A stretch of 64,000 bases of DNA. Source: Mesoterricola silvestris (GTDB lineage: Bacteria > Acidobacteriota > Holophagae > Holophagales > Holophagaceae). The first letter of the stretch is position 1, and each line of letters begins with the position of its first letter. The translations under genes and the position numbers were made by a program. Positions 1 to 64,000 of the stretch are shown here, piece by piece. The notes below the pieces were generated by a model. That model was given only the letters and a program-made list of their open reading frames with translations. It did no database searches and had not been told where the DNA came from. The stretch covers positions 3,766,001-3,830,000 of the forward strand of contig NZ_AP027080.1 of NCBI RefSeq assembly GCF_030295405.1. The letters are read 5' to 3'.

Positions 1-1
1 T

Positions 2-229
2 GCCGGAATCGTCCAGGGGACCACCGCGCTCCTGGCGCATCCGGGCGTGCCCGGGCCCTGCCCCCGGGACGCCGGCGGCCCCGTGGTCCTGGTCATCGGC
101 CCCGAGGGGGGCTTCATCCCCGCCGAAGTGGAGCTGCTCTCCCGGAGCGGATGCCGGCCCGTGAACCTCGGGGAGCGCATCCTCCGGGTGGAGACGGCGG
201 TGGCCGCCCTCACGGGCCGCCTTTTCTGA
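2..229 (+). CDS. rsmE: RsmE, 16S rRNA m3U1498 methyltransferase, C-terminal part
   Basis: The 5' end is cut by the window; the frame is open from base 2 and about 75 residues remain. RsmE is a SPOUT-fold enzyme that methylates N3 of U1498 in 16S rRNA using S-adenosylmethionine. The remaining part carries the two family signatures of the knotted SAM site: VIGPEGGF followed by a PAEVELL helix, and LGERILRVETA near the C-terminus, where the family has LG.RILR.ETA. The protein ends normally at TGA. The next gene, a uracil permease, starts 60 nt downstream. An alternative assignment is unlikely given both motifs. Confidence 0.9.
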   Translation, partial: AGIVQGTTALLAHPGVPGPCPRDAGGPVVLVIGPEGGFIPAEVELLSRSGCRPVNLGERILRVETAVAALTGRLF

Positions 230-289
230 GGGACCCGGCCGGGGTTCCGATGCCAAGATGGGAGTGAATCCATCCGACAGGGAGAACTC

Positions 290-1591
290 ATGGCCACAGG
301 CACGGGACCGCGCATCATCCAGGTGGAGGAGAAGCTCCCCTTCCTCGAAACGATCCCCTTGAGCCTCCAGCACCTCTTCGCCATGTTCGGGGCGACGGTG
401 CTGGTGCCCTTCCTGCTCCACGTGGACCCCGCCACCTCCCTGCTCATGAACGGCGTGGGCACCCTGGTGTACCTGACGGTGACGCGGGGGAAGATCCCGG
501 CCTACCTGGGATCGAGCTTCGCCTTCATCGCGCCGGTGCTGGCGGTGCTGGCCGTGCCGGCCCTGGGCGGCTACGCCGCGGCCCAGGGGGGCTTCATCGT
601 CTTCGGCCTCTTCTTCATCCTGATCTCCTTCATCGTCCAGCAGGCCGGCACCCGCTGGCTGGAGGTGGTGTTCCCGCCCGCCGCCATGGGCGCCGTGGTG
701 GCCATCATCGGCCTCGAACTGGCTCCCACCGCCGCGCAGATGGCCGGCCTCGTCCAGGGCCCCGCCACCTCCCCCCTGCCCCACGGGCTCAGCATGGTGG
801 TCTCCCTCTCCACCCTGGCGGTGGTCATCCTGGTCTCGCTCTTCGCCCGGGGCTTCTTCAGCATCATCCCCGTGCTGGTGGGCGTCGTGGCCGGGTACGG
901 CCTCTCCCTCTACCTGGGCCTTGTGGATATCGCCGCCATCCGCAGCGCGCCCTGGTTCGCCGTGCCCCACCTCTACCGGCCCGTGTTCAACCTCCAGGCG
1001 ATCATGATGATCTTCCCGGCCTGCTTCGTGGTGCTCGCCGAGCACATCGGCCACCTGGTCGTCACCGGCAACATCGTGGACCGCGAACTCATGAAGGATC
1101 CCGGCCTCCACCGCTCCCTCCTGGGGGACGGCCTCTCCAACGTGCTTTCCGGCCTCACCGGCGCCACCCCCAACACCACCTATGGCGAGAACATCGGCGT
1201 CATGGCCATCACGCGCGTGTTCAGCGTGTGGGTCATCGGAGGCGCGGCCTGCATCGCCGTGGTCATCTCCTTCATCGGCAAGATCGGCGCGGTGATCCGC
1301 AGCATCCCCGCCCCGGTCATGGGCGGCGTGTGCCTCCTGCTCTTCGGCGTCATCGCCGCCGCCGGCATCCGCATGATCATCGAGAAGAAGGTGGACTACA
1401 CCCGCCCCTCCAACCTGATCCTCACCGCCGTCACCTTCGTGGTGGGCATCAGCGGCGCGAAGATCACCCTGGGCCACGTGGCCCTGCAGGGCATGGCCCT
1501 GGCCACGGTGGTGGCCATCCTGCTGGGCCTGGTGGTGTGGGTCGGGGAGATGTGCGCCCCCGGCACCGCCGCGGCGGCCGAACCCGAGTAG
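290..1591 (+). CDS. uraA: UraA-type uracil/xanthine permease (NCS2 family)
   Basis: A 433-residue inner-membrane proton:nucleobase symporter, close to the usual NCS2 length. It is hydrophobic throughout, as expected for 14 transmembrane segments. The C-terminal half follows E. coli UraA closely: FVVLAEHIGHLVVT.NIV, then NTTYGENIGVMAITRV, then RMIIEKKVDY. The two glutamates that bind uracil in UraA correspond here to Glu251 (AEHIGH) and Glu300 (YGENIG). The start is set by a GGGAG ribosome site 6 nt before the ATG. Uracil is the likeliest substrate; xanthine or another base cannot be excluded, since a purine catabolic island lies 30 kb away in this window. It is convergent with the lipoprotein gene that follows, with 13 nt between the stops. 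Confidence 0.9.
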   Translation: MATGTGPRIIQVEEKLPFLETIPLSLQHLFAMFGATVLVPFLLHVDPATSLLMNGVGTLVYLTVTRGKIPAYLGSSFAFIAPVLAVLAVPALGGYAAAQGGFIVFGLFFILISFIVQQAGTRWLEVVFPPAAMGAVVAIIGLELAPTAAQMAGLVQGPATSPLPHGLSMVVSLSTLAVVILVSLFARGFFSIIPVLVGVVAGYGLSLYLGLVDIAAIRSAPWFAVPHLYRPVFNLQAIMMIFPACFVVLAEHIGHLVVTGNIVDRELMKDPGLHRSLLGDGLSNVLSGLTGATPNTTYGENIGVMAITRVFSVWVIGGAACIAVVISFIGKIGAVIRSIPAPVMGGVCLLLFGVIAAAGIRMIIEKKVDYTRPSNLILTAVTFVVGISGAKITLGHVALQGMALATVVAILLGLVVWVGEMCAPGTAAAAEPE

Positions 1592-1604
1592 CCGGAGGCC
1601 TCCG

Positions 1605-3197
1605 TCAGAAGGCCCTCCGCCGCAGGCCCATGGCCAGGTCGAGCTTGTAGATGCGGTACAGCAGGTCCTGCGCCGATCCCAACCTGCGGTTGGCCAGGAT
1701 GGACTGGGCGATGTAGTAGTCGTTGTTGTCGAAGGCGGGCTCCTCCACCACGTCCGAGGCCAGGTTGTCCTGGAACACCTGGGTGGAAAGGGCCTTGGCG
1801 AAGGCGTCGGACTGCGGATCCTTGTCGTCGTACCGGTAGATGAAGACCGCCCCGCCCTTGCCCATGCCGGGCTCCCCCCCCGTGCCGCCCAGGGCGCGGT
1901 TGCCGGTGAAGGTGCACCCCAGGAAGCTCAGGTCCCCCCCCCGGAGGAAGACCGCCCCCCCCATGCCGCCTCCCGCGCCCCCCATGCCCCCGGTGACCCC
2001 GTCGCCGGGGACGCCGTCCCCGCCGAACACGCCCCCGGCGCCCCCGGCGGCGCCGGGCAGGAACAGGCCGCTGGCGCTGCCGCCGCTGCTGCCGCCGCCT
2101 CCGCCGAAGGCGCCTTCGCCGCCACCGCCCAGGGGGCCCACGCTGAATCCGCCGCCCCCGCCGTAGGTGGCGGAACCTCCTTCCAGGTCATCCGCCCACA
2201 GGGAGACCGGATCCTTCGGGAGGCCGCCCCGGGCGGCGCCGCCCCCGGCCCCGTCCCCGTCCACGGCCGGGCCGCCCCCCATGTCCGAGGTGCCCACGCC
2301 GTTCAGGTCGCCGTAGCCGCCCTTCCCCTTGAGCCACCCGCCGTCGGCGCCCGCGCCGCCCTGGCTTGGGCTGTCGCCGCCGACGCCGCCGCCCCCTCCG
2401 TTCTCGCCGTCGCCGCCGGGCGCGCTGTTCCCGCCGATGGCGCTGTTGGCCCTGAAGACCATGTGGCGCAGGGCGACCTTGCCGTCGTTGATGAACAGGC
2501 CGCCCCCCATGCCCGCGGCCCCGCCGCCTCCGCCCAGGGCGTCCCCGCCCTTGGCCAGGCCGTTGGCCACCGTGAACCCGTCCAGCACCACGTCCCCGCC
2601 GTCCACCGCGAAGGGGCGGTGGGCGCCGCCCCCGTCCACCGTGAGGGCCCCGCCCGCGGGGCCCAGGAGGGTGACCTTCGTCCGGATGGGGGGGAGGTCG
2701 TCCTTGAGATGGATGATCCACGGACGGTCCTCCGGCAGTCGGAACCGGATGCCCACGTCTCCCTTGAAGGCCTCGGCGGCGCGCAGCATTTCCCGGAGGG
2801 TGCCGGGCCCGTCGTCCTCCACGCTGGTGACGACCCAGGCATTGTCCACCGGCAACAGTTCGTAGGGTTTCGTGGTCACGACAAAGGGTCCCCCGGACAC
2901 CCGCACCTGGTAGGATCCCCCGTCCAGCGGCGTCACCGGGTCCAGGAGGAGCGTCCGGCCCGCGGCGCCCGGGATCTCCTCCCCGTCCTTGAACCACTGG
3001 AAGGTGCGGTCGAAGGTTTCCTCGCCGGTATCCACCACCTTGACCTCCAGCAGCACCGCCGCCCCCGGTTTGGGCATGGCGTTCGCGGGACCCTCGAGGG
3101 TGACCTGGCTGAAGGTGGCGGGTGGGGCGGGCTTTCCGCCGCAGCCCACCAGGACGAGGAAAGCTAGGCCCGTGAGCCATGGGAAGGGTTTTGGCAT
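1605..3197 (-). CDS. Lipoprotein with Ig-like domain and Gly-rich beta-helix region
   Basis: A 530-residue protein of unknown role, probably on the outer membrane. I take the ATG at 3197 because it opens directly into a lipoprotein signal: MPKPFPWLTGLAFLVLVGC, with the lipid-accepting Cys at residue 19. A frame open 29 codons further upstream has no signal. Residues about 30-115 look like an Ig-like fold (FQWFKDGEEIPGA, later DGGSYQVRVSGG). After about residue 120 comes a stretch like right-handed parallel beta-helix or polymorphic outer-membrane repeats (DGPGTLREML, GGLFINDGKVALRHMVF). A very Gly-rich segment of runs such as GGGGG and GGAGG follows, at about residues 225-435. The gene is divergent from the paralog/secretin operon. 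Family placement is structural, not functional. Confidence 0.75.
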   Translation of the reverse strand: MPKPFPWLTGLAFLVLVGCGGKPAPPATFSQVTLEGPANAMPKPGAAVLLEVKVVDTGEETFDRTFQWFKDGEEIPGAAGRTLLLDPVTPLDGGSYQVRVSGGPFVVTTKPYELLPVDNAWVVTSVEDDGPGTLREMLRAAEAFKGDVGIRFRLPEDRPWIIHLKDDLPPIRTKVTLLGPAGGALTVDGGGAHRPFAVDGGDVVLDGFTVANGLAKGGDALGGGGGAAGMGGGLFINDGKVALRHMVFRANSAIGGNSAPGGDGENGGGGGVGGDSPSQGGAGADGGWLKGKGGYGDLNGVGTSDMGGGPAVDGDGAGGGAARGGLPKDPVSLWADDLEGGSATYGGGGGFSVGPLGGGGEGAFGGGGGSSGGSASGLFLPGAAGGAGGVFGGDGVPGDGVTGGMGGAGGGMGGAVFLRGGDLSFLGCTFTGNRALGGTGGEPGMGKGGAVFIYRYDDKDPQSDAFAKALSTQVFQDNLASDVVEEPAFDNNDYYIAQSILANRRLGSAQDLLYRIYKLDLAMGLRRRAF

Positions 3198-3342
3198 GGT
3201 CACACCTGGATCAAGGCCCGGCAGGGGACGAGGAAATATATAATTTATTGTCATTTCATCATCGCACAAGACGCGATTCCACAAATTAATTCATACTTAT
3301 CTTTATGCGTCCGCCCGGGGCCGGAATATTAACAATAATTCA

Positions 3343-3370
3343 TTGACAGACCCGGCCGGATTCCTAGATT
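3343..3370 (+). promoter_or_regulatory. Candidate sigma-70 promoter for the 3.5-7.7 kb operon
   Basis: A perfect -35 TTGACA at 3343-3348 is followed after 16 bp by TAGATT at 3365-3370. It lies in an AT-rich pocket of otherwise G+C-rich DNA, about 100 bp before the ATG at 3474. It points into the three-gene run of two paralogs and a secretin. The same AT-rich stretch (about 3230-3350) must hold the promoter of the divergent lipoprotein gene, which I could not resolve. Confidence 0.55.
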
Positions 3371-3473
3371 GAAGATCAACTTGCCGACCTCACCTGGGCA
3401 GTTGCTTCCATACCCCGTCCCGGGCCCTCCATGGGGTTCCAGGCCGCCCTTCACCCCATCCCCGGAGTACCCC

Positions 3474-4799
3474 ATGATCCCCAAGGCCCTCACTCCGCTT
3501 GCCGCATGCCTGCTAATGGCCGGCGTCCAAGCCAACGCCCAGCTCAAACCGGCCACGCAGAATGCCGAGGATCAGATGAGCAAGCTGTACATGCAGGTTT
3601 CCAACCTCCTGTTCGGCCCCGCCAACCTGAAGAGCATGCTCGTGCTGCAGCGGCCCGGGACCCCGCTGCCCGACGATTTCGGGGAAATGTCCCAGGAGCA
3701 GCGGGTGATGCTCAACGAGATCGTGGACGTGGTGCCCATGGTCAACCCCAACTACGTGGCCAACGGCAACATGCGTTATTCGCAGATCTTCAAGGCCATC
3801 GCCCAGAACGCCCAGCCGACGGTGAAGATCACCCTCACCCCGGCGGAGGAGGCCGAATTGAAGGCCGCCCAGGATTATGTGAAAGACGTGGGCCATAGCA
3901 AATTGTACGAGGCAGGGCGGAACAAGTACTGGGAAGCCGTCGCGAAGGTCGAGGCCGCCTCCCAGAATGGCAAGGATGCCCCCTCCAGCCTGCGGGCTGT
4001 CATGGCCGCGGCCAAGCAGGATTGGGACACCCAGGGAGGCCGGGTGGATTATGAAAGGCGCGTGGGCACCATCCGCACGCTGGGCTCCAAGAGCGGCGAG
4101 GCCTACTGGACGGCCCTGAACCAGCGCCTGGACGCCGCGGCCACGGAAACCAACTACGGCACCTTTTTCTATCCCCAGCCCAAGGACTGGAAGAGCACCG
4201 ACGGCTGGACGGAGGTCCGCTTCGACAACAACACGAAGGTGGACGAAAACCAGATGAGCCGGGAAGCCATCAAGGCCAGCGTCAAGGGCAAGCATTCCTG
4301 GTTCAGCATCGACGCGGCCTTCAGCAAGACGGACTTCAGCGCCAGCTCGCTCATGGACCACAAGGACCTGAAGATCTCGTTCAAGGTCAAGCGCGTGAAC
4401 ATCTACCGGACCTGGTTCGACGACCTCGTCCTGAAGAACGACGCCTGGATGCTCCCGGCCACGGTGTCCTTCAAGGCCATCTCCTACGGCAACCTGCTCT
4501 CGAATGCCCTCAAGCCCTGCGCCATGCCCCTCTACACCTCCGCCCTCCTTCTCGTGAAGGACCTCAAGCTCGAAACCGCCTTGAGCCAGGCGGAAATGAG
4601 CGAATACCAGCACAAGATGGACATCAAGGCCAAGATCGGCCTCGGGCCCTTCACCCTTTCGGGCAGCTACAGCAAGCACGAGTCCGGCGGCAAATCCCAC
4701 TCGGCCTTCACGGCCACGGGCGTGAGCGCCCCCGATATCCAGATCCTGGGCCTGGTGGGCACGGCTCCCGACCGGTCTCCCGCCTCCACGGTCAAGTAG
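3474..4799 (+). CDS. Exported protein of unknown family, paralog A
   Basis: A 441-residue protein. The start at 3474 is preceded by GGAG with 6 nt spacing and gives a clean Sec signal (MIPKALTPLAACLLMAGVQANAQ, cut near residue 23). I do not recognise the family. It is a paralog of the next gene. Shared landmarks, in order, are VPMVNPNYVANGNM, a helical Ala/Lys-rich middle, DGWTEVRF, WFSI, a KVKRVNIYRTWF block, CAMPLYTSALLLVKDLKLE, and a C-terminal GLGPFTLSGSY...PDIQILGLVG. The C-terminal half alternates short strands and could be a beta-rich domain. It is first in a run with paralog B and a secretin, so a cell-surface or secretion-related role is plausible but unproven. Confidence 0.7.
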   Translation: MIPKALTPLAACLLMAGVQANAQLKPATQNAEDQMSKLYMQVSNLLFGPANLKSMLVLQRPGTPLPDDFGEMSQEQRVMLNEIVDVVPMVNPNYVANGNMRYSQIFKAIAQNAQPTVKITLTPAEEAELKAAQDYVKDVGHSKLYEAGRNKYWEAVAKVEAASQNGKDAPSSLRAVMAAAKQDWDTQGGRVDYERRVGTIRTLGSKSGEAYWTALNQRLDAAATETNYGTFFYPQPKDWKSTDGWTEVRFDNNTKVDENQMSREAIKASVKGKHSWFSIDAAFSKTDFSASSLMDHKDLKISFKVKRVNIYRTWFDDLVLKNDAWMLPATVSFKAISYGNLLSNALKPCAMPLYTSALLLVKDLKLETALSQAEMSEYQHKMDIKAKIGLGPFTLSGSYSKHESGGKSHSAFTATGVSAPDIQILGLVGTAPDRSPASTVK

Positions 4800-4813
4800 C
4801 CTCCCGGCCGGTC

Positions 4814-6049
4814 ATGGAACGCCTTGCCCTCGTCCTTTTCGCCGCCACGCGGGTCCTCCTTGCGGACCCCGGAACGGCCCTGGTGGAGAAGGTCTACGCC
4901 AAACTGGCGGAATCCTTCTCCGCCGGAGAGGCCCTGGGCCAGACGGGGGATTACCTCCTCCTGGCCCACCCCGGCCTCACCATCACCGACGATTTCCTGA
5001 AGGATCCCTTCAACGTGGCGACCCTGGCCGACCAGGTCCCCCTGCCGGCCCGGTACTACGTCACCAGCGGACGCATGCTTTCCAGCACCTATCACACCAT
5101 CCTCTCCTCGGCGGAGCTGTCCAACTACCTGGACCAGACCCTGAGGCAGAAGGCCCTGAACGCCCGCCGCCACATCTACGACAAGACCCACCCGGGCAAG
5201 CCCACGCCGGCCTATGCGGCGTACCTGGAACGCGAGGCCGCCCTGGCCTCGGCCAGGGACGCCCTGCGGCTGGCCTTGACCGAAAAGAAGACCACCGGCA
5301 AGGCCGTGAACCCCGCCCTCCAGGCGGCGGTGGACAAGGCCGCCCGGGACTTCGACGAGAAGGGCAACCGCAAGCTCATCGAGGACGCCGAAAAGGATCT
5401 GGCCACCTACTACAACGCCAACGTCAAGGCCCTGTTCGGCAGCCTCGTCACCGACATGGCCTCGTGGTCCAACTCCAGCCACGGCCAGGAATGGTTCAGC
5501 ATCAAGTGCTCCCCGCCCGCCGAGGAGTGGCTCCTGGCGGACGGCTGGAATCCCTTCACCCTGACCCAGTCGGAGAAGAACCTGGCCCAGGGCAGGGCCG
5601 CCCTGCCCCTGGAAAGGACGGCGGGGGCGGCGTCGGCCCTGCCTCCGGACTTCCTCGGCTCGATCAGCGTGGCCATGGACACCAAGCGGGTGAACTTCCA
5701 CCGGCCCTGGCTGGAAACCGGCATCTTCAACGGGTCCGGGTGGCGCCTCTGGAAGAGCAGCGGCTTCTCCATGGTCTCCACCGGCAACCCCGCGGACCGG
5801 GATCCCGGCATCATGCCGCTGATCGTCACCGGGATCCTGCTTTCCCGCAATCTGGTCCTCACCGGAGCCTGGTCCGGAGGCAGCCCCGGCCGCGTCAAGG
5901 CCCTGGGCCCCTTCTCCGTGGAGAGCGCCTCGGTATCCAGCGGCAAGCTCACCCTCAAGGCCAGCGGCGTCCAGATCATCGGTTTCTTCTGCAAGACCCT
6001 CCCCAGGTCCCCGAACCCCGATCCGACCAAGGATTTCCGGGCGCAGTGA
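4814..6049 (+). CDS. Exported protein of unknown family, paralog B
   Basis: A 411-residue protein starting 14 nt after paralog A. The N-terminus (MERLALVLFAATRVLLADPG) reads as a short Sec signal. It matches paralog A along most of its length: VPLPARYYVTSGRM, ADGWNPFTL, EWFSI, DTKRVNFHRPWL, GIMPLIVTGILLSRNLVLTG, then ALGPFSVES and GVQIIGFFCKTLPRSPNP at the C-terminus. Residues about 110-190 are Ala/Lys/Glu-rich and probably helical. The strict conservation of the KRVN(I/F)(Y/H)R(T/P)W block between otherwise diverged copies suggests a structural or binding core. No enzyme motif is visible. The secretin gene starts 64 nt downstream. Confidence 0.7.
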   Translation: MERLALVLFAATRVLLADPGTALVEKVYAKLAESFSAGEALGQTGDYLLLAHPGLTITDDFLKDPFNVATLADQVPLPARYYVTSGRMLSSTYHTILSSAELSNYLDQTLRQKALNARRHIYDKTHPGKPTPAYAAYLEREAALASARDALRLALTEKKTTGKAVNPALQAAVDKAARDFDEKGNRKLIEDAEKDLATYYNANVKALFGSLVTDMASWSNSSHGQEWFSIKCSPPAEEWLLADGWNPFTLTQSEKNLAQGRAALPLERTAGAASALPPDFLGSISVAMDTKRVNFHRPWLETGIFNGSGWRLWKSSGFSMVSTGNPADRDPGIMPLIVTGILLSRNLVLTGAWSGGSPGRVKALGPFSVESASVSSGKLTLKASGVQIIGFFCKTLPRSPNPDPTKDFRAQ

Positions 6050-6113
6050 GGTTTCGCGCCGCTTCGGCGGGAATCGGTTCCCGCCCGGGAATCCCCCCAT
6101 TCCTGGACCCCCC

Positions 6114-7670
6114 ATGCCCCGCAGAACGTCCACGCGCCTCATCCTCCAGGTCCTGGCCGCCGCCGTCGCCGCCGCGGCGGAGACGCCCGCGCAAGGGCCG
6201 GGCCCATTCAGCTTCAACCCGGCCCAGAATCCCCCCTTCGCGGTGGTGAACCCCAACGGCCCGCCCCCCGATGGCACCGTGACGGTGGCGCCGGGCCCGC
6301 GCTATACCCTGGACGCCGCCCACCAGGACGTGAGGGCCCTGATCAAGGCCCTTGCGAAAAAGAGCGGCAAGCCCATCAGCATACTCAACCTACCGCTCCA
6401 GCTCGTCACCGTGAGCTTCGAGAACCTGCCGTTCGACAAGGCTCTGGCCCATGTCCTCGCCGCGGGGGGCCTGGATTTCCGCATGGTGGATGGCGTCTGC
6501 GTGGTCGGCCAGTCCGTGGATCTCCGGCTGCAATACCCCCAGGCCACGGACGGGGAACTGGACGCCACCTACCGGTGCCGGCGGGTGGGCGCCGCCACCC
6601 TGGCTTCCACCCTCACCAACCTCCTGCCCGGGATCAGGGCCTTCCCCGGCCCCCTGTTCCTGTCGCCGGAACTCAAGGATTCGTCCGGCGCGGACACCCA
6701 GGGGGGACAGGTCAAGACCTTCGGCGCCACGGACACCTCGTACCGCACCCACGACGTGGTCATCTCCGGCCCCGCGGACCTGGTCCGCAGGGCCCTGACC
6801 CTGGCCCAGAAGTTCGACCGGTCCCGCAGGATGGTGCGGCTCAAGGTGAAGATCATCACCATCAACGAGAGCGCCAAGAAGAACCTGGGCGTGAACTGGA
6901 TGGATGTCGTCAGCCTGGCCGCCACGGAGCGGCCCAACGTGGATGCCCTGGGCTTTCCCCTCAAGGAAGGCGGGAACGCGACCGGCGCCCTGGTGGACGG
7001 CATTCGCATGGGCAAGTTCGCCCACGCCCCGCTGACCATCAGCGCCACCCTCCACGTGCTGGAGCAGAAGGGCCTCGCCAAGACCCTCTCCAACCCCACC
7101 CTCATGATCCTCGACGGGGAACGCAGCTTCATCCTCGACGGCGAGAAGTACTACTACCCCGAATTCAAGAGCCGCGACCAGAACGGCCAGGCCATCTTCG
7201 GCGCGGCCGAGATGAAGATCGGCGTGTACCTCCAGGTCAGCGTCCAGGTGGGCACGGACAACGACATGATCCTGACCCTCTATCCGCAGGTCACCACCAT
7301 CGCCGGGTATACCACCATCAACGGCGCCAACGTGCCCAATGTCTTCACCTCGGAGGAACAGACCACCGTGAGGGCCACCAGTGGCGAGGTCCTGGTGCTG
7401 GGGGGCCTGACCCGCGAGAGAACGGGCAGCGACCGCAACGGCCTTCCGTTCCTCTCCCGCATCCCGCTGCTGGGCCGGCTCTTCTCCAGCAGCACGAAGG
7501 AATCCGTCAAGTCGGAACTGATGATCATCCTCACGCCGGAATTGGTGGAGGAGCCGGCGCCGAAGACCGACATGATCTTCACCGCCTCGGATGCCCATGG
7601 GGCGCCACCCGCGCCGGCGGGGGCCGGGGAGCCCCCGGCGGCCTCAACCGACGGACGCCAGCTACCGTAG
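6114..7670 (+). CDS. Secretin-family outer-membrane protein
   Basis: A 518-residue protein with an N-terminal signal (cut near residue 27). Residues about 65-130 form an STN/N0-like domain (LDAAHQDVRALIKALAKKSG, then VTVSFENLPFDKALAHVL). An N1-like segment follows (YRCRRVGAATLASTLTNLLPG). The C-terminal half is a secretin domain, with LSNPTLMILDGERSFI and the signature VLVLGGLTRE...GLPFLSRIPLLGRLFSS, then ELMIILTPELVEE. Secretins form multimeric gates for type II/III secretion, pili or phage export. No ATPase, inner-membrane platform or pilin gene is in the window. The partners visible here are the two upstream paralogs. Its last 9 bp overlap the convergent gene at 7662-8144. Confidence 0.85.
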   Translation: MPRRTSTRLILQVLAAAVAAAAETPAQGPGPFSFNPAQNPPFAVVNPNGPPPDGTVTVAPGPRYTLDAAHQDVRALIKALAKKSGKPISILNLPLQLVTVSFENLPFDKALAHVLAAGGLDFRMVDGVCVVGQSVDLRLQYPQATDGELDATYRCRRVGAATLASTLTNLLPGIRAFPGPLFLSPELKDSSGADTQGGQVKTFGATDTSYRTHDVVISGPADLVRRALTLAQKFDRSRRMVRLKVKIITINESAKKNLGVNWMDVVSLAATERPNVDALGFPLKEGGNATGALVDGIRMGKFAHAPLTISATLHVLEQKGLAKTLSNPTLMILDGERSFILDGEKYYYPEFKSRDQNGQAIFGAAEMKIGVYLQVSVQVGTDNDMILTLYPQVTTIAGYTTINGANVPNVFTSEEQTTVRATSGEVLVLGGLTRERTGSDRNGLPFLSRIPLLGRLFSSSTKESVKSELMIILTPELVEEPAPKTDMIFTASDAHGAPPAPAGAGEPPAASTDGRQLP

Positions 7671-8144
7671 GTACCCGTAGAGGTTCAGGTCCATCGCGAC
7701 GGACCCGCCCCCGGACTCCAGCTCCGTCAGCTCTCCCCGGACCTCGGCGCCCCCGGGCACCACGAGACCCGGGGAGAAACGCTTGCTCAGGACCTTGGTG
7801 GCGAGGTGGGATTCCAGGTGCCCGGTGACCCCCCCGAGGTTGAAGGAGGCGGGGCCCTGCTTCAGGATGAGGCTCAGGAGGGCGGAACGGGCGGATCGGG
7901 CCCCGCCGCCGTGCAGGGTGAAGGAGGCCTCGGTGATCACCAGGGTCCTTCCCGGCGGGACGCGGTACGTCTCGCCTTCCCGGGGGCCGGAGAACACGCC
8001 GTTCTCGCACAGGGACCAGGACATCATCCGCGGGGAATGGCGCACGGCCCTGCCCTGGACGAGGACCACCGACGGTTCGGCGCCGAAGGCGTGGGCCGCC
8101 AGGAAAGCCGTGGCCGCCGCAATCCTCAAGACCTTCAAATCCAT
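7662..8144 (-). CDS. Small exported protein of unknown function
   Basis: A 160-residue protein. Two ATGs lie two codons apart. I use the one at 8144, because the upstream GAGGTG is then 6 nt away, whereas it abuts the ATG at 8150. The start gives a signal peptide (MDLKVLRIAAATAFLAAHAFGA). The mature part has short beta-prone segments (PSVVLVQGRAV, TLVITEASFTLHGG, GGSVAMDLNLYGYLR) and two Cys-poor Ser/Arg-rich stretches. I recognise no domain. The 3' end overlaps the secretin gene by 9 bp tail to tail, and the AraC-type regulator begins upstream on the same strand, so it may be transcribed with that regulator. Confidence 0.6.
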   Translation of the reverse strand: MDLKVLRIAAATAFLAAHAFGAEPSVVLVQGRAVRHSPRMMSWSLCENGVFSGPREGETYRVPPGRTLVITEASFTLHGGGARSARSALLSLILKQGPASFNLGGVTGHLESHLATKVLSKRFSPGLVVPGGAEVRGELTELESGGGSVAMDLNLYGYLR

Positions 8145-8161
8145 TGGCATCACCTCAGTGT

Positions 8162-8989
8162 TCAGGTGCCGGAATCCCCCCGAAGGTTCACGCGTTTCGA
8201 GCGCCAGACCGAAGGCGAAAGCCCCGTCTCCCGGCGGAACATCCGCGCGAAGTAGGCCTGGGAGCTGAACCCCAGGGCCCGGGCCACGGCGCCGATGGTC
8301 AGGCGGGAGTCCTCGAGCATCCGGCAGGCCCGGTCGAGGCGCAGGAGGAGCCGGTACCGCTGGGGCGCCAGGCCCGTCTGGGCCCGGAAGCTGCGCCGGA
8401 ACCACGAGTAGCTCACCCCCAGTTCCGAGGCCGCCGCCTCCAGGTTGAGGCGGTCCCCGGCGGGATCGGCCAGGATGCGGCGGGCGTCGTTCACGAGCCG
8501 GCCCTGGCGGCCCTCGCCCACGCCCTGGCGCCCGGCGATCTCCAGCCTGGCCAGGAGGTCCCCCAGCGCTCCGGCCATGAGCAGCCCCGCCCCCGCCGGG
8601 GGGTTGCGGGCCAGTTCCCGCAGCTTGACGATGCCCCCCAGGAGGCCCTCGTCGAACCCCGCCCGCACCACCCGGGGCGGGGTTCCGAAAAGGTCAAGCC
8701 CCGCCCAGCGCTCCATCCAGGCGCCGCCGAAATCCACGTGGTGGAGGGTGCAGCCCCTCCGGGCGTCGGGGACCAGGTCGCAGCCCTCCCGGCTGTCCAG
8801 GAGCACCACCTCCCCCGCCTCCACCCGCAGCCGGTGCCGCCCCAGCAGCGCCTCTCCGCGCACCAGGTAGAGCAGCCGCCACCCCGAGGGCGGCGCCCCC
8901 ATGCCGCCCTCCACGGAACCCACGGCCGTGGCGTAGAGGCCCCAGGCCTGTTCGAGGGGGGTGGGGGTGAAGGTGGTCAGTTCGGGCAT
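8162..8989 (-). CDS. AraC-family transcriptional regulator
   Basis: A 275-residue protein with a cupin-like N-terminal sensor half (WRLLYLVRGEALLGRHRLRV, residues about 35-60). The C-terminal AraC DNA-binding domain has two helix-turn-helix units. The first runs LNLEAAASELGVSYSWFRRS. The second is LTIGAVARALGFSSQAYFAR followed by MFRRETGLSP, the usual AraC signature. It is divergent from the PTS and alpha-mannosidase operon, with 101 bp between the start codons. It is therefore the likely sugar-responsive activator of that operon. The intergenic region carries a pair of direct repeats listed separately. The inducer cannot be read from sequence; mannose, fructose or a mannoside would fit. Confidence 0.9.
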   Translation of the reverse strand: MPELTTFTPTPLEQAWGLYATAVGSVEGGMGAPPSGWRLLYLVRGEALLGRHRLRVEAGEVVLLDSREGCDLVPDARRGCTLHHVDFGGAWMERWAGLDLFGTPPRVVRAGFDEGLLGGIVKLRELARNPPAGAGLLMAGALGDLLARLEIAGRQGVGEGRQGRLVNDARRILADPAGDRLNLEAAASELGVSYSWFRRSFRAQTGLAPQRYRLLLRLDRACRMLEDSRLTIGAVARALGFSSQAYFARMFRRETGLSPSVWRSKRVNLRGDSGT

Positions 8990-9005
8990 GGGCCGGGTCC
9001 TGTGT

Positions 9006-9035
9006 CAGAAAGTGCAAACAGTCTGCCAGAAGTGC
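9006..9035. promoter_or_regulatory. Candidate AraC-type operator (two direct repeats)
   Basis: CAGAAAGTGC at 9006-9015 and CAGAAGTGC at 9027-9035 are direct repeats. Their starts are 21 bp apart, two helical turns, as is typical of AraC-family half-sites. They sit between the regulator start (8989) and the PTS IIC start (9091), in the only non-coding stretch of the locus. The assignment is an inference from spacing and position. Confidence 0.45.
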
Positions 9036-9090
9036 GGCTATGCGGGGTGTTGCCGGATCCCTATGCTCACCTTGTCCCCCCGGAGCGGCC

Positions 9091-10115
<1,025 letters not shown>

Positions 10116-10119
<4 letters not shown>

Positions 10120-10415
10120 AGATCATCGCCATCACCGCCTGCCCCACGGGCATCGCCCACACGTACATGGCCGCCGAATGCCTGGAACGGGCGGGTGCCC
10201 AGCTGGGGCACCAGGTCAAGGTGGAGACCCAGGGCGCCATGGGCGTGGAGAACCGCCTCACGGAAGACGATATCGCGGGCGCCGACGCCCTCATCCTCGC
10301 CGCGGACATCCCCGTGACCGGGCGCGAACGCTTCGACGGCGTCCCCCGGATCCTGGAGGTGCCGGTGCAGCAGGCCATCCGGAATCCGGCCGAGATCTTC
10401 GGCCGGCTCCCATGA
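10116..10415 (+). CDS. PTS fructose-type EIIB
   Basis: A 99-residue cytoplasmic phosphocarrier that passes phosphate from IIA to the sugar on IIC. The active-site motif ITACPTGIAHTYMAAE is at residues 6-21, with phospho-accepting Cys9. The length is standard for a single IIB domain. The ATG overlaps the IIC stop as ATGA, and its own stop overlaps the next start in the same way, so the three PTS genes are probably translationally coupled. Confidence 0.93.
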
Positions 10416-12859
10416 CCCGGGAAACAGTCTTCGCCTTCCCCCTCCCCGGAGGGCTCCACGCGCGGCCCGCGGCCGCGCTCCGGGACCGGGCCCTGGCCTT
10501 CGACGCCCGTTGCGTGTTCATCAACGACCGCACCGGAGCCCGGGCCCCCCTGGGCAATCTGCTGGGCCTGCTGGCCACCGACACCCGCCACCGGGACCCC
10601 TGCCGGATCCTGGCCGAGGGCCCCGGCGCGGAGTTGGCCCGGGCGGACCTGGCGGACTTCCTCCAGGGGGCCTTCCTGGCCTGCGACGCCCCCGGGGAGC
10701 CGCCCCGGGAATCGCCCCGGGCCGGCATCGCCCTCCGCCGCATCCTCGACGGGGCCGGCTGCGCCTTCCACCAGGGCCTCCCCGTGGCCCCCGGCGTGGG
10801 CACGGGCCCGGCGGTGCTGGACCGGCCCCCCAGGACGGCCATCCAGGGGGCGCCCTGCGCGGATCCGGCGGCGGCCTCCCGGGACCTGCACGGGGCCCTG
10901 GCCCGGGTGCTGGAGGCCCTGCGCGCCGGCGCGGCCCTGCCCGGCGACCCCGCCCGCGCCGCGGTGCTGGAGGCCCAGGCCGCCATGCTCCAGGACGCGG
11001 AATGGATCGCCGTCATGGAGGAGGGCCTGGCCCAGGGCGCCCCCGCTGCCGTGTACCGGGGCGCGCGGTGGGCCCGGGCCCGGCTCCTGGCCTCCGGCAG
11101 CCCCTACCTGCGGGAGCGGGCCCTGGACGTGCAGGACCTGGGGGACCGGCTCCTGGCCGAACTCGGCGCCGCCGCGCCCGGCGTCCTGGAACTGCCGGGC
11201 CCCTGCGTGGTGGTGGCCCACGACCTCACCCCCTCCCGGCTCCTGGCCCTGGACCGCCGCCTGGTGCGGGGCCTGGTGCTTGCCGAGGGCGCGGCCACCT
11301 CCCACACCGCCATCCTGGCGCGCAATTTCGGCATCCCCTGCGTGGCCGGCGCCGGGGGCCCCGCCCTGGCCCCGGGGCAGCGGGTCACCGTGGACGGCGA
11401 CCGGGGCCTGGTGGTGCCGGATCCCCCCGCGGCCCTGGAGGCCTACTACGGGATCCAGGCGCGGGAACGCTCCCGGCTTCCGGCCCCGGGCGCCGGCCTC
11501 ACCTCCGACGGGGTGCCCATCGGGCTCCAGGCCAACATCCTGGGCGCCGGAGAAGCCGGGCCCGCCTTCGCCTGCGGAGCGGAGGGCATCGGCCTCTTCC
11601 GTTCCGAGATGCTTTTCCTGGACCGGGATTCCGCCCCCGGGGAGGAGGAGCAGTACCAGGCCTACCGCCAGGTCCTGGAAGCCGCCGCGGGAAGGCCCGT
11701 GGTGCTCCGGCTCCTGGATGTGGGCGGCGACAAGCCCCTGCCCTACCTGCCCCTGCCCCCGGAGGCGAACCCGTACCTGGGGCGCCGCGGGGTGCGGTGG
11801 TACGCGCTGCACCCCGACCTGGTGCGGACCCAGCTGCGCGCCGCGGCCCGGGCCTCGGCCCACGGGGACCTGCGCCTCATGATCCCCATGGTGGCCGAGG
11901 CCGCGGAGATCCGCGCGGTGCGCGCCCTGATGGCCGAGGCGGCGGAGGCCCCCCTGCCCCTGGGCATCATGGTGGAGGTGCCCGCCGCAGCCCTGAACCT
12001 GGAGGCCCTGGCGCGGGAGGCGGACTTCCTTTGCGTGGGAACCAACGACCTGGTGCAGTACCTGTTCGCCGCGGACCGCGGGGACGCCCGGGTCGCCAGG
12101 GCTTCCCACGACTGGCACCCGGCGACCCTCCGGGTGCTGGCGCGCATCGTCGCCCAGGCCTCCGGGCGCCCCCTGAGCCTCTGCGGGGAGATGGCGGGCC
12201 GGCCCGGGCTGCTGCCCCTCCTGGTGGGCCTGGGCTTCCGGACCCTGAGCCTGGCACCGGCCCTCCTGCCGGAGGCGCGCCGGGCCCTGGCGCGCCTGGA
12301 CTCGGCCCGGTGCCGGGACCTGGCGGAGCGGGCCCTGGCCTCGGAGGACGCCGACGCCGTGGAGGCCCTGCTGAGGGAAGGCGCCGGGCAGGGCCGGACC
12401 GCCGAGCTGGTCACCCTGGACCTCATCGAGCCCCGGGCCTCCTGCGCCAGCAAGGAGGAGGCCATCAAGCTCCTGGCCGAGCGCGTGGCGGCCCTCGGCC
12501 GGGCCCGGGACCCCCTGGCCCTGGAGGAGGCCGCCTGGGAGCGGGAACTCACCTACGCCACGGGCGTGGGCTTCGGTTTCGCCGTGCCCCATTGCAAATC
12601 CACCGCGGTGGAGATCCCCTCCCTGGCGGTGCTGCGCCTGGCCGAGCCCGTCCCGTGGGGCTCCCTGGACGGGCTTCCCGTGGACTGCCTCCTGTTCCTG
12701 GCCACCCCCGCCGGGGACGGCGGCCAGGAGCACCTGCGCATCTTCGCGCGCCTCGCCCGCAAGCTCATGGACCCCGCCTTCCGCGACGCCCTGCGCGCCG
12801 CCCCATCCTCCCAGGAAATCCTCACGCTCCTCGGCCACCAGGTCATCACCCCCATCTGA
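10412..12859 (+). CDS. HPr-EI-IIA fusion phosphotransferase (fructose-type PTS)
   Basis: An 815-residue cytoplasmic multiphosphoryl protein. Residues 1-90 are HPr, with GGLHARPAA and phospho-His16. Residues about 115-670 are enzyme I: the swivelling phospho-His domain has EGAATSHTAILARNFGIPC (His298), and the PEP-binding barrel has IGLFRSEMLFLDRD, LRLLDVGGDKPLPYLP, MIPMVAEAAEIRAVR and SLCGEMAG with catalytic Cys591. Residues about 675-815 are a fructose-type IIA (GVGFGFAVPHCKS, His727). The order HPr-EI-IIA is unlike E. coli FruB (IIA-HPr), but multi-domain FPr proteins of this kind are known. With the IIB and IIC genes it makes a self-contained PEP-to-sugar chain. Confidence 0.93.
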   Translation: MTRETVFAFPLPGGLHARPAAALRDRALAFDARCVFINDRTGARAPLGNLLGLLATDTRHRDPCRILAEGPGAELARADLADFLQGAFLACDAPGEPPRESPRAGIALRRILDGAGCAFHQGLPVAPGVGTGPAVLDRPPRTAIQGAPCADPAAASRDLHGALARVLEALRAGAALPGDPARAAVLEAQAAMLQDAEWIAVMEEGLAQGAPAAVYRGARWARARLLASGSPYLRERALDVQDLGDRLLAELGAAAPGVLELPGPCVVVAHDLTPSRLLALDRRLVRGLVLAEGAATSHTAILARNFGIPCVAGAGGPALAPGQRVTVDGDRGLVVPDPPAALEAYYGIQARERSRLPAPGAGLTSDGVPIGLQANILGAGEAGPAFACGAEGIGLFRSEMLFLDRDSAPGEEEQYQAYRQVLEAAAGRPVVLRLLDVGGDKPLPYLPLPPEANPYLGRRGVRWYALHPDLVRTQLRAAARASAHGDLRLMIPMVAEAAEIRAVRALMAEAAEAPLPLGIMVEVPAAALNLEALAREADFLCVGTNDLVQYLFAADRGDARVARASHDWHPATLRVLARIVAQASGRPLSLCGEMAGRPGLLPLLVGLGFRTLSLAPALLPEARRALARLDSARCRDLAERALASEDADAVEALLREGAGQGRTAELVTLDLIEPRASCASKEEAIKLLAERVAALGRARDPLALEEAAWERELTYATGVGFGFAVPHCKSTAVEIPSLAVLRLAEPVPWGSLDGLPVDCLLFLATPAGDGGQEHLRIFARLARKLMDPAFRDALRAAPSSQEILTLLGHQVITPI

Positions 12860-12870
12860 CAGGACCCCCC

Positions 12871-15800
12871 ATGCGCAGAACCCTCCTCGCCGCCTCCCTC
12901 ACCACCTCCCTGGCCTCCCTCCTCGCCGCGGCGCCCGACCTCGAGAAGGACCGGACCCTCTTCGTGGCCAACTACTCCCACCTGGACACCCAGTGGCGGT
13001 GGGCCTATCCCCTGGTGGTCAAGGAGATGCTCCGCAACACCCTCTACGACAACTTCCGCATCATGGAAGAGCATCCGGAATACGTCTTCAACTGGTCCGG
13101 CGCCGGACGCTACCAGCTCATCAAGGAGTACTACCCGGCCGAGTACGCGCGCCTCAAGGCCTACGTGGCCAAGGGCCAGTGGTGGCCCTCCTCCAATGCC
13201 TGGGAGGAATCGGACGTGAACGTCCCCGCCTCCGAATCCGTCATCCGCCAGCTCCTGGTGGGCCATTCCTTCTTCAAGCGCGAATTCGGCACCGAAAGCT
13301 CGGACTTCATGCTTCCGGACTGCTTCGGGTTCCCGGCCTCCCTGCCCTCCATCCTGGCCCACTGCGGCCTCAAGGGCTTCTCGACCCAGAAGCTCACCTG
13401 GCATTCCGCCAACGGCATCCCCTTCAACGTGGGCCGGTGGGAGGGGCCCGACGGGAATTCCGTGGTGGCCGCGCTGAACGCCGGCACCTATGACGCGCAC
13501 CTCACCGCGCCCCTGGACGGGGAGGCCTGGGTGAAGCGTCTGGACGCCAACGGCGCCGCCTCGGGCCTGAAGGTGGACTACCTCTACAACGGCAACGGGG
13601 ACGAGGGCGGGTCCCCCTTCCCGGATTCCCTGGCCACCCTCTGGGCGGGCCTCAGGGCCAAGGGCCCCGTGAAGGTCCTGGCGGGCCGCGCGGACCTGAT
13701 GTTCGACGCCATCACCCCGGCCCAGAAGGCCAAGCTCCCCGGCTACCGCGGGGACCTCCTCCTAATCGAGCACTCCGCGGGCTCCCTCACCTCCCAGGCC
13801 TTCATGAAGCACCTGAACCGGCGCAACGAGCTGCTCGCGGACGCCGCGGAAAAGGCCTCCACCGCGGCCCACCTCCTGGGCGCGGCGCCGTACCCCGCCG
13901 CCACCCTGGAAAAGGCCTGGGGCCTCATGCTGCGCAACGAATTCCACGACATCCTGCCCGGCACCTGCCTGCCCCGGAGCTACGAGTACGCCTGGAACGA
14001 CGAGCTCCTGGCGGCCAAGGCCTTCCAGGGGAGCCTGGAGGACGGCGTCGCCGCCGTCACCCGCGGCCTGGACACGCGGGTGGCGGGAACCCCGGTGGTG
14101 GTCTTCAATCCCCTGGGCATCGCCCGGGAGGACGTGGTGGACGCCCTGGTGCCCGAGGCCCTGGCCAAGGCCGGAAGCCTGGTGGCCACGGACGGCGCCG
14201 GGCGCAGGCTGCCCACCCAGCTCACGGTGGGACCCGACGGCAGGGCCCACGTGATCTTCCGGGCCCAGGTGCCCTCCGTGGGCTTCGCGGTCTTCGGCCT
14301 CCAGGCCGGGCCGGCCCCCGCGGGCAGGGAACTCTCCGTTTCGGCCCGGGTCCTTGAGAACGCCCGGTACCGCGTGACCCTGCTGGACTCGGGGGACCTG
14401 GGTGGCATCTACGACAAGGCCGCGCGGCGCGAACTTCTTTCGGGTCCCGGGCGCCTGGCCTTCCAGCACGAGAAGCCCTCGCGGTGGCCGGCCTGGAACA
14501 TGGACTGGACCGACCGCCAGAAGCCGGCCCGGGCCTTCGTGTCGGGCCCCGCGCGCATCGAGATCGTCGAGGACGGCCCGGTGAGGGTGTCCCTCCGGGT
14601 GGAGCGGGAATCCGAGGGCTCGCGCTTCCAGCAGACCTACAGCCTCACCCAGGGCGGGGACCGGGTGGAGGTGGCCAACCTCGTGGACTGGAAGTCCTCG
14701 GAGAGCTCCCTCAAGGCGGACCTGCCCCTGGCGGTCTCCAATCCCCAGGCCACGTACAACTGGGACCTGGGCACCGTCTCCCGGGGCAACAACGAGCCCC
14801 GGAAGTTCGAGGTGCCCACCCACGGATGGATGGATCTCACGGACACCAAGGGCGACTACGGCGTCACCGTACTCACCGGCGCCAAGTACGGCAGCGACAA
14901 GCCCGATGACCACACCCTGCGCCTCACCCTGCTGTACACTCCGGGAGTCGGCAAGGACTACCGGGAGCAGCGGTGGCAGGACTGGGGCCGCCACGTCTTC
15001 ACCTACGGCATCGCCGGCCACAGGGGGGACTGGCGCAAGGCCGGCAGCCCCTGGCTGGCCCAGCGCCAGGACCGGCCCCTGGAGGCCTTCCAGGCCGAGG
15101 CCCACGCCGGGCCCCTGGGCCGGACCTTCAGCCTCCTCCAGGTTTCCGGGGCCCAGGTGGCCATCCAGGCCGTGAAGCGCGCCGAAGACGGGGAGGGCAT
15201 CGTCGTGCGCCTCCAGGAGCTGGACGGCGCCGCCGCGAAGGTGGCCCTGAAGGCCGCCGGCCCCGTGCGCGGGGCCCGGGAGCTGGACGGCCTGGAGCGC
15301 CCCCTGGGGGCGGTCGCCGTGAAGGATGGCGGCCTCCAGCTGGCCTTCGGCCCCTACCAGCTGCGCACCCTGGGTCTGCGCCTGGAGGCCCCGGCGGCCC
15401 TGGCCGCCCCCGCCTCCACGCCCCTGGACCTGCCCTTCAACCTGCAGGCCTTCACCGACGACGGCCACCGCGACGACGGCGCCATGGACGGCGCCTTCAC
15501 GGGCTACCCCGCCGAGATGATCGAGGACACCGTCCAGGCCGCGGGCGTCACCTTCCGCATGGGTCCCCGCGCCCCCCGCAGCCTCAACGCCGTGGCCAGC
15601 GACGGCCAGGTGCTCGCCCTGCCCGCGGGCACGCGCCGGGTGCACCTCCTGGTGGCCGCCTCCGGGACCGGGGCCCGCGCCGTGTTCACCGCGGGCCCCG
15701 CCGCCACCACCGTCCAGGTGCCGGCCTGGACGGGCTACCTGGGCTCCTGGGACAACCGGGTCTTCGACGGCGAGGTTTCCGAAAAGACCTACAGCGTGGA

Positions 15801-16095
15801 CAACCCCCTGCTGCGGGTGGACCCCGCCTTCCTGGCCCCGGGCCGGCCCGCCTGGTGGGCCTCGCACCTCCACGCCAAGGGGGAGGACCGGGTGTACGAG
15901 TACAGCTACATGTTCGCCACCGCGGTGGAGATCCCCGAGGGCGTCACGACCCTGACCCTGCCCCGGGACCGGAACGTGAAGGTCTTCGCCGCCACCGCCG
16001 CCTCCGTGGACAACACCGGCGCCGCGCCCCTGCGCCCCTTCTTCCCCGAGCTCCTGCGGGACGCCGCCTTCCGGGCGAGGTTCTCCAGGCCCTGA
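12871..16095 (+). CDS. Exported GH38 alpha-mannosidase
   Basis: A 1074-residue retaining glycosidase of family GH38, starting 11 nt after the PTS fusion gene. A long frame stays open upstream, but the ATG at 12871 starts a clear signal peptide (MRRTLLAASLTTSLASLLAA), so the enzyme acts outside the cytoplasm. The catalytic domain has the zinc motif SHLDTQWRW (His37, Asp39), the putative nucleophile Asp150 in LPDCFGFPASLP, and NEFHDILPGTCLP, where the family has FHD..PG. The large C-terminal part is beta-rich, as in other GH38 enzymes. The layout recalls the E. coli mng locus (fructose-type PTS plus GH38 MngB for mannosylglycerate), but there the enzyme is cytoplasmic. Here it would release mannose for the PTS. 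Confidence 0.9.
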   Translation: MRRTLLAASLTTSLASLLAAAPDLEKDRTLFVANYSHLDTQWRWAYPLVVKEMLRNTLYDNFRIMEEHPEYVFNWSGAGRYQLIKEYYPAEYARLKAYVAKGQWWPSSNAWEESDVNVPASESVIRQLLVGHSFFKREFGTESSDFMLPDCFGFPASLPSILAHCGLKGFSTQKLTWHSANGIPFNVGRWEGPDGNSVVAALNAGTYDAHLTAPLDGEAWVKRLDANGAASGLKVDYLYNGNGDEGGSPFPDSLATLWAGLRAKGPVKVLAGRADLMFDAITPAQKAKLPGYRGDLLLIEHSAGSLTSQAFMKHLNRRNELLADAAEKASTAAHLLGAAPYPAATLEKAWGLMLRNEFHDILPGTCLPRSYEYAWNDELLAAKAFQGSLEDGVAAVTRGLDTRVAGTPVVVFNPLGIAREDVVDALVPEALAKAGSLVATDGAGRRLPTQLTVGPDGRAHVIFRAQVPSVGFAVFGLQAGPAPAGRELSVSARVLENARYRVTLLDSGDLGGIYDKAARRELLSGPGRLAFQHEKPSRWPAWNMDWTDRQKPARAFVSGPARIEIVEDGPVRVSLRVERESEGSRFQQTYSLTQGGDRVEVANLVDWKSSESSLKADLPLAVSNPQATYNWDLGTVSRGNNEPRKFEVPTHGWMDLTDTKGDYGVTVLTGAKYGSDKPDDHTLRLTLLYTPGVGKDYREQRWQDWGRHVFTYGIAGHRGDWRKAGSPWLAQRQDRPLEAFQAEAHAGPLGRTFSLLQVSGAQVAIQAVKRAEDGEGIVVRLQELDGAAAKVALKAAGPVRGARELDGLERPLGAVAVKDGGLQLAFGPYQLRTLGLRLEAPAALAAPASTPLDLPFNLQAFTDDGHRDDGAMDGAFTGYPAEMIEDTVQAAGVTFRMGPRAPRSLNAVASDGQVLALPAGTRRVHLLVAASGTGARAVFTAGPAATTVQVPAWTGYLGSWDNRVFDGEVSEKTYSVDNPLLRVDPAFLAPGRPAWWASHLHAKGEDRVYEYSYMFATAVEIPEGVTTLTLPRDRNVKVFAATAASVDNTGAAPLRPFFPELLRDAAFRARFSRP

Positions 16096-16126
16096 GGACG
16101 CTATACTCCAGGCCACGGGAGAACGC

Positions 16127-16495
16127 ATGATCCGCAGATGTTCGGACCTTTCCATGGAGCCCCGGCTCGCCATCCGCGGCGGGTCGGGGCCGGCCCTGAG
16201 CGGCGACTATTTCGGCATGGGCGCCATGGACGGCGTCCTGAGCGCGGGCCGCACGGTGCTGGAGCCCGGCTCCAGCATCGGCGAGCACCCCCACCCCAAC
16301 ACCGACGAGCTCTACCTGATCCTGGAGGGCCGGGGCACCGGGATCCTGGACGGGGAGCGGTTCCCCGTGGGCCCGGGGGACCTCTTCATCCTGAAGGCGG
16401 GGCACTCCCACGGCCTGGTGAACGATTCGGACGCACCCCTGGCCTTCTTCGGGCTGCTCACCCGGCAAACGCCCCCGGCCCCCTTGTCCAAATAA
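16127..16495 (+). CDS. Single-domain cupin protein
   Basis: A 122-residue protein with one cupin barrel. The metal-binding motif is GEHPHPNTDELYLILEG (His54, His56, Glu61), followed by VGPGDLFILKAGHSHGL, which supplies the last His (93 or 95). The start has GGGAG 6 nt upstream. Such small cupins may be sugar isomerases, dioxygenases or sensors, and no catalytic type can be chosen. The gene follows the alpha-mannosidase by 31 nt, so a role in mannose or mannoside metabolism is possible. The sequence after its stop turns AT-rich. Confidence 0.8.
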   Translation: MIRRCSDLSMEPRLAIRGGSGPALSGDYFGMGAMDGVLSAGRTVLEPGSSIGEHPHPNTDELYLILEGRGTGILDGERFPVGPGDLFILKAGHSHGLVNDSDAPLAFFGLLTRQTPPAPLSK

Positions 16496-16511
16496 ATAGT
16501 TAATACATAAT
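16484..16511 (+). promoter_or_regulatory. Possible promoter before the small exported protein genes
   Basis: TTGTCC at 16484-16489 and CATAAT at 16506-16511 are separated by 16 bp. They lie in a short AT-rich stretch across the end of the cupin gene, about 100 bp before the ATG at 16610. The -35 match is imperfect, and the call rests on local base composition and position. Confidence 0.35.
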
Positions 16512-16609
16512 TCAGGGCATGCCCCCGGCGGGGCGCCCCCGGGCAACGCTCCGCCCGAATCCCCCTCGCCCCGCCAGGGAGTCCCCGTGGCCTCGTCCGC
16601 CCGTTGAGC

Positions 16610-17164
16610 ATGCGGCCCTCCATCCGCCTTTTCCCGCTCCTTATGGCCCTGGCCCCCGGGCTCCACGCCCAGGACCGCCTGGAGCTCCTGAACCGCTCGG
16701 GCCGGCCCTGGACGCTCGCCCTGGCCGAGGGGGCCAAGCCCGGCCGGGGATCCCTGACCCTCGTGGACAAGTTCACGGGACGGGTCCGGGCCCAGCTCGC
16801 GAAGACCGGGGAGCAGGTGGTGCTGCCCCCCCAGGGCCGTTTCCTCCTGGTTTTCAACCGGGTTGGGGGCTACCTCTACCAGGATTTCCTGCTCCGGGAC
16901 AGCTTCGGCTTCTACGGCGAATATGTGGCCTGCGTGGAATTCCTATCCAGCCCGGGCATCTCGGTCCAGCTTGTGGACCAGCACGTGGGCCCCCCCATGG
17001 ACCAAGCGGATGATGGTGCGATCAAACAATACGTCCTGGACGCCATCGCAATTGGAAGTGGAAACATCATTATCCATCCCAATTCACTGAAAGAAATCGG
17101 CAGTTCCAGCCACGGATCCCTCCATTTACCCCCGTTCGCTCCTTTGGTGTTACCAACAAACTGA
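16610..17164 (+). CDS. Small exported protein of unknown function
   Basis: A 184-residue protein with a signal peptide (MRPSIRLFPLLMALAPGLHAQ). I use the ATG at 16610; a TTG two codons earlier is also in frame. The mature part begins RLELLNRSGRPWTLALAEG, resembling small secreted proteins with one beta-sandwich, but I cannot name the family. The last 60 or so codons (from about 16980) are clearly poorer in G+C than the first part and than neighbouring genes. This may mean a recent change at the 3' end or weak selection there. It runs in the same direction as the cystatin-like gene. Confidence 0.6.
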   Translation: MRPSIRLFPLLMALAPGLHAQDRLELLNRSGRPWTLALAEGAKPGRGSLTLVDKFTGRVRAQLAKTGEQVVLPPQGRFLLVFNRVGGYLYQDFLLRDSFGFYGEYVACVEFLSSPGISVQLVDQHVGPPMDQADDGAIKQYVLDAIAIGSGNIIIHPNSLKEIGSSSHGSLHLPPFAPLVLPTN

Positions 17165-17275
17165 TTTATCGACCTATTGACAACATCAATAAAGTCTCCA
17201 AACTTGATCTGTGGATTGAGTCACAACTTCAATCACGACAAAGAATAATTAATCCCAATTCCATCGGAGTCCCCC

Positions 17276-17623
17276 GTGAACAGGTTTGTTCTGGCCATCC
17301 TTCTCTGCCCCAGCCTCACCCTGGCGGCCCAATCCCCCGCCCGGCCCGCCCCCCAGCCGGGCTCGGACCCCATCCTCGTGGGCGACTACCGGCCCACCCC
17401 CGTGGACCAGCCCCAGGTGCGGGAGGCCAAGGATTTCCTCCAGCAGAAGCTCCCCGGCATGACCCTCCTGGACGTGACCCGCGCCTACACCCAGGTGGTG
17501 GCCGGCCTCAACGTCAAGCTCCAGGCCAAGGTCCTGGACGAGGAAGGGACCATGGACTGGGAGTTCGTCGCCTTCCAGGGCCTCGACGGCACCTGGCACC
17601 TGACTTCGGCGAACCGGATCTAG
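17276..17623 (+). CDS. Small exported protein with a cystatin-like motif
   Basis: A 115-residue protein starting at GTG with GGAG upstream, and a signal peptide (MNRFVLAILLCPSLTLAAQ). The mature part has the helix-strand order of a cystatin fold: a helix (QVREAKDFLQQKLPG), then TLLDVTRAYTQVVAGLNVKL, in which QVVAG matches the protease-wedging QxVxG loop of cystatins. KAKV-like strands and a Trp-containing end (TMDWEFVAFQGLDGTWHL) follow. Inhibition of papain-type cysteine proteases is the family expectation, but bacterial members are poorly characterised and the N-terminal conserved Gly is not certain. A palindromic repeat begins 10 nt after its stop. Confidence 0.65.
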   Translation: MNRFVLAILLCPSLTLAAQSPARPAPQPGSDPILVGDYRPTPVDQPQVREAKDFLQQKLPGMTLLDVTRAYTQVVAGLNVKLQAKVLDEEGTMDWEFVAFQGLDGTWHLTSANRI

Positions 17624-17633
17624 GTCGCGTTCA

Positions 17634-18089
17634 TCGTACATGTCCCGGCCCATCGTCAGGGATTCGCTGACGCAGGCAAGCTGCGTCAGCGCAAAGCTCA
17701 GGCCACGGGGTTGAGCGGGAGTGTTGGCACGCTCCGGCTTCGATCGGAGTTGCGGGCATCTGGAGCAGGGGGCTCCCCGGAGGGGCCTAGGTCCGGGGGG
17801 CCCGCTTCAAGTTTCAGGGAGTGGGGAACGGGTCGCGCCGACGTTGATCACTTCATGTGAAGCCGCTTGGAAACCAGCGTCGGCGCGGAACCAGGGCCAA
17901 CCCGGAACACTTGGAGCGGGTCGCCGGGGCATAGGCCCATCCGGGGGGCCCGGGCGCCGCAGCTTGGACGGGTTGTCCGTCGAAGCCGGAGTGTGGCAAC
18001 ACTCCCGCTCAACCCCGTGGCGTGAGCTTTGCGCTGACGCAGCTTGCCTGCGTCAGCGAATCCCTGACGCGGGTCTGGGACACGGGCGA
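17634..18089. repeat. 456-bp palindromic intergenic element (element 1)
   Basis: This fills the 531-bp gap between the cystatin-like gene and the thiolase gene. The core arms 17654-17743 and 17980-18069 are reverse complements at 87 of 90 positions. Weaker pairing continues outward to a terminal motif (TCGTACATGTCCCGG at 17634-17648, its inverted counterpart at 18075-18089). Inward it ends in a perfect 10-bp stem (CGCGCCGACG at 17834-17843 with 17878-17887). All pairs share one centre near 17861. Each arm also contains its own 10-bp hairpin (CGCTGACGCA with TGCGTCAGCG). No convincing open frame lies inside. It behaves like a MITE or REP-type non-autonomous repeat, and its RNA would fold into one long hairpin between convergent genes. 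Confidence 0.8.
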
Positions 18090-18163
18090 ATCAGTCCCGA
18101 ACAGGGCCGGGACACGGGCGAATCAGTCCCGAACAGGGCCGGGACGCGGGCGGATCAGTCCCG
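18077..18163. repeat. 32-bp direct tandem repeat, 2.7 copies
   Basis: Two identical 32-bp units (18077-18108 and 18109-18140) are followed by a partial third (18141-18163) with two changes in 23 bp. Each unit holds the inverted terminal motif of element 1 (GGGACACGGGCGA) and the sequence TCAGTCCCG. The latter is the reverse complement of the last codons and stop of the thiolase gene (CGG GAC TGA). The third copy is the actual end of that gene. The array is therefore a triplication of the element boundary together with the thiolase 3' tip. There are no spacers, so it is not CRISPR. Confidence 0.85.
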
Positions 18164-19447
18164 CTCCAGGAGCAGGGCCCCTCCCTGGCCGCCTCCGATG
18201 CAGAGGCTGGCCATGCCCCTGCGGGCGCCGGTGCGGCGGAGGACGTGGAGGAGGTGGAGGACGATGCGGGCGCCGCTGCAGCCCACGGGATGGCCCAGGG
18301 CGATGCCGCCGCCGTCCACGTTCAGGCGCTCCGGGTCGATGGGGGCGAAGGGGGGGGTGCCCAGTTCTTCGCGGCAGTAGGGTTCGTCCGCCCAGGCTTC
18401 CTGGCAGGCCAGCACCTGGGCGGCGAAGGCCTCGTTGATCTCCCAGAAATCCACATCCCCGGTGCCCAGGCCCCGGCGCCGGAGGAGGGGGGCCATGGCG
18501 TGCACGGGACCCAGGCCCATCTGGCTGGGTTCCAGAGCGGCCCAGTGGCCGTCCACGATGCGCCCCAGGCTGGTGAGGCCGTGGCGGCGCATGGCCGGTT
18601 CGCTGGCCAGCAGGAGGCAGGCGGCGCCATCGGAGATCTGGGCGCTGTTGCCGGCGGTGACCCGGCCGTGGGGGGCCTGGAAGGCGGGCTTGAGACGGGC
18701 GAGACCCGCCGGGTCCGCATCCCGCCGCAGGCCCTCGTCCCGGTCCCGGAGGATCCCGTCGTCGCCGGCCAGGGGGGCCAGTTCCTCCAGGCGGCCCCCG
18801 TCCTGGGCCCGGGCCAGGCGGCGGTGGCTTTCCAGGGCGAAGGCGTCCATGCGCTCCCGGGTGAGGCCGAAGCGGGTGGCCAGGAGTTCCGCCGTCTGCC
18901 CCATGCTCAGACCGCTGAGGGGATCCGTGAGGAGCAGGGCCAGGCCGGAAACGGGCCTGAAGTGGGCCGGCCGCAGCCGGGCCGCCACCTTCGCCTTGGC
19001 CCAGGGGCCGCGGGCCCGGGCCAGGTCCGCCAGGATCCGCACCATCCCGTCCCCCACCAGCACCGGGGACCGGCTCATGGCTTCCGTGCCCCCCGCCAGG
19101 ACCAGGTCCGCCCGGCCGCAGGCGATGTCCAGGGCGGCGGCATCGATGGCCTGCATGCCCGAACCGCAGTTCCGTTGCACGGTCCAGGCCGGCACCGCCT
19201 TCCCGCACCCCAGGCGCAGGGCCACCAGGCGGGCGATGTTGGCCTCGTGGGCGCCGGGCAGGATGCACCCCAGGATGACCTCGTCCAGGTCCCCGGGCCC
19301 GAAGGTCTGGCGGGCCAGGAGGGCCTTGCCCGCCGCCACCGCCAGATCCGAGGCCCCGAAGGGGCCGGGGATCCCCCGGGCCTTCAGGAAGGGGGTGCGG
19401 GCCCCGTCCACGATGTGCACGGGTCTCCCCGGGGGGTAGGCGCCCAT
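18155..19447 (-). CDS. Acetyl-CoA acyltransferase (thiolase)
   Basis: A 430-residue thiolase for the last step of fatty-acid beta-oxidation, cleaving 3-ketoacyl-CoA with CoA. Family motifs are complete: VQRNCGSGMQAID with nucleophilic Cys94, DFWEINEAFAAQ, NVDGGGIALGHPVGCSGAR (catalytic His and second Cys region) and MASLCIGGGQGGALLLE at the C-terminus. The ATG at 19447 lies 2 nt after the stop of the acyl-CoA dehydrogenase gene, so the two form an operon. The length and the FadE partner suggest a FadI-like enzyme. No enoyl-CoA hydratase/3-hydroxyacyl-CoA dehydrogenase (FadJ/FadB) gene accompanies it here. The stop codon sits inside a tandem repeat. Confidence 0.92.
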   Translation of the reverse strand: MGAYPPGRPVHIVDGARTPFLKARGIPGPFGASDLAVAAGKALLARQTFGPGDLDEVILGCILPGAHEANIARLVALRLGCGKAVPAWTVQRNCGSGMQAIDAAALDIACGRADLVLAGGTEAMSRSPVLVGDGMVRILADLARARGPWAKAKVAARLRPAHFRPVSGLALLLTDPLSGLSMGQTAELLATRFGLTRERMDAFALESHRRLARAQDGGRLEELAPLAGDDGILRDRDEGLRRDADPAGLARLKPAFQAPHGRVTAGNSAQISDGAACLLLASEPAMRRHGLTSLGRIVDGHWAALEPSQMGLGPVHAMAPLLRRRGLGTGDVDFWEINEAFAAQVLACQEAWADEPYCREELGTPPFAPIDPERLNVDGGGIALGHPVGCSGARIVLHLLHVLRRTGARRGMASLCIGGGQGGALLLERD

Positions 19448-19449
19448 GG

Positions 19450-21855
19450 TCACGCCTTGGGCTGGCCGATCCGGGTGAAGTCGTCCACCCGGATGGCTTC
19501 CCGTCGTGCGTCCAGGGCCCGGCGGAGGGTCTGCCCCTCGGGGCCCGTGAGGATGCCGGCCTGGACGCCATCCGCCACCATGCGGTCCTCGGGCCCCGCG
19601 GCCAGGGCGCCCCGGGCCACCGCGGCCCAGAGCTTCTTCTCCACCGGTTCGGCGGCGATGACCTTGCGCAGGGCGTCCTCCAGACGGCCCACCGGCTCCC
19701 GGGGATCCATGGGCACGAAGGCGCCGGAGGTGAGGCGGTCCCGCACGGCCGAGGGCTCCAGCAGGATTTCCGCCAGGCGGTGGCCCAGGTGATCGCTGGG
19801 CCCCTTGCAGTGGCGGCCGGTGGGGAAGGTGAAGGCGCGGAGCATCCAGGCCGCTGGCCGGTTGGGCAGGTTCCGGAACACGCCGTCGAAGGCCTCCTCG
19901 ATCTTCTGGAAGCCGTCCTCGCAGGCCCAGCGCAGGAGGGGCCATTCCCCCTCCGGCCGCCCCCGGTCCTCGAACTGCTTGAGACAGGCCGAGATCAGGT
20001 ACAGGTTGCTGAGGATATCGGCGCAGCGGCCCGCCAGTTTCTCCCGGCGCTTGAGGCCCCCGCCCAGGGTGAGGAGGGCCAGGTCCGAGGTGAGGGCGAA
20101 GGCCGCGGAATACCGGGTGGCCCGCTGGTAGAAGCGCCGGGCGGGTCCCCCGGGGACGGGGACCAGCAGGCCGCCCGTGAGGCCGTGGAACAGGGCCCGG
20201 GCCGCCACGGAAAGGGTGAAGGCCACGTGGGCCCCCATGTGCCGGTCGAACTCGCCCAGGGCGTCCGCCTGGCCCAGGGAGCGCATCTCGGCCAGCACGT
20301 GGGGATGGCAGCGGATGACCCCCTGGCCGAAGATGATGAGGGTCCGGGTGAGGATGTTCGCCCCCTCCACGGTGATGCCGATGGGGATGGCCTGGTGGGC
20401 CCGCCCCAGGAGGTTGCGGGGCCCCAGGCAGATGCCGCTGCCCCCCAGCACGTCCATGGCGTCGCAGGTGATGCGGCGGCTGCGCTCCGTGCACTGGTAC
20501 TTCACGATGGCCGAGATGACCGAGGGCCGCTCGCCCTGGTCCAGGGCGCCGCAGGTCATGGTGCGGGCGGCGTCCATGACGTAGGCGCCGGCGGCGATGC
20601 GGGCCAGGGGCTCCTCGATGCCCTCGAACCTGCCGATGGGCAGGCGGAACTGCTTGCGCACCCGGGCGTAGGCGCCCGCCACCAGGGCCGCGAACTTGCC
20701 GCACCCGGTGGAGAGGGCCGGCAGGGACAGGGAGCGGCCCGCGGCCAGGCATTCCATGAGCATCTTCCATCCCCGGCCCGCCTGGGCCGCGCCCCCGATG
20801 ATCCAGTCGAGGGGGATGAAGACGTCCCGCCCCTGGTTGGGCCCCACCTGGAAGGGGATCCCCATGGGATCGTGGCGGGTGCCGATGGTCACCCCGGGGG
20901 TGGAGGTGGGGATGAGGGCCAGGGTGATGCCCTCGCCGCCCTCGGGCAGGAGCCCGTCGGGGTCCGTGAGCCGGAAGGCGAGGCCCAGGAGCGTGGCCAC
21001 GGGGCCCAGGGTGATGTAGCGCTTGTCCCAGTTCAGTCGGAGGCCCACGATGTCCCGGCCCTCGAAGACCCCCCGGCACACCACGCCGGTGTCGGGGATG
21101 GAGGCGGCGTCGCTGCCGGCCTCGGGGGAGGTGAGGGCGAAGCAGGGAAGCTCGGCCCCCCGGGCCAGGCGGGGCAGGAAGTGGTCCTTCTGGGCCTCGG
21201 TGCCGTAGTGGTTCAGGAGCTCCGCGGGCCCCAGGGAATTGGGCACCATGACCGTCACCACCGCCGCGGCGCTGCGGCCGGCAAGCTTGAGGATCACCTG
21301 GGAGTGGGCCAGGGCCGAGAAGCCCAGCCCTCCGTACTTCCGCGGGATGATCATGCCGAAGAAGCCCTTCTCCTTGAGGAAGGCCCACACCCCGGGGGGC
21401 AGGTCCTTGAGCTCCTCCACGATCCGCCAGTCGTCCAGCATCCCGCACAGTTCCTCCACGGGCCCGTCCAGGAAGGCCTGCTCCTCGGCGGTGAGGCGGG
21501 GGGCGGGCTGGGCCAGGAGCTTCCCCCAAGCCGGCCGCCCGCTGAAGAGCTCCCCGTCCCAGCCCACCGTGCCGGCCTCCAGGGCCTCCCGCTCCGTGCG
21601 GGACAGGGGCGGGAGCTTGCCCTTGAAGACGGCCAGGAGGGGCCCCATGACCAGGGCCTTGCGCAGGGGGGGCAGGTTCAGGGCCAGGGCGGCCGCGGCG
21701 AAGGCCGCCCACACCGCCGGGGGCACCCCCGTGCGGACCTGCCACGCCGCCAGCACCCCGCCCGCCAGGACCGTCCAGGGCGCCAGGCCCGCCCGGAAAT
21801 AGGCCAGGGCGAAGGCGATCGCCACTATCATTGCCGCTGGGTAGAACTGGATCAT
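19450..21855 (-). CDS. fadE: FadE-type acyl-CoA dehydrogenase
   Basis: An 801-residue flavoenzyme that makes the first double bond of fatty acyl-CoA; E. coli FadE is 814 residues. The N-terminus has two hydrophobic segments (residues about 5-65), as in FadE. The dehydrogenase core follows: FGMIIPRKYGGLGFSALAHS, FALTSPEAGSDAASIPD (FAD and substrate contact region), NWDKRYITLGPVATLLGLAF, and ITCDAMDVLGGSGICLGP. The FadE-specific C-terminal extension continues to residue 801. The start at 21855 follows GGGAA with weak spacing. It is transcribed with the thiolase. The AT-rich 175-bp region upstream probably holds the promoter and an inverted repeat listed separately. Confidence 0.93.
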   Translation of the reverse strand: MIQFYPAAMIVAIAFALAYFRAGLAPWTVLAGGVLAAWQVRTGVPPAVWAAFAAAALALNLPPLRKALVMGPLLAVFKGKLPPLSRTEREALEAGTVGWDGELFSGRPAWGKLLAQPAPRLTAEEQAFLDGPVEELCGMLDDWRIVEELKDLPPGVWAFLKEKGFFGMIIPRKYGGLGFSALAHSQVILKLAGRSAAAVVTVMVPNSLGPAELLNHYGTEAQKDHFLPRLARGAELPCFALTSPEAGSDAASIPDTGVVCRGVFEGRDIVGLRLNWDKRYITLGPVATLLGLAFRLTDPDGLLPEGGEGITLALIPTSTPGVTIGTRHDPMGIPFQVGPNQGRDVFIPLDWIIGGAAQAGRGWKMLMECLAAGRSLSLPALSTGCGKFAALVAGAYARVRKQFRLPIGRFEGIEEPLARIAAGAYVMDAARTMTCGALDQGERPSVISAIVKYQCTERSRRITCDAMDVLGGSGICLGPRNLLGRAHQAIPIGITVEGANILTRTLIIFGQGVIRCHPHVLAEMRSLGQADALGEFDRHMGAHVAFTLSVAARALFHGLTGGLLVPVPGGPARRFYQRATRYSAAFALTSDLALLTLGGGLKRREKLAGRCADILSNLYLISACLKQFEDRGRPEGEWPLLRWACEDGFQKIEEAFDGVFRNLPNRPAAWMLRAFTFPTGRHCKGPSDHLGHRLAEILLEPSAVRDRLTSGAFVPMDPREPVGRLEDALRKVIAAEPVEKKLWAAVARGALAAGPEDRMVADGVQAGILTGPEGQTLRRALDARREAIRVDDFTRIGQPKA

Positions 21856-21936
21856 CGCAATTCCCTTGGGGTGGGGGGGGATCGGGTGAAGCCAGTCTAC
21901 TCAGAACGGAGGCCCGCACAAGGCGCAGGTTTCAAT

Positions 21937-21951
21937 AAATGAAATTCATTT
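21937..21951. promoter_or_regulatory. Inverted repeat upstream of fadE, possible operator
   Basis: AAATGAA, one A, TTCATTT: a perfect 7-bp inverted repeat in the AT-rich 21890-22030 stretch, 82-96 bp before the fadE start. Fatty-acid regulators of the TetR or FadR type bind such palindromes, but no regulator gene is adjacent. AT-rich palindromes of this length can also arise by chance. Confidence 0.3.
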
Positions 21952-22030
21952 TTTTCATGAAAAGCAAGGCATGGACGATGATTGGACGATTAATTAAGGA
22001 TGTCATCATCCAGTTAGCAGCTTCATTTTT

Positions 22031-22798
22031 TCAAGGACGGTCGAACAACTCACTAAAAAAGACCTTCATATGCTGCCAGCTTCGCCGGGCCGCCAGCTCC
22101 TGGTAGGCCGCTCCCTTGGACGGGTCGTTTCCGGCCTCCTTCTGGGTGAAGGCGTGGACGGCCCCGCCGTAGGCGATGAAGGTGTAGTCCGCCTTGGCCT
22201 TGCGCATCTCCTCGTGGAAGGCCGCCACGTCCTTGGCCGGCACGAAGGGGTCGTCGGCGCCGTGGCACACCAGGACCTTGGCCGCGATGGGCTCCACGGG
22301 GCGGTCGGCGGGGATGTCCAGGCCCCCGTGGAAGGACACGACGCCCCTCACGGGCATCCCGGCGCGGGCGGCCTCCAGGGCGCCGGTGCCCCCGAAGCAG
22401 AAGCCGATGACCGCAAGCCGCCCGGGGTCCACGGACGCCTGGGCCTTCAGGGTGTCCAGGGCGGCCTGGATCCGGCGCCGGTAGAGCGCGCGGTCCCCCT
22501 TGTACTTCCCGGCCAGGACCCCCGCCTCCCGGGTATCCCTGGGCGCGGCCCCCTCCCCGAAGATATCCGCCGCCAGGGCCACGTAGCCCAGCTTGGCCAG
22601 GTCGTCGGCGGTGCGGCGCTCGTGGTCCGTGAGGCCCATCCATTGGTGGATGACGATGATGCCGGGCGCCTTGCCCTTCAGGGAAGTGGGCTTCGCCAGG
22701 TAACCCGACAGACGGGTGGCGCCGTCCTGGTAGAGGAGAGGCTGGCCCGCCAGCACGGGCAGGGCGGCCAGGGCAAGGAACAGGGGGGATCTGCGCAT
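22031..22798 (-). CDS. Dienelactone hydrolase family protein, exported
   Basis: A 255-residue alpha/beta hydrolase. The ATG at 22798 is chosen because GGAGG lies 6 nt upstream and because it opens a signal peptide (MRRSPLFLALAALPVLAGQ). The frame is open 12 codons further. Family motifs: GIIVIHQWMGLTDHERRTAD near the N-terminus, the nucleophile elbow IGFCFGGTGALEAA with Cys in place of the Ser of ordinary esterases, HGADDPFVPAKD for the acid, and YGGAVHAFTQ for the His. A Cys nucleophile is typical of dienelactone hydrolases. The true substrate is unknown, and an aromatic pathway is not evident around it. Confidence 0.85.
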   Translation of the reverse strand: MRRSPLFLALAALPVLAGQPLLYQDGATRLSGYLAKPTSLKGKAPGIIVIHQWMGLTDHERRTADDLAKLGYVALAADIFGEGAAPRDTREAGVLAGKYKGDRALYRRRIQAALDTLKAQASVDPGRLAVIGFCFGGTGALEAARAGMPVRGVVSFHGGLDIPADRPVEPIAAKVLVCHGADDPFVPAKDVAAFHEEMRKAKADYTFIAYGGAVHAFTQKEAGNDPSKGAAYQELAARRSWQHMKVFFSELFDRP

Positions 22799-22974
22799 GG
22801 GCGCCTCCGGAAGGTTGAGGAAGCCTACTCCCAATTCCCGCGGTCAAGGGCGATTCCTTGCGGGTTGGGGATCGACACGGGCGGGGCCGGGTGGTAACAA
22901 TCGTGGCCGGGCCCCCATGGGCCCGGTCCCTGCCCCACCCTTTTCAAACCCCTATCGAACGGAGCCTTCCGCAC

Positions 22975-24531
22975 ATGAAACGCCTTTTCAAGGCCCTGGG
23001 CCTCGCCCTGGCCATCCTGGGGCCCGCCCCGGCCGCCAAGCCCCCCGAAACCCTGCTCCCCACCCGGCCCGGCGATCCGGCCTGCTGGTCCACCTTCGTG
23101 GCCTGCGCCGAATTCATCGAACAATGGACCGGTCCCCGGATGCCGGACTGGGTGGTGCATTCCTCCCCGCTCAGCTACGGGTCCCGGAAGCCCCTCTACG
23201 ATGACCTGGGCCGGCCCCTCCTGGACGACGGCGGGCGCCAGCGCTGCCAGCCCACCCACCAGAGCGGCCGCGTGTTCTTCCCCCCCGCCTGGCGCATGCG
23301 GGGCGGCCGGCGCATGCCCATCGTCATCTACAGCCACGGCACCTCCCTTCTCAAGGACGGCGTGCCGTCGCAATTCGGGGGCCACGAGTGGGTCTTCGGG
23401 GCGGCCGCGGCCGCTTACTACGGGTTCGCGGTGGCCATGCCGGACCAGCCGGGCATGGGCGGGGACGGGACCTCCTTCCATCCCTACTGCCACGGCAGGT
23501 CCCTGGCCTATGCCATCGTGGACGCCATTCCGGCCATCCGGGACCGCTTCGCGGAGGATCCCTACGTGGCCGCCAGCGCCTACCAGTGGGACGGGCGCGT
23601 CTTCCTCCTGGGCTATTCCGAGGGGGGCTACGCCTCCCTGGCCGCAGCCCGGGAGATGGAGACCCACCGGGAGGCCTACGGGGGCGACGCCGGGTTCCAG
23701 CTCGCGGGGTCGGCCTGCATGGCGGGGCCCTTCGACATCTCCGGCACCACCCGCCGCCAGATCCTGGCCCGGAACCGGCCCTTCAACCACCCCTTCTTCA
23801 TTCCCTACGTGCTCCTGGGCTACCACGCGATCTACGGGCGCATCCTGGATCCCCTGGAAACCCTGTGCAAACGCCTGCTCGACTCCCGGGAGGACGGCAA
23901 TATCCTGCAGTGGTCCAACGGATTCACGGACGGCATGGAGGCGGACTGCCGCATCGCCGCCCGCATGGGCCGCGCCCCCGGGGGCGTGGTCCTCCGGGAT
24001 CTGCTCAACCCGGACTGGGTGGCGCGGGAGCTGGACGACCCGGCCTTCGCCTCGGGTCCCCTGAAGGGGATCCTGGAGGAGAACGATGTGGCGGTGGGCT
24101 GGACGCCCACCCGGCCCATCCTCTTCTGCCAGAGTCCCGACGACCGGGATGTGCCGGTGGAGAACACGAAGCGGGCCATGGGCGCCCTGGGGGCCGCCAT
24201 CCGCGGCGCCGGGGGGGAACCCGGGGCCCTGCTCACGTTCCGGAGCCTGGGCGCGCCCGGGGAGGGCATCTCCCACCTGGGGGGGGTGCTCCTGGCCATT
24301 CCGGCGGCCTTCGACTGGATCTACCGGGCCCCGAGCGAACAACCGAGCGCTGTATCTCCAACAGTACTAAACATTCCTGGCCAATCTGCCGTTGTGGCAG
24401 GGGATCGGAGTCCCCATGCCCCCACGACCCAGCGCCAGGCTCAACCTGTTCGGCCAGACCGTCCTGGTGGTGACGCTGTCCCTGCTCCCGCTCATCCTGG
24501 TGACGGCCTTCCTGGTCCTTCCAACGGTTGA
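22975..24531 (+). CDS. Exported alpha/beta hydrolase (secretory lipase/esterase-like)
   Basis: A 518-residue protein with a signal peptide ([21 protein letters not shown]). The hydrolase core shows [11 protein letters not shown], the nucleophile elbow [15 protein letters not shown] (Ser in GYSEG), [16 protein letters not shown] for the acid, and [17 protein letters not shown] for the His. Resemblance is to large extracellular lipases and esterases, not to small cytosolic ones. The fold appears complete near residue 455. The last 60 or so residues are Pro/Gln-rich and encoded over the start of the next gene, overlapping it by 116 nt. That tail may be spurious, made by loss of an earlier stop. 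GGAG precedes the ATG. Confidence 0.75.
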
Positions 24532-26023
24532 GCGGCAGGTCACCGAGGACCGGGAGAACGCCACCCGGGTGGCGGTGGAAAGCGTCTTCGGGATCCTCCA
24601 GGAATTCGACGCCCGGGCCCGGCGGGGGGAACTCACGGTGGACCAGGCCAAGGCCCAGGCGGTATCCGTCATCCGGACCCTGCGCTACAACAAGGAGGAG
24701 TACTTCTGGATCAACGACCTCACCCCCCGCATGGTCATGCACCCCTACAAGCCGGAACTGGACGGGAAGGACCTCAGCCAGAGCAAGGACCCCTCGGGCA
24801 AGTTCCTCTTCAACGAGATGGTGGCGGTGTGCAGGGCCCGGGGGGGCGGGTTCGTGCCCTACCTGTGGCCCCGGCAGGGGGAGACGCTGCCCGTGCCCAA
24901 GATCTCGTACGTGAAGGCCTTCGCCCCCTGGGGCTGGATGGTGGGGAACGGGGTCTACATCGATGACGTGCAGCGGGAGTACGCCTCCATCCGGAACCGC
25001 ATCGCCCTGTTCACGGGCATCGCCACCCTGGTGGCCCTGGCCAACGGGGTGATCTTCGCCAAGCGGGTGCTCAGCCCCGTGCGGACCCTGGCCGGCAACC
25101 TCACGGAGCAGATGGAAGGCCTGTCCCGGGGGGATCTCCGGGTGAGCGCCGCCGCCACCTCCACCGGCGACCTGAGCCGGGTGGCCGCGGCCTTCAACCA
25201 GGCCGTGGGGGCCTTCGGCGGGCTCGTGAAGGACCTGGGGGCGGTGGCCGCCCGGCTGGACGAGGAGGCTTCGACCCTCCAGGCCAGCGCGGGCTCCATG
25301 GCCCGGGAGACCCTGGAACTCTCCCAGGGCATGAGGGCCGGACGCCAGGACGCCGAGGAGGTTTCCCAGGCCATCGGCGGCCTTTCCCGCGCCCTGGAGG
25401 GGATGGCCGAGGGCCTGGCGGAGGCCCGGGGGCAGGCCCTGGCCACCCTGGAGGCCGCGGGCCAGGGCTCCTTGCACGGGCGGGAGACCTCCGAGGCCAT
25501 GGCGGGCATCCGGAGCGCCTTCGGGAAGATGGCTTCGGCCGTGCGCATCATCCAGGACATCGCCCGCCAGACCAACCTCCTGAGCCTCAACGCCGCCATC
25601 GAGGCCGCCAAGGCCGGGGCCCAGGGCAAGGGCTTCGCGGTGGTGGCCGAGGAGGTGCGCAAGCTGGCGGAGCGCTCCAGCGCGGCCGCCAAGGAGATCG
25701 CGGGCCTCATCGAGGAGAGCGACACCACCGTCACCGAGGGCGAATCCACCGTGGCCGGCATCGTCGCCGCCCTGGGCCGCATCGGGGGCCAGACGGAGGC
25801 CATGGCCGGGCACATCCGGGACCTGGACGCGGCCCTCAAGGCCCAGGCCGAGACCGGCCGCCAGGTGGCCGACCGCACCCACCGGGTCATCCAGCGCCTG
25901 GGGGAGGACACCCGGGCGGCCGAGGCCCTCAACGGCACCGTGGGCCTGGTGGCCGAGACCGCCCGCCACCAGTCCGAATCCGCGGACAGGCTCCTGGAGC
26001 GCATCAGGACGTTCCGCACCTGA
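24416..26023 (+). CDS. Methyl-accepting chemotaxis protein with sCache domain
   Basis: A 535-residue chemoreceptor. The ATG at 24416 follows GGAG with 5 nt spacing and inspects better than a TTG 8 codons earlier. Order: TM1 (about 13-35), a periplasmic single Cache domain with [20 protein letters not shown] and [19 protein letters not shown] (about 36-190), TM2, HAMP, then a cytoplasmic signalling domain whose tip reads [20 protein letters not shown] and [14 protein letters not shown]. The Cache type often senses small organic acids. Upstream, TAAA at 24368 and GCCG at 24388 resemble a sigma-28 promoter, but with 16 rather than 15 bp spacing. The 3' end overlaps the convergent transporter gene by 20 bp. 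Confidence 0.93.
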
Positions 26024-27143
26024 GCCGGGCCAGACCCGCCACGTAGGCCAGGGCCCCCAGGGGCACCAGGAAGGCCCAGCGCACCGCGCTGTGGTCCGTG
26101 ACGGCCCCCATGAGCAGCGGCAGGAAGGCCCCGCCCACATTGGCCATGACCGCCAGGCCCCCGATCTCCGAGGACCGGTCCGGGCGGGCCTCCAGGGTCA
26201 GGGCGAACAGGCAGGGCCACACGTTGGAGAAGGCCAGGCCGCACAGCACCACGGAGGCGATGGCCACCTCCCGGGAGCCCAGGATCAGGCCCCCCAGGCC
26301 CAGGAGGGAGCCCACCGAGCACACCCGCAGGAAGGACCGGGTGGACAGGTAGCCCAGGGCCAGGGTCCCCAGGAGCCGGCCCGCCCCCTGGCTCACCCAG
26401 AAGAGCCCCTGCCCCCAGGTGATGGCCTCCTTCTGGATATCCATGCCGAAGGTGAGCCACAGGTGGCTGGCCAGGAAGTTGTTCATGCCCATTTCCGAGC
26501 CCGAAAAGAGGAAGATGCCCAGGATCTTCCCGCGCAGGGGGGGCGTCCCCAGCAGGGCCAGCATCCCCTTGAGGGAGGCGGGGCGCTCCGCGGGCGTTTC
26601 CGGGAAGGGGACCCAGGTGACCACCGCCCACACCGCCAGGGACGCCAGGGCGAACACCGGGAAGACGCCCTTCCAGGTGAGCCCCAGGACCACCACCAGG
26701 GGCACCAGGGAGGGGCCCGCGATGGAGCCCAGGCTCTTGAAGAACTGGGCGAAGGTGAGGTTCCGGGAATAGCGGGCGGGTTCGGTCACATCCCGCAGCA
26801 GCGGGTTGCCCGACACCAGCAGGAAGGTCATCCCCGCGCCGATGAGGAAGATGGCGGCCAGGAGGTGCTCGTACCGCGAAAGGACGAACCACGGCAGGGC
26901 ATGGGCGGCGGCCGTCAGCAGGAGCCCGGCCTGGAGGACGAACCGTTTGCCCCGGCGGGTGGCCAGCAGCCCCACGGGCAGGGCGCACAGGGCGAAGGCC
27001 GAGGCGCCGGCCATGGGGATCAGCGCCCCCTGGGCCGCCGAGATGCCGAACACCTCCCGGGAGATGCCCAGGAAGCTCCCCCGCAGGTCCCCGAAGCCCA
27101 TCACCAGGAAGGCCATGAGCAATGCCACGATCCGCGGGTTCAT
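26004..27143 (-). CDS. MFS transporter, FucP-like (FHS family)
   Basis: A 379-residue inner-membrane transporter with about 12 hydrophobic segments. The N-terminal half has [20 protein letters not shown] and the C-terminal half [20 protein letters not shown] followed by [19 protein letters not shown]. That pattern is typical of fucose/glucose:H+ symporters (FHS family). Substrate is probably a sugar, not determinable further. It starts 48 nt after the stop of the large histidine kinase gene on the same strand, so the kinase may control or accompany it. Its stop lies inside the end of the chemoreceptor gene. Confidence 0.8.
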
Positions 27144-27191
27144 GCGCGCCCCCTGCCCCTGAGTGGCGCCAGGGGCCCGGGGGTTCGGGAC

Positions 27192-30100
27192 TCAGGCCCC
27201 GCCGGGGCCGGGCAGGAAGACCCGGAAGGACGTCCCCTGGCCGGGGCGGCTTTCCAGCTCCAGCCGGGCCCCCATGGCGTCGGCCATGTGCTTGACGATG
27301 GAGAGGCCCAGGCCCGAGGAATGCTCGCCGCCGGTGGGGCGGGCGCTGAGGGGCGTGAAGCGCCGGAAGACCTTTTCCAGGTCCTCCGGGGTGAAACCGG
27401 GGCCCTGGTCCTGCACGGTGAGGAGGGCGCCCGGGCCGTCGGCCTCGGCCCGCAGGGTCACGGTGGTGCCGGGCCGGGAGAACTTGATGGCGTTGGACAG
27501 GAGGTTCTCCAGGATCCCCTTGGTGAACCGCAGGTCGGCGAAGGCCTCGTGGTCCGCGGGCGGCTCCACCCGCAGCACGATCCCCTTGTGCCCGGCGATG
27601 GGGCCGAAGCGCGCGGCGGCGAAGGCCGTGAGCACCGCCAGGGGGAAGGGCTCGGGCTCCGCCTTCACGGTGCCGCCCTCGATGGCCGCGTAGTCCAGGA
27701 ACCGCCCCAGCAGATCGCTCATGCGCATGCCCTCGGCGCGGATCCGCCGGGAGATCTCCCGCACCTGGGCGGGGTCCGGTTCCTCCTCCAGGAGTTCCGA
27801 GGAGAGGACGATGGAATTGAGGGGATTGCGCAGGTCGTGGGAGGCGATGGCGAACAGCTGGTTCTTCTGCTCGTTCAGGTCGCTCAGCAGGGCGTTGAGG
27901 CCGTGGAGTTCCTGGTTGCGCAGCACCAGTTCGGCGGTGTGGGCCTCCACGGTCCGGGACAGGGCCTGGTTCTGGCGGCGAAGGTACCGGGTGCGGGCCC
28001 GCAGGGCCAGGTGCAGCGCCAGGGCGGCCGCCCCCAGGAACCCGGCGTAGGCCCACCAGGTGCGGAACCACGGGGGCAGCACCCGGAAGTCGAAGGTCGC
28101 CTCGGGCACCATCCGCCCATAGACGTCCCGGGCCCGCACCCGGAACCGGTAGCTGCCTTCGGAGAGGTTCGTGTATTCCTTGAACGGCACCGCGGTCCAG
28201 GGGGACCAGTCCTCCTCGAGGCCCTCCAGGCGGACCTGGTAGCGGTTGGCGGATTCCCGGTCGAAGCTGGGCAAGGCGAAGGTGAAGCGCAGGGAATGGT
28301 TCCGGTACGGGACCCGGGGCGCGGTCCCGGCCAGGATGCCGCCGTCGCCCCCCTGCACCTGGCGAAGGCACACCCGCAGTCCCTCCCGGGGGGAGGTGAC
28401 GACCCCGGGATCGTGGCGGAAGAGGCCGTCCGGCCCCGAGAACCACACCACCCCGTCGGCGTCGGGGTGGATCTCGGCCAGATCGGCGCCGGCGAAGGTC
28501 CGGAAGGGGCCCGCCTCCCATCGGAAGCCGCCGCGGCCGTCGGGAACGGCGGCGCCGGCCTCCCGGATGTTGCGCTCCCGGTCCGTGGTCTGCATCCAGA
28601 TGCGGCCGCCGGGGCCGGGACGGAGGAATTCCACGGCCCTGGGCCCCTCGGGGAAGAGGGCGCCCAGGGCCCGGTCCGGCACGAACCGCTCCCCGTCCGC
28701 GTCCAGCACGTAGACGCCCCGGGAGGTTCCCACCAGGAGCCTGCCCTCCACGTCCGAGACCCGGAGGTAGGCCTCCTCCGGCAGCCCCTGGGCGGTGCCG
28801 AAACGGGAGAGGGCCGGGGCGCCGCCGCCGGCCGGGAACGCCGCGCGCATCAGGCCCCGGGAGCGGCTGGAGGCCCACACCACGCCGGGCCGGGGTTCCG
28901 CCATGGCGAAGATGTCCTCCCGGGTCCCGGGCACCAGACCCTCCTCCACCCAGCCCCCGGCCCGCCTCCGCAGGGAGCCGATGCCTTCCGGGGAGCCGAT
29001 GAAGACCCGCGCGGGATCGACGCGGGAGGTCAGGATGCAGGCCGGGAACCGGATCCCCGGGGCGATCACCCTCGCCCTTCCCCCGCGCACCTCCAGGATC
29101 CCCCGCTGGCTGCACACCGCCAGCAGGTCGTCCCCCGCTTCCGCCAGGGCGAGGCACTGGCCCTGGATGCCCGGCACGTCCCGGAACCGCGGCGCGGGGC
29201 CCGCGGGGTCCAGGTAGGCGATCCCCTGGCCCGTGGCGGCGTACAGCACCCCCTTGTGGCGGGCCATGGCCCAGGGGAAGCTCCGCAGCCCGTCGCGTTC
29301 GCCGAAGCTCGTCACGGCCGGCCATTCCATGCGGGCCAGGCCGTTGTTCAGGCCCAGCCAGACCCCCCACTGGGAATCCTGGAACACCTGGTAGACCGTG
29401 TCGTCCCGCAGGCCCGAGGCGTGGTCCAGGTGGAAGCGCAGGCCCCCCGAAGCCTCGAGGAGGAAGGCCCCCGCCTTCACGCTGGCCACGGCGATGCCGC
29501 CGTCCACCAGCCGCGTGCCGGCGTATACCTGCCCGGCGCGCAGCTGCGCGTCCACGCCGGTGGCGAAGGGCCTCAGGGTCCTGCCGTCGAACCGGAAGAG
29601 CCCGTCGTCCCGGGTGCCGATGAGCATCTCCGGACCTTCCAGGGGCACCATGAAGGCGATGCGGCAGGCCTTGAGGGCTCCGGTGCCGGGCACGGGCCGG
29701 AGCCCGCTTCCGCTCCACGCGAGCAGGTCCCCGGCCTGGTCCTGCACGTAGAGCTTTCCGCCCGGGGCGAAGGACTTCCAGAGGCCTCCCGGCACCAGCA
29801 GCGCCGTGGTCCGGCCTCCCTCCCGGAGCAGGAGGCCTTCCCGGGTGGCGAAGAAGGTGCCCTGGGGCAGGACGTGGATGCCGCGCACGGCCGTGAACGG
29901 CCCCTGGGGCCTCCCGAAGGAGGCGTACCGGCCCCCGGTCCCGTCGGGTTCCAGGCACCCGGTCTCGCCGCCGTCCCCGCCCACGTAGAGCTTGCCGTCC
30001 GGGCCCCAGGCCAGGGCGCGCACGGGGCCGCCGGCCTCCAGGAGCCGCCACTTCACCCCGTCGTATTCCAGGACCCCCAGGCCGTTCCCCACGTACAGGA

Positions 30101-30269
30101 GCCCCCCGGGGCCCTGGGCGAAGGCCCAGTTCTGGGGGTGGGAGCCGCCGGCCTCGGTGGGGGAGAAGGAGCGCAGGAAGGGGGTGCCCGCCTCCCTGGG
30201 TTGGGCGGCCCCGGGCACGCCCAGGGCGAGCGCGAAGGTCAGGAGGGCGGCCTGGAGGTCATGCGTCAT
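27192..30269 (-). CDS. Sensor histidine kinase with periplasmic beta-propeller and Y_Y_Y domain
   Basis: A 1025-residue membrane sensor. I use the ATG at 30269, which opens the signal sequence MTHDLQAALLTFALALGVPGA. Residues about 30-640 are two-bladed-repeat propeller sequence of the Reg_prop type (GGLLYVGNGLGVLEYDG, repeated G.LWVGT-like strands). A Y_Y_Y domain follows at about 645-725 (NRYQVRLEGLEEDWSPWTAV, YTNLSEGSYRFRVRARD), then one TM at about 738-757. The HisKA domain has phospho-His811 (FAIASHDLRNPLNS). The ATPase domain has N, G1 and G2 boxes (ENLLSNAIKFS, VQDQGPGFTPEDL, GLGLSIVKHMAD). This is the sensor half of the hybrid systems that read polysaccharide breakdown products, but no receiver or regulator domain is fused. 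Confidence 0.88.
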   Translation of the reverse strand: MTHDLQAALLTFALALGVPGAAQPREAGTPFLRSFSPTEAGGSHPQNWAFAQGPGGLLYVGNGLGVLEYDGVKWRLLEAGGPVRALAWGPDGKLYVGGDGGETGCLEPDGTGGRYASFGRPQGPFTAVRGIHVLPQGTFFATREGLLLREGGRTTALLVPGGLWKSFAPGGKLYVQDQAGDLLAWSGSGLRPVPGTGALKACRIAFMVPLEGPEMLIGTRDDGLFRFDGRTLRPFATGVDAQLRAGQVYAGTRLVDGGIAVASVKAGAFLLEASGGLRFHLDHASGLRDDTVYQVFQDSQWGVWLGLNNGLARMEWPAVTSFGERDGLRSFPWAMARHKGVLYAATGQGIAYLDPAGPAPRFRDVPGIQGQCLALAEAGDDLLAVCSQRGILEVRGGRARVIAPGIRFPACILTSRVDPARVFIGSPEGIGSLRRRAGGWVEEGLVPGTREDIFAMAEPRPGVVWASSRSRGLMRAAFPAGGGAPALSRFGTAQGLPEEAYLRVSDVEGRLLVGTSRGVYVLDADGERFVPDRALGALFPEGPRAVEFLRPGPGGRIWMQTTDRERNIREAGAAVPDGRGGFRWEAGPFRTFAGADLAEIHPDADGVVWFSGPDGLFRHDPGVVTSPREGLRVCLRQVQGGDGGILAGTAPRVPYRNHSLRFTFALPSFDRESANRYQVRLEGLEEDWSPWTAVPFKEYTNLSEGSYRFRVRARDVYGRMVPEATFDFRVLPPWFRTWWAYAGFLGAAALALHLALRARTRYLRRQNQALSRTVEAHTAELVLRNQELHGLNALLSDLNEQKNQLFAIASHDLRNPLNSIVLSSELLEEEPDPAQVREISRRIRAEGMRMSDLLGRFLDYAAIEGGTVKAEPEPFPLAVLTAFAAARFGPIAGHKGIVLRVEPPADHEAFADLRFTKGILENLLSNAIKFSRPGTTVTLRAEADGPGALLTVQDQGPGFTPEDLEKVFRRFTPLSARPTGGEHSSGLGLSIVKHMADAMGARLELESRPGQGTSFRVFLPGPGGA

Positions 30270-30389
30270 GGGGGAAGTCCGGAACCCCTCCAGCCTATCA
30301 GCCTCCGCTGCGCTCCAGGCCGGCATTGGCGCCCGCGGAGGCGAGTTTGGCCGCGCGGAAGGCGGGAAGCCCCCGGGTGGCGCCGGCCC

Positions 30390-31277
30390 TCAAGGATGTC
30401 CGGGGGTGAACCTGGACTGGCCCAGCTCGGTGAGCATCTGCGCCAGCACGTTCCCCGTCACCACCCGCCGGTAGTGGGCGGAGGCGCGGATGTCGTCGAT
30501 GGGGCTGATGTCCTCCAGCACCGCGCGGCGGGCCTCCTCGATGGGAAGGGCCTCCAGGGGGTGGCCCGCCACGGCGGCCTCGGCGCGCCGCGCCCGCAGG
30601 GGCACGGGGGCCACCGAGCCCAGGCCCACCCTCAATTCCGTGACCACCCGGTCCTCGATGCGGGCATAGGCGGCCAGGCACACCTTGGATATGGCCTGGG
30701 CCTGCCGGGTGCCCACCTTGCGGTAGAAGTGGAAGCCCAGGCCCTGGGGCTTGGGCAGGCGGATCCGCGCCACCAGCTCGTCGGGGGCCAGGTCCATCTT
30801 CTTGTAGTCCAGGTGGAAGGCGTCGTAGGGCACCCACCGGGAGCCCCGCACGGAAACCAGCTGCACCTCGGCGCCGTAGGCCAGGAGGCTGGGCGGGGTG
30901 TCGGCGGCGGGGCTGGCGTTGACGATGTTGCCGCCCAGGGTGCCGCGGTTCTGGATGGCCAGGGCCCCCGTGGCCCGGGCGCTCTTCACCAGGTTGGGGA
31001 AGAACTGGTGCACCGCGCGCTGCTCCAGCAGCTCGGAATAGGTGATCAGGGAACCCAGGCTGAGCCGCGAGGGATCGTCCTCGATGCCCCGCAGCTCGTA
31101 GATGCGGGAGATGTCCAGCAGCCTGCGGCCCGGGAGGCGCCCCGCGTTGAACAGCACCATCAGGTCGGTGCCGCCGGCGATGGGCGTCCAGGCGCCGGGC
31201 TCCGCGGCCAGGATGCCCAGGGCCTCGGCCAGGGTGCCGGGGGCCTGGATGGCGTAGTCGGGGAGGAAGGACCTCAT
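30390..31277 (-). CDS. Xanthine dehydrogenase family FAD-binding subunit
   Basis: A 295-residue middle subunit carrying FAD in a three-subunit molybdenum hydroxylase. Landmarks: PIAGGTDLMVLFNAG (FAD contact), GSLITYSELLE, IQNRGTLGGNIVNASPAADT (FAD pyrophosphate loop) and KVGTRQAQAISKVCLAA. It passes electrons from the iron-sulfur subunit to NAD+ or another acceptor. The ATG overlaps the iron-sulfur gene stop as ATGA. It is the last gene of the molybdenum-enzyme set. A 120-bp gap separates it from the sensor kinase gene downstream on the same strand. Confidence 0.92.
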   Translation of the reverse strand: MRSFLPDYAIQAPGTLAEALGILAAEPGAWTPIAGGTDLMVLFNAGRLPGRRLLDISRIYELRGIEDDPSRLSLGSLITYSELLEQRAVHQFFPNLVKSARATGALAIQNRGTLGGNIVNASPAADTPPSLLAYGAEVQLVSVRGSRWVPYDAFHLDYKKMDLAPDELVARIRLPKPQGLGFHFYRKVGTRQAQAISKVCLAAYARIEDRVVTELRVGLGSVAPVPLRARRAEAAVAGHPLEALPIEEARRAVLEDISPIDDIRASAHYRRVVTGNVLAQMLTELGQSRFTPGHP

Positions 31278-31753
31278 TTGCCCTCCCCCTGCCGGGCCAC
31301 GGCCTGCACCGCGTCCAGGATCTTGGAATAGCCGGTGCAGCGGCACAGGTTGCCGGCGAGGCCCTCCCGCACCTGCTCCCGGTCGGGGTTGGGGCAGCGG
31401 CGCAGCAGGTCGTCGGCGGCCATGAGCATGCCGGGGGTGCAGAAGCCGCACTGGGCGGCGTTGTGGGTGAGGAAGGCGTCCTGGATGGGCGAGAGGGCCT
31501 CCCCCCCGGCCAGCCCCTCCACGGTCACCACCACGGCGTCCTGGGCCTGCAGGGCCGGGATGAGGCAGCTGTTGACCACCCTGCCGTTGAGCAGGACGGT
31601 GCAGGCGCCGCACTCCCCTTCCCCGCAGCCCTCCTTGGTGCCCGTGAGCCGCAGGCCCTCGCGCAGGACGTCCAGGAGCCGGGCCATGGGATGGGTCTCC
31701 ACCGTGCGGCGCGCGCCGTTGACCTGGAGGGTGAGCAGGATGGTGTCAGGCAT
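31274..31753 (-). CDS. Xanthine dehydrogenase family 2Fe-2S subunit
   Basis: A 159-residue protein with two [2Fe-2S] clusters. The plant-ferredoxin-type cluster motif is GTKEGCGEGECGACTVLLNG with a fourth Cys in VNSCL. The second, helical cluster has QCGFCTPGML and GNLCRCTGY. These are the standard CoxS/XdhC-type motifs for relaying electrons from the molybdenum site to FAD. The start overlaps the end of the molybdenum-subunit gene by 8 bp, and the stop overlaps the FAD-subunit start by 4 bp, which supports one coupled operon. Confidence 0.94.
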   Translation of the reverse strand: MPDTILLTLQVNGARRTVETHPMARLLDVLREGLRLTGTKEGCGEGECGACTVLLNGRVVNSCLIPALQAQDAVVVTVEGLAGGEALSPIQDAFLTHNAAQCGFCTPGMLMAADDLLRRCPNPDREQVREGLAGNLCRCTGYSKILDAVQAVARQGEGK

Positions 31754-33986
31754 GGCGGGCCTCCTCCAGGCGGTTCAGGATCCGTTCGGGGGTCATGGGG
31801 ACCTCGTCCAGGCGCAGGTCGCCCAGGGCGTCCCGCAGGGCGTTGAGGAGGGCCGGGGCCGGCCCGTCCATGGGCAGCTCCCCGATGCCCTTGGCCCCGC
31901 CGGGCCCGAAGGGGCTGCCCCCTTCCAGGAAGGCCACCCGGATGTGGGGCAGGTCGGCGGAGGTGGGGATGATGTAGTTGGTGAGCTGGTTGTTGGCCAT
32001 GCGGCCCTCCCGGAAGGTGACCTCCTCCCAGAGCCCCCAGCCGATGCCCTGGGCCACGCCGCCCTGGATCTGGCCCGTGGCCAGCGTCGGGTTCACCACC
32101 CGGCCCACCTCCTGAACCGTGGCGAAGTCCTCCACCTTCACCTCGAAGGTGGCCAGGTCCACGGCCACCGCGGCCGCGTAGCAGGCCCAGGAGAAGTTGG
32201 GGTATGCGTCGCCCCGGTAGTTCTTGTCGTCCCAGGCGAAGCCGGGGTTGGCCTGGTACTGGCCGTAGGCCTTCAGGGAGCCCAGGCTCCGCCGGGCCTT
32301 CCGCACCGCCTCCCGGAACTCCCCGGGCCCGTAGGGCTCCGCCAGGAACCCGCCCTGCACCAGGGCCAGGCGCAACCCCCGGGCGGCGTCCTCCAGGATG
32401 CGGCCCACCACCATGGTGCTGCGGGAGGCCACGGTGGGACCGCTGTTGGGCACGAACTTCGTGTCCACCTCCGCCATGTCCACCATGTCCACCGGCAGCC
32501 CCAGGGTCTCGGCCACGATCTGGCAGAAGACGGTGTTCTTGCCCTGGCCCATTTCGGTGGAGGCCGCCAGCACCGCCACCGAGCCGTCCTCGAGCCCCTC
32601 CACCCCGGCCACGGAGGCCATGGTGGCCTCGCCGCTCCCGGTGAATCCGCAGCCGTGCATGAACACCGACAGGCCCACGCCCCGCTTCACGGGGTCGTCC
32701 CAGGCGTTGCGCACGGCGTAGGCCTTCTGCAGGTCCCGGTAGTGGATCTCGCCCATGGCGCGGTCCATGAGGCCCTCCAGCCCCGGGTCCTCCCGCATGA
32801 CCTGGCCCGTGGCCATGGTGTCGCCCTCGCGCAGGAAGTTGATCCGGCGCAGGTCCACGGGGTCCATGCCCATGCGGCGCGCGGCCACGTCCATGTGGCG
32901 CTCGATGGCGAAGAGGCTCTGGGGGGCGCCGAAGCCCCGGAAGGCCCCGCAGGGGGGCGTGTTGGTGGCCACGGCCCGGGCCAGGATCCGCACCGCGGGG
33001 CAGGCGTAGACGCCCGCGGCGTGCAGGGCCCCCCGGCTCAGCACCACGGGGGAGAGGGTCGTGAAGGCGCCGCCGTCCAGGGCGAAATCGATGTCCAGGG
33101 CCAGGAGCCGGCCCTCCCCGTCGAAGGCGGAGCGGATGCGGGTGCGGGAGGGATGGCGCTTGGTGGTGGCGGCCATGTCCTCCTCGCGGTCGTAGGCGAT
33201 CCGCACGGGCCGGCCGCTCTTGAGGGCCAGCAGCGCCGCGTGGCCCGCGATCACCGACGGGTAGTCCTCCTTGCCGCCGAAGGCGCCCCCCATCTCCAGG
33301 GCCACCACCCGCACCCGTTCGCCGGGGATCCCGAAGAGGTGCCTCAGGGCCTCGTGCACGTAGTAGGGGCACTGCAGGGATCCGGAGACGGTGACCTCGA
33401 GGCCTTCGGCCCCGCGCTCCACCGTGCCGATCATGGCGTTGGGCTCCAGGTAGAGCTGCTCCTGGGCGCCGGTGCGGTACTCCCCCTCCACCACGTGGGC
33501 GGCCCCCGCCCACACCGGGTCCGGGTCCCCCTTGGCGATGCGGATCTCCTTGAGGATGTTGCGCTCGCCGTGGATCACCCGGACGCAGGCCAGGGCCTCC
33601 TCGATGTCCAGCAGGGGAGGCAGTTCCTCCACCTCGAGCCGCACGAGGCGCCGGGCCTTCTCCGCCACCGCCCGGTCCGCATGGGCCAGGAGGAGCACGG
33701 GCTGCTCGGCGTGGGCGATGGTTCCGCCCAGGGGCACCAGGAAGGGCTGGTCGTCCACGTGGCCCGCCACGAAATTCTTCCCGGGGATGTCCGCGGCCGT
33801 CACCACCGTGATGGCGTCCCAGGGGACCCCCTCCCCGAACGTGATGCCCCGGAGGATGCCCCGGGCGCACCGGGAACGGACCGTCACCCCAACCAGGCAA
33901 CCGGGCAGCTCCACGTCATCCGTGTACCGGGCCGAGCCCATGACCTTGCCCCGGCCTTCCTTGCGAATGGTTGAAGCCCCGATCAC
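31746..33986 (-). CDS. Xanthine dehydrogenase family molybdopterin-binding subunit
   Basis: A 746-residue catalytic subunit holding the molybdenum cofactor. Two GTG starts are possible. I prefer 33986, because GGGGGAG then sits 6 nt upstream, whereas it abuts the GTG at 33992. Residues expected for purine oxidation are present: EMGGAFGGKED (the Glu that orients the purine), GAFRGFGAPQ (the Arg of bovine Arg880) and GGAKGIGELP (catalytic base Glu). This favours xanthine or hypoxanthine over CO or aldehyde substrates. The purine-type ABC importer genes upstream on the same strand agree. No XdhC-type maturation factor is nearby. Confidence 0.9.
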   Translation of the reverse strand: MIGASTIRKEGRGKVMGSARYTDDVELPGCLVGVTVRSRCARGILRGITFGEGVPWDAITVVTAADIPGKNFVAGHVDDQPFLVPLGGTIAHAEQPVLLLAHADRAVAEKARRLVRLEVEELPPLLDIEEALACVRVIHGERNILKEIRIAKGDPDPVWAGAAHVVEGEYRTGAQEQLYLEPNAMIGTVERGAEGLEVTVSGSLQCPYYVHEALRHLFGIPGERVRVVALEMGGAFGGKEDYPSVIAGHAALLALKSGRPVRIAYDREEDMAATTKRHPSRTRIRSAFDGEGRLLALDIDFALDGGAFTTLSPVVLSRGALHAAGVYACPAVRILARAVATNTPPCGAFRGFGAPQSLFAIERHMDVAARRMGMDPVDLRRINFLREGDTMATGQVMREDPGLEGLMDRAMGEIHYRDLQKAYAVRNAWDDPVKRGVGLSVFMHGCGFTGSGEATMASVAGVEGLEDGSVAVLAASTEMGQGKNTVFCQIVAETLGLPVDMVDMAEVDTKFVPNSGPTVASRSTMVVGRILEDAARGLRLALVQGGFLAEPYGPGEFREAVRKARRSLGSLKAYGQYQANPGFAWDDKNYRGDAYPNFSWACYAAAVAVDLATFEVKVEDFATVQEVGRVVNPTLATGQIQGGVAQGIGWGLWEEVTFREGRMANNQLTNYIIPTSADLPHIRVAFLEGGSPFGPGGAKGIGELPMDGPAPALLNALRDALGDLRLDEVPMTPERILNRLEEARHA

Positions 33987-34034
33987 GTCCACCTCCCCCT
34001 GAGCCTGAAACTCAACTTCACGGCCAAGTATGAC

Positions 34035-34075
34035 GCAGCGGGCCCCGGGAGGCCAATCCTCCCGGAGCCCGCTGC
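34035..34075 (-). terminator. Strong hairpin between importer and xanthine dehydrogenase genes
   Basis: Arms 34035-34052 and 34058-34075 pair at 17 of 18 positions around the 5-nt loop CCAAT. The hairpin lies 15 nt after the stop of the BMP binding-protein gene and 49 nt before the molybdenum-subunit start. There is no run of T on the minus strand after it, so it may act as an mRNA 3' stabiliser for the binding-protein transcript or a partial terminator, not a classical intrinsic terminator. Confidence 0.6.
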
Positions 34076-34089
34076 GGGCGATGCGTCGG

Positions 34090-35184
34090 CTACTTCTTGG
34101 GAAGGGTGGAGGCCACGCCCTGCACGTAGTAGTCCATGGCGCCCAGTTCCGCGTCGGTCATGGTCTTGCCCTTGGGAACCTTGATCTTCCCGTCCTGGGC
34201 GACCACGGGGCCGGCGAAGGGGTGGAACTTGCCGGCGGCCATGGCCTTCTCCTCCTTCTGGACGAGGGCCTTCACGTCGGCCGGAATGGCCTTGTTGAGG
34301 GGGGCCAGCTGGATCATGCCCTCCTTGAAGCCGCCCCACACGTTGGTGCCCTTCCAGGTGCCGGCCAGGACTTCCTTGACGGTGCGGGTGTAGAAGGCGC
34401 CCCAGTGGTGGGTGGTGCCGGTGAGCTGGGCGGTGGGGCCGTACTTGCTCATGTCGGAGTGGTAGGAGAAGGCGTAGACGTTCTTGTTCTCCTTGTGCTT
34501 CTCCTCCGCGGCCTGGACGATGGCGGTGGAGTCGGTGTGGTGGGTGATCATGTCGGCGCCCTGGGAGATCAGGGTGAGGGCGGCCTCGCGCTCCTTGCCG
34601 GGATCGAACCAGGAATTGACCCAGATGACCCGCACTTCGGCCTTGGGATTGACGCTGCGCATGCCCTGGGTGAAGGCGTTGATGCCCTGCATCACCTCGG
34701 GGATGGGGAAGGCCGCGACGTACCCAGCGATGTTCGACTTGGTCATCTTGCCGGCGATGACGCCGTTGAGGAAGCGGCCCTCGTAGAAGCGGGCGTTGTA
34801 GATGCCCATGTTGGGACCGGTCTTGTAGCCGGTGGCGTGGAAGAAGAACCGGTCGGGGAAGGCCCGGGCGACCTTCTCGGTGGGGTTCATGTAGCCGAAG
34901 GAGGTGGTGAAGACGATCTTCGCGCCGCCGGTGACGAGGCCGCGCACCACGCGCTCGGCGTCGGCGCCCTCGGGGACGTTCTCCACGAACTTGGTGGTGA
35001 CCTGGCCGCCCATGGCCTTCTCCATCTCCTTGCGGCCGATGTCGTGCTGGTAGGTCCAGCCCGCGTCCCCGACGGGGCTGACGTAGACGAACCCGACCTG
35101 GGTGGGCGCGGCGGGGGCTGCGGCCAGGACGGAGGCGGCGATCATGCCGCCCAGGGTGGTCACGACTGTTTTCCGGGAATTCAT
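34090..35184 (-). CDS. BMP-family nucleoside/purine ABC substrate-binding protein
   Basis: A 364-residue periplasmic protein with a Sec signal (MNSRKTVVTTLGGMIAASVLAAAPA) and no lipobox Cys. GGAGG stands 6 nt before the ATG. The BMP/PnrA fold is shown by VGFVYVSPVGDAGWTYQHDIG, ERVVRGLVTGGAKIVFTTSFGYM, NIAGYVAAFPIPEVMQGINAF and GADMITHHTDSTAIVQAAEE. BMP proteins bind purine nucleosides or bases. Two permeases and a double ATPase stand directly upstream, so it is the binding protein of that importer. The presence of xanthine dehydrogenase downstream favours a purine ligand. Confidence 0.92.
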   Translation of the reverse strand: MNSRKTVVTTLGGMIAASVLAAAPAAPTQVGFVYVSPVGDAGWTYQHDIGRKEMEKAMGGQVTTKFVENVPEGADAERVVRGLVTGGAKIVFTTSFGYMNPTEKVARAFPDRFFFHATGYKTGPNMGIYNARFYEGRFLNGVIAGKMTKSNIAGYVAAFPIPEVMQGINAFTQGMRSVNPKAEVRVIWVNSWFDPGKEREAALTLISQGADMITHHTDSTAIVQAAEEKHKENKNVYAFSYHSDMSKYGPTAQLTGTTHHWGAFYTRTVKEVLAGTWKGTNVWGGFKEGMIQLAPLNKAIPADVKALVQKEEKAMAAGKFHPFAGPVVAQDGKIKVPKGKTMTDAELGAMDYYVQGVASTLPKK

Positions 35185-35221
35185 GGATTCCTCCAGAAGG
35201 AGTGGGGTGGGTGGGAAGCTA

Positions 35222-36154
35222 TCAGGCCTCGGGGCTGAAGGGCTGGCCCAGCGAGGCCGGGGAATTGAGGCGGATGGTGTTCTTGTTGTGGGAGATGAGG
35301 ACCAGGACGATGATCGTGGCCGCGTAGGGCAGGGCCGAAAGGAACTGGGACGGGACGTTCAGGTGCATGCCGGAGCCCTGCACGAACATCTGGGTGATCA
35401 TGCAGCCGCCGAACAGGTAGGCGCCCACCATCACCCGGGCGGGCCGCCAGGTGGCGAACACGACCAGGGCCAAGGAGATCCAGCCACGGCCCGCCACCAT
35501 GCCCTCCACCCACAGGGGGGTGTAGAAGACGGACAGGAAGGCGCCGCCGATGCCGGCCATGCCGCCCCCGAACAGCACCGCCATGTATCGGATGCGCACC
35601 ACGTTGTAGCCGACCGAATGGGCGGCCACGGGGGCTTCGCCCACCGCCCTCAGCACCAGGCCCAGGCGGCTGCGGTACAGGAACCAGGCCACCCCGCCCA
35701 GCAGGGCCCAGGAGAAGTACACCAGCCCCTGGTGCTCGAAGAACGCATGGCCCAGCACCGGGATCCGGTGCAGCCCAGGGACGTTCCACGCCGCCACGCT
35801 GGGCAGGGCGACGGATTCGTAGGGCTTGCCGATGAAGGCGGAAAGGCCCACCCCGAAGATGGACAGGGCCAGCCCCGAGGCCACCTGGTTGGCCATGAAC
35901 GTCAGTGCGGCGACGGCGAAGATGAGGCCCATGACCATGCCCGCGGCCATGCCGGCCAGGATGCCCAGGAGGGGATTGCCGGTGTGCACGGTGACGGCGA
36001 AGGCGGCCACGGCGCCCATGGACATGATGCCCTCGGTGCCCAGGTTCAGGACCCCGGACTTCTCCGTGACCAGTTCGCCCACGGCGGCGATGATGAGCGG
36101 CGTCCCCGCCACGATGGTGGCGAAGAGGATGGAGGAAAGGAGACTCGGCTGCAT
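35222..36154 (-). CDS. ABC transporter permease, nucleoside-type (second permease)
   Basis: A 310-residue inner-membrane permease of the branched-chain/BMP-linked class (YufQ-like). I use the ATG at 36154, which has AGGAG 6 nt upstream; a GTG one codon earlier is also in frame. The sequence is almost wholly hydrophobic, with KSGVLNLGTEGIMSMGAVAAF near the N-terminus, the motif typical of these permeases, and VGYNVVRIRYMAVLFGGGMAGIGGAFLS in the second half (coupling region). It starts 9 nt after the first permease stop and would pair with it to form the membrane pore. Confidence 0.9.
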   Translation of the reverse strand: MQPSLLSSILFATIVAGTPLIIAAVGELVTEKSGVLNLGTEGIMSMGAVAAFAVTVHTGNPLLGILAGMAAGMVMGLIFAVAALTFMANQVASGLALSIFGVGLSAFIGKPYESVALPSVAAWNVPGLHRIPVLGHAFFEHQGLVYFSWALLGGVAWFLYRSRLGLVLRAVGEAPVAAHSVGYNVVRIRYMAVLFGGGMAGIGGAFLSVFYTPLWVEGMVAGRGWISLALVVFATWRPARVMVGAYLFGGCMITQMFVQGSGMHLNVPSQFLSALPYAATIIVLVLISHNKNTIRLNSPASLGQPFSPEA

Positions 36155-36163
36155 CACTATCTC

Positions 36164-37222
36164 CTATTTCTTCCAGCGGATGCGGTGGGTGATGAAAACG
36201 TCGGAACAGAGCAGGAAGAACAGCAGCAGGCCCTGGAACACCTTGGAGATGGAGTAGGGGAGGGCCAGGTACTGCTGGGCCTGTTCCCCGCCCAGGTAGA
36301 GGAGGGCCATGAGGAGCCCGGAGAAGAAGATGCCCACGGGATCCAGGCGTCCCACGAAGGCCACGATCATGGCCGCGAAGCCGTAGCCGGGCGAGATGTG
36401 CTCGGTGATCTGCCCCACGGGCCCGGCGATCTCGGCCACGCCCGCGATGCCCGCCATGGCCCCGCCCACCAGCATGCCGATCCACACGGTGCGCCGGGCC
36501 GAGAAGCCCGCGTAGCGCCCGGCGTTCTCCGCCTGGCCCGCGACCTTCATCTGGTAGCCCATGAAGCTGCGGTTCATGAAGATCCAGCCCGCGATGAGGG
36601 CGCCGACGGCGATGAGGAGCCCGGCGTTGAGCCGCGTGCCCGCCACCAGGATGGGCATGGTGGCCTTGGCCTGGAACAGCCGGGTCTGGGGGAAGTTGAA
36701 CCCGTCGGGGTCCATCCAGGGGCCGTGCACCAGCCAGGACACGATCAGCTCGGCGATGTACACCAGCATGAGGCTCGTGAGGATCTCGTTGGCGTTGAAG
36801 CGCGTCCTCAGCCAGGCCGGGATGGCCGCCCAGAACATGCCGCCCAGGGCCCCGGCGATGATCATGGCCGGGAGCAGGAGCAGGCTCGAGGAGTCGTGGA
36901 AGTGCAGGGCCAGGCCGCCCCCGGCCAGGGCGCCGATGAGCAGCTGGCCCTCGGCCCCGATGTTCCAGATGTTGCCCCGGAAGCCCACGGACAGGCCCAC
37001 CGCGCAGAGGATGAGGGGCGTGGCCTTCAGGAACAGCTCGGCGACCCCGTACTTGTCCTGGATGGGGTTGAGGAAGAAGACCTTGAAGCCCTCCACCGGG
37101 CTCTTGCCCAGGAGGTGGAAGAGCAGCATGCCCGAGGCCACCATCAGCCCCACCGCCAGCAGCGGGGACAGGTAGCGCATGAGCCGGGAAGGTTCGGGAC
37201 GCTGTTCGAACTTAAGCCACAT
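36164..37222 (-). CDS. ABC transporter permease, nucleoside-type (first permease)
   Basis: A 352-residue permease of the YufP class. Hallmarks: LCAVGLSVGFRGNIWNIGAEGQLLIGAL (the N.GAEGQ motif of BMP-linked permeases), RFNANEILTSLMLVYIAELI, and GFAAMIVAFVGRLDPVGIFFSGLLMALLY. About eight to ten membrane segments. Its start overlaps the ATPase gene by 11 bp. With its partner permease and the duplicated ATPase it makes a complete importer core. Confidence 0.92.
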   Translation of the reverse strand: MWLKFEQRPEPSRLMRYLSPLLAVGLMVASGMLLFHLLGKSPVEGFKVFFLNPIQDKYGVAELFLKATPLILCAVGLSVGFRGNIWNIGAEGQLLIGALAGGGLALHFHDSSSLLLLPAMIIAGALGGMFWAAIPAWLRTRFNANEILTSLMLVYIAELIVSWLVHGPWMDPDGFNFPQTRLFQAKATMPILVAGTRLNAGLLIAVGALIAGWIFMNRSFMGYQMKVAGQAENAGRYAGFSARRTVWIGMLVGGAMAGIAGVAEIAGPVGQITEHISPGYGFAAMIVAFVGRLDPVGIFFSGLLMALLYLGGEQAQQYLALPYSISKVFQGLLLFFLLCSDVFITHRIRWKK

Positions 37223-38768
37223 GGGGCGCCTCTTCCTTGGCCAGATCCGCGTCCGGCCACATTCCGCTCATCCAGACGCCCACTTCCTCGACCCCCGTCT
37301 CCGAGGTGGCCTTCGACGGCGAAAGGCGGCCCTTGGCGATCACCACGAGGCGGTCGCAGATCTCGAACAGTTCGTCCAGCTCCTCGGAGATCACCAGGAC
37401 GGCCGTGCCCTTCTCCCGGAGCCCCAGCAGCTGCTGCCGGATGAAGGAGGCCGCGCCCACGTCCACGCCCCAGGTGGGCTGGGCCAGCACCAGGACCTTG
37501 GGATCCTGGAGGATCTCCCGGCCCACGATGAACTTCTGGAGGTTGCCCCCGGAAAGGGACTTGGCCTCGCTCCCGGCCCCGCCGCACTTCACATCGAAGA
37601 GCCGGATGCAGTCGTCGGCGAAGCTCCGGGCCGCCTTGCGGCGGATCATGCCGAAGCGCACCATGCGCCTGCGGAAGGCCGTGAGGAGCACGTTCTCGGT
37701 GAGGGACAGCCGCGGAACCGCGCCGCGCCCCAGGCGCTCCTCGGGCACGAAGCACATGCCCAGGGCCCGGCGCCGGGAGGCGTTCATGCGCCCCGCGGGC
37801 TCTCCGCACACGTGGATCCACCGCTTGTCCGGGACCGGCTCCTCGCCGGAGATGGCCCGGAGCAGCTCCTGCTGCCCGTTGCCCGAGACGCCGGCGATGC
37901 CCACGATCTCGCCGCTGCGCACCTCCAGGTTGATGTCCTTGAGGTCCACGCCGAAGGGATCCTCGGATTTCACCGAAAGGCCCTCGATCCGCAGGCGCAC
38001 CTCCCTGCCCTCCTCGGGCTCGCCGTGGCTGAAGGTGGGCAGGTCCTCGCCGATCATGAGGCGGGCCATGGTCTTGGGCGTCTCCTGGGAGGGGGTGCAG
38101 TGGCCCGTGACCCGGCCGTTGCGCAGCACCGTGGCGGTGTGGCAGAGCTCCTGGATCTCGTCCAGCTTGTGGCTGATGTAGAGGATGCTCACCCCTTCCG
38201 AGGCCAGCTGGCGCAGCGTCTCGAAGAGCTTGCGCACCGCCTGGGGCGTGAGCACCGAAGTGGGCTCGTCCAGGATGAGGAGCCGGGGGTTCTGCAGCAG
38301 GCACCGGATGATCTCCACCCGCTGGCGCTCGCCGACGCTCAGGGCGTGCACGAGCCTGCGGGGGTCCACCGGCAGGCCGTACTTCTCCGAGATCTCCTCG
38401 ATGCGCCGGGAGAGGCCGGCCAGGTCCAGGCGGCCCGGGACGGCCAGGGCCACGTTCTGGGCCACCGTCAGCGTCTCGAAGAGGGAGAAGTGCTGGAACA
38501 CCATTCCGATGCCCAGCTCCCGCGCGTGGGCGGGGTTCTGCACCGAGACGGGCCGCCCTTCCCAGTGGAGCTCGCCCTTGTCGGGGCGGGTGACGCCGTA
38601 GATGATCTTCATCAGCGTGGACTTGCCCGCGCCGTTCTCGCCCAGGACCGCCCGGATCTCCCCGGGCATGATGGTCAGGTCCACGTTGTCGTTGGCGATG
38701 ACCGAGGGGTAGATCTTGCTGACCCCTTTGATGACTAGCCGCGGTGTCTCGGATTGGGCGTTCGGCAT
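37212..38768 (-). CDS. ABC transporter ATPase with two nucleotide-binding domains (nucleoside importer)
   Basis: A 518-residue cytoplasmic ATPase; the upstream GTG at 38780 would add four residues. The first half has a full Walker A (LGENGAGKSTLMKII), the Q-loop region MVFQHFSLFETLTV, signature LSVGERQRVEI and Walker B LLILDEPTSVLTP. The second half has the degenerate Walker A GVSGNGQQELLRAI that is usual in this class, signature SGGNLQKFIVGREI and VLVLAQPTWGVDVGA, where the Walker B Asp-Glu is replaced by Ala-Gln. So only one site is likely to be fully catalytic, as in sugar and nucleoside double ATPases. It leads the importer operon and faces the divergent amidohydrolase. Confidence 0.93.
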   Translation of the reverse strand: MPNAQSETPRLVIKGVSKIYPSVIANDNVDLTIMPGEIRAVLGENGAGKSTLMKIIYGVTRPDKGELHWEGRPVSVQNPAHARELGIGMVFQHFSLFETLTVAQNVALAVPGRLDLAGLSRRIEEISEKYGLPVDPRRLVHALSVGERQRVEIIRCLLQNPRLLILDEPTSVLTPQAVRKLFETLRQLASEGVSILYISHKLDEIQELCHTATVLRNGRVTGHCTPSQETPKTMARLMIGEDLPTFSHGEPEEGREVRLRIEGLSVKSEDPFGVDLKDINLEVRSGEIVGIAGVSGNGQQELLRAISGEEPVPDKRWIHVCGEPAGRMNASRRRALGMCFVPEERLGRGAVPRLSLTENVLLTAFRRRMVRFGMIRRKAARSFADDCIRLFDVKCGGAGSEAKSLSGGNLQKFIVGREILQDPKVLVLAQPTWGVDVGAASFIRQQLLGLREKGTAVLVISEELDELFEICDRLVVIAKGRLSPSKATSETGVEEVGVWMSGMWPDADLAKEEAPHVA

Positions 38769-39108
38769 TGGTGATCCCACTCAGGCTGACCTTCGATCCG
38801 GCGGTTTCCAGGCGGATCCCCCACAGCGGGGAAGCGCCATATAAATCAATTATTCCAACTGCCCACGGGCGGCGCCTAAATTATGACCGAGAGGTCATCT
38901 CAAGGCAGGGCAGGAAGAGAAAGAGTCACTGGATGCGGTATGCAAGTGAGGATAAACAAAAAAGAGACCATCGTGTCAAAATATTTTCACTCCCGCCGCC
39001 CCCAGGTCCCGCTTGCCCCGTCGTTTGCACACTAAGTTTATCATTTCCAGTAGTAAAATTGGTCGTTCGCCCCAAGAAATGACAGCCGTCACACCTCCGG
39101 AGCCCCCC
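38769..39108. promoter_or_regulatory. Divergent control region of the purine island, with inverted repeat
   Basis: This 340-bp gap separates the importer operon from the guanine-deaminase-like gene. It is much richer in A+T than its flanks. At 38883-38898 it contains ATGACC, GAGA, GGTCAT: a perfect 6-bp inverted repeat that could be an operator for a purine-responsive regulator. An AAAATATTTT palindrome lies at 38978-38987. I looked on both strands for a purine riboswitch core (the conserved three-way junction) and did not find one. No small gene is evident. Promoters for both directions must lie here but none has a convincing -35/-10 pair. Confidence 0.5.
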
Positions 39109-40599
39109 ATGACCGAGCCCAACCTCCTCGTCTGCCGCTGCCGTTTCATGCTCCCCCTGGCCGCCCCCGACCGCTCCCGGCGCATCCAGGACGGCTATGT
39201 GCTCGCCCAGGGCGGGGAGATCCTCGAAGCGGGGCCCTACGACCCGGCGGTGGGCAGGCGCCTGGCGGAAACCTGGGGCCGCCGCCTGCGCGTCCTGCAC
39301 ACCCGCCGGGAGATCCCCTCCGACGACCCCGTGCCCATGCAGGACATGGTGCTGCTGCCGGCCTTCGTGAAGGCCCACGGCCACGACCACGAGCAGCCCC
39401 TCATCGGCATCGCCCGGGACGAGCCCCTCACCGCGTGGCTCGACCACGCCGTGAACTCCTTCACGGGCTTCCTCAACGCCCGGAAGGACGAATTGCGCGA
39501 GCGCCTGGGCCGCACCCCCCAGGCCGTGACGTACCGCATGGCGCGCCTGTGCGACATCCACTACGGCATCACGGCCTCCATGGTCCACCACTGCAACTGG
39601 AACAAGTTCCACCTGGAGGACATCGCCCAGGCCAACGAGGCCGCGGGCACCACCATGATCGTGGCGGTGGGCGGCCAGGACCGCTTCTACGCCAAGGAAC
39701 TCCTGGACGCGCCGGGCGACGCCCTGGCGAGGCTGGAGAAGGCCCTGGCGATCCAGGCCGGATGCGAGCGCACCCGCTTCGTGCCCGGCCCCGACCAGTG
39801 CTTCTCCAACAGCCGCGCGGTGCTGATGCCCCAAAAAACCTGGGCCCGGGAGCACGGGACCCTCTTCCACATCCACAGCTCGGAGGAGCCCCGCACCACG
39901 AAGTGGTTCACGGAATCCATCGAACCCGGGCTCACGCCCGTGGAGTACTTCCAGGAGATCGGCATCCTGGACGGGGGCACCGTCCTGGCCCACCAGGTGA
40001 ACTGCGGGCCCCGGGACATCGAGCTCATCGCCCGCTCCGGCGCCGCCGTGGTGCACAATCCGCTGGCCAACACCATCCTCGGCTCGGGCATGCCCCCCCT
40101 CATCGACATGCTCAAGGCCGGCGTGCCCGTGGCCATCTCCACCGACGGCTCGGGCTCCGCGGACAACCAGAACATCCTGGCCGCGGCGCGCCTGGCCTCC
40201 CAGTACCAGAAGGCCCTGCACCAGGACGCCACGCTCCTCCCGTCCCAGCAGCTCCTGGAGATGATCACCGTCGCCCCCAACCGCATCCTCCGCCTCAACC
40301 AGGGGGAACTGGCCCCGGGACGGCAGGCGGACTGGATCCTCCTGGACCTGGCCCGGCCCAACCTGGTCCCCACCCGCCTGGACAACGTCACCGAGAACCT
40401 CCTCTGGGCCGCCGACGGGTCCGAGGTGGACGCGGTGGTGGCCCACGGCGCGGTGCTCAAGCTGGACGGCCAGCTCCTCCCGTGGCGCGACGGCACCCGC
40501 CCGGAAACCATCCTCGCCCAGGTGCAGGCCCTTTCCGAGTGGTTCGCGGCCTACCGCGCCGAGGCCCCCGAAGTGACGGGAACCGGCGCCCACGGCTGA
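39109..40599 (+). CDS. Amidohydrolase, guanine-deaminase-like
   Basis: A 496-residue metal-dependent hydrolase. The ATG at 39109 has CCGGAG 7 nt upstream. Motifs in order: LLPAFVKAHGHDHEQPLIG (metal-binding HxH), MVHHCNWNKFH, LFHIHSSEE, VLAHQVN (further metal His) and PVAISTDGSGSADNQN (catalytic Asp), then a C-terminal ILRLNQGELAPGRQADWILLD strand pair. This is the deaminase branch that includes guanine deaminase, 8-oxoguanine deaminase and SsnA. Divergent placement from a purine importer and xanthine dehydrogenase supports guanine to xanthine conversion, which would feed the dehydrogenase. A related deaminated substrate is possible. Confidence 0.82.
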   Translation: MTEPNLLVCRCRFMLPLAAPDRSRRIQDGYVLAQGGEILEAGPYDPAVGRRLAETWGRRLRVLHTRREIPSDDPVPMQDMVLLPAFVKAHGHDHEQPLIGIARDEPLTAWLDHAVNSFTGFLNARKDELRERLGRTPQAVTYRMARLCDIHYGITASMVHHCNWNKFHLEDIAQANEAAGTTMIVAVGGQDRFYAKELLDAPGDALARLEKALAIQAGCERTRFVPGPDQCFSNSRAVLMPQKTWAREHGTLFHIHSSEEPRTTKWFTESIEPGLTPVEYFQEIGILDGGTVLAHQVNCGPRDIELIARSGAAVVHNPLANTILGSGMPPLIDMLKAGVPVAISTDGSGSADNQNILAAARLASQYQKALHQDATLLPSQQLLEMITVAPNRILRLNQGELAPGRQADWILLDLARPNLVPTRLDNVTENLLWAADGSEVDAVVAHGAVLKLDGQLLPWRDGTRPETILAQVQALSEWFAAYRAEAPEVTGTGAHG

Positions 40600-40819
40600 G
40601 GACCGAGGATTTCTGGAGTTTTTTTTACGCCTCTGTCACGGACTGGAAACGGCGGGCAGGGAGCTGTATTATACAGAGTCTCAGTCTCTTCATTACTGAT
40701 TGAAATAATTTAGGTTATAAAAAGGACCAAGTCTTTTGAAATCATGTAACTTTTTTTCTTGATTTCACATGAATGGAAATTATTCTTTCAGTCACCAATC
40801 AACAGCCAAAGGAGGCTTT

Positions 40820-43615
40820 GTGCCGAGATCCCGTGGGTCCCTCACCCTTTTTGCATTCGCACTCGTGGCTGTCCCCACCGTCCTGGTGGCCCAGACCAGT
40901 TCCACCTCCGCCCTGGGCGGCGTGATCCGGGACGGTTCCGGCAAGCCCGTGGCCGGCGCCCTGGTGCGCATCAATTCCGCCACCATGATCGGCGGCGAGA
41001 AAACGACGGTGAGCGCGGAGAACGGCGCCTACCGGTTCTCGGCCCTGCCCCCCGGGTCCTTCAGGATTTCGGTGTCGGCCAAAGGCCTTGTGACCCAGAC
41101 CCAGAACGCCCTCCTGGAACTGGGCCGCACCGCCACGGTCAACTGGAAACTGCCCAGCGCCAACGCCGGCGCCACGGTGGAAGTGGTGGCCTCCACCGCC
41201 CGCGTGGACGACGCCGCGGTGGGCCAGACCCAGAACTTCGACACCACCGCCCTGGCCACCCTCCCCGTGGACCGCACCATCACCGCCATCATGGACCTCA
41301 CCCCCGGCGTCAACGGGAACCGGGCCTGGGGCGGCTACTCCGGCGAGAACGCCTACATGATGGACGGCGTGAACATCAGCGATCCCTCCGGCGGAACGGT
41401 GTGGATCTACCCCAACGTGGACTGGTTCTCCGAGGTCCAGGTGGCCGGCCTGGGCGCCAACGCGGAGTTCGGCGGCTACATGGGCGGCTTCGTCAACGGC
41501 CTGGTCAAGCGCGGCGGCAACACCTTCGAGGGCAACGTCAGCGCCTACTACGCGGATTCCAAGTGGCAGTCGCGCATCAACGTCAGCCACCCCGACCTGC
41601 AGGAGGCTGACAAGGACATCCTCCCCACCAAGAACTGGGACGTGGCAGCCGGCGTCGGCGGCCCCATCATCAAGGACAAGCTCTGGTTCTTCGTCTCCGC
41701 GGAACGCTCGGAGCAGCAGACCTCCCCCACCGGCGCCGAACTGCCCCAGCGGGACCAGAAGGTCATGGCCCTGGCCAAGCTCACCTGGGCCCCCACCACC
41801 AACACCACCCTGGAGTTCCTGGCCGAGCACGACTACGTGGGCCGCGACCGGCGCTACATCGACAAGTACACCATGCCCGAGGCCACCCAGAAGGAATCGG
41901 CCCCCAACCATTCCTACAGCCTCACCTGGACCCAGACCATGGATTCGGACAAGGTGCTCACGGTCAAGGCCTTCGGCTACTCCGGACGCTACGACATGCC
42001 CGGCTACGGGGGCAACGCCCTGAGCCTGGACACCATCGACCTCTGGCAGTACGACCCCAAGAAGCCCGCCCGGGAGTTCTACAACAACTCCACCTACGAG
42101 GACTTCAACTACCGGGCCCGGGCCACGGTGCAGGCCACCTTCGACTGGTTCAAGACCGGCCTCATCACCTCCGGCGACAGCCACGCCTTCCGGTTCGGCA
42201 TCGAGCGCGAACAGGCCTCGGACGAGGAGCTGGAGCGCTTCCCCGGAAACCTGAACCTGAACGCCACGATCTACCAGTACGATGACGGCACCCTGGAACT
42301 GGACGGCGACTACCTCATCCAGGGCGGGGGCTGGAACGTGCGCCAGCGCGTGGACCGCCTCGCCGCCTTCGCCCAGGACACCTGGCGCGTCAACGACCGC
42401 CTCACCATCAGCCCCGGCCTGCGCTTCGAGCAGTTCAAGGCCCGCTTCTACGGCGGCGACACCCTCTGGAACAAGAGCACCTACGCCCCGCGCCTGGGCG
42501 TGGCCTACGCCCTCACGGCGGACCAGACCACCATGCTCAAGGCCCACTGGGGCAAGTACTACGCCGGCTACTCCACCTACTTCATCGACCGGGCCATCCA
42601 GTCCGCCATTCCCATGAAGCGCTACTACAGCTGGGGCAACTACCCGGTCATCGGCAATGTCCTGGATCCCTCCACCTGGCCCGACCACACCCCGGGCACC
42701 GCCGACAACTACGAGTACCGGCGCGTGAACGACCTCACCCTCGTGGATCCCAACGCCCGGCAGCCCTACACCATCGAGACCACCGTCTCCATCGACCACA
42801 AGTTCGGCACGCTCTGGAGCGCCACCGCATCCTACGTCTCCCGGGACTTCAAGGACAGCCTGGTGCGCACCGACCAGGGCGTGGATCCCAAGGGGACCTA
42901 CAACACCTTCGTGAACCCCCTGAACGGGCAGAACTTCAATATCTGGAAGCCCGGCACGTACTATGATCCCATCCTCGACTTCAGCGTCGAGAACCACGCC
43001 TACGTGACGAAGAACGAGGACAGCGCCAAGCGCAAGTACGAAGCCGCGACCGTGACCCTGGACCGCCTCCTGTCCAATTCCTGGAGCATGAACCTCAGCT
43101 ACACCCACGCCTCCCTCAAGGGCAACATCCAGCGCGCGGACAGCTACGACAAGGTCTACTACAACCCCAACCTGCAGGCCAACTCCTACGGGAACCTCCC
43201 GGGCGTCAACGACCACGAATTCAAGGCCCGGGGGTTGTACGAGCTCCCCTGGAACATGCGCCTTTCCGCCACCTACACCTACCTGAGCGGCACCCACTGG
43301 ACCCCCACCTATCGCACCGACTCCTACAACAGCACCCGCTACGCCGTGAACCTGGAGCCCCTGGGCAGCCAGACCTACCCCTGCCGCTCCCTCCTGGACC
43401 TGCGGGTGACGCAGATGTTCAATTTCACCAAGAAGGCCCGCATGGAGGTCTTCGTCGAAGTCCTCAACGCCCTGAACCGTCAGGGCGTGACCACCTACAT
43501 CACCCGCGCGAACACCAACACGAACGACAACTCCAGCGTGTACAAGGACTATAAGTACCCCTCGGAGTTGGACGCCGGACGCCGCCTCCAGTTGGGCGCC
43601 CGCTACAATTTCTAG
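40820..43615 (+). CDS. TonB-dependent receptor, Oar-like, with N-terminal carboxypeptidase-regulatory-like domain
   Basis: A 931-residue outer-membrane receptor. I choose the GTG at 40820: AAAGGAGG stands 4 nt before it and the product opens with a signal peptide (PRSRGSLTLFAFALVAVPTVLVAQ). The in-frame ATG at 40769 lacks a ribosome site. Residues about 28-115 are a CarboxypepD_reg-like beta-sandwich (GGVIRDGSGKPVAGALVRI, ENGAYRFSALPPGSFRIS). A plug domain follows (YMMDGVNISDPSGGTVWIY, KRGGNTFEGNVSAYY), then a long beta-barrel ending LQLGARYNF with the terminal Phe of outer-membrane barrels. Context with cyanophycinase and peptidases suggests uptake of an oligopeptide. The 220-bp AT-rich gap upstream shows no clear terminator or promoter. 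Confidence 0.88.
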   Translation: MPRSRGSLTLFAFALVAVPTVLVAQTSSTSALGGVIRDGSGKPVAGALVRINSATMIGGEKTTVSAENGAYRFSALPPGSFRISVSAKGLVTQTQNALLELGRTATVNWKLPSANAGATVEVVASTARVDDAAVGQTQNFDTTALATLPVDRTITAIMDLTPGVNGNRAWGGYSGENAYMMDGVNISDPSGGTVWIYPNVDWFSEVQVAGLGANAEFGGYMGGFVNGLVKRGGNTFEGNVSAYYADSKWQSRINVSHPDLQEADKDILPTKNWDVAAGVGGPIIKDKLWFFVSAERSEQQTSPTGAELPQRDQKVMALAKLTWAPTTNTTLEFLAEHDYVGRDRRYIDKYTMPEATQKESAPNHSYSLTWTQTMDSDKVLTVKAFGYSGRYDMPGYGGNALSLDTIDLWQYDPKKPAREFYNNSTYEDFNYRARATVQATFDWFKTGLITSGDSHAFRFGIEREQASDEELERFPGNLNLNATIYQYDDGTLELDGDYLIQGGGWNVRQRVDRLAAFAQDTWRVNDRLTISPGLRFEQFKARFYGGDTLWNKSTYAPRLGVAYALTADQTTMLKAHWGKYYAGYSTYFIDRAIQSAIPMKRYYSWGNYPVIGNVLDPSTWPDHTPGTADNYEYRRVNDLTLVDPNARQPYTIETTVSIDHKFGTLWSATASYVSRDFKDSLVRTDQGVDPKGTYNTFVNPLNGQNFNIWKPGTYYDPILDFSVENHAYVTKNEDSAKRKYEAATVTLDRLLSNSWSMNLSYTHASLKGNIQRADSYDKVYYNPNLQANSYGNLPGVNDHEFKARGLYELPWNMRLSATYTYLSGTHWTPTYRTDSYNSTRYAVNLEPLGSQTYPCRSLLDLRVTQMFNFTKKARMEVFVEVLNALNRQGVTTYITRANTNTNDNSSVYKDYKYPSELDAGRRLQLGARYNF

Positions 43616-43687
43616 TTTGGTCCATTGAACGTGAGCGGCGCGGTGGGTCTCCGGACCCCCCGCCCGCGGCCTCGCCGAAAGGAAGCC

Positions 43688-44509
43688 ATGCTCCGCAGTT
43701 GCCTTCTCCTTCTCCTGACGTGCCTCCTGGGCGCGGCGCCGCCCAAGGGCACCCTGGTCATCGTGGGCGGCCACGGCACCACGCCCGACATCATGGACGC
43801 CTTCCTCAAGGGCGCCGGGGGCCGGGGCGGCGTCATCGGCATCATCCCCACGGCCACCGAGGACCCCGAAGGGGAGATCAAGGACTGGAACGAGACCCTG
43901 CCCCCCAACGGCATCACCCTGGTGCCCCTGGACGTGCGCAAGCGCGAGGATTCCTCCGCCCCCGCCATGCTCGAGGCCGCCGCGCGCTGCACCGGGTTCT
44001 GGTTCTCCGGCGGGGACCAGGCCCGGGTGGGCGACAAGATCGTGGGGACCCCCCTCCAGAAGCTCATCCTGGACAAGTACAAAGCCGGGGCCGTGGTGGG
44101 CGGCACCAGCGCGGGCGCGGCCATCATGTCCAAGATCATGCTGGTGGGCGAGGATGTCTTCGGCAAGCTGGACCTGAGGGAGATGGGGCCCAACGCCTAC
44201 ATCACCCGGGAAGGCATGGGCTTCCTGCCCCCCGACGTGGTCATCGACCAGCACTTCGTCAAGCGGGGCCGCCAGAACCGGCTCCTGAGCATCGCCATGA
44301 CCTACCCCGGCGTCCTGGCCATCGGGGTGGACGAGACCACCGCCCTGGTGGTGCGCAAGGGGGTGGGGACGGTGTACGGCGCCAGCGGGGTCATGGTCTT
44401 CGACACCCGGGGCATGAAGCTCAAGGGGGGCTCCTTCACGGACCTCAAGCTCCACTTCCTGCGCAAGGGCGGCACCATCGATCTCGCCACCCGCGCGGTC
44501 AAGCCCTGA
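43688..44509 (+). CDS. Exported cyanophycinase-like peptidase (S51 family)
   Basis: A 273-residue serine peptidase. The ATG at 43688 has AAGGA 5 nt upstream and opens a signal peptide (MLRSCLLLLLTCLLGAAPPK), so it is exported, like extracellular cyanophycinases and unlike cytosolic CphB. Core motifs: TLVIVGGHG, IIPTATEDPEGE, FWFSGGDQARV, and the nucleophile elbow VVGGTSAGAAIMS with Ser141. IDQHFVKRGRQNRLL is also characteristic of the family. Cyanophycinase cuts multi-L-arginyl-poly-L-aspartate into beta-Asp-Arg dipeptides. The next gene starts 1 nt after its stop. Confidence 0.88.
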   Translation: MLRSCLLLLLTCLLGAAPPKGTLVIVGGHGTTPDIMDAFLKGAGGRGGVIGIIPTATEDPEGEIKDWNETLPPNGITLVPLDVRKREDSSAPAMLEAAARCTGFWFSGGDQARVGDKIVGTPLQKLILDKYKAGAVVGGTSAGAAIMSKIMLVGEDVFGKLDLREMGPNAYITREGMGFLPPDVVIDQHFVKRGRQNRLLSIAMTYPGVLAIGVDETTALVVRKGVGTVYGASGVMVFDTRGMKLKGGSFTDLKLHFLRKGGTIDLATRAVKP

Positions 44510-44510
44510 C

Positions 44511-45977
44511 ATGCGGCTCCTCCTGCCCTTCCTCATCGCTTCGAGCCTGCTGGCGGCGCCCGGGGAGCGGCGGATCCCCTCCGATCCCCTGCGCCTGAAG
44601 GCGACGGTCTCGTACGGGGAGATGGAGGCCTTCCTGGCGGAGGTGGCCCGGCCGGGCTTCATCACCGTCACGGAGGAGGGCCGCAGCCACGAGGGCCGCG
44701 CCATCCGCCTGGTGCGCCTGAACCGCGGCGGCGCCAAGGCCCGCTTCAAGGTCCTCTTCTACGCCCAGCAGCACGGCAACGAGATCTCCGGCAAGGACGC
44801 CCAGCTCTGCCTCATCCGGGCCATCGCGGACAAGCCCGCCCTCCTGCCGGAGGACGTGGACCTCTACCTCATGCCCATGGTGAACCCCGACGGGGCCGAG
44901 GCCGGGCGGCGCACCAACGGCGCCCAGGCCGACCTGAACCGGGACCACATCCGGCTCCTCCAGCCCGAGACCCGCGCCCTCCACGCCGTGGCCCGGCGCA
45001 TCCTCCCCCACCTGGCCGTGGACAGCCACGAATTCACCCGGGACGGCAAGGACTGGGACGCCCGGGGCTGGGACTGCTGGCCCCTGATCACCCTGGACGG
45101 CCTCAACGCCCCCTGGATTCCCGCGGCCCTGCGCCGGGAGGCCCTGGCCCGGGTGGAATCCGCCCGGCCCGTCATGGCCCGGGCCGGGTACCCCTACGCG
45201 CGCTACACCGTGGGGGGCCTTCCGCCCCTGGACGAGATGCGGCCCTCCACCACCGAGGTGGACGACGGCCGCAACAGCCTGGGCTGCATGGGCACCCTCT
45301 CCTTCATCATCGAGGCCGGCGTCCGCCGGGAACCCGGCGCCCCCCAGGACCTCCCGGCCCGCGCCGACGCCTACACCCGGCTGTACCGCCACCTCCTGGG
45401 CACCGCCGCCTCGAGGCGCAGGGTCCTGGCCCTGTGCGAAGCCGCCCGCAGGGAGCCCCTGCCCCCCTACCTTCCCACGAACTTCTTCTGGGCCGCCCTG
45501 GAGGGCCGCACCGGCACCGTCAAGGTGACGGAACGGGCCACGGGCAAGGTGCTGGAGGTCCCCTCCCCGGGGCTCATGACGGACCTGGTCGTCAAGCGCA
45601 GCGTGCCCACGCCCCGGGCCTACGTCGTCGACGCCGCGGCCGCGGGCACCTTCAAGGCCCTCCTGGACCGCCACGGGATCCTCTATTCCCAGGCCGGACC
45701 CGCCCCCATCCAGGCCGAACGGTGCCGCCTCCTGCGGGTGGAGGCCGGCTACGACGATATCTACGGCCGCTACGAGAACCGCCAGATCGTGGAGCGGGAC
45801 CCCGCCGCCCCCCACGCCTTCCCCGAGGGCTCCCTGGTGGTTCCCCTCGATCAGCCCCTGGCGCGCTGCGCCATCGGCATCCTAGAACCCTGCCTCCTGT
45901 ACGGGCTATACAGCTACCGGGATTTCAGCACCCTGGCCCTGCCCGATGGTACCCTTCCGGTCTGGCGCGCACGCTAG
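44511..45977 (+). CDS. Exported M14-family zinc carboxypeptidase
   Basis: A 488-residue metallopeptidase with a short signal (MRLLLPFLIASSLLAAPG). Zinc ligands are in QQHGNEISG (His88, Glu91) and DSHEF (His173). The substrate-carboxylate Arg motif is ADLNRDH (Arg144), and the catalytic Glu is probably in TLSFIIEAGV. The peptidase domain ends near residue 290. About 190 residues with no recognised domain follow. M14 enzymes remove C-terminal residues from peptides. Tight packing between cyanophycinase and isoaspartyl dipeptidase suggests it acts on the same polymer or on its products, perhaps releasing side-chain Arg or Lys, but that is inference. Confidence 0.87.
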   Translation: MRLLLPFLIASSLLAAPGERRIPSDPLRLKATVSYGEMEAFLAEVARPGFITVTEEGRSHEGRAIRLVRLNRGGAKARFKVLFYAQQHGNEISGKDAQLCLIRAIADKPALLPEDVDLYLMPMVNPDGAEAGRRTNGAQADLNRDHIRLLQPETRALHAVARRILPHLAVDSHEFTRDGKDWDARGWDCWPLITLDGLNAPWIPAALRREALARVESARPVMARAGYPYARYTVGGLPPLDEMRPSTTEVDDGRNSLGCMGTLSFIIEAGVRREPGAPQDLPARADAYTRLYRHLLGTAASRRRVLALCEAARREPLPPYLPTNFFWAALEGRTGTVKVTERATGKVLEVPSPGLMTDLVVKRSVPTPRAYVVDAAAAGTFKALLDRHGILYSQAGPAPIQAERCRLLRVEAGYDDIYGRYENRQIVERDPAAPHAFPEGSLVVPLDQPLARCAIGILEPCLLYGLYSYRDFSTLALPDGTLPVWRAR

Positions 45978-45997
45978 CCGGACCTTGGAGTCGCACG

Positions 45998-47161
45998 ATG
46001 CTCCTCATCAAGAACGCCGATATCCATTCCCCTTCCCCCGAAGGCCGGTGCGACCTGCTCGCCGGCGGCGGGAAGATCCTGCGCATGCATCCGGACATCC
46101 GGATCCCCCGGCGCTACCTCGAAGTCATCGACGCCCGGAACCTCATCGCCGTGCCGGGCTTCATCGACGGCCACGTCCACATCATGGGCGGCGGGGGCGA
46201 GGGGGGCCCCGCCACCCGCACCCCCGAGCTGGCCTTCTCCGACGCCGTCCTGGGCGGCGTGACCACCATCGTGGGCTGCCTGGGCACGGACGGGGTCACG
46301 CGCACCATGGCCGGGCTCCTGGCCAAGGCCCAGGGGCTGGAGGCCGAGGGCATCACCACCTTCGCCCTCACCGGCCACTACGCGGTGCCCGTGCACACCC
46401 TCACGGGCAGCATCGAGGGGGACCTCCTCTGCATCGAGAAGATCCTGGGAGTCGGCGAGGTGGCCATGTCCGACCACCGGTCCTCCCAGCCCACCTTCGA
46501 GGACTTCGCCCGGCTCGCCGGGGAGACCCGCCGGGGCGGGATCCTCTCCGGCAAGGCCGGCGTGGTGAACATCCACCTGGGCGACGGGCGCCGGGGCCTG
46601 GAATACCTCCGGCGGCTGCTGCTGGAGACCGAGGTGCCGGCCCGCCAGTTCCTGCCCACCCACATCAACCGCAACCCCACCCTCTTCGAGGAGGGCACCG
46701 CCTACGCCCTGGCGGGGGGCTTCGTGGACTTCACCACCTCCACCGTCCCGGCCTTCGTGGAGGCCGGGGAGATCAAGCCCTCCGAAGGCCTCCGCCGCAT
46801 GCTGGACGCCGGAGTGGACCCGGGCCACATCACCTTCACCTCCGACGGCCAGGGCAGCCTCCCGGATTTCGACGTCAACGGCCGCATCCAGGGCGTGGGC
46901 GTGGGCCGCGTCACCAGCCTCTTCCCCGAGGTGCGGGACGCCGTGCAGAAGGAGGGGGTCCCCCTGGCCACCGCCCTGCGGGTCATCACCTCCAACCCCG
47001 CGCGCATCTTCAAGCTCCATGCCAAGGGCCAGCTGGCCCCGGGCATGGACGCCGACATCGTCCTCCTGGACCCCCGGGACCTCTCCATCCACACCATGAT
47101 CGCCAAGGGCCGCGTGCTCATGAAGGCCGGCAAGGTCCTCGTCAAGGGGACGTTCGAGTGA
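45998..47161 (+). CDS. iadA: Isoaspartyl dipeptidase (beta-aspartyl-peptidase)
   Basis: A 387-residue binuclear-zinc amidohydrolase, next to 390 in E. coli IadA. It hydrolyses beta-Asp-X dipeptides. Conserved residues: FIDGHVHIMGGGGEGG (His59, His61, Glu68), TGHYAVP (Tyr128), SDHRS (Arg161), PTHINRN (metal His, substrate Arg) and SDGQGS (catalytic Asp). The one departure is position 154: E. coli has a carboxylated bridging Lys162 in GVKCAISDHR, while this protein has Glu (GVGEVAMSDHR). No signal peptide, so it is cytoplasmic. GGAG lies 9 nt before the ATG. It would split beta-Asp-Arg or beta-Asp-Lys from cyanophycin after import. Confidence 0.9.
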   Translation: MLLIKNADIHSPSPEGRCDLLAGGGKILRMHPDIRIPRRYLEVIDARNLIAVPGFIDGHVHIMGGGGEGGPATRTPELAFSDAVLGGVTTIVGCLGTDGVTRTMAGLLAKAQGLEAEGITTFALTGHYAVPVHTLTGSIEGDLLCIEKILGVGEVAMSDHRSSQPTFEDFARLAGETRRGGILSGKAGVVNIHLGDGRRGLEYLRRLLLETEVPARQFLPTHINRNPTLFEEGTAYALAGGFVDFTTSTVPAFVEAGEIKPSEGLRRMLDAGVDPGHITFTSDGQGSLPDFDVNGRIQGVGVGRVTSLFPEVRDAVQKEGVPLATALRVITSNPARIFKLHAKGQLAPGMDADIVLLDPRDLSIHTMIAKGRVLMKAGKVLVKGTFE

Positions 47162-48540
47162 CGGAACTCCTGGGCAGGCCCGCCGCGGACTGGATCGCCG
47201 AGCAGGGCCTGCCCCTCCACCTCACTTCCCTGCCCAGGATCCGCGAGAACGTCCGGGCCTTCACCCGGGTCTTCCGGGACCTCTACCCCCGGGGCGCCGT
47301 GCGGTACGCCGTGAAGGCCTGCGCCCACCCCGTCCTCCTCGCCGCCATCCGGGCCGAGGGCGCCGGCGCCGACGTGGCCTCCCCCTTCGAGGCCCGCATG
47401 GCCCTCCAGGCCGGCCTGGACCCGCGCACCCTGGACCTCAACGGCAACTGCAAGGAGGACGAGCTCATCCGCGAGGCCCTGGCCTCGCGCATGCTCATCG
47501 TGGCCGATTCCGCCGAGGAGCTCGCCCTGGTGGAGGCCACGGCGCGGGCCATGGGCCGCCGGGCCCGGGTCCTGCTCAGGCTCTCCGGCTTCCACCTGGG
47601 CGGCGTGACCGGGGAGGCCATCTTCACGGCGGGCCCCTGGTCCAAGTTCGGCATCCCCCTGGCGGAGATCCCGCCCCTCCTGGAGAACCTGGGGGCCTAC
47701 CCCTCGGTGCGCTTCCTGGGCTTCCACACCCACATCGGCTCCCAGATCACCCGGGTCGAGCCCTACCTGGCCGTCCTGGGCCGCATGGTGGAACTGGGCC
47801 GGGTGCTCCGGGACCGCACCGGGGCCTGCCCCGTCCTGAACCTGGGCGGGGGCTTCCCCGTGAACTACCTGGAGGAGCCCGCCTGGGACGAACTGCGCCG
47901 GCGCACCGCCGCCCGGGACGGGTTCAGCTGGAACCTGGGCCTGGCCGGCCTGGACGCTGACGGCGTCTGGCAGGGCGAGGCCTACCACAGCCCCTGGCCC
48001 AAGGAGCAAATGGTGGAAGCCATCCTCCGGGGCACGGTGACCGTGGACGGCGAGGCCCTTCCCGTCCTCCGGGCCCTGGAATCCCTGGACACCCCCGAAC
48101 TGCTGGTGGAACCCGGCCGCGCCATCGCCGAGGACGCCGGCCTCACCCTCTGCCGCGTCGCCCACGTGCGCAGGGCCGGGGGCGCCCACAACCTGGTCAC
48201 CGTGGAAATGGGCGTCCTGAGCCACGCCGACGCCATGCTGGAGGGCCTTCCCAACCGCTGGGACATCCTCGAAGGCCCCGACGACCCCGAGCCCTTCGAG
48301 ACCTTCGTGGCCGGCAACCTCTGCTTCTCCGGCGACCTCCTTGCGAGGTTCCAGACCCGCCTGAGGCGCCGCCCCCGGCGGGGCGACACCCTCCTGATCC
48401 GCGACACCGGCGCCTACACCGCCCATTTCATGGCCAGCAACGCCAACGCCTACCCCCGCCCCCCGCGGCTCCTGGTGCACGGCGACGGCGACGTGACCGT
48501 GATGAAGCGCAGGGACCGCTACGAGGACCTCTTCGCCTAG
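47158..48540 (+). CDS. PLP-dependent decarboxylase, LysA-like (fold III)
   Basis: A 460-residue enzyme of the diaminopimelate/arginine/ornithine decarboxylase group. The GTG start overlaps the iadA stop as GTGA. The PLP lysine is Lys53 in RYAVKACAHP. FHTHIGSQI, NLGGGFPVNY (phosphate loop) and LVEPGRAIAEDAG follow, then GNLCFSGDLL and DTGAYTAHFMASNANAYPRP. In true diaminopimelate decarboxylases the Cys is normally followed by Glu (CES.D), which reads the distal end of the substrate. Here it is Phe, so a different amino acid is likely. Arginine, lysine or ornithine released from a beta-aspartyl polymer would fit its place at the end of this operon. Confidence 0.8.
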   Translation: MTELLGRPAADWIAEQGLPLHLTSLPRIRENVRAFTRVFRDLYPRGAVRYAVKACAHPVLLAAIRAEGAGADVASPFEARMALQAGLDPRTLDLNGNCKEDELIREALASRMLIVADSAEELALVEATARAMGRRARVLLRLSGFHLGGVTGEAIFTAGPWSKFGIPLAEIPPLLENLGAYPSVRFLGFHTHIGSQITRVEPYLAVLGRMVELGRVLRDRTGACPVLNLGGGFPVNYLEEPAWDELRRRTAARDGFSWNLGLAGLDADGVWQGEAYHSPWPKEQMVEAILRGTVTVDGEALPVLRALESLDTPELLVEPGRAIAEDAGLTLCRVAHVRRAGGAHNLVTVEMGVLSHADAMLEGLPNRWDILEGPDDPEPFETFVAGNLCFSGDLLARFQTRLRRRPRRGDTLLIRDTGAYTAHFMASNANAYPRPPRLLVHGDGDVTVMKRRDRYEDLFA

Positions 48541-48574
48541 GCTCCCGTTGTCGGGCGCACGATGCACCTTGCAA

Positions 48575-48592
48575 TAGTCCATAAATGGACTA
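48575..48592. promoter_or_regulatory. Candidate operator of the toxin-antitoxin pair
   Basis: TAGTCCA, TAAA, TGGACTA: a perfect 7-bp inverted repeat with a 4-bp centre, 22-39 bp before the antitoxin ATG, in an AT-rich pocket. TTGCAA at 48569-48574 and the AT-rich TAAATT at 48591-48596 could be -35 and -10 elements around it. An operator overlapping its own promoter is the usual arrangement for Xre-type antitoxin autoregulation. Confidence 0.55.
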
Positions 48593-48613
48593 AATTGATA
48601 ATTGGGTGCAAAA

Positions 48614-49042
48614 ATGAACCGCAATAATGTCGAAGACCTCGCCACGGGCCCCCAGGGGGCAGGCCGGGGTGTGGATGCGCAGCGCCATTCAGGACCCGCG
48701 ATCCGCGCCTTCTTCCGGATCAGCGAGGAATGGAAGCTCTCCGTGGAGGAGCAACTGGACCTCCTGGGGATGGAGAGCCGGTCCACCTTCTTCAACTGGA
48801 AGCGGGCGCAGAATGCTCGACTGGACCGGGACCAGCTTGAGCGGGTCTCCCACGTGCTGGGGATCTACAAGGCCTTGAGGATCCTGTTCCCCTCGGTGGA
48901 ACAGGCCAACGCATGGGTGAAGAAGCCCAATGCCGCCCCGCTGTTCGAGGGGCAGCCGGCCCTGGGCCGGATGCGGGAGGGCATCCGGGGGCTGTTCGCG
49001 GTGCGCTCCTACCTGGACGCGCAGCGGGGAGGGTGGGCGTGA
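48614..49042 (+). CDS. Xre/MbcA/ParS-type antitoxin
   Basis: A 142-residue protein; a TTG four codons earlier is in frame, but the ATG at 48614 is the simpler start. The middle (SVEEQLDLLGMESRSTFFNWKR) is a helix-turn-helix of the Xre type. The C-terminal part (LERVSHVLGIYKALRILFPS, then ANAWVKKPNAAPLFEGQPAL) matches the toxin-binding domain of MbcA/ParS antitoxins, where W...PN..F.G.P is diagnostic. It should neutralise the RES toxin encoded by the next gene and repress the pair through the upstream palindrome. Confidence 0.88.
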   Translation: MNRNNVEDLATGPQGAGRGVDAQRHSGPAIRAFFRISEEWKLSVEEQLDLLGMESRSTFFNWKRAQNARLDRDQLERVSHVLGIYKALRILFPSVEQANAWVKKPNAAPLFEGQPALGRMREGIRGLFAVRSYLDAQRGGWA

Positions 49043-49692
49043 GGCGGGCGGCCCTGGACGGGCAACCCTCCTGGCGGGTCATCGCGGCCCGGCATCCCCC
49101 CATTACGCTGTTCGAGCTGGTGGCGTCCCGCGAGGACTTCGAGGCGCTGTACGAACTCGAAGCCGCCTTCAGCCCCCACTACGACGAAATTACCCTGCTC
49201 CAGTATCTACCCCGTTCCAAATGGGTCTTCGGACCCGGGAGCGGGTACATCATGGCGCCCTTCGCCTACCTGACCTCATCCCGGTTCACCGACGGCACCT
49301 TCGGGGTTTACTACGCGGCCATGGACGAGGAGACCGCCATCCGGGAGGTCGCCTTCCACCGGGGCATCTTCATGTCCAGGACCCACGAACCGGCTTCGGC
49401 CCTGGAGGAACAGATCCTAATCGCCCGCATTTCGGGGGAACTGGTGGACATCCGGGGCCAACAGGCCTCCCAGCCGACCTTGTACGCGCCGGACCCGCTG
49501 GCCTACGGGCCTGCCCAGGCGTTTGGCGCCAGCCTGCGCGGTGCCGGGGAGACCGGGATCGCCTTCTCCAGCGTCCGGAACGCCGGGGGGGAATGCGTGG
49601 GCATCTTCCGCCCCAGGGCCGTCAAGGAATGCCATCAGGTTCGCCCCCTTCGCTACGTTTGGGACGGTGCCAAAATCGCCGGTTGGGCCTAG
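49039..49692 (+). CDS. RES-domain toxin
   Basis: A 217-residue protein starting at GTG with GGGGAGGG upstream. The start overlaps the antitoxin stop as GTGA. The RES domain is marked by an N-terminal WRVIAARHPPI, FAYLTSSRFTDGTFGVYYAA and MDEETAIREVAFHRGIF, with the Tyr and Glu expected at the NAD-binding cleft, and a late AFSSVRNAGGECVGIF. RES toxins of known pairs degrade NAD+ or ADP-ribosylate a metabolic enzyme. Which of these applies cannot be read from the sequence. The gene is immediately followed by palindromic repeat element 2. Confidence 0.88.
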   Translation: MRRAALDGQPSWRVIAARHPPITLFELVASREDFEALYELEAAFSPHYDEITLLQYLPRSKWVFGPGSGYIMAPFAYLTSSRFTDGTFGVYYAAMDEETAIREVAFHRGIFMSRTHEPASALEEQILIARISGELVDIRGQQASQPTLYAPDPLAYGPAQAFGASLRGAGETGIAFSSVRNAGGECVGIFRPRAVKECHQVRPLRYVWDGAKIAGWA

Positions 49693-49738
49693 AAGCCCGG
49701 GTAAGTATTCGCACGTGTCCCGGACGTTCGCCCCGGTT

Positions 49739-49767
49739 CGTTGCTGCGGGCCAAGCCCGCAGCAACG
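49739..49767. other. 12-bp perfect hairpin in element 2
   Basis: CGTTGCTGCGGG (49739-49750), loop CCAAG, CCCGCAGCAACG (49756-49767). A very stable stem 46 nt after the toxin stop. It lacks a following T run, so termination is uncertain. Protection of the toxin-antitoxin transcript 3' end is possible. Confidence 0.75.
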
Positions 49768-50059
49768 GAAGGCTCTCACCCCATGGTTGGGCCTGTGTTT
49801 TCACCTAGTGGCCCCGACCCACCTCAGGGCCTCTCTTCGAGTGCTGCGAGGAGGGCCTTGGACCGCGCCAACGCTAATCAGGAAACGCGACCTCGTCCCG
49901 AACCAGCCCTTCAGCAGGTCTGGGCTCGAGCTAACTTCAAAAGATTGCGGGCGGTGCAGACCCTGTTCCATTCGGCCTGGACCTTCGCCAACGGGCCAGG
50001 CTTTACCTCAAATACGCCTTCCAGGCCCTTTTCGGCTCCCCCTGGTCGTTAGGCGGTTC

Positions 50060-50128
50060 CGTTTTCGTTGAATCAGCCTGACCCGGAGCGACGAAGGAGC
50101 GCAGGGGCAGACTGATTCAACGAAAACG
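50060..50128. other. 17-bp perfect hairpin in element 2
   Basis: CGTTTTCGTTGAATCAG (50060-50076) pairs perfectly with 50112-50128 around a 35-nt loop rich in GGAGCG-like purine runs. It lies near the right end of the element, about 120 bp before the TetR gene. Such stem-loops are typical of REP-type repeats, and a structured RNA is the alternative. Confidence 0.75.
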
Positions 50129-50215
50129 ATCGGGGCGCCTATCTGGAACACGTGCGCTTCCTTGGCCACCCTCCTAACCCGTCCCCCGCCCGGAAAATTC
50201 AGGCTTGAGAATTCA

Positions 50216-50240
50216 GAATCTATATTCTAAATTTAGATTC
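50216..50240. promoter_or_regulatory. Candidate TetR operator
   Basis: GAATCTA (50216-50222) and TAGATTC (50234-50240) form a 7-bp inverted repeat, and a perfect 12-bp palindrome TCTAAATTTAGA (50226-50237) lies nested in it. The AT-rich stretch is 12-36 bp before the TetR start codon. It is the only non-repeat DNA before the efflux operon and probably also contains the promoter. Autoregulation is inferred from position. Confidence 0.6.
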
Positions 50241-50251
50241 GAGGTTCCACC

Positions 50252-50872
50252 ATGAATGTACGCCGCGAGAAGGAACGTCACCAGCGCCGGGAACTGCTCC
50301 TCGAAGCCGCCGGCAGGGTCTTCGGGCGCAAACCCTTCGATGAGGCCACCATGCAGGAGGTCGCCGCCGAGGCGGAGATCGGCATGCAGGGCCTCTACGA
50401 GCACTTCGCCTCCAAGCAGGAACTGTACGAGCAGGTGGTGCAGGCCCGGGCGGAGAGCTTCCACCTGCGGGCCGGCGCGGCCCTGGCCGCGCGGGGGGGG
50501 TCGCCCCTGGACCGCATCGAGGCCCTGGCCCAGGTGTACGCGGAGTCCTTCCAGGACCGGCCCTTCTCCCTGCCCACCTTCGTGCGGGACCGGGTGCAGT
50601 TCGACTGGGGCTTCGACTCCAGGTTCATCCCCAGCCTGGGCGAGATCTACCGGGAGGAGCGGGCCCGCCTCAAGGACCTGGTGCAGGAGGCCCTGGACCA
50701 GGGGCTCCTGCGGCCCCTGGATCCGGAGTTCCTCACCCAGCTGGCCATGGAGGTGATCCAGGCCTCCCTGCACTTCGCCCACAACCGGGTGCCCAGGGAG
50801 GACGCGGGGGCCACGGTGGCCCGGGCCATGGAATGCCTCCTGCGGGGCGTGGCCCGGGAGGTGCGGTCGTGA
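50252..50872 (+). CDS. TetR-family transcriptional regulator
   Basis: A 206-residue repressor. The N-terminal helix-turn-helix is typical: RRELLLEAAGRVFGRKPFDE, TMQEVAAEAEIGMQGLYEHF, ASKQELYEQVV. The C-terminal ligand domain (about 70-205) is helical with no recognisable ligand motif. The stop overlaps the TolC-like gene start as GTGA, so the repressor is cotranscribed with the efflux genes it probably controls. GAGG lies 8 nt before the ATG. Confidence 0.92.
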   Translation: MNVRREKERHQRRELLLEAAGRVFGRKPFDEATMQEVAAEAEIGMQGLYEHFASKQELYEQVVQARAESFHLRAGAALAARGGSPLDRIEALAQVYAESFQDRPFSLPTFVRDRVQFDWGFDSRFIPSLGEIYREERARLKDLVQEALDQGLLRPLDPEFLTQLAMEVIQASLHFAHNRVPREDAGATVARAMECLLRGVAREVRS

Positions 50873-52221
50873 TCCGCTCCGCCCTCGCCCTGCTCCTGGT
50901 CTCCGGCGCCCTCGCGGCCCAGGCCCCCCTCACCCTGGCCGGGGCCCTGCGCCAGGCCGGGGCCTCCTCCGCCCAGGCCGAACTGGCCACCCTGGCCCTG
51001 CGGGGCGCCCAGGGGGAGAGGGACGAGGTGAAGGCCTCGTGGTTCCCCGAGATCGAGCTCAAGGGGGGCCACCTGAACCTGGACCGGGACGCGGCCCTGC
51101 GCACCGAGTCCTTCACGGTGGGGCCCATCCCGGGCCTGGGCAGCCTCACGGTGCCCTCCCTGGAGCAGCCCGTGGCCCAGAAGTCCTCCTGGCGCTACCA
51201 CCTCACCGCCAGCTACCTCCTCTACGACTTCGGTCGGCGCTCCAGCGCTCTGGAGGCTTTGCGGGCCAAGGAGCTGGCCGTGGACCTGGGCGGCCGGGAC
51301 GCCGTCGGCCGCGCCAAGGCCGACGTGGCCTCCCGCTACGTGACCCTGCTCAACCTCCGGGCCCGGCGCAAGGTCGTGGACCAGCGCCGGCAGGCCCTCC
51401 AGGACCACCTGCGCGACGCGCGCTCCCTGTTCGAGCAGGGCGTGGTGGCCCGCAACGACCTGCTCCGCACGGAGGTGGCCCTTCGCGCCGTGGACGACGC
51501 GGGCCGGTCCCTGGACAACGCCCTGGTATCGGCCCGGGAGAGCCTCAATATCGCCATGGGCCTCGCCCCCGGCACCGCCCAGGTCCTGCCGGAGTCGCTG
51601 CCGCCGCCCCCCGCCCTGCCCTGGAACGAGGCGGCGGTGCGGGCCCTGGCGCCCCAGGCCAACGCCGGCGTGAAGGCCCTGGAAGCCAAGGTCAAGGCCG
51701 CGGAAGGCCAGGTGGACTTCCGCCGCCGGGACTTCGCCCCCAACGTCGTGGCCCAGTTGGGCCATTCCTACGAGGAGAACCGGTTCCTGGCCCACCCCCA
51801 GCAGACCACCCTCTACCTGGGCCTGAGCTGGAAGCTCTTCGACGGCGGGGCGCGCTCCGCGCGCATCAGCCGCTCCCGGGCCGAGGAGGGCTCGGCGCGC
51901 CGGGAACTCCTGGAGGCCCGCCGCCAGGCGGAGAACGCCGCCGCCGCCGCCCTGCGGGCCCATGACGAGGCCCTGGCGGAAATGGGCACGGCCCGGGCCA
52001 ACGTCGACGCCGCGGTGGAGAACCTGCGCATCGTGAGCGAGCAGTACCAGCAGGCCTACGCCAAGAGCGCCGACGTGCTCGACGCCGAGACGGTGCTGGC
52101 GGAGAGCCGTTTCAGCCTTTCGGACCGGCTCTGCCGCGCCTACGCCGTCCAGGCCGGGCTCCTGGCCCTCCTGGGCGAGGATCTGGAAACCTTCTACGCG
52201 ACCCGTTCGCTGGAGCATTGA
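50869..52221 (+). CDS. TolC-family outer-membrane efflux channel
   Basis: A 450-residue channel protein with a signal (the GTG start gives MIRSALALLLVSGALAAQ). GGGAGG lies upstream. TolC-like halves are seen: an N-terminal LTLAGALRQAGASSAQAELA, a strand segment WRYHLTASYLLYDFGRRSSA, and in the second half LYLGLSWKLFDGGARSARIS, matching the YxxxLxxPLFxGG-type turn of the family. Long Ala/Leu/Arg-rich helices lie between. It forms the exit duct for the EmrAB-type pump in the next two genes. Confidence 0.9.
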   Translation: MIRSALALLLVSGALAAQAPLTLAGALRQAGASSAQAELATLALRGAQGERDEVKASWFPEIELKGGHLNLDRDAALRTESFTVGPIPGLGSLTVPSLEQPVAQKSSWRYHLTASYLLYDFGRRSSALEALRAKELAVDLGGRDAVGRAKADVASRYVTLLNLRARRKVVDQRRQALQDHLRDARSLFEQGVVARNDLLRTEVALRAVDDAGRSLDNALVSARESLNIAMGLAPGTAQVLPESLPPPPALPWNEAAVRALAPQANAGVKALEAKVKAAEGQVDFRRRDFAPNVVAQLGHSYEENRFLAHPQQTTLYLGLSWKLFDGGARSARISRSRAEEGSARRELLEARRQAENAAAAALRAHDEALAEMGTARANVDAAVENLRIVSEQYQQAYAKSADVLDAETVLAESRFSLSDRLCRAYAVQAGLLALLGEDLETFYATRSLEH

Positions 52222-52223
52222 AC

Positions 52224-53219
52224 ATGGAAAAGCGCACCCGAATGTGGGTCTCCCTGGCCGTGATCCTGGCGCTGGCGGCCGCCGCCGGCGCCTGGGGCTA
52301 CTTCAGCTGGCGCCACAACGAGCTCTTCGTGGCCACCGACGACGCCTACGTCAAGGGCTCCGTGGTGTCCGTGGCCTCGCGGGTCCCCGGCGCCATCCTC
52401 ACCCTGGACGTGAAGGAGAACGACCCCGTCAAGGCCGGCCAGGTGATCGCCACCCTGGACCCCAAGGACTTCGAGGCCGCCGAGGCCAAGGCCCAGGGCT
52501 CCCTGGCCGAAGCCCGGGCCTCCATGGCCCTCAACCGCTCCCAGATCGCCCAGGCCCAGGCCCAGGTGCGCGCCGCCGAAAGCCAGGAGGGCCTGGCCGC
52601 CCTGGAACGCCAGCGCCTGGAGATCCTCGTGGAGCGGCAGTCCATTCCCCGCCAGAAGCTGGACCAGGCCCGCACGGCCCACCAGGTCGCCACCGCCCAG
52701 CTGGAGGCGGCCCGCAAGCAGGTGGCCGCCGTGGAGGGCGGGCTGCACGTGAGCGGCAGCAAGGAGGCCCAGGCCCTGGCCGCCATCGAGCAGATCCGCC
52801 TCCAGAAGGGCTACTGCACCCTCACCGCCCCCTGCGACGGCTTCGTCACCCGCAAGCTGGCCGAGCCCGGCATGGTGGTGGCCGCGGGCCAGCCGCTCCT
52901 GGCGGTGGTGCCCCTGGGCCGCACCGATCTCTGGGTGGAGGCCAACTTCAAGGAGACCCAGCTCCGGCGCGTGCGCCCCGGCCAGAAGGTCACCCTGCGC
53001 GCCGACATCGACGACCGGGACTTCCAGGGGGTCGTGGAGAGCCTGGCGGCGGGCACCGGATCCGCCTTCAGCCTCCTGCCCGCCGAGAACGCCACGGGCA
53101 ACTGGGTGAAGGTGGTGCAGCGGGTTCCCGTGCGCATCCGCCTGGTGCCCGGCGGGGACCCTGACCACAAGCTGCGCCTGGGACTGAGCGTCTCGGCCGT
53201 CATCGACACCCGCGAATGA
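52224..53219 (+). CDS. emrA: EmrA/HlyD-type membrane-fusion protein
   Basis: A 331-residue periplasmic adaptor with one N-terminal membrane anchor (residues about 9-27). ATDDAYVKGSVVSVASRVPG is the biotinyl-lipoyl-like first half motif typical of EmrA. A coiled-coil hairpin at about 75-180 is rich in Ala, Glu and Gln. The second lipoyl half (YCTLTAPCDGFVTRKLAEPG) and a beta-barrel (DLWVEANFKETQLRRVRPGQ) follow. The ATG at 52224 has GGAG 8 nt upstream. It links the TolC-like channel to the MFS pump. Confidence 0.92.
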   Translation: MEKRTRMWVSLAVILALAAAAGAWGYFSWRHNELFVATDDAYVKGSVVSVASRVPGAILTLDVKENDPVKAGQVIATLDPKDFEAAEAKAQGSLAEARASMALNRSQIAQAQAQVRAAESQEGLAALERQRLEILVERQSIPRQKLDQARTAHQVATAQLEAARKQVAAVEGGLHVSGSKEAQALAAIEQIRLQKGYCTLTAPCDGFVTRKLAEPGMVVAAGQPLLAVVPLGRTDLWVEANFKETQLRRVRPGQKVTLRADIDDRDFQGVVESLAAGTGSAFSLLPAENATGNWVKVVQRVPVRIRLVPGGDPDHKLRLGLSVSAVIDTRE

Positions 53220-54778
53220 GCGGCGCGGCCCAGGACCGGGGCGCGCCCTTCAAGTGGATCATCGCCCTGGCGCTGATGCTGGGCACGTTCATGGAGGTGC
53301 TGGACACCTCCGTGGCCAACGTGGCCCTGCCCCACATGAAGGGCACCTACGCCGCCGGCACCGACGAGATCACCTGGGTGCTCACCAGCTACCTGGTGGC
53401 CAACGCCATTGTGCTGCCCATCACGGGGTGGCTGGGCAACCGGTTCGGGCGCAAGCGCCTCTACCTCTTCTGCCTCACGGGCTTCACCCTGGCCTCCCTG
53501 GCGGCGGGGGCCGCGCCCTCCCTGGCCATGCTCATCACGGCCCGGGTGATCCAGGGCCTCACGGGCGGGGCCATGGTGCCCATGTCCCAGGCCATCACCA
53601 TGGAGGCCTTCCCCCGCTCCGAGCAGGGCATCGCCACGGCGGTCTTCGGCATCGGCGTCATCTGCGGCCCCATCGTGGGGCCCCTGGTGGGCGGCTGGGT
53701 CACGGACAACTGGAGCTGGCCCTGGATCTTCTGGATCAACATCCCCGTGGGCATCCTCTCCTACGCCCTGGCGTCGGCCTTCGTGGACGAGGCCCCCGAC
53801 CGCAGGCCCGAAGGGGCCATGGACTACTGGAGCCTCATCTTCATCGCCGTGGGCCTGGGGTGCCTGGAGCTCTTCCTGAACCGCGGGGAGCGCCTGGACT
53901 GGTTCGAAAGCCGGACGGTGACGCTCTACGCGGCCTGCTCGGCCCTGGGCCTCATCCTGTTCCTCTGGCGCTCCTTCACCGCGGAACGGCCCCTGGTGGA
54001 CCTGCGCATGTTCAAGCTGCCTGAGTACGCCTCGGGGATGTTCCTGATCTTCGGGGCCAGCTTCGGGATGTACGCGGCCTTCGTGATGCTGCCCCTATTC
54101 GTGCAGACCTTCCTGGGGTGGACCCCCACCTGGGCGGGCATCATGCTGAGCCCCGGCGGGGTGGCCAGCGTCGTGGCCATGATGGTGGCCGGCCTGATCA
54201 TGGGCCGCGTCGACGTGCGCTACACCGTGGCCGCGGGCTTCCTGGCCCAGATCTACTCCAGCTGGCTGCTCACCTCCATCAACCTGCATTCCGGCATGGG
54301 CTACCTCATCTACGCCTGGTGCTTCCGGGGCCTGGGCCTGGGCTTCGTCTTCGTGCCCATCGCCACCGTGGCCATGCGGCGCATCCCCCGGGAGGCCATG
54401 GGCGTGGCCGCGGGCTTCTTCAACCTCATGCGCAACGAGGGCGGCAGCGTGGGCATCGCCGTGGCCGCCACCCTCCTCCAGACCCGCAGCCAGTTCCACC
54501 ACGCCCGCCTCGGCGAGCACCTGACCCCCTTCAGCGCCCCCCTCCAGGAGGGCGCCCAGCGCCTCCACCTGGCCCTGGGCAGCGCCTCGGGCCTGGATCC
54601 CAGCAGCGCCGGCACCCTCACCCAGGGCGTCCTGGGCCTGGAGGTGGTCCGCCAGTCCTACGTCATGGCCTTCGTGGACGTCTTCGCCTTCCTGGTGCTG
54701 GTCTACGTGGTGTGCCTGCCCTTCGTCATCCTCCTGAAGGACCCCGGCCCTGGGGAGGGCGGCGTCCACATCCACTAG
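53216..54778 (+). CDS. emrB: EmrB-type multidrug efflux transporter (DHA2 MFS, 14 TM)
   Basis: A 520-residue proton-driven drug exporter. The ATG overlaps the emrA stop as ATGA. DHA2 hallmarks are LGTFMEVLDTSVANVALPHM (motif D1), TSYLVANAIVLPITGWLGNRFGRKRLYLF (motif A region), GGAMVPMSQAITMEAFPR and IGVICGPIVGPLVGGWVTDN (motif C). About 14 hydrophobic segments fit the family length. The substrate is not readable. Palindromic element 3 starts 3 nt after the stop. Confidence 0.93.
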   Translation: MSGAAQDRGAPFKWIIALALMLGTFMEVLDTSVANVALPHMKGTYAAGTDEITWVLTSYLVANAIVLPITGWLGNRFGRKRLYLFCLTGFTLASLAAGAAPSLAMLITARVIQGLTGGAMVPMSQAITMEAFPRSEQGIATAVFGIGVICGPIVGPLVGGWVTDNWSWPWIFWINIPVGILSYALASAFVDEAPDRRPEGAMDYWSLIFIAVGLGCLELFLNRGERLDWFESRTVTLYAACSALGLILFLWRSFTAERPLVDLRMFKLPEYASGMFLIFGASFGMYAAFVMLPLFVQTFLGWTPTWAGIMLSPGGVASVVAMMVAGLIMGRVDVRYTVAAGFLAQIYSSWLLTSINLHSGMGYLIYAWCFRGLGLGFVFVPIATVAMRRIPREAMGVAAGFFNLMRNEGGSVGIAVAATLLQTRSQFHHARLGEHLTPFSAPLQEGAQRLHLALGSASGLDPSSAGTLTQGVLGLEVVRQSYVMAFVDVFAFLVLVYVVCLPFVILLKDPGPGEGGVHIH

Positions 54779-54780
54779 GA

Positions 54781-55005
54781 ATCGCCCGTGTCCCGCAGCA
54801 ACGCATTGCTCTCGCACGGGGCATCCGATGCATCGCTACGCATTAGTGGTCCCGACCTTTTTCCCAGCGCCCCAGCGAGTCCTCTGCGCCTCTGCGTTTG
54901 GTCCTTTTCCCAAATCCGGTGTGGCGATTGTTCCAGTCGCGCCGAGGGACACCTGGAAAGGATCAAACGCTGGGGCGCTGAGATCTCGCTGGGGCGCTGG
55001 GAAAA
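54781..55005. repeat. Palindromic intergenic element (element 3, shortened copy)
   Basis: It lies in the 308-bp gap between emrB and the hybrid kinase gene. The terminal motif TCGCCCGTGTCCCG (54782-54795) runs straight into CCCGCAGCAACG (54792-54803), then GCTCTC, then TAGTGGTCCCGACC (54844-54857). This is the left part of element 2 with about 37 bp missing between two CCCG copies. A 21-bp perfect inverted repeat (54859-54879 with 54985-55005, reading TTTTCCCAGCGCC...) encloses a second imperfect stem (54894-54910 with 54955-54970). No inverted terminal motif is seen on the right. The sequence CTCTGCGCCTCTGCG inside resembles intergenic repeats of other phyla. Confidence 0.7.
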
Positions 55006-55038
55006 GCAGAATGTTGATAGGTGCTGGAATTGTTCCAA

Positions 55039-55078
55039 GGCATCCTTCCTCGAGGCTCCAAGGGAGCTTGGGGATGCC
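55039..55078 (-). terminator. Candidate terminator of the phosphorelay operon
   Basis: A two-step hairpin just after the hybrid kinase stop on the minus strand: outer stem GGCATCC/GGATGCC (55039-55045 with 55072-55078), inner stem GCTCC/GGAGC (55055-55059 with 55063-55067). On the minus strand it is followed by TTGGAACAATT, a weak T-containing tail. Confidence 0.4.
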
Positions 55079-55086
55079 GGCACCCC

Positions 55087-56976
55087 CTATACAAGAGCCT
55101 CCAGCTTCCGGTGGAGTTCTTCCAGGGAGAAGGGCTTGGACAGGCTCGCGGCGCGGGTGTCGCCCTGGAGGAGGAGGTCGGTGGAGGGGTCCATGAAGCC
55201 GGTGGCCACCAGCACCGGCAGGGAGGGGCGGAGCATGCGCATGCGCAGGTAGGCGGCTTCGCCGCCCATGCCGGGCATGTTGAGGTCCAGGATCACGGCG
55301 TCGACCTTCAGGCCCTTTTCCAGCTGGTCCAGGGCCTCCTCCCCGCTCATGGCGGCCACGGGGGTGTGGCCCAGGTGGTGGAGCAGGAGCGGGACGGTGG
55401 CCTGGATCAGCTCGTCGTCGTCCACCACCAGGATCCGCAGGACCCGGCGCCGGATTCCGGCCTCGCGCTGCGCGTGCTCCTCCAGGGCGGCCCCGGCCAC
55501 GGCGGGGAGGCGGATGTGGATCTGGGTGCCCTTGCCCACCCGGCTCCGGATCTCCAGGCTGCCACCGTGGGCCTTCACGGTGCCGTGCACCATGGCCAGG
55601 CCCAGGCCGGTGCCCTTACCGGGCTCCTTGGTGGTGAAGAAGGGCTCCAGGGCCCGGTTGATCACCTCGGGGGGCATGCCGGTGCCGGAATCCTCCACGA
55701 TAAGCTCCATCCAGCCCGCCTCGGCCTGCCGGGTGCGCAGCGCCAGCACGCCGCCCTCGGGCATGGCGTCCACGGCGTTCACGCACAGGTTCATCAGCGC
55801 GCTCCCGAAATTGCCCGCCTCGCCCATGAAGGGCGGCAGGGGCTCGGCCAGGTCCACCTCCAGGCGGATCTTCTGGCGGAGGGTGCGCTCCAGGAGCGCG
55901 GCCTCCTCCTTGACGATGCGGTTGAGGTCCAGGGGCTCCGCGGCCCGCAGGTCCTTGCGGGCGAAGTTCGTGAGGCCCCGCACCAGGTCCCGGCCGCGGT
56001 TGGCCGCCTTGATGATGGTGTCCAGGGCCGAGGCCATGCCCGGGTCCTCCTCGGACTTGAGCTGGAGCACCTGCCCCACGGCGAGGATGGCGGCCAGGAC
56101 GTTGTTCATGTCGTGGGCCACCCCGCTGGCGAGGCTCCCGAGGCTCTCCAGCTTCTCGGTGTGCCGGATCTGGTCCTCCAGGTTGCGCCGCGCCATTTCC
56201 TCGTTCTTGCGCTGGGTGATGTTGTCGAAGACCACCACGAATTCGTCCCGGGCGGGGCTGTAGATGGAATTGGAGTACCAGATGCCCTGGGTCCCGGCGA
56301 ACAGCTCCAGCCGCTCCGGCACGCCGGTGGCGGCGACCCGGGAGAAGGCCTCCACGAACTGGGGCTCGGATTCCCGGATCCCGGGGAGGACCTCGCTCAG
56401 CCTGCGGCCCACCACGTCCCGGAGGCCCGTGAGGCGCTCGAAGGCGGGGTTCACGTCCAGGTACAGCCAGTCCACGGTCCCGTCCTCCTCCCGGAGGATC
56501 CGGGCGTGGGCGTAGCCGTCGAGCATGTTCTCGAACAGGGACCGGTACCGGCTTTCGCTGGCCCTCAGGGCGAGCTCGGCCTCGTGGCGGGCGTTGCGGG
56601 AACGGGCCTCCCCGAGGCAGTTGGCCAGGCACTGGCTGAGCCGGGCGGGGCGGTCCTTCCACACGAAGTCCCAGACCCCCTGCCGGAGCAGATCCACCGC
56701 GACCTCCTCCCCGATGCTCCCCGAGACCAGGATGAAGGGGACCCCGGGCAGCTTCCTGCGGGCCAGGGCCAGGACCTGGTCGAACTCCAGCTCCGGCAGG
56801 CTGTAGTCGGAGATGATCGCGTCCCAGGACCGGTCCTGCAGGGCCGTTTCCAGGGCGCCCAGGGTGTCCACCCGGACGCAGTCCGCCTCCGTGCCGTGCT
56901 TGCTGAGGTTGCGCAGGTGGAGCGAGAAGTCCGCCTCGGAGTCCTCCACCACCAGGATCTTCAGCCGCGGCTTCAA
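55087..56976 (-). CDS. Hybrid sensor histidine kinase (receiver-PAS-kinase-receiver)
   Basis: A 629-residue cytoplasmic protein starting at TTG, whose last bases overlap the response-regulator stop (TTGA). Order: receiver 1 (residues about 5-120, phospho-Asp57 in AIISDYSLPE), a PAS domain (about 140-260, RYRSLFENMLDGYAHARI), a dimerisation domain with phospho-His in LASGVAHDMNNVLAAI, an ATPase domain (LMNLCVNAVDAMPEGG, VEDSGTGMPPEVI, GTGLGLAMVHGTVKAHGG), and receiver 2 (about 510-629, VILDLNMPGMGG). No membrane segment. The N-terminal receiver suggests it takes phosphate or a signal from the upstream membrane kinase or the single regulator. Confidence 0.92.
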   Translation of the reverse strand: MKPRLKILVVEDSEADFSLHLRNLSKHGTEADCVRVDTLGALETALQDRSWDAIISDYSLPELEFDQVLALARRKLPGVPFILVSGSIGEEVAVDLLRQGVWDFVWKDRPARLSQCLANCLGEARSRNARHEAELALRASESRYRSLFENMLDGYAHARILREEDGTVDWLYLDVNPAFERLTGLRDVVGRRLSEVLPGIRESEPQFVEAFSRVAATGVPERLELFAGTQGIWYSNSIYSPARDEFVVVFDNITQRKNEEMARRNLEDQIRHTEKLESLGSLASGVAHDMNNVLAAILAVGQVLQLKSEEDPGMASALDTIIKAANRGRDLVRGLTNFARKDLRAAEPLDLNRIVKEEAALLERTLRQKIRLEVDLAEPLPPFMGEAGNFGSALMNLCVNAVDAMPEGGVLALRTRQAEAGWMELIVEDSGTGMPPEVINRALEPFFTTKEPGKGTGLGLAMVHGTVKAHGGSLEIRSRVGKGTQIHIRLPAVAGAALEEHAQREAGIRRRVLRILVVDDDELIQATVPLLLHHLGHTPVAAMSGEEALDQLEKGLKVDAVILDLNMPGMGGEAAYLRMRMLRPSLPVLVATGFMDPSTDLLLQGDTRAASLSKPFSLEELHRKLEALV

Positions 56977-57425
56977 CCCCGGCTCCAGGAGCGCGGAGCC
57001 TCGTTCACGGCCACCCAGTACACCCCGAGCCGCCCCACCTTCTCGGCGAATTCGGCGAAGTCCACGGGCTTGCGCACGAAGCTGTTGGCGCCTCCCACCA
57101 GGCTCGCGAGGCGATCCTCCTCCTCGCTGGAGGAGGTGAAGATCACCACCGGCAGGGCCCGGGTGCGCTCGTCCTTGCGGATCCTGGACAGGACCTCCAG
57201 GCCCCCCAGCCGGGGCAGGCCCAGGTCCAGGAGCACCAGCGCCGGCAGGTCCGGCCCGGTCCTCCCGGCGAACTCCCCCTCCCGGAAGAGGTAGTCCAGG
57301 GCCTGCTGGCCGTCCCGGACCACCTCCACCAGGTTGCCCAGGTTCACCTTGCGCATGGAACGCAGCGTGAGGAGCTCGTCCTGGGGGTTGTCCTCCACCA
57401 TGAGGATCACGGGCGCTTCGTTCAC
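56973..57425 (-). CDS. Rcp-type single-domain response regulator
   Basis: A 150-residue receiver with no output domain. It starts at GTG overlapping the kinase stop (GTGA). Receiver residues: MVEDNPQDELLTLRSM (acidic pair), phospho-Asp67 in LVLLDLGLPRLGG, VVIFTSSSEEED (conserved Ser/Thr) and SFVRKPVDFAEF (Lys). DNPxDxxLTLRSM with a long insertion before the Asp is typical of the Rcp1 group that pairs with phytochrome-like kinases. It probably shuttles phosphate between the two kinases around it. Confidence 0.93.
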   Translation of the reverse strand: MNEAPVILMVEDNPQDELLTLRSMRKVNLGNLVEVVRDGQQALDYLFREGEFAGRTGPDLPALVLLDLGLPRLGGLEVLSRIRKDERTRALPVVIFTSSSEEEDRLASLVGGANSFVRKPVDFAEFAEKVGRLGVYWVAVNEAPRSWSRG

Positions 57426-59293
57426 GGGGCCTCCACGGGCGCGAAAGGGGGAAGGGCGATGAGGAAGGAGGCCCCGCGGCCGGGGGCGGATTCCGCGCGC
57501 AGGCGCCCGCCGTGGCGGTTCACGATGCGCTGGGTGGTGGCGAGGCCGATGCCCAGGCCGGGGAACTCGTCCTGGCGGTGGAGGCGCTGGAACGGCTTCC
57601 AGAGCTTCTCCTCGAAGGCCATGTCGAAGCCGCAGCCGTTGTCCCGCACCCGGATCCAGGGCACGCCGTCCTCCTGGACGCGGTCCACCTCGATGAGGGG
57701 CTCGGGGGACTTGCCAGTGTACTTCCAGGCGTTGCCCAGGAGGTTGGTGAAGGCGGCCCGCAGCATCCGGGGATCCCCTTCGGCCTGGAGCCCCGGCTCC
57801 ACCCTCCAGCGCACGGGGCGCCGCCCATCGGCCCTGCCGAACCCCTCCAGGAGGCTTTCCGAAAGGGCCGAGATGTCCACCGGCGCGCGCTCCATGTCCC
57901 CGCGGGTGGCCCTGGAGAGCAGGAGGATCCCGTCGATGAGCCCGCTCATGGTGTGGCTGGCCCGGATGATCTGGTCCAGGTACCCGCGCCCCTCCCCGTC
58001 CAGGGCGGGGCCGCAGTCCTCCAGGAGGGCCTGGCTGAACCCGTCCATGGCCCGCAGCGGGGCCCGGAGATCGTGGGAGACGGCGTAGGCGAAGCTCTCC
58101 AGCTCCTGGTTGGCGGCGGTGAGTTCCTGGGTGCGTTCGGCCACGCGCCGCTCCAGGGTGGCGTTCAGCACCTTCACCTCCGCCTCGGCCTGCTTGCGGG
58201 CGGAAATGTCCTCGACGATGCTCACGAAGTGGGTGGCCTCCTGGCCCGGCCAGCAGAGGGGCCGGACGGTGAGCCCCACCCACACGATGGAGCCGTCCTT
58301 GCGGAAATAGCGCTTCTCGGTGGCATAGCTGGCGATCTCGCCCCGGGCGAGGCGCCCCGTCTCGCGCAGGTCCCGGCCCAGGTCGCCGGGGTGGGTGAGG
58401 TCCTGGAAGCGCATCGCCAGCAGCTCGGCCTCGCCGTAGCCCAGGATCTCGCAGAACCGCCCGTTGACCCGCTGGAAGCGCCCCGTGGCGGCCTCCACTT
58501 CCACCACGCCCACCCCGGCCTGCTCGAACAGGGCCCGGAACCGGGCCTCGCTGTCGCGCAGGGCCAGTTCCATGGCCTTGCGGTCGGAGATGTCCTGCAT
58601 GGCGCCCTGCACCTTCACCACCCTGCCGCCTTCGAGGACCGCCTGGCCCGTGGTGCGCACCCACTTCCGCACCCCCGCGGCGCTCACCAGCTCCACCTCC
58701 AGGTCATAGGGACGCCCCTCCTCCACGGCGCGGCGCACGGCCTCGACCATGGCCGGGCGGTCCCGCTCCACGAAATGGCTGAGCCCCAGCTCCACATCCG
58801 GATGGGTGGAGGGGTCCAGGTCGTGGATGCGGGCCACCTCCTCGGTCCAGGAACCCGTCCGGGTGGCCACGTCGAACTCCCACCCGCCCACGTGGGCCGT
58901 GCGGCTCGTGCGTTCCAGGAGGCCGTCCCGCTCCCGGAGCCGGGATTCCGCGGCCTCCAGCTTGGCCTTGCGCAGGCGCTCGTGGAAGAAGGAGAAGAGA
59001 AATCCCATGCCGATGAAAGCCAGGGCATTGATGTACGATCCGGGCCGCGGCTTGAGGAGGGTGTGCACCGGCTCCATGAAGAACCACCACACCAGGGCCG
59101 TGGACAGGAAGGTGGCCCACAGCCCCGACGCGAAGCCCCCCAGCCAGGAGCTGAAGAAGACCGTCGGGTAGAACAGGAACCACACGAAGGGCACGATCAC
59201 CGGCCAGCACAGCCCCTGGAGGAGGCCGGTGGCCACCGGCAGGAATGCGGCAAACAGGCGGCGAGGCGCAGAGGGTGGCGGGAGGGCGCTCAT
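57422..59293 (-). CDS. Membrane PAS-domain sensor histidine kinase
   Basis: A 623-residue kinase. I use the ATG at 59293 (MSALPPPSAPRRLF), since the 34 residues encoded before it look non-coding. Residues about 12-110 hold four hydrophobic segments resembling the DUF4118/KdpD-type membrane domain (FFSSWLGGFASGLWATFLST). Two PAS domains with PAC tails follow (YDLEVELVSAAGVRKWVRTT, then FEQAGVGVVEVEAATGRFQR). The kinase has phospho-His in FAYAVSHDLRAPLRAM, FTNLLGNAWKYTGKS, VRDNGCGFDMAFEEK and PGLGIGLATTQRIVNRHGG. This arrangement is like phytochrome-family kinases but without a bilin domain. It heads the three-gene phosphorelay. Confidence 0.92.
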   Translation of the reverse strand: MSALPPPSAPRRLFAAFLPVATGLLQGLCWPVIVPFVWFLFYPTVFFSSWLGGFASGLWATFLSTALVWWFFMEPVHTLLKPRPGSYINALAFIGMGFLFSFFHERLRKAKLEAAESRLRERDGLLERTSRTAHVGGWEFDVATRTGSWTEEVARIHDLDPSTHPDVELGLSHFVERDRPAMVEAVRRAVEEGRPYDLEVELVSAAGVRKWVRTTGQAVLEGGRVVKVQGAMQDISDRKAMELALRDSEARFRALFEQAGVGVVEVEAATGRFQRVNGRFCEILGYGEAELLAMRFQDLTHPGDLGRDLRETGRLARGEIASYATEKRYFRKDGSIVWVGLTVRPLCWPGQEATHFVSIVEDISARKQAEAEVKVLNATLERRVAERTQELTAANQELESFAYAVSHDLRAPLRAMDGFSQALLEDCGPALDGEGRGYLDQIIRASHTMSGLIDGILLLSRATRGDMERAPVDISALSESLLEGFGRADGRRPVRWRVEPGLQAEGDPRMLRAAFTNLLGNAWKYTGKSPEPLIEVDRVQEDGVPWIRVRDNGCGFDMAFEEKLWKPFQRLHRQDEFPGLGIGLATTQRIVNRHGGRLRAESAPGRGASFLIALPPFAPVEAP

Positions 59294-59481
59294 GGGTGGA
59301 TGGAACCAAGTATTTTCAATGGGTTGCGCTGAATGATAGTGCAATTGAAAATCGCCAGGGCAGGGTTTTTTTCGATATTTAAATGACGCATTCATGCCTA
59401 TTCACCATTCATCCTGCCCCCCCAGGGAAATCCCCGGTTTGCGTACCCCGTTGATGGCCCTATCCTGGATTTCGGGTACCC

Positions 59482-59901
59482 ATGGTCCGCCGCCTCCTCC
59501 ATCTCGTCGCCCTGATCGCCCTCGTTCTCGCGGGGCCGGCCCAGGGGCTGCTGATGGCCGGGGCCCAACCCGCCGCCTGCTGCTGTTGCGGGGGTGAGGC
59601 CGGCGAACCGAGCCCCTGCGGCATGCCCAAAGCCCCCTGCGGCTCGCCCCGGACCCCCTGCGCCCCCCAATGCCCCGGCCCCGGGACCTCCCGGACCGTG
59701 CAAGCGCCCGTCGCGCTGGTGGCCCGCGTCCGGGCCGCCCAGGTGCGCGCCGCCGCCCCCCGCAAGGAACCCGCCCCCTGGCCCGCCACCCTGCTGCGCG
59801 CCCAGGGACCCGCCCCCTTCCTGGCCTCGGCCCCGGCCCACGCCCCCCCCCTTCCCCTCCGCCGGGATTCCCAGGCAACGTTGAGTCAATTCCGTATCTG
59901 A
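59482..59901 (+). CDS. Cys-rich exported protein upstream of metal-efflux genes
   Basis: A 139-residue protein of no recognised family. The N-terminus is a signal or anchor (MVRRLLHLVALIALVLAGPAQGLLMAG). Residues about 32-62 hold nine cysteines, including CCCCGG and spaced C...PC...C pairs. The rest is Ala/Pro/Arg-rich and probably unstructured. Directly upstream of a Cus-type copper/silver efflux operon, a periplasmic metal-binding or leader role is plausible. A weak GGG-containing ribosome site precedes the ATG. The G+C-rich, Pro-rich composition means it could be a spurious frame, but the signal plus Cys cluster argue for a gene. Confidence 0.55.
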   Translation: MVRRLLHLVALIALVLAGPAQGLLMAGAQPAACCCCGGEAGEPSPCGMPKAPCGSPRTPCAPQCPGPGTSRTVQAPVALVARVRAAQVRAAAPRKEPAPWPATLLRAQGPAPFLASAPAHAPPLPLRRDSQATLSQFRI

Positions 59902-59961
59902 GACGCATTCGCCGGTCGTAAGCTATCCCGCGAGTTCGCAGTCCCAGCATCCGGAGTTCCC

Positions 59962-61332
59962 ATGCGCATAGCGCCCCATCTGGCCCTAGGCCTCATCCCA
60001 GCGGCGTGCCTGGCCCAGGCGCCCGAAGATCCCCAACTCGCCTCCCTGATCCAGGAGGCCCTGGCCCGCAACCCCGACGCGGCCCGCTCCAGCGCCATGG
60101 CCCGGGCGGAAAAGGAGCGCATCCCCCAGGCGGGGGCGCTTCCGGACCCGGTCCTGTCCCTGGGGCTCCAGAATGATGGATTCAAGAAGCTCCAGATCGG
60201 CCAGATGGAGACCAGCTACTACTCGATCATGGTCACCCAGCCCCTCCTCTGGCCCGGAAAGCGGGGCCTGCGGGGCGACATCGCCCGCATGGGCTCCCAG
60301 GCCGCCATGGAATCCCTCAGCCGGGTGCGCCTCACCCTGGAGGCGGATATCCGCCGGGGCTACGTGGCCCTCCTGCTGGTGCGGAGCCAGCTGCGGCTCC
60401 TGGACCAGCAGGCCCTCTTCCTCCAGCAGGCCGAAACCACGGCCCGGGTGCGCTACGAGGTGGGCCAGGGGGCCCAGGTGGACCTCCTGCGGGCCCAGCT
60501 GGAGCGCACCCGGCTGGAGCAGTCCCGCCTGGACCTCCAGTCCGAGGAGCGCGCCACCCTGGCCGCCCTCAACCGCCTGCGGGCCCTGCCCCCCGACGCG
60601 CCCCTGGCCACGGAGCGCACCCTGGAGCAGCAGCCCGACCCCGCCCCCATCCGTGCGACGGAGGCCGACGGCGCCCGGAACCTCAGCCCCGAACTGAAGG
60701 CGGCCCGCATCGCCGTGGACCAGGCCGGCAAGTCCCTGGAACTGGCCCGCCTGGACCGGCGCCCCGACTTCGCGGTCACCGCCGGCTACATGCCCCGGGG
60801 CGGCTTCGATCCCATGTGGACCGCCAGCGTCTCCATCACCCTCCCCGTGTGGCAGAAGCGCAAGCAGGCCCAGGCCGTGGTGGAGCAGGAGCACCGGAGG
60901 CGGGCATCGGGTTCGGAGGTGGAGAGCCTGGAGGCCCTCATCGGCCAGCGCGTGCAGGAACGCGCCGCCCAGATGGACGCCGCCCTGGGCGTGCTCCGCG
61001 TCTACCGCAGCGGCCTCCTGGTGCAGAGCGAAACGAGCTTCCGCGCCACCCTCGCCCAGTACGGGGTGGGCAAGGTTCCGTTCCTTTCCGTGCTGGAGGC
61101 CCTCAACGGCTGGATCGCCGACCAGAGCGGGCTCCTCCAGGCCCAGGCCCGGGCCCAGGCCATCGCCATCGCCCAGCGGGAGCTGAACCTGGGCTCCGTC
61201 CCGCCCATCGGCTCCACCTCCCTGGGCGGCACGGCCCTGGGCGGCGGAGGGGGGGCCCCGGCCTCCGCCGGCGCCCGCAAGGGCGCCGCCGCCGGATCCG
61301 AAAGCGAATCCTCATCCATGAAATCCATGTAG
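59962..61332 (+). CDS. TolC-family channel of a heavy-metal RND pump (CusC/CzcC-like)
   Basis: A 456-residue outer-membrane channel with signal MRIAPHLALGLIPAACLAQ and GGAG 6 nt before the ATG. Typical channel features: PDPVLSLGLQNDGF, YYSIMVTQPLLWPGKRGLRG, then long helices and FAVTAGYMPRGGFDPMWTASVSITLPVWQKRK in the second half, matching CzcC/CusC-type proteins. The C-terminus is Gly/Ser-rich (TSLGGTALGGGGGAPAS). The adaptor gene starts 10 nt downstream, so it is the first structural gene of the efflux operon. Confidence 0.9.
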   Translation: MRIAPHLALGLIPAACLAQAPEDPQLASLIQEALARNPDAARSSAMARAEKERIPQAGALPDPVLSLGLQNDGFKKLQIGQMETSYYSIMVTQPLLWPGKRGLRGDIARMGSQAAMESLSRVRLTLEADIRRGYVALLLVRSQLRLLDQQALFLQQAETTARVRYEVGQGAQVDLLRAQLERTRLEQSRLDLQSEERATLAALNRLRALPPDAPLATERTLEQQPDPAPIRATEADGARNLSPELKAARIAVDQAGKSLELARLDRRPDFAVTAGYMPRGGFDPMWTASVSITLPVWQKRKQAQAVVEQEHRRRASGSEVESLEALIGQRVQERAAQMDAALGVLRVYRSGLLVQSETSFRATLAQYGVGKVPFLSVLEALNGWIADQSGLLQAQARAQAIAIAQRELNLGSVPPIGSTSLGGTALGGGGGAPASAGARKGAAAGSESESSSMKSM

Positions 61333-61342
61333 AGATACCCCC

Positions 61343-62608
61343 ATGAACCAGGCATCCTCCCTTCCCCGCACCGCCGCCCTCATGCTCCTGGCCCTCGCCG
61401 CCGGCGTGGGCGGAACCCTCCTCCTCCGGCCCCGCCCCAAGGAGCACGTCCACCAGGCGCCCGCCAAGACCATGTACCAGTGCCCCATGCACCCCCAGAT
61501 CATCCAGGACCACCCGGGGGACTGCCCGATCTGCGGCATGGCCCTGGTGGCGATGGACGGATCCAACGCCTCGGACGCCAACGGCCCCGACGGCCACGCC
61601 ACGGTGGCCATCGACCTGGAGCGCCAGCAGCTCATCGGCCTGACCACCACCGCGGCCGTGGAGGGCTCCGTGGGAGGCGAGATCCGCACCACCGCGCGCA
61701 TCGCCCCGGACGAGACCCGCATCCGCCACATGCACGTGAAGGTGGACGGCTACGTGGAGAAGCTCTTCGTGGACTTCGTGGGCATGCCGGTGGCCAAGGG
61801 GCAGGCGCTCTTCACGTTCTACAGCCCCGATTTCGTCTCGGCCCAGCAGGAGTACCTCCTGGCCCTGCGCACCCGCAAGGCCCTCAAGGGCGGTGAACGG
61901 GAGGGCAGCGGCCAGGAGCTCCTGGATTCCGCCCGCCGGCGCATGGCCCTCTGGGACGTGGCCCCCGGGGACCTGGACGAGCTGGAGCGCACCGGCGAGG
62001 TGAAGAAGTCCCTCACCCTGCGCTCCCCCATCGCCGGGGTGGTCACCGCCAAGACGGCCGTGGAGGGCAACCGCCTCACCCCCGCCGACACCCCCTTCGA
62101 GATCACCGACCTGGGCCACCTCTGGGCCATCGCCGACATCTACGAGCCCGAACTGCCCCGCCTCAAGGTGGGCATGGGGGCGGCCCTGACCCTGGAGGCC
62201 TTCCCGGGGAAGACCTTCAACGGCCGCGTGGCCTTCATCGATCCCCTGGTGGATCCCAAGACCCGCACCACCAAGGCGCGGGTGGAGATCGCCAACCCGG
62301 GCGGCATCCTCAAGCCCGAGATGTTCGGCGAGATGGTGATCCGCAGCCAGGCCCGCAAGGGTCTTGTGGTGCCCGTGGACGCGGTGCTGGACGCCGGCAC
62401 CCGCAAGATCGTCTTCGTGGCCCTGGGCGACGGCCGCTTCGAGCCCCGGGAGGTGCGGACCGGCTCCAGCCTGGGCGAGACGGTGGAGGTCCTTTCGGGC
62501 CTCAAGGCCGGGGAGAACGTGGTCAACCGCGCGAACTTCCTGGTGGATTCGGAATCCAGGCTGAAGGCCGCCCTGGCCCACATGGCGCCCGGCGCCGGAA
62601 AGAACTGA
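61343..62608 (+). CDS. cusB: CusB-type metal-efflux adaptor with heavy-metal-binding domain
   Basis: A 421-residue membrane-fusion protein. After an N-terminal anchor (residues about 9-29) comes a heavy-metal-binding domain: YQCPMHPQIIQDHPGDCPICGM at about 45-66, Cys47, Met49, His50 and Cys61/Cys64, as in CusB/CzcB proteins of copper systems. The adaptor body follows (RHMHVKVDGYVEKLFVDFVG, SPDFVSAQQEYLLALR, LRSPIAGVVTAKTAVEGNRL, DLGHLWAIADIYEPELPRLK). It joins the RND pump to the outer channel and hands metal to it. Confidence 0.93.
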   Translation: MNQASSLPRTAALMLLALAAGVGGTLLLRPRPKEHVHQAPAKTMYQCPMHPQIIQDHPGDCPICGMALVAMDGSNASDANGPDGHATVAIDLERQQLIGLTTTAAVEGSVGGEIRTTARIAPDETRIRHMHVKVDGYVEKLFVDFVGMPVAKGQALFTFYSPDFVSAQQEYLLALRTRKALKGGEREGSGQELLDSARRRMALWDVAPGDLDELERTGEVKKSLTLRSPIAGVVTAKTAVEGNRLTPADTPFEITDLGHLWAIADIYEPELPRLKVGMGAALTLEAFPGKTFNGRVAFIDPLVDPKTRTTKARVEIANPGGILKPEMFGEMVIRSQARKGLVVPVDAVLDAGTRKIVFVALGDGRFEPREVRTGSSLGETVEVLSGLKAGENVVNRANFLVDSESRLKAALAHMAPGAGKN

Positions 62609-62615
62609 GGCGGCC

Positions 62616-64000
62616 ATGATCCAGCGAATCATCCGGTTCTCCGCGGAGAACAAGTTCCTGGTGCTGGCGGCGGGCATCATCGCCCTGGTGCTCTCCTTCT
62701 GGGCCATGCGCACCATTCCCCTGGACGCCCTGCCGGACCTCAGCGACACCCAGGTCATCGTCTACTCCAAGTGGGACCGGAGCCCGGACCAGGTGGAGGA
62801 CCAGGTCACCTACCCCATCGTCACCAGCCTCCTGGGGGCCCCCAAGGTCAAGGCCGTGCGGGGGCTGTCGGACTTCGGCTTCAGCTACGTGTACGTCATC
62901 TTCGAGGACGGCACCGACATCTACTGGGCCCGCTCCCGGGTCCTGGAATACCTCAGCAAGATCACCGCCAGCCTGCCCCAGGGCGTCAAGACCGAGCTGG
63001 GGCCGGACGCCACGGCCGTGGGCTGGGTCTACCAGTACGCCCTGGTGGACAAGAGCGGCAAGCACAGCACCGACGAGCTGCGGTCCACCCAGGACTGGTT
63101 CATGCGCTACGCCCTGCAGGCCGTGCCCGGCGTGGCCGAGGTGGCCACCGTGGGCGGCCAGGCCCGCCAGTTCCAGGTGGCCCTCAATCCCAACAAGATG
63201 GCCACCTACCGCATCACCATCGACAAGGTCATCGCCGCGGTGAAGGCCGCCAACAACGAGGGCGGCGGGCGCCTGGTGGAGTTCAGCGGGCGCGAGTACA
63301 TGGTGCGCGGCCGCGGCTACGCCCGGACCGCCCAGGACCTGGAAGGCGCCGTGCTCAAGGCCGAGGGGGGAACCCCCGTGCGCCTTTCCGACGTGGCCAC
63401 CGTTAGCCTGGGCCCCGAGATGCGCCGGGGCCTCGCGGACCTGGACGGCCACGGCGACGTGGTGGGGGGCATCGTCGTCATGCGCCAGGGCGAGAACGCC
63501 CTGGACGTCATCCGGCGGGTGAAGACCAAGCTCGACGAGCTCAAGCCCTCCCTCCCCGCCGGCGTGGAGGTGGTTTCCGTCTACGACCGCGCCACCCTCA
63601 TCGAGAAGGCCATCGCCACAGTCAAGGACAAGCTGGTGGAGGAGATGATCGTCGTTTCGATCATCATCCTCATCTTCCTCTGGCACATCCCCTCGGCCAT
63701 CGTGCCCATCGTCACCATCCCCCTGAGCGTGGCCCTGGCCTTCATCCCCATGCTGATCATGGGCCAGAACGCCAACCTCATGTCCCTGGCCGGCATCGCC
63801 ATCTCCATCGGCGTCCTGGTGGACGGGGCCATCGTGGAGGTGGAGAACGCCTACAAGAAGCTCGAGCACTGGGTGAGCGGGGGCCGCATCGGCGACTTCC
63901 ACAAGGTGCGCCTGGAGGCGCTCCTGGAGGTGGGTCCCAGCGTCTTCTTCTCGCTGCTGGTGATCGCCATCGCCTTCATGCCCGTGTTCACCCTGGTGGA
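62616..64000 (+). CDS. cusA: CusA-type heavy-metal RND efflux pump, N-terminal part
   Basis: The open frame runs off the window; 461 codons of an expected 1,040 or so are present. It follows E. coli CusA closely: FLVLAAGIIALVLSFWAMRT (TM1), IPLDALPDLSDTQVIVYSKW, FGFSYVYVIFEDGTDIYWAR, LGPDATAVGWVYQYALVDKS, SLGPEMRRGLADLDG and SIGVLVDGAIVEVENAYKKL. The last includes Asp403, equivalent to the proton-relay Asp405 of CusA. The PDLSDTQV motif is the heavy-metal (HME) RND signature; copper or silver is the likeliest cargo given the adaptor. The ATG at 62616 has GAGG upstream, 7 nt after the adaptor stop. Confidence 0.93.
   Translation, partial: MIQRIIRFSAENKFLVLAAGIIALVLSFWAMRTIPLDALPDLSDTQVIVYSKWDRSPDQVEDQVTYPIVTSLLGAPKVKAVRGLSDFGFSYVYVIFEDGTDIYWARSRVLEYLSKITASLPQGVKTELGPDATAVGWVYQYALVDKSGKHSTDELRSTQDWFMRYALQAVPGVAEVATVGGQARQFQVALNPNKMATYRITIDKVIAAVKAANNEGGGRLVEFSGREYMVRGRGYARTAQDLEGAVLKAEGGTPVRLSDVATVSLGPEMRRGLADLDGHGDVVGGIVVMRQGENALDVIRRVKTKLDELKPSLPAGVEVVSVYDRATLIEKAIATVKDKLVEEMIVVSIIILIFLWHIPSAIVPIVTIPLSVALAFIPMLIMGQNANLMSLAGIAISIGVLVDGAIVEVENAYKKLEHWVSGGRIGDFHKVRLEALLEVGPSVFFSLLVIAIAFMPVFTLV

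Follow-up and report, generated by a model that had tools for sequence, protein, structure and literature searches.

The described systems closest to the locus reported here are bacterial MITEs, of which RUP, Correia and Nezha are examples, REP/BIME/REPIN repeats and the insertion sequence families IS701 and IS630/Tc1-mariner. Members of the IS701 family produce 4-bp duplications, and after the duplication their ends follow the consensus ---YACT-Y--YR (PMC2266710). A literature search covering IS701 with YTAG, MITEs at convergent genes and two-way terminators returned, among the papers listed, no description of the family presented below, which may still have been published.

The locus occupies positions 17634-18089 of the window (the whole stretch of DNA that was analysed, 64,000 nucleotides from Mesoterricola silvestris) and lies, as the initial annotation had it, in the intergenic space between convergent genes, with the plus-strand gene ending at 17623 and a minus-strand thiolase-like gene ending at 18155. 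It also proved to be gene-free as claimed, since the open reading frames listed across it were all dropped by a codon-based gene caller. The arms first described (17654-17743 and 17980-18069) do match in inverted orientation at 87 of 90 positions, and their proposed common centre is borne out by an inner stem (17834-17846 with 17875-17887) that is centred as the outer arms are. The term 'near-perfect palindrome' suits the outer 110 nt of each arm and not the full 456 bp, over which ungapped self-complementarity amounts to 274 of 456 positions. The features, including those of a second copy in the same window, are:

17634-18089, no strand: whole palindromic element, a copy of the A sub-family, whose arm is shared with at least 90 host loci
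17634-17743, plus strand: outer left arm, an inverted match to the right arm (17980-18089) at 100 of 110 positions; matched by the covariance model
17980-18089, minus strand: outer right arm, complementary to the left arm; matched by the covariance model
17665-17691, plus strand: local hairpin H1 of the left arm, with an 11-bp stem and a 5-nt loop; covariation in 42 arms of 21 elements
18032-18058, minus strand: local hairpin H1' of the right arm; covariation across arms and elements
17692-17720, plus strand: left strand of stem P2; pairing of 84.3% with its own partner against 68.9% with the partners of other elements (z 9.0)
18003-18031, plus strand: right strand of stem P2, from the own-partner pairing test
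17770-17789, plus strand: left copy of a conserved inner block (GGCTCC..GGCCTA), from alignment A2
17932-17951, minus strand: right copy of the conserved inner block, from alignment A2
17834-17846, plus strand: left strand of the central stem, a nearly invariant block in alignment A2
17875-17887, plus strand: right strand of the central stem, an inverted match, from alignment A2
17620-17623, plus strand: CTAG that includes the TAG stop of the left gene, a putative left target-site remnant by stop-codon statistics
17276-17623, plus strand: left neighbour, a 115-aa gene facing the element, from the open reading frame list and the gene caller
18155-19447, minus strand: right neighbour, a thiolase-like gene, named by reading the sequence and not by family search
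18072-18167, plus strand: three tandem 32-nt units running from the element's right end
49693-50177, plus strand: second window copy, of the B sub-family, with its model match at 49708-49818, CTAG on the left and TTAG read from the right

This copy has a CTAG at its left and none at its right side. The tandem 32-nt units at 18072-18167 extend from the element's right end into the flanking DNA, which looks like a duplication of the junction. Across the whole window there was no Rfam match above the gathering score.

When the element was compared by BLAST with the host genome (4.99 Mb in a single contig), 93 matches were obtained. The first 39 regions were chosen from the BLAST matches. The two arms of 21 copies, 42 arms in all, then served to build a covariance model of the outer 112 nt, and from its list 54 more regions were chosen, among which the second sub-family (B) came to light. 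This model gave at least 145 host matches at E<=1 and at least 129 at E<=1e-3, the latter in at least 90 loci, and both arms reached E<=1e-3 in at least 39 loci; these counts are lower bounds, the search having scored 150 of 4,295 candidates in the host and 40-49 in each other genome. The 21 aligned copies are 428-520 bp long. A elements have the hairpin CGCTGACGCAG-loop-CTGCGTCAGCG, or a variant of it, in each arm, and in B elements the hairpins of the two arms differ. Pairwise identity among A copies averages 67.5% and does not exceed 79%. Each of the nine copies in the B group is 92-94% identical to its nearest fellow, a near-identity that indicates recent spread, and the A copies are older than the B copies. 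The earlier suggestion of a transposon-like repeat is thus upheld by about 90 dispersed loci, by empty orthologous sites and by the presence of CTAG at both ends in a subset. The outcome that had been set against it, a single fixed copy with compensatory changes, does not describe a sequence found in many copies, although compensatory changes do occur, and an assembly artefact is unlikely in view of the divergence between copies and of a host genome assembled into a single contig.

Not every copy is complete. Short forms consist of only the outermost stem and one hairpin (L049, L056, L155, L158 and others), and at L117, L131, L136 and L143 one arm has been lost and its position is taken by other DNA, either an A+T-rich stretch or repeats rich in GGGATGAA. 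In the second window copy, the right-arm H1 is replaced at 50050-50125 by a longer hairpin of unrelated sequence with a CGTTTTCGTTGAATCAG stem. A gene at L038 is not internal to an element: it has a degenerate full element on one side and a half element on the other. As a marker for the family, the pattern GTGTCCCGGAC on its own was useless, with 333 hits where the reversed control had 363.

Our home-made gene caller, which uses codon log-odds, assigned a neighbour on each side at 88 of the 90 loci; a few of the retrieved regions overlap slightly. At these 88 scorable loci the flanking genes are convergent in 54 cases, codirectional in 31 and divergent in three, against 17 convergent, 176 codirectional and 55 divergent among the 248 other adjacent pairs in the same regions (54/88 against 17/248 convergent; Fisher odds ratio 21.6, p 2e-24). 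The arm model ends a median of 8 bp from the facing stop codon (quartiles 1 and 17; 139 stops), and at 19 of the 23 two-armed convergent loci neither gap between stop and arm exceeds 35 bp. Of the genes facing an element, 96 of 139 have TAG as their stop, compared with 71 of 205 other genes from these regions that are 100 codons or longer (p 5e-10), and 64 of 139 end in CTAG, compared with 34 of 205 (p 6e-9); at the 54 convergent loci, CTAG stops are present on both sides in 11, on one side in 27 and on neither in 16. The tips of A and B elements read GAGCCYGGCTACGTAAT, with CTAG followed by GAGCCYGGCTACGTAATCG, and in B copies both ends often start TAG-GAGCCYGGCTACGTAATCG. The host has 38 occurrences of the tip pattern and three of its reversed control, and the pattern is present in all five relatives of the genus that were searched. 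When the element goes in at CTAG, a stop codon is left to each side; this would explain the close fit between convergent genes, and the bias towards convergent ends would be strengthened by selection against copies landing in genes and promoters.

A genome of the same genus (G004) is colinear with that of the host but inverted, and 1.6 of its 5.25 Mb were examined. Twenty host element loci have both flanks in order there; none of the 20 syntenic sites has an arm match, and the sole match in the 1.6 Mb is weak and lies elsewhere. At L040, the empty G004 site reads TTCTAGGCTTCC, with two gene stops meeting in TTCTAGG, and in the host TTCTAGG stands on either side of the element. Some G004 sites, such as L138 and L145, differ by more than the element. 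Of 60 genomes compared by BLAST, four have matches, and these four, the host among them, belong to a single genus; model matches are found in at least five of 77 genomes of the family and at least five of 93 of the class, the host included; the model-positive genomes are four of one genus plus a draft genome of another genus with one weak hit (E 1e-4). Three elements in relatives adjoin genes that also flank a host element (a fourth flank match, L162 with L138 at 72%, was taken as paralogous and left out). Two of the pairs, of which L035/L165 is one (384 of 581 positions alike over element and flanks), hold clearly different elements, so element sites seem to be reused, and the different elements at these two shared sites may reflect reinsertion or replacement. 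At L369 of G002 (3575-3606), an intergenic palindrome of about 30 bp has nothing but two facing tips and looks like all that is left of a copy that was deleted.

We consider it probable that the element is a non-autonomous, gene-free, MITE-like palindrome of about 430-540 bp with two long inverted arms, which would target CTAG and would later have become a shared 3' boundary; the MITE reading itself we hold firmly. The arms would derive from the ends of an earlier transposon that lost its gene by deletion. A putative transposase acting in trans would insert the element at CTAG, the sequence that would form where two convergent TAG stops meet, and CTAG, or the TA inside it, would be duplicated, with both genes keeping their stops. 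The inserted element may then act as the shared 3' boundary of both convergent genes: at many loci little else lies between the stops, so that both transcripts must end in the element or run through it.

The parentage of the MITE we assign to IS701 only loosely. G004 contains a 1,224-bp element with 48-bp perfect terminal repeats between CTAGs and with arms alike at 79% over 219 columns; within it lies a broken IS701-type transposase of the DDE_5 family (PF13546, E 1.4e-24, one internal stop), and its outer tip departs from the published IS701 end at a single position. By eye, L162 matches the IS701 consensus except at position 4. The intact IS701-type elements of the genus have CTAG at both borders. 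The A and B tips (GAGCCYGG..) do not match that consensus by eye, and because of this IS701 parentage is not established for the window copy. The host genome has no match to PF13546 (DDE_5) or to PF01797 (Y1_Tnp), and no autonomous partner with the same ends was found in it; the broken G004 element has similar arms and other tips. Many MITEs have outlived their autonomous partner, and its absence here therefore tells more against the IS assignment than against the MITE reading. L353 was rejected as a candidate partner, because the gene inside it is that of a different insertion element, which is nested at CTAG.

A second MITE, of about 275-300 bp and bordered by CTAG, with the tip CTAGGAGCCTGTCTACGTAATAGGAGGCCCC, is present in the host and its relatives (L360 762-1036, L361 830-1102, L338 2917-3220). 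In G004, three intact IS701-type elements, at L338, L339 and L341, stand precisely at the CTAG that borders this second MITE, which has the same GAGCCTG tip.

CTAG borders would be left both by IS701, as a 4-bp repeat, and by IS630, as TA in CTAG, and descent from an IS630/Tc1-mariner element that duplicates the TA inside CTAG is the alternative we take most seriously, while thinking it rather improbable. A preference for TA in CTAG has been reported for that group (in a title cited in PMC2170065), and a transposase that reads as IS630-like lies between CTAGs inside a related G004 MITE. The sole transposase found inside arms of this type is, however, DDE_5, and the IS630-like ends are by eye unlike the A and B tips.

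As a single strand the element folds at -381.8 kcal/mol as RNA (z -24.4), and as DNA it gives z -25.3, with 0 of 100 shuffles as good in either case. The initial annotation had proposed both a hairpin within each arm and one rod-like hairpin for the whole RNA. The former stands, for the local H1 is kept by compensatory changes (42 arms, 21 elements). In the alignment of 21 A copies, 99.4% of cells are paired under the local hairpins, and seven pairs have changed on both sides; if the same columns are paired as a rod instead, the figures are 96.1% and four. As a control for coupling, each left arm was paired with right arms from other elements; against this control H1 reaches z 10.7 in local and z 3.9 in rod pairing, P1 z 5.0 and block 91-113 z 4.0, and arm-arm coupling is z 1.7 for the inner block 143-185 and z 0.7 for the centre. 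Such controls only partly remove the relatedness between elements, and the P1 and P2 pairs are RNAalifold's choice on the same alignment, which favours them in the coupling test. The single rod survives in part: it is the minimum-energy fold of the window copy and of most A-type copies, but covariation prefers the local arm hairpins. B copies fold mostly within their arms (22-96 bridging pairs, against 119-216 in A copies), so the long rod is not common to the whole family. The covariation supports a predicted fold composed of an outer stem, two side hairpins and a second stem, cross-like and not a plain rod. The outer arms (P1, H1 and P2) may have been kept as a two-way 3'-end structure, as a transposase substrate, or as both. 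Whole-arm copying within an element is unlikely, as the inner blocks are without arm-arm coupling and the outer blocks are coupled. Selection on one strand as the working RNA was also set aside, since G.U mismatches are not clearly above A.C (GT 130 and TG 117 against AC 123 and CA 84; expected from other elements GT 144.8, TG 107.9, AC 133.6 and CA 85.8), and for that reason no strand bias is shown.

The compensatory changes in H1 and the coupling of P1 and P2 would also be expected of a fixed structured RNA or two-way terminator that arose in place and was copied by gene conversion, its mobility being incidental. At four syntenic sites, moreover, G004 has by eye a hairpin at the position of the host element, with a T-run at L033 and L136 and without a clear one at L110 and L148. 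Such an origin is nevertheless unlikely, given that this one species has about 90 loci and its relatives few, and given the clean empty site at L040 and the near-identical B copies at unrelated loci.

We give equally little credence to a giant REP dimer or REPIN, in which two inverted REP-like hairpin units would be spread by a Y1 (RAYT) transposase. The element does comprise two hairpin units in inverted orientation, its A and B forms resemble homo- and heterodimers, and REPs too lie less than 20 bp from 3' ends between convergent ORFs, according to PMC3733652; yet the host lacks a Y1_Tnp (PF01797) match, the units are about 205 nt and not 20-40 bp, no GTAG or CGTC tags were recognised by eye, and a subset has CTAG on both ends. 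Least credible is an inverted duplication made at a local deletion joint, a proposal that draws on an enoyl-CoA hydratase-like gene (named by reading the sequence) which follows the thiolase in the same direction in L167, L168 and G004, a fad gene missing from 17624-18155, where the element follows the thiolase directly, for the same arms at about 90 loci mean that the palindrome was not made here and that the local deletion alone is particular to this site.

Returning to the MITE, we raise tentatively a further step, in which, within one lineage, a mobile palindrome came to serve as the 3' end of dozens of convergent gene pairs: after insertion at CTAG the old terminator would have been lost and the four-way fold (outer stem, two side hairpins, second stem) selected, to be read from either strand as a symmetric two-way terminator. 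No intrinsic terminator, defined as a G+C-rich hairpin with a T-run, was found in 17500-18250. To target the four bases where two genes end, leaving both stops intact, would be a simple harm-avoidance rule for a mobile element, and if the arms also end transcription, the family would be a natural case of transposon-driven terminator replacement for which the element-free relatives are ready controls. Long palindromes are usually unstable in bacteria, and about 90 palindrome loci in one chromosome, together with graded shortened forms, would make a good system for studying palindrome loss.

In relation to known systems, the element resembles REP, BIME and REPIN sequences in its palindromic units, inverted pairs and position at 3' ends, often between convergent genes (PMC3733652), and differs in being some ten times larger, bordered by CTAG and housed in a genome with no RAYT gene. 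With IS630/Tc1-mariner elements it shares the CTAG preference (TA in CTAG, from the title cited in PMC2170065), although no such transposase was seen directly within these arms. The likeness to the IS701 family (DDE_5) lies in the CTAG at both ends of the genus's IS701 copies and in the broken DDE_5 gene within similar arms, whereas the element's arms of about 205 nt contrast with the short ends of IS701 and the A and B tips depart from its consensus. Compared with bacterial MITEs, the element is unusual in its size of about 450 bp, in arms that fill almost all of it, in the hairpin inside each arm, in its strong restriction to convergent gene ends and in having no autonomous partner found in the host; like them, it is short and gene-free with inverted ends, and it is present in many intergenic copies, with empty sites in relatives.

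Follow-up and report, generated by a model that had tools for sequence, protein, structure and literature searches.

A candidate locus for scavenging external cyanophycin in Mesoterricola silvestris and other Holophagaceae

We found that a five-gene locus in Mesoterricola silvestris most probably serves to scavenge external cyanophycin, or a close beta-aspartyl polymer, as judged from comparisons of its genes and their neighbours. Cyanophycin is a nitrogen-storage polymer of other microbes. An earlier note on this DNA had proposed such a role, and we consider external scavenging well supported because the family models score above their cut-offs, the cyanophycinase is of the export type and accompanied by an outer-membrane receptor, cyanophycin synthetase (CphA) is absent, the gene order is kept in relatives, and similar loci occur in other phyla.

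The five genes all lie on the + strand and span positions 40769-48540 of the window (the whole 64,000-nucleotide stretch that we analysed). They encode, in order, a TonB-dependent receptor, a cyanophycinase, an M14 carboxypeptidase, the isoaspartyl dipeptidase IadA and a LysA-like protein, with intergenic gaps of 72, 1, 20 and -4 bp. Each member of this co-directional, tightly spaced set was found with limits within a few bases of those in the earlier note. The operon is preceded by an AT-rich region (40600-40768, + strand, 39% GC) that is probably its promoter, in which positions 40644-40672 weakly match a sigma-70-like consensus (9/12 consensus positions; the region scanned gave 2 matches against 0.7 expected). 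We set aside as mere neighbours the amidohydrolase upstream (ORF 39013-40599, of the guanine-deaminase/ATZ-TRZ type), because it adjoins the locus in this genus only, together with the ABC genes that precede it. The Xre-RES pair downstream is a toxin-antitoxin module and was also set aside.

The cyanophycinase (43688-44509, + strand, 273 residues, peptidase family S51) is the only S51 protein in the M. silvestris genome, and scores 155.4 bits against TIGR02069 (cut-off 126.6). Its predicted catalytic residues are Ser141, as the earlier note had proposed, His189 and Glu216, with the motif GTSAGA at residue 139. In an alignment to the solved cyanophycinases 3en0, 7uqw (a Ser-to-Ala chain) and 7uqv, the motifs GTSAG, DQHF, R.R..R and GDQ are all kept, and the catalytic and substrate-site residues are invariant across 16 exported homologs. 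The protein has a hydrophobic N-terminus of the export type, again as previously proposed. The same feature is seen in 36 of the 37 cyanophycinases linked to a receptor or carrier gene, versus none of the 27 linked to CphA (duplicates removed; export was called from N-terminal hydrophobicity alone), and these two sets fall apart into separate groups in a phylogenetic tree. The extracellular cyanophycinase CphE of Pseudomonas alcaligenes (1260-bp gene, mature protein 43.6 kDa; PMC3235067) is likewise of the secreted type, and compared by size alone the two differ (43.6 kDa versus 273 residues). From its homology and kept residues, the M. silvestris enzyme would act on the polymer either outside the cell or in the periplasm, cutting it down to beta-Asp-Arg dipeptides.

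The note's statement that no cyanophycin synthetase is present is borne out genome-wide: no CphA match above cut-off occurs in the M. silvestris genome (98.3% complete). Its single weak match is a GshB-type ATP-grasp protein encoded beside GshA (GshA/GshB model score 429.6, cut-off 425). CphA is also absent from every Holophagaceae genome examined that has an exported cyanophycinase. Producers and scavengers do not overlap among the genomes of this family that we examined. It is therefore extremely improbable that the locus turns over the cell's own cyanophycin store, and we rejected this explanation because the genome lacks CphA. One genus of the same family (g11) does have IadA, cyanophycinase and CphA clustered together, as that explanation would predict, but the M. 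silvestris cyanophycinase has an export-type N-terminus and lies on the opposite branch of the tree from the CphA-linked enzymes.

The locus is more than a chance set of genes: five Holophagaceae genera (g1, g4, g7, g9 and g10) and named Holophagaceae contigs share the order receptor-cyanophycinase-M14-IadA. The proposed five-gene order thus holds in relatives for its first four genes and not for the LysA-like gene, which among the phylum genomes sampled is seen at the locus in this genus only. In most Holophagaceae genera the usual arrangement is RpiR-receptor-cyanophycinase-M14-IadA-YfcC/DcuC carrier, and a cyanophycinase with a YfcC/DcuC gene, often also with RpiR and a receptor-like gene, is found in Ignavibacteria, Bacteroidota and Elusimicrobia. 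The earlier note, made from this one sequence, could not have seen the regulator (RpiR) and the carrier that the locus includes in most relatives. The LysA-like gene occupies the place that the carrier has in the loci of relatives. There is no inner-membrane carrier within the locus of this genus, and the YfcC/DcuC carrier gene of M. silvestris sits away from it (G000:C1:1199825). A carrier of this family may take the dipeptide, or an amino acid, through the inner membrane.

The transport gene inside the M. silvestris locus is that of the TonB-dependent outer-membrane receptor (40769-43615, + strand, 948 residues), an Oar-like protein with an N-terminal CarboxypepD_reg domain, a TonB barrel and OMP_b-brl_4 (Pfam PF13620, PF00593 and PF25183). 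A TonB receptor gene lies 5' of the cyanophycinase gene in every Holophagaceae locus long enough to tell, and this conserved linkage suggests that the receptor carries dipeptides or short oligomers across the outer membrane. The generic Oar-like type of the receptor counts against a reading specific to cyanophycin. A receptor with a peptidase is also the usual layout for lasso-peptide catabolism, which the operon shares, and a distant locus (L081) has a CapA/MslH-like gene after its cyanophycinase gene. Nevertheless, processing of a lasso peptide or a siderophore-like isopeptide, with the receptor importing a specific peptide that the peptidases open, is very unlikely: the locus contains neither an S9 prolyl-oligopeptidase isopeptidase, which we looked for among its genes, nor a lasso biosynthesis gene. 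The conserved neighbours, which the earlier note had suggested might reveal a pathway of this kind, instead point, in many genomes, to a link with cyanophycinase and IadA.

The exported M14 zinc carboxypeptidase (44511-45977, + strand, 488 residues, with an additional C-terminal domain) is the constant partner of the cyanophycinase, being present in 13 of 13 Holophagaceae genomes with an exported cyanophycinase, and also in G031, whose short, fragmentary contig begins within the M14 gene. It scores 55.4 bits against PF00246 (cut-off 21.6). The zinc ligands (H..E..H), the Arg and Asn that bind the carboxylate and the catalytic Glu are all present, and residues H88, E91, N143, R144, H173 and E268 are invariant in 16 orthologs. 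In a structure model (pTM 0.82), residues 18-307 match carboxypeptidases A and B with Z of about 22 (Z 20-23 against CPA, CPB and CPT), and the loop of the specificity pocket (233-253), where a CPB-like preference for a basic C-terminal residue would show, is modelled at pLDDT below 50. The enzyme would be expected to strip C-terminal residues with a free alpha-carboxylate; its most plausible target would be Arg, whether of beta-Asp-Arg or of the polymer itself, or it may trim co-imported peptides. We tentatively suggest, as a possibility that we hold to be rather doubtful, that it is a cyanophycin-processing isopeptidase with a carboxypeptidase fold, freeing Arg from beta-Asp-Arg or polymer side chains before they reach the cytoplasm. 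At L081, an M14 gene of the same type lies, on the opposite strand, in a group with genes for an M20 peptidase, a member of the enolase superfamily and a YfcC/DcuC carrier, and therefore M14 and the carrier may handle a broader range of peptides.

IadA (45998-47161, + strand, 387 residues) scores 514 bits against TIGR01975 over residues 2-387 (cut-off 331), and is close to the solved isoaspartyl dipeptidases 7cdh (the best match), 1onw and 8dqn. It has no signal peptide and is cytoplasmic; as a member of this family, it would split beta-Asp-Arg into Asp and Arg. IadA does not fix the substrate of the locus, because IadA enzymes from cyanophycin clusters are promiscuous toward beta-aspartyl dipeptides (PMC10206079).

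The last gene (47158-48540, + strand, 460 residues, GTG start, 4-bp overlap with iadA) codes for a LysA-related fold-III PLP decarboxylase, which shares its fold family with LysA and other fold-III decarboxylases and keeps the catalytic Lys and Cys motifs. Its score against TIGR01048 (227.7 bits) is below the cut-off of 297.9, and a canonical role in lysine biosynthesis is unsupported because another protein encoded in the genome passes this cut-off (447.7). The Cys loop, named together with one other element as a determinant of specificity in fold-III decarboxylases (FigC study, PMC7857480), reads CFSGD, whereas diaminopimelate (DAP) decarboxylases have CE(S/T)xD (CETGD or CESSD in those aligned), so that Phe replaces the usual Glu. 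The loop NLCFSGD is invariant in 7 of 7 members. A paralog lies in another receptor operon, one without a cyanophycinase. All matches to the gene in a plasmid search were at about 30% identity, and several carry the annotation lysA or Y4yA; the structure model is poor in the C-terminal half (mean pLDDT 60). The role given to this protein in the earlier note, decarboxylation of the freed basic amino acid, is doubtful in view of its sub-cut-off score, its CFSGD loop, its restriction to one genus and its paralog without a cyanophycinase. It may decarboxylate some amino acid tied to such a diet, in this genus only.

The promiscuity of IadA (PMC10206079) and the LysA-like gene in the operon would also suit a general operon for isoaspartyl and isopeptide-linked peptides of dead cells, such as damaged protein or the beta-Asp cross-bridges of peptidoglycan, in which S51 and M14 would do the trimming outside, beta-Asp would be taken off by IadA, and freed DAP or Lys would go to the LysA-like protein. 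The enolase-superfamily gene and M20 peptidase beside M14 at L081 point the same way, as does a weak match of M14 to the model of the murein tripeptide amidase MpaA, but that match (21.3 bits) is far under the cut-off of 157. Moreover, the S51 protein exceeds the cyanophycinase cut-off and has the DQHF and Arg residues, the locus has no murein hydrolase or amidase, and the LysA-like protein does not have the Glu found in the loop of DAP decarboxylases. We regard this explanation as unlikely.

Scavenging of cyanophycin is not new in principle: publications already describe utilization loci, cyanophycinases that Acidobacteriota export, and a cyanophycinase with a TonB receptor next to it. The cyanophycin utilization locus of strain L21-Spi-D4 (Ben Hania et al., cited by Sharon and Schmeing 2023, PMC10206079) resembles that of M. 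silvestris in having clustered cyanophycinase, isoaspartyl dipeptidase and transport genes (the first two are on the same strand in M. silvestris, with 1.5 kb between them) in a genome that lacks CphA1, and was taken as a locus for scavenging the external polymer. Set against that description, the M. silvestris locus differs in that its uptake gene is a TonB receptor, with the inner-membrane carrier elsewhere in the genome, and in the constant exported M14 partner and, in this genus, the LysA-like gene. Candidatus Sulfomarinibacter, of the same phylum and a different class, has signal peptides on its cyanophycinase, no CphA, and an isoaspartyl dipeptidase in one genome, and external cyanophycin was proposed as a nutrient; the sections of that report bearing on cyanophycin do not describe a receptor-M14-IadA operon (Flieder et al. 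2021, PMC8528874). In the alphaproteobacterium Citromicrobium sp. JLT1363, a TonB-dependent transporter adjoins a cyanophycinase as in M. silvestris, with cyanophycin as the proposed substrate, and the passage on this pair does not mention M14 or IadA (PMC3400609). What is new here is the constant M14 partner, the split between exported and cytoplasmic enzymes, the repeated swapping of receptors, and the decarboxylase.

Cyanophycinases that are exported and receptor-linked contrast with those that are cytoplasmic and CphA-linked, which gives a simple genome rule for telling scavengers from producers. The lack of overlap between scavengers and producers in the Holophagaceae genomes examined makes the pairing of the two directly testable. 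The locus also names M14, as its constant partner, and the YfcC/DcuC carrier family for the least known steps of scavenging, uptake and dipeptide handling. If M14 is indeed an isopeptidase, its role would parallel, outside the cytoplasm, that of the cyanophycin dipeptide hydrolases of the aspartoacylase family, and this would account for its constant presence at the locus within Holophagaceae. For this family, the locus would offer a concrete nitrogen source.

As the earlier note had described, the five genes of the operon lie on one strand with tight spacing, in a genome of 4.99 Mb assembled as a single contig. They encode a TonB receptor (40769-43615), a cyanophycinase (43688-44509), an M14 peptidase (44511-45977), the isoaspartyl dipeptidase IadA (45998-47161) and a LysA-like protein (47158-48540), with successive gaps of 72, 1, 20 and -4 bp. 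Genes for an Xre/MbcA-type antitoxin and then a RES-domain toxin (48602-49692) start 61 bp past the operon's end. In this genus the operon borders on divergent ABC importer genes and a gene for a guanine-deaminase-like amidohydrolase (35222-40599); the amidohydrolase gene is beside it in all five locus-bearing genomes of the genus, and is absent there in the other genera seen.

The S51 protein exceeds the cut-off of the cyanophycinase equivalog model (155.4 bits against 126.6), and its residues 24-259 align with solved cyanophycinases. The alignment bears out Ser141, the residue singled out in the earlier note, together with His189, Glu216, Gln111 and an R.R..R motif after DQHF, all invariant across 16 exported homologues; the roles of these residues are taken from what is generally known of the family. 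The assignment of IadA also holds (514 bits, cut-off 331). Its residue 154 is Glu (GVGEVAMSDHR), as in the solved homologue 7cdh; the matching position in E. coli IadA is the carboxylated bridging Lys.

Export of cyanophycinases was called from a hydrophobicity measure, and about 100 loci were compared (duplicates removed). A hydrophobic N-terminus is present in 36 of the 37 cyanophycinases linked to a receptor or carrier and in none of the 27 linked to cyanophycin synthetase (CphA), in a sample that is no unbiased census because 80 of its loci are best matches to exported homologues. Inspecting the start by eye reveals one in the single exception too, locus L102 (MVQRQRAFVSRRLLLGGLVVMLCLTGATADGDEIRG). 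A tree sets these two groups apart. No CphA over cut-off was found in any family genome with an exported cyanophycinase, in line with the earlier note's case for an external polymer. Producers in the family (genus g11) have the order IadA-cyanophycinase-CphA, with a cyanophycinase that lacks the hydrophobic N-terminus. None of the family genomes studied is both a producer (loci L047 and L049, g11) and a scavenger (L037, genus g10); in g11 (L049) as in g10 (L037), apparent serS and type I asparaginase genes are found close to the locus concerned.

An ortholog of the exported-type cyanophycinase is present in 13 of the 37 family genomes examined. Five genera share an identical receptor-cyanophycinase-M14-IadA order. 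Scanning one genome per species, we found contigs of Holophagaceae on which the complete series occurs: RpiR (a regulator), receptor, cyanophycinase, M14, IadA and YfcC/DcuC carrier. In Ignavibacteria, Bacteroidota and Elusimicrobia a YfcC/DcuC gene comes after that for cyanophycinase, and RpiR and a receptor-like gene are often there as well. The carrier is a relative of the "putative basic amino acid antiporter YfcC", with 352.7 bits on that model, under the cut-off of 500. Neither RpiR nor the carrier was found in the locus of the window's own genus, where the LysA-like gene occupies the carrier's place; a carrier with 68% identity sits elsewhere in this genome (G000:C1:1199825). In an acidobacterial locus (L081:6602-18049) receptor and cyanophycinase share one strand, a CapA/MslH-like ORF directly follows the cyanophycinase, and M20 peptidase, YfcC/DcuC carrier, M14 and enolase-superfamily genes lie about 3 kb off on the other strand.

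Across the compared loci (L031-L068) the enzymes have diverged to similar degrees from those of the window (cyanophycinase 54-64% identical, IadA 68-73%), whereas receptors from other genera fall into two groups, at 71-75% and 37-51% identity, and that of a genome of the same genus (G002) is only 47% identical. Receptor identity does not track enzyme identity; the receptor gene seems, from these comparisons, to have been exchanged repeatedly, with the enzymes retained.

In the M14 protein the site typical of zinc carboxypeptidases is complete (H88, E91, N143, R144, H173 and E268). Over residues 18-307 its predicted structure resembles carboxypeptidases A, B and T (Z 20-23); the C-terminal part (about 310-488) lies outside these matches, and the specificity loop is poorly defined in the model. 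M14 is present in all 13 family genomes with the exported cyanophycinase; in a further genome, G031, an M14 fragment begins a short contig, with IadA next (Fisher p ~4e-9, uncorrected for kinship of the genomes). The side-chain Arg of cyanophycin retains a free alpha-carboxylate, so carboxypeptidase action on it is chemically plausible. The aspartoacylase family shares the carboxypeptidase fold. The specific beta-Asp-Arg hydrolases so far known belong to that family, according to PMC10206079.

The LysA-like product is a fold-III PLP decarboxylase that falls short of the LysA cut-off (227.7 bits against 297.9). All seven LysA-like members have the catalytic-Cys loop NLCFSGD, reading CFSGD where diaminopimelate decarboxylases carry CE(S/T)xD; PMC7857480 describes this loop and the 3-10 specificity helix as substrate-choice elements in fold-III decarboxylases. 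Another protein of the genome exceeds the LysA cut-off, and an apparent biosynthetic arginine decarboxylase gene is present (L141:7244-9142, sequence start read by eye). A diaminopimelate decarboxylase of this genome (L140:7452-8807), over the LysA cut-off, has a signal-like N-terminal extension, which suggests an exported LysA. Among 297 sampled phylum genomes and 60 relatives, the LysA-like gene is limited to the window's genus. Two species carry a paralogue behind the genes for another TonB receptor and an exported epimerase of the enolase superfamily, in a setting that lacks cyanophycinase; the operons at L143:3689-9300 and L144:4744-10355 comprise TonB receptor, exported L-Ala-D/L-Glu epimerase-like and LysA-like (about 66% identical) genes. 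Given its score, loop, restriction to one genus and the paralogue's setting, the earlier note's proposal of a decarboxylase for the released basic amino acid, here Arg, is possible but unsupported; the protein is probably an enzyme of the receptor's diet.

Sequence establishes the protein families, their probable locations, the conserved order and the absence of CphA. In the pathway that we propose, cyanophycinase would cleave the polymer outside the cell, the receptor would take up the products and the carrier would transport them, M14 may take off C-terminal Arg, and IadA would yield Asp and Arg. The scavenging concept is already known, because published papers describe cyanophycinase and isoaspartyl dipeptidase clusters in CphA-free genomes as scavenging clusters (PMC10206079), propose external cyanophycin use through an exported cyanophycinase in Acidobacteriota (PMC8528874), note a TonB transporter adjoining cyanophycinase in Citromicrobium (PMC3400609) and contrast Acidiparvus, which lacks cyanophycinase, with other Holophagaceae (PMC11561045, on freshwater Acidobacteriota). 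What the locus adds to this concept is its composition, its constant M14 partner and its genus-specific enzyme.
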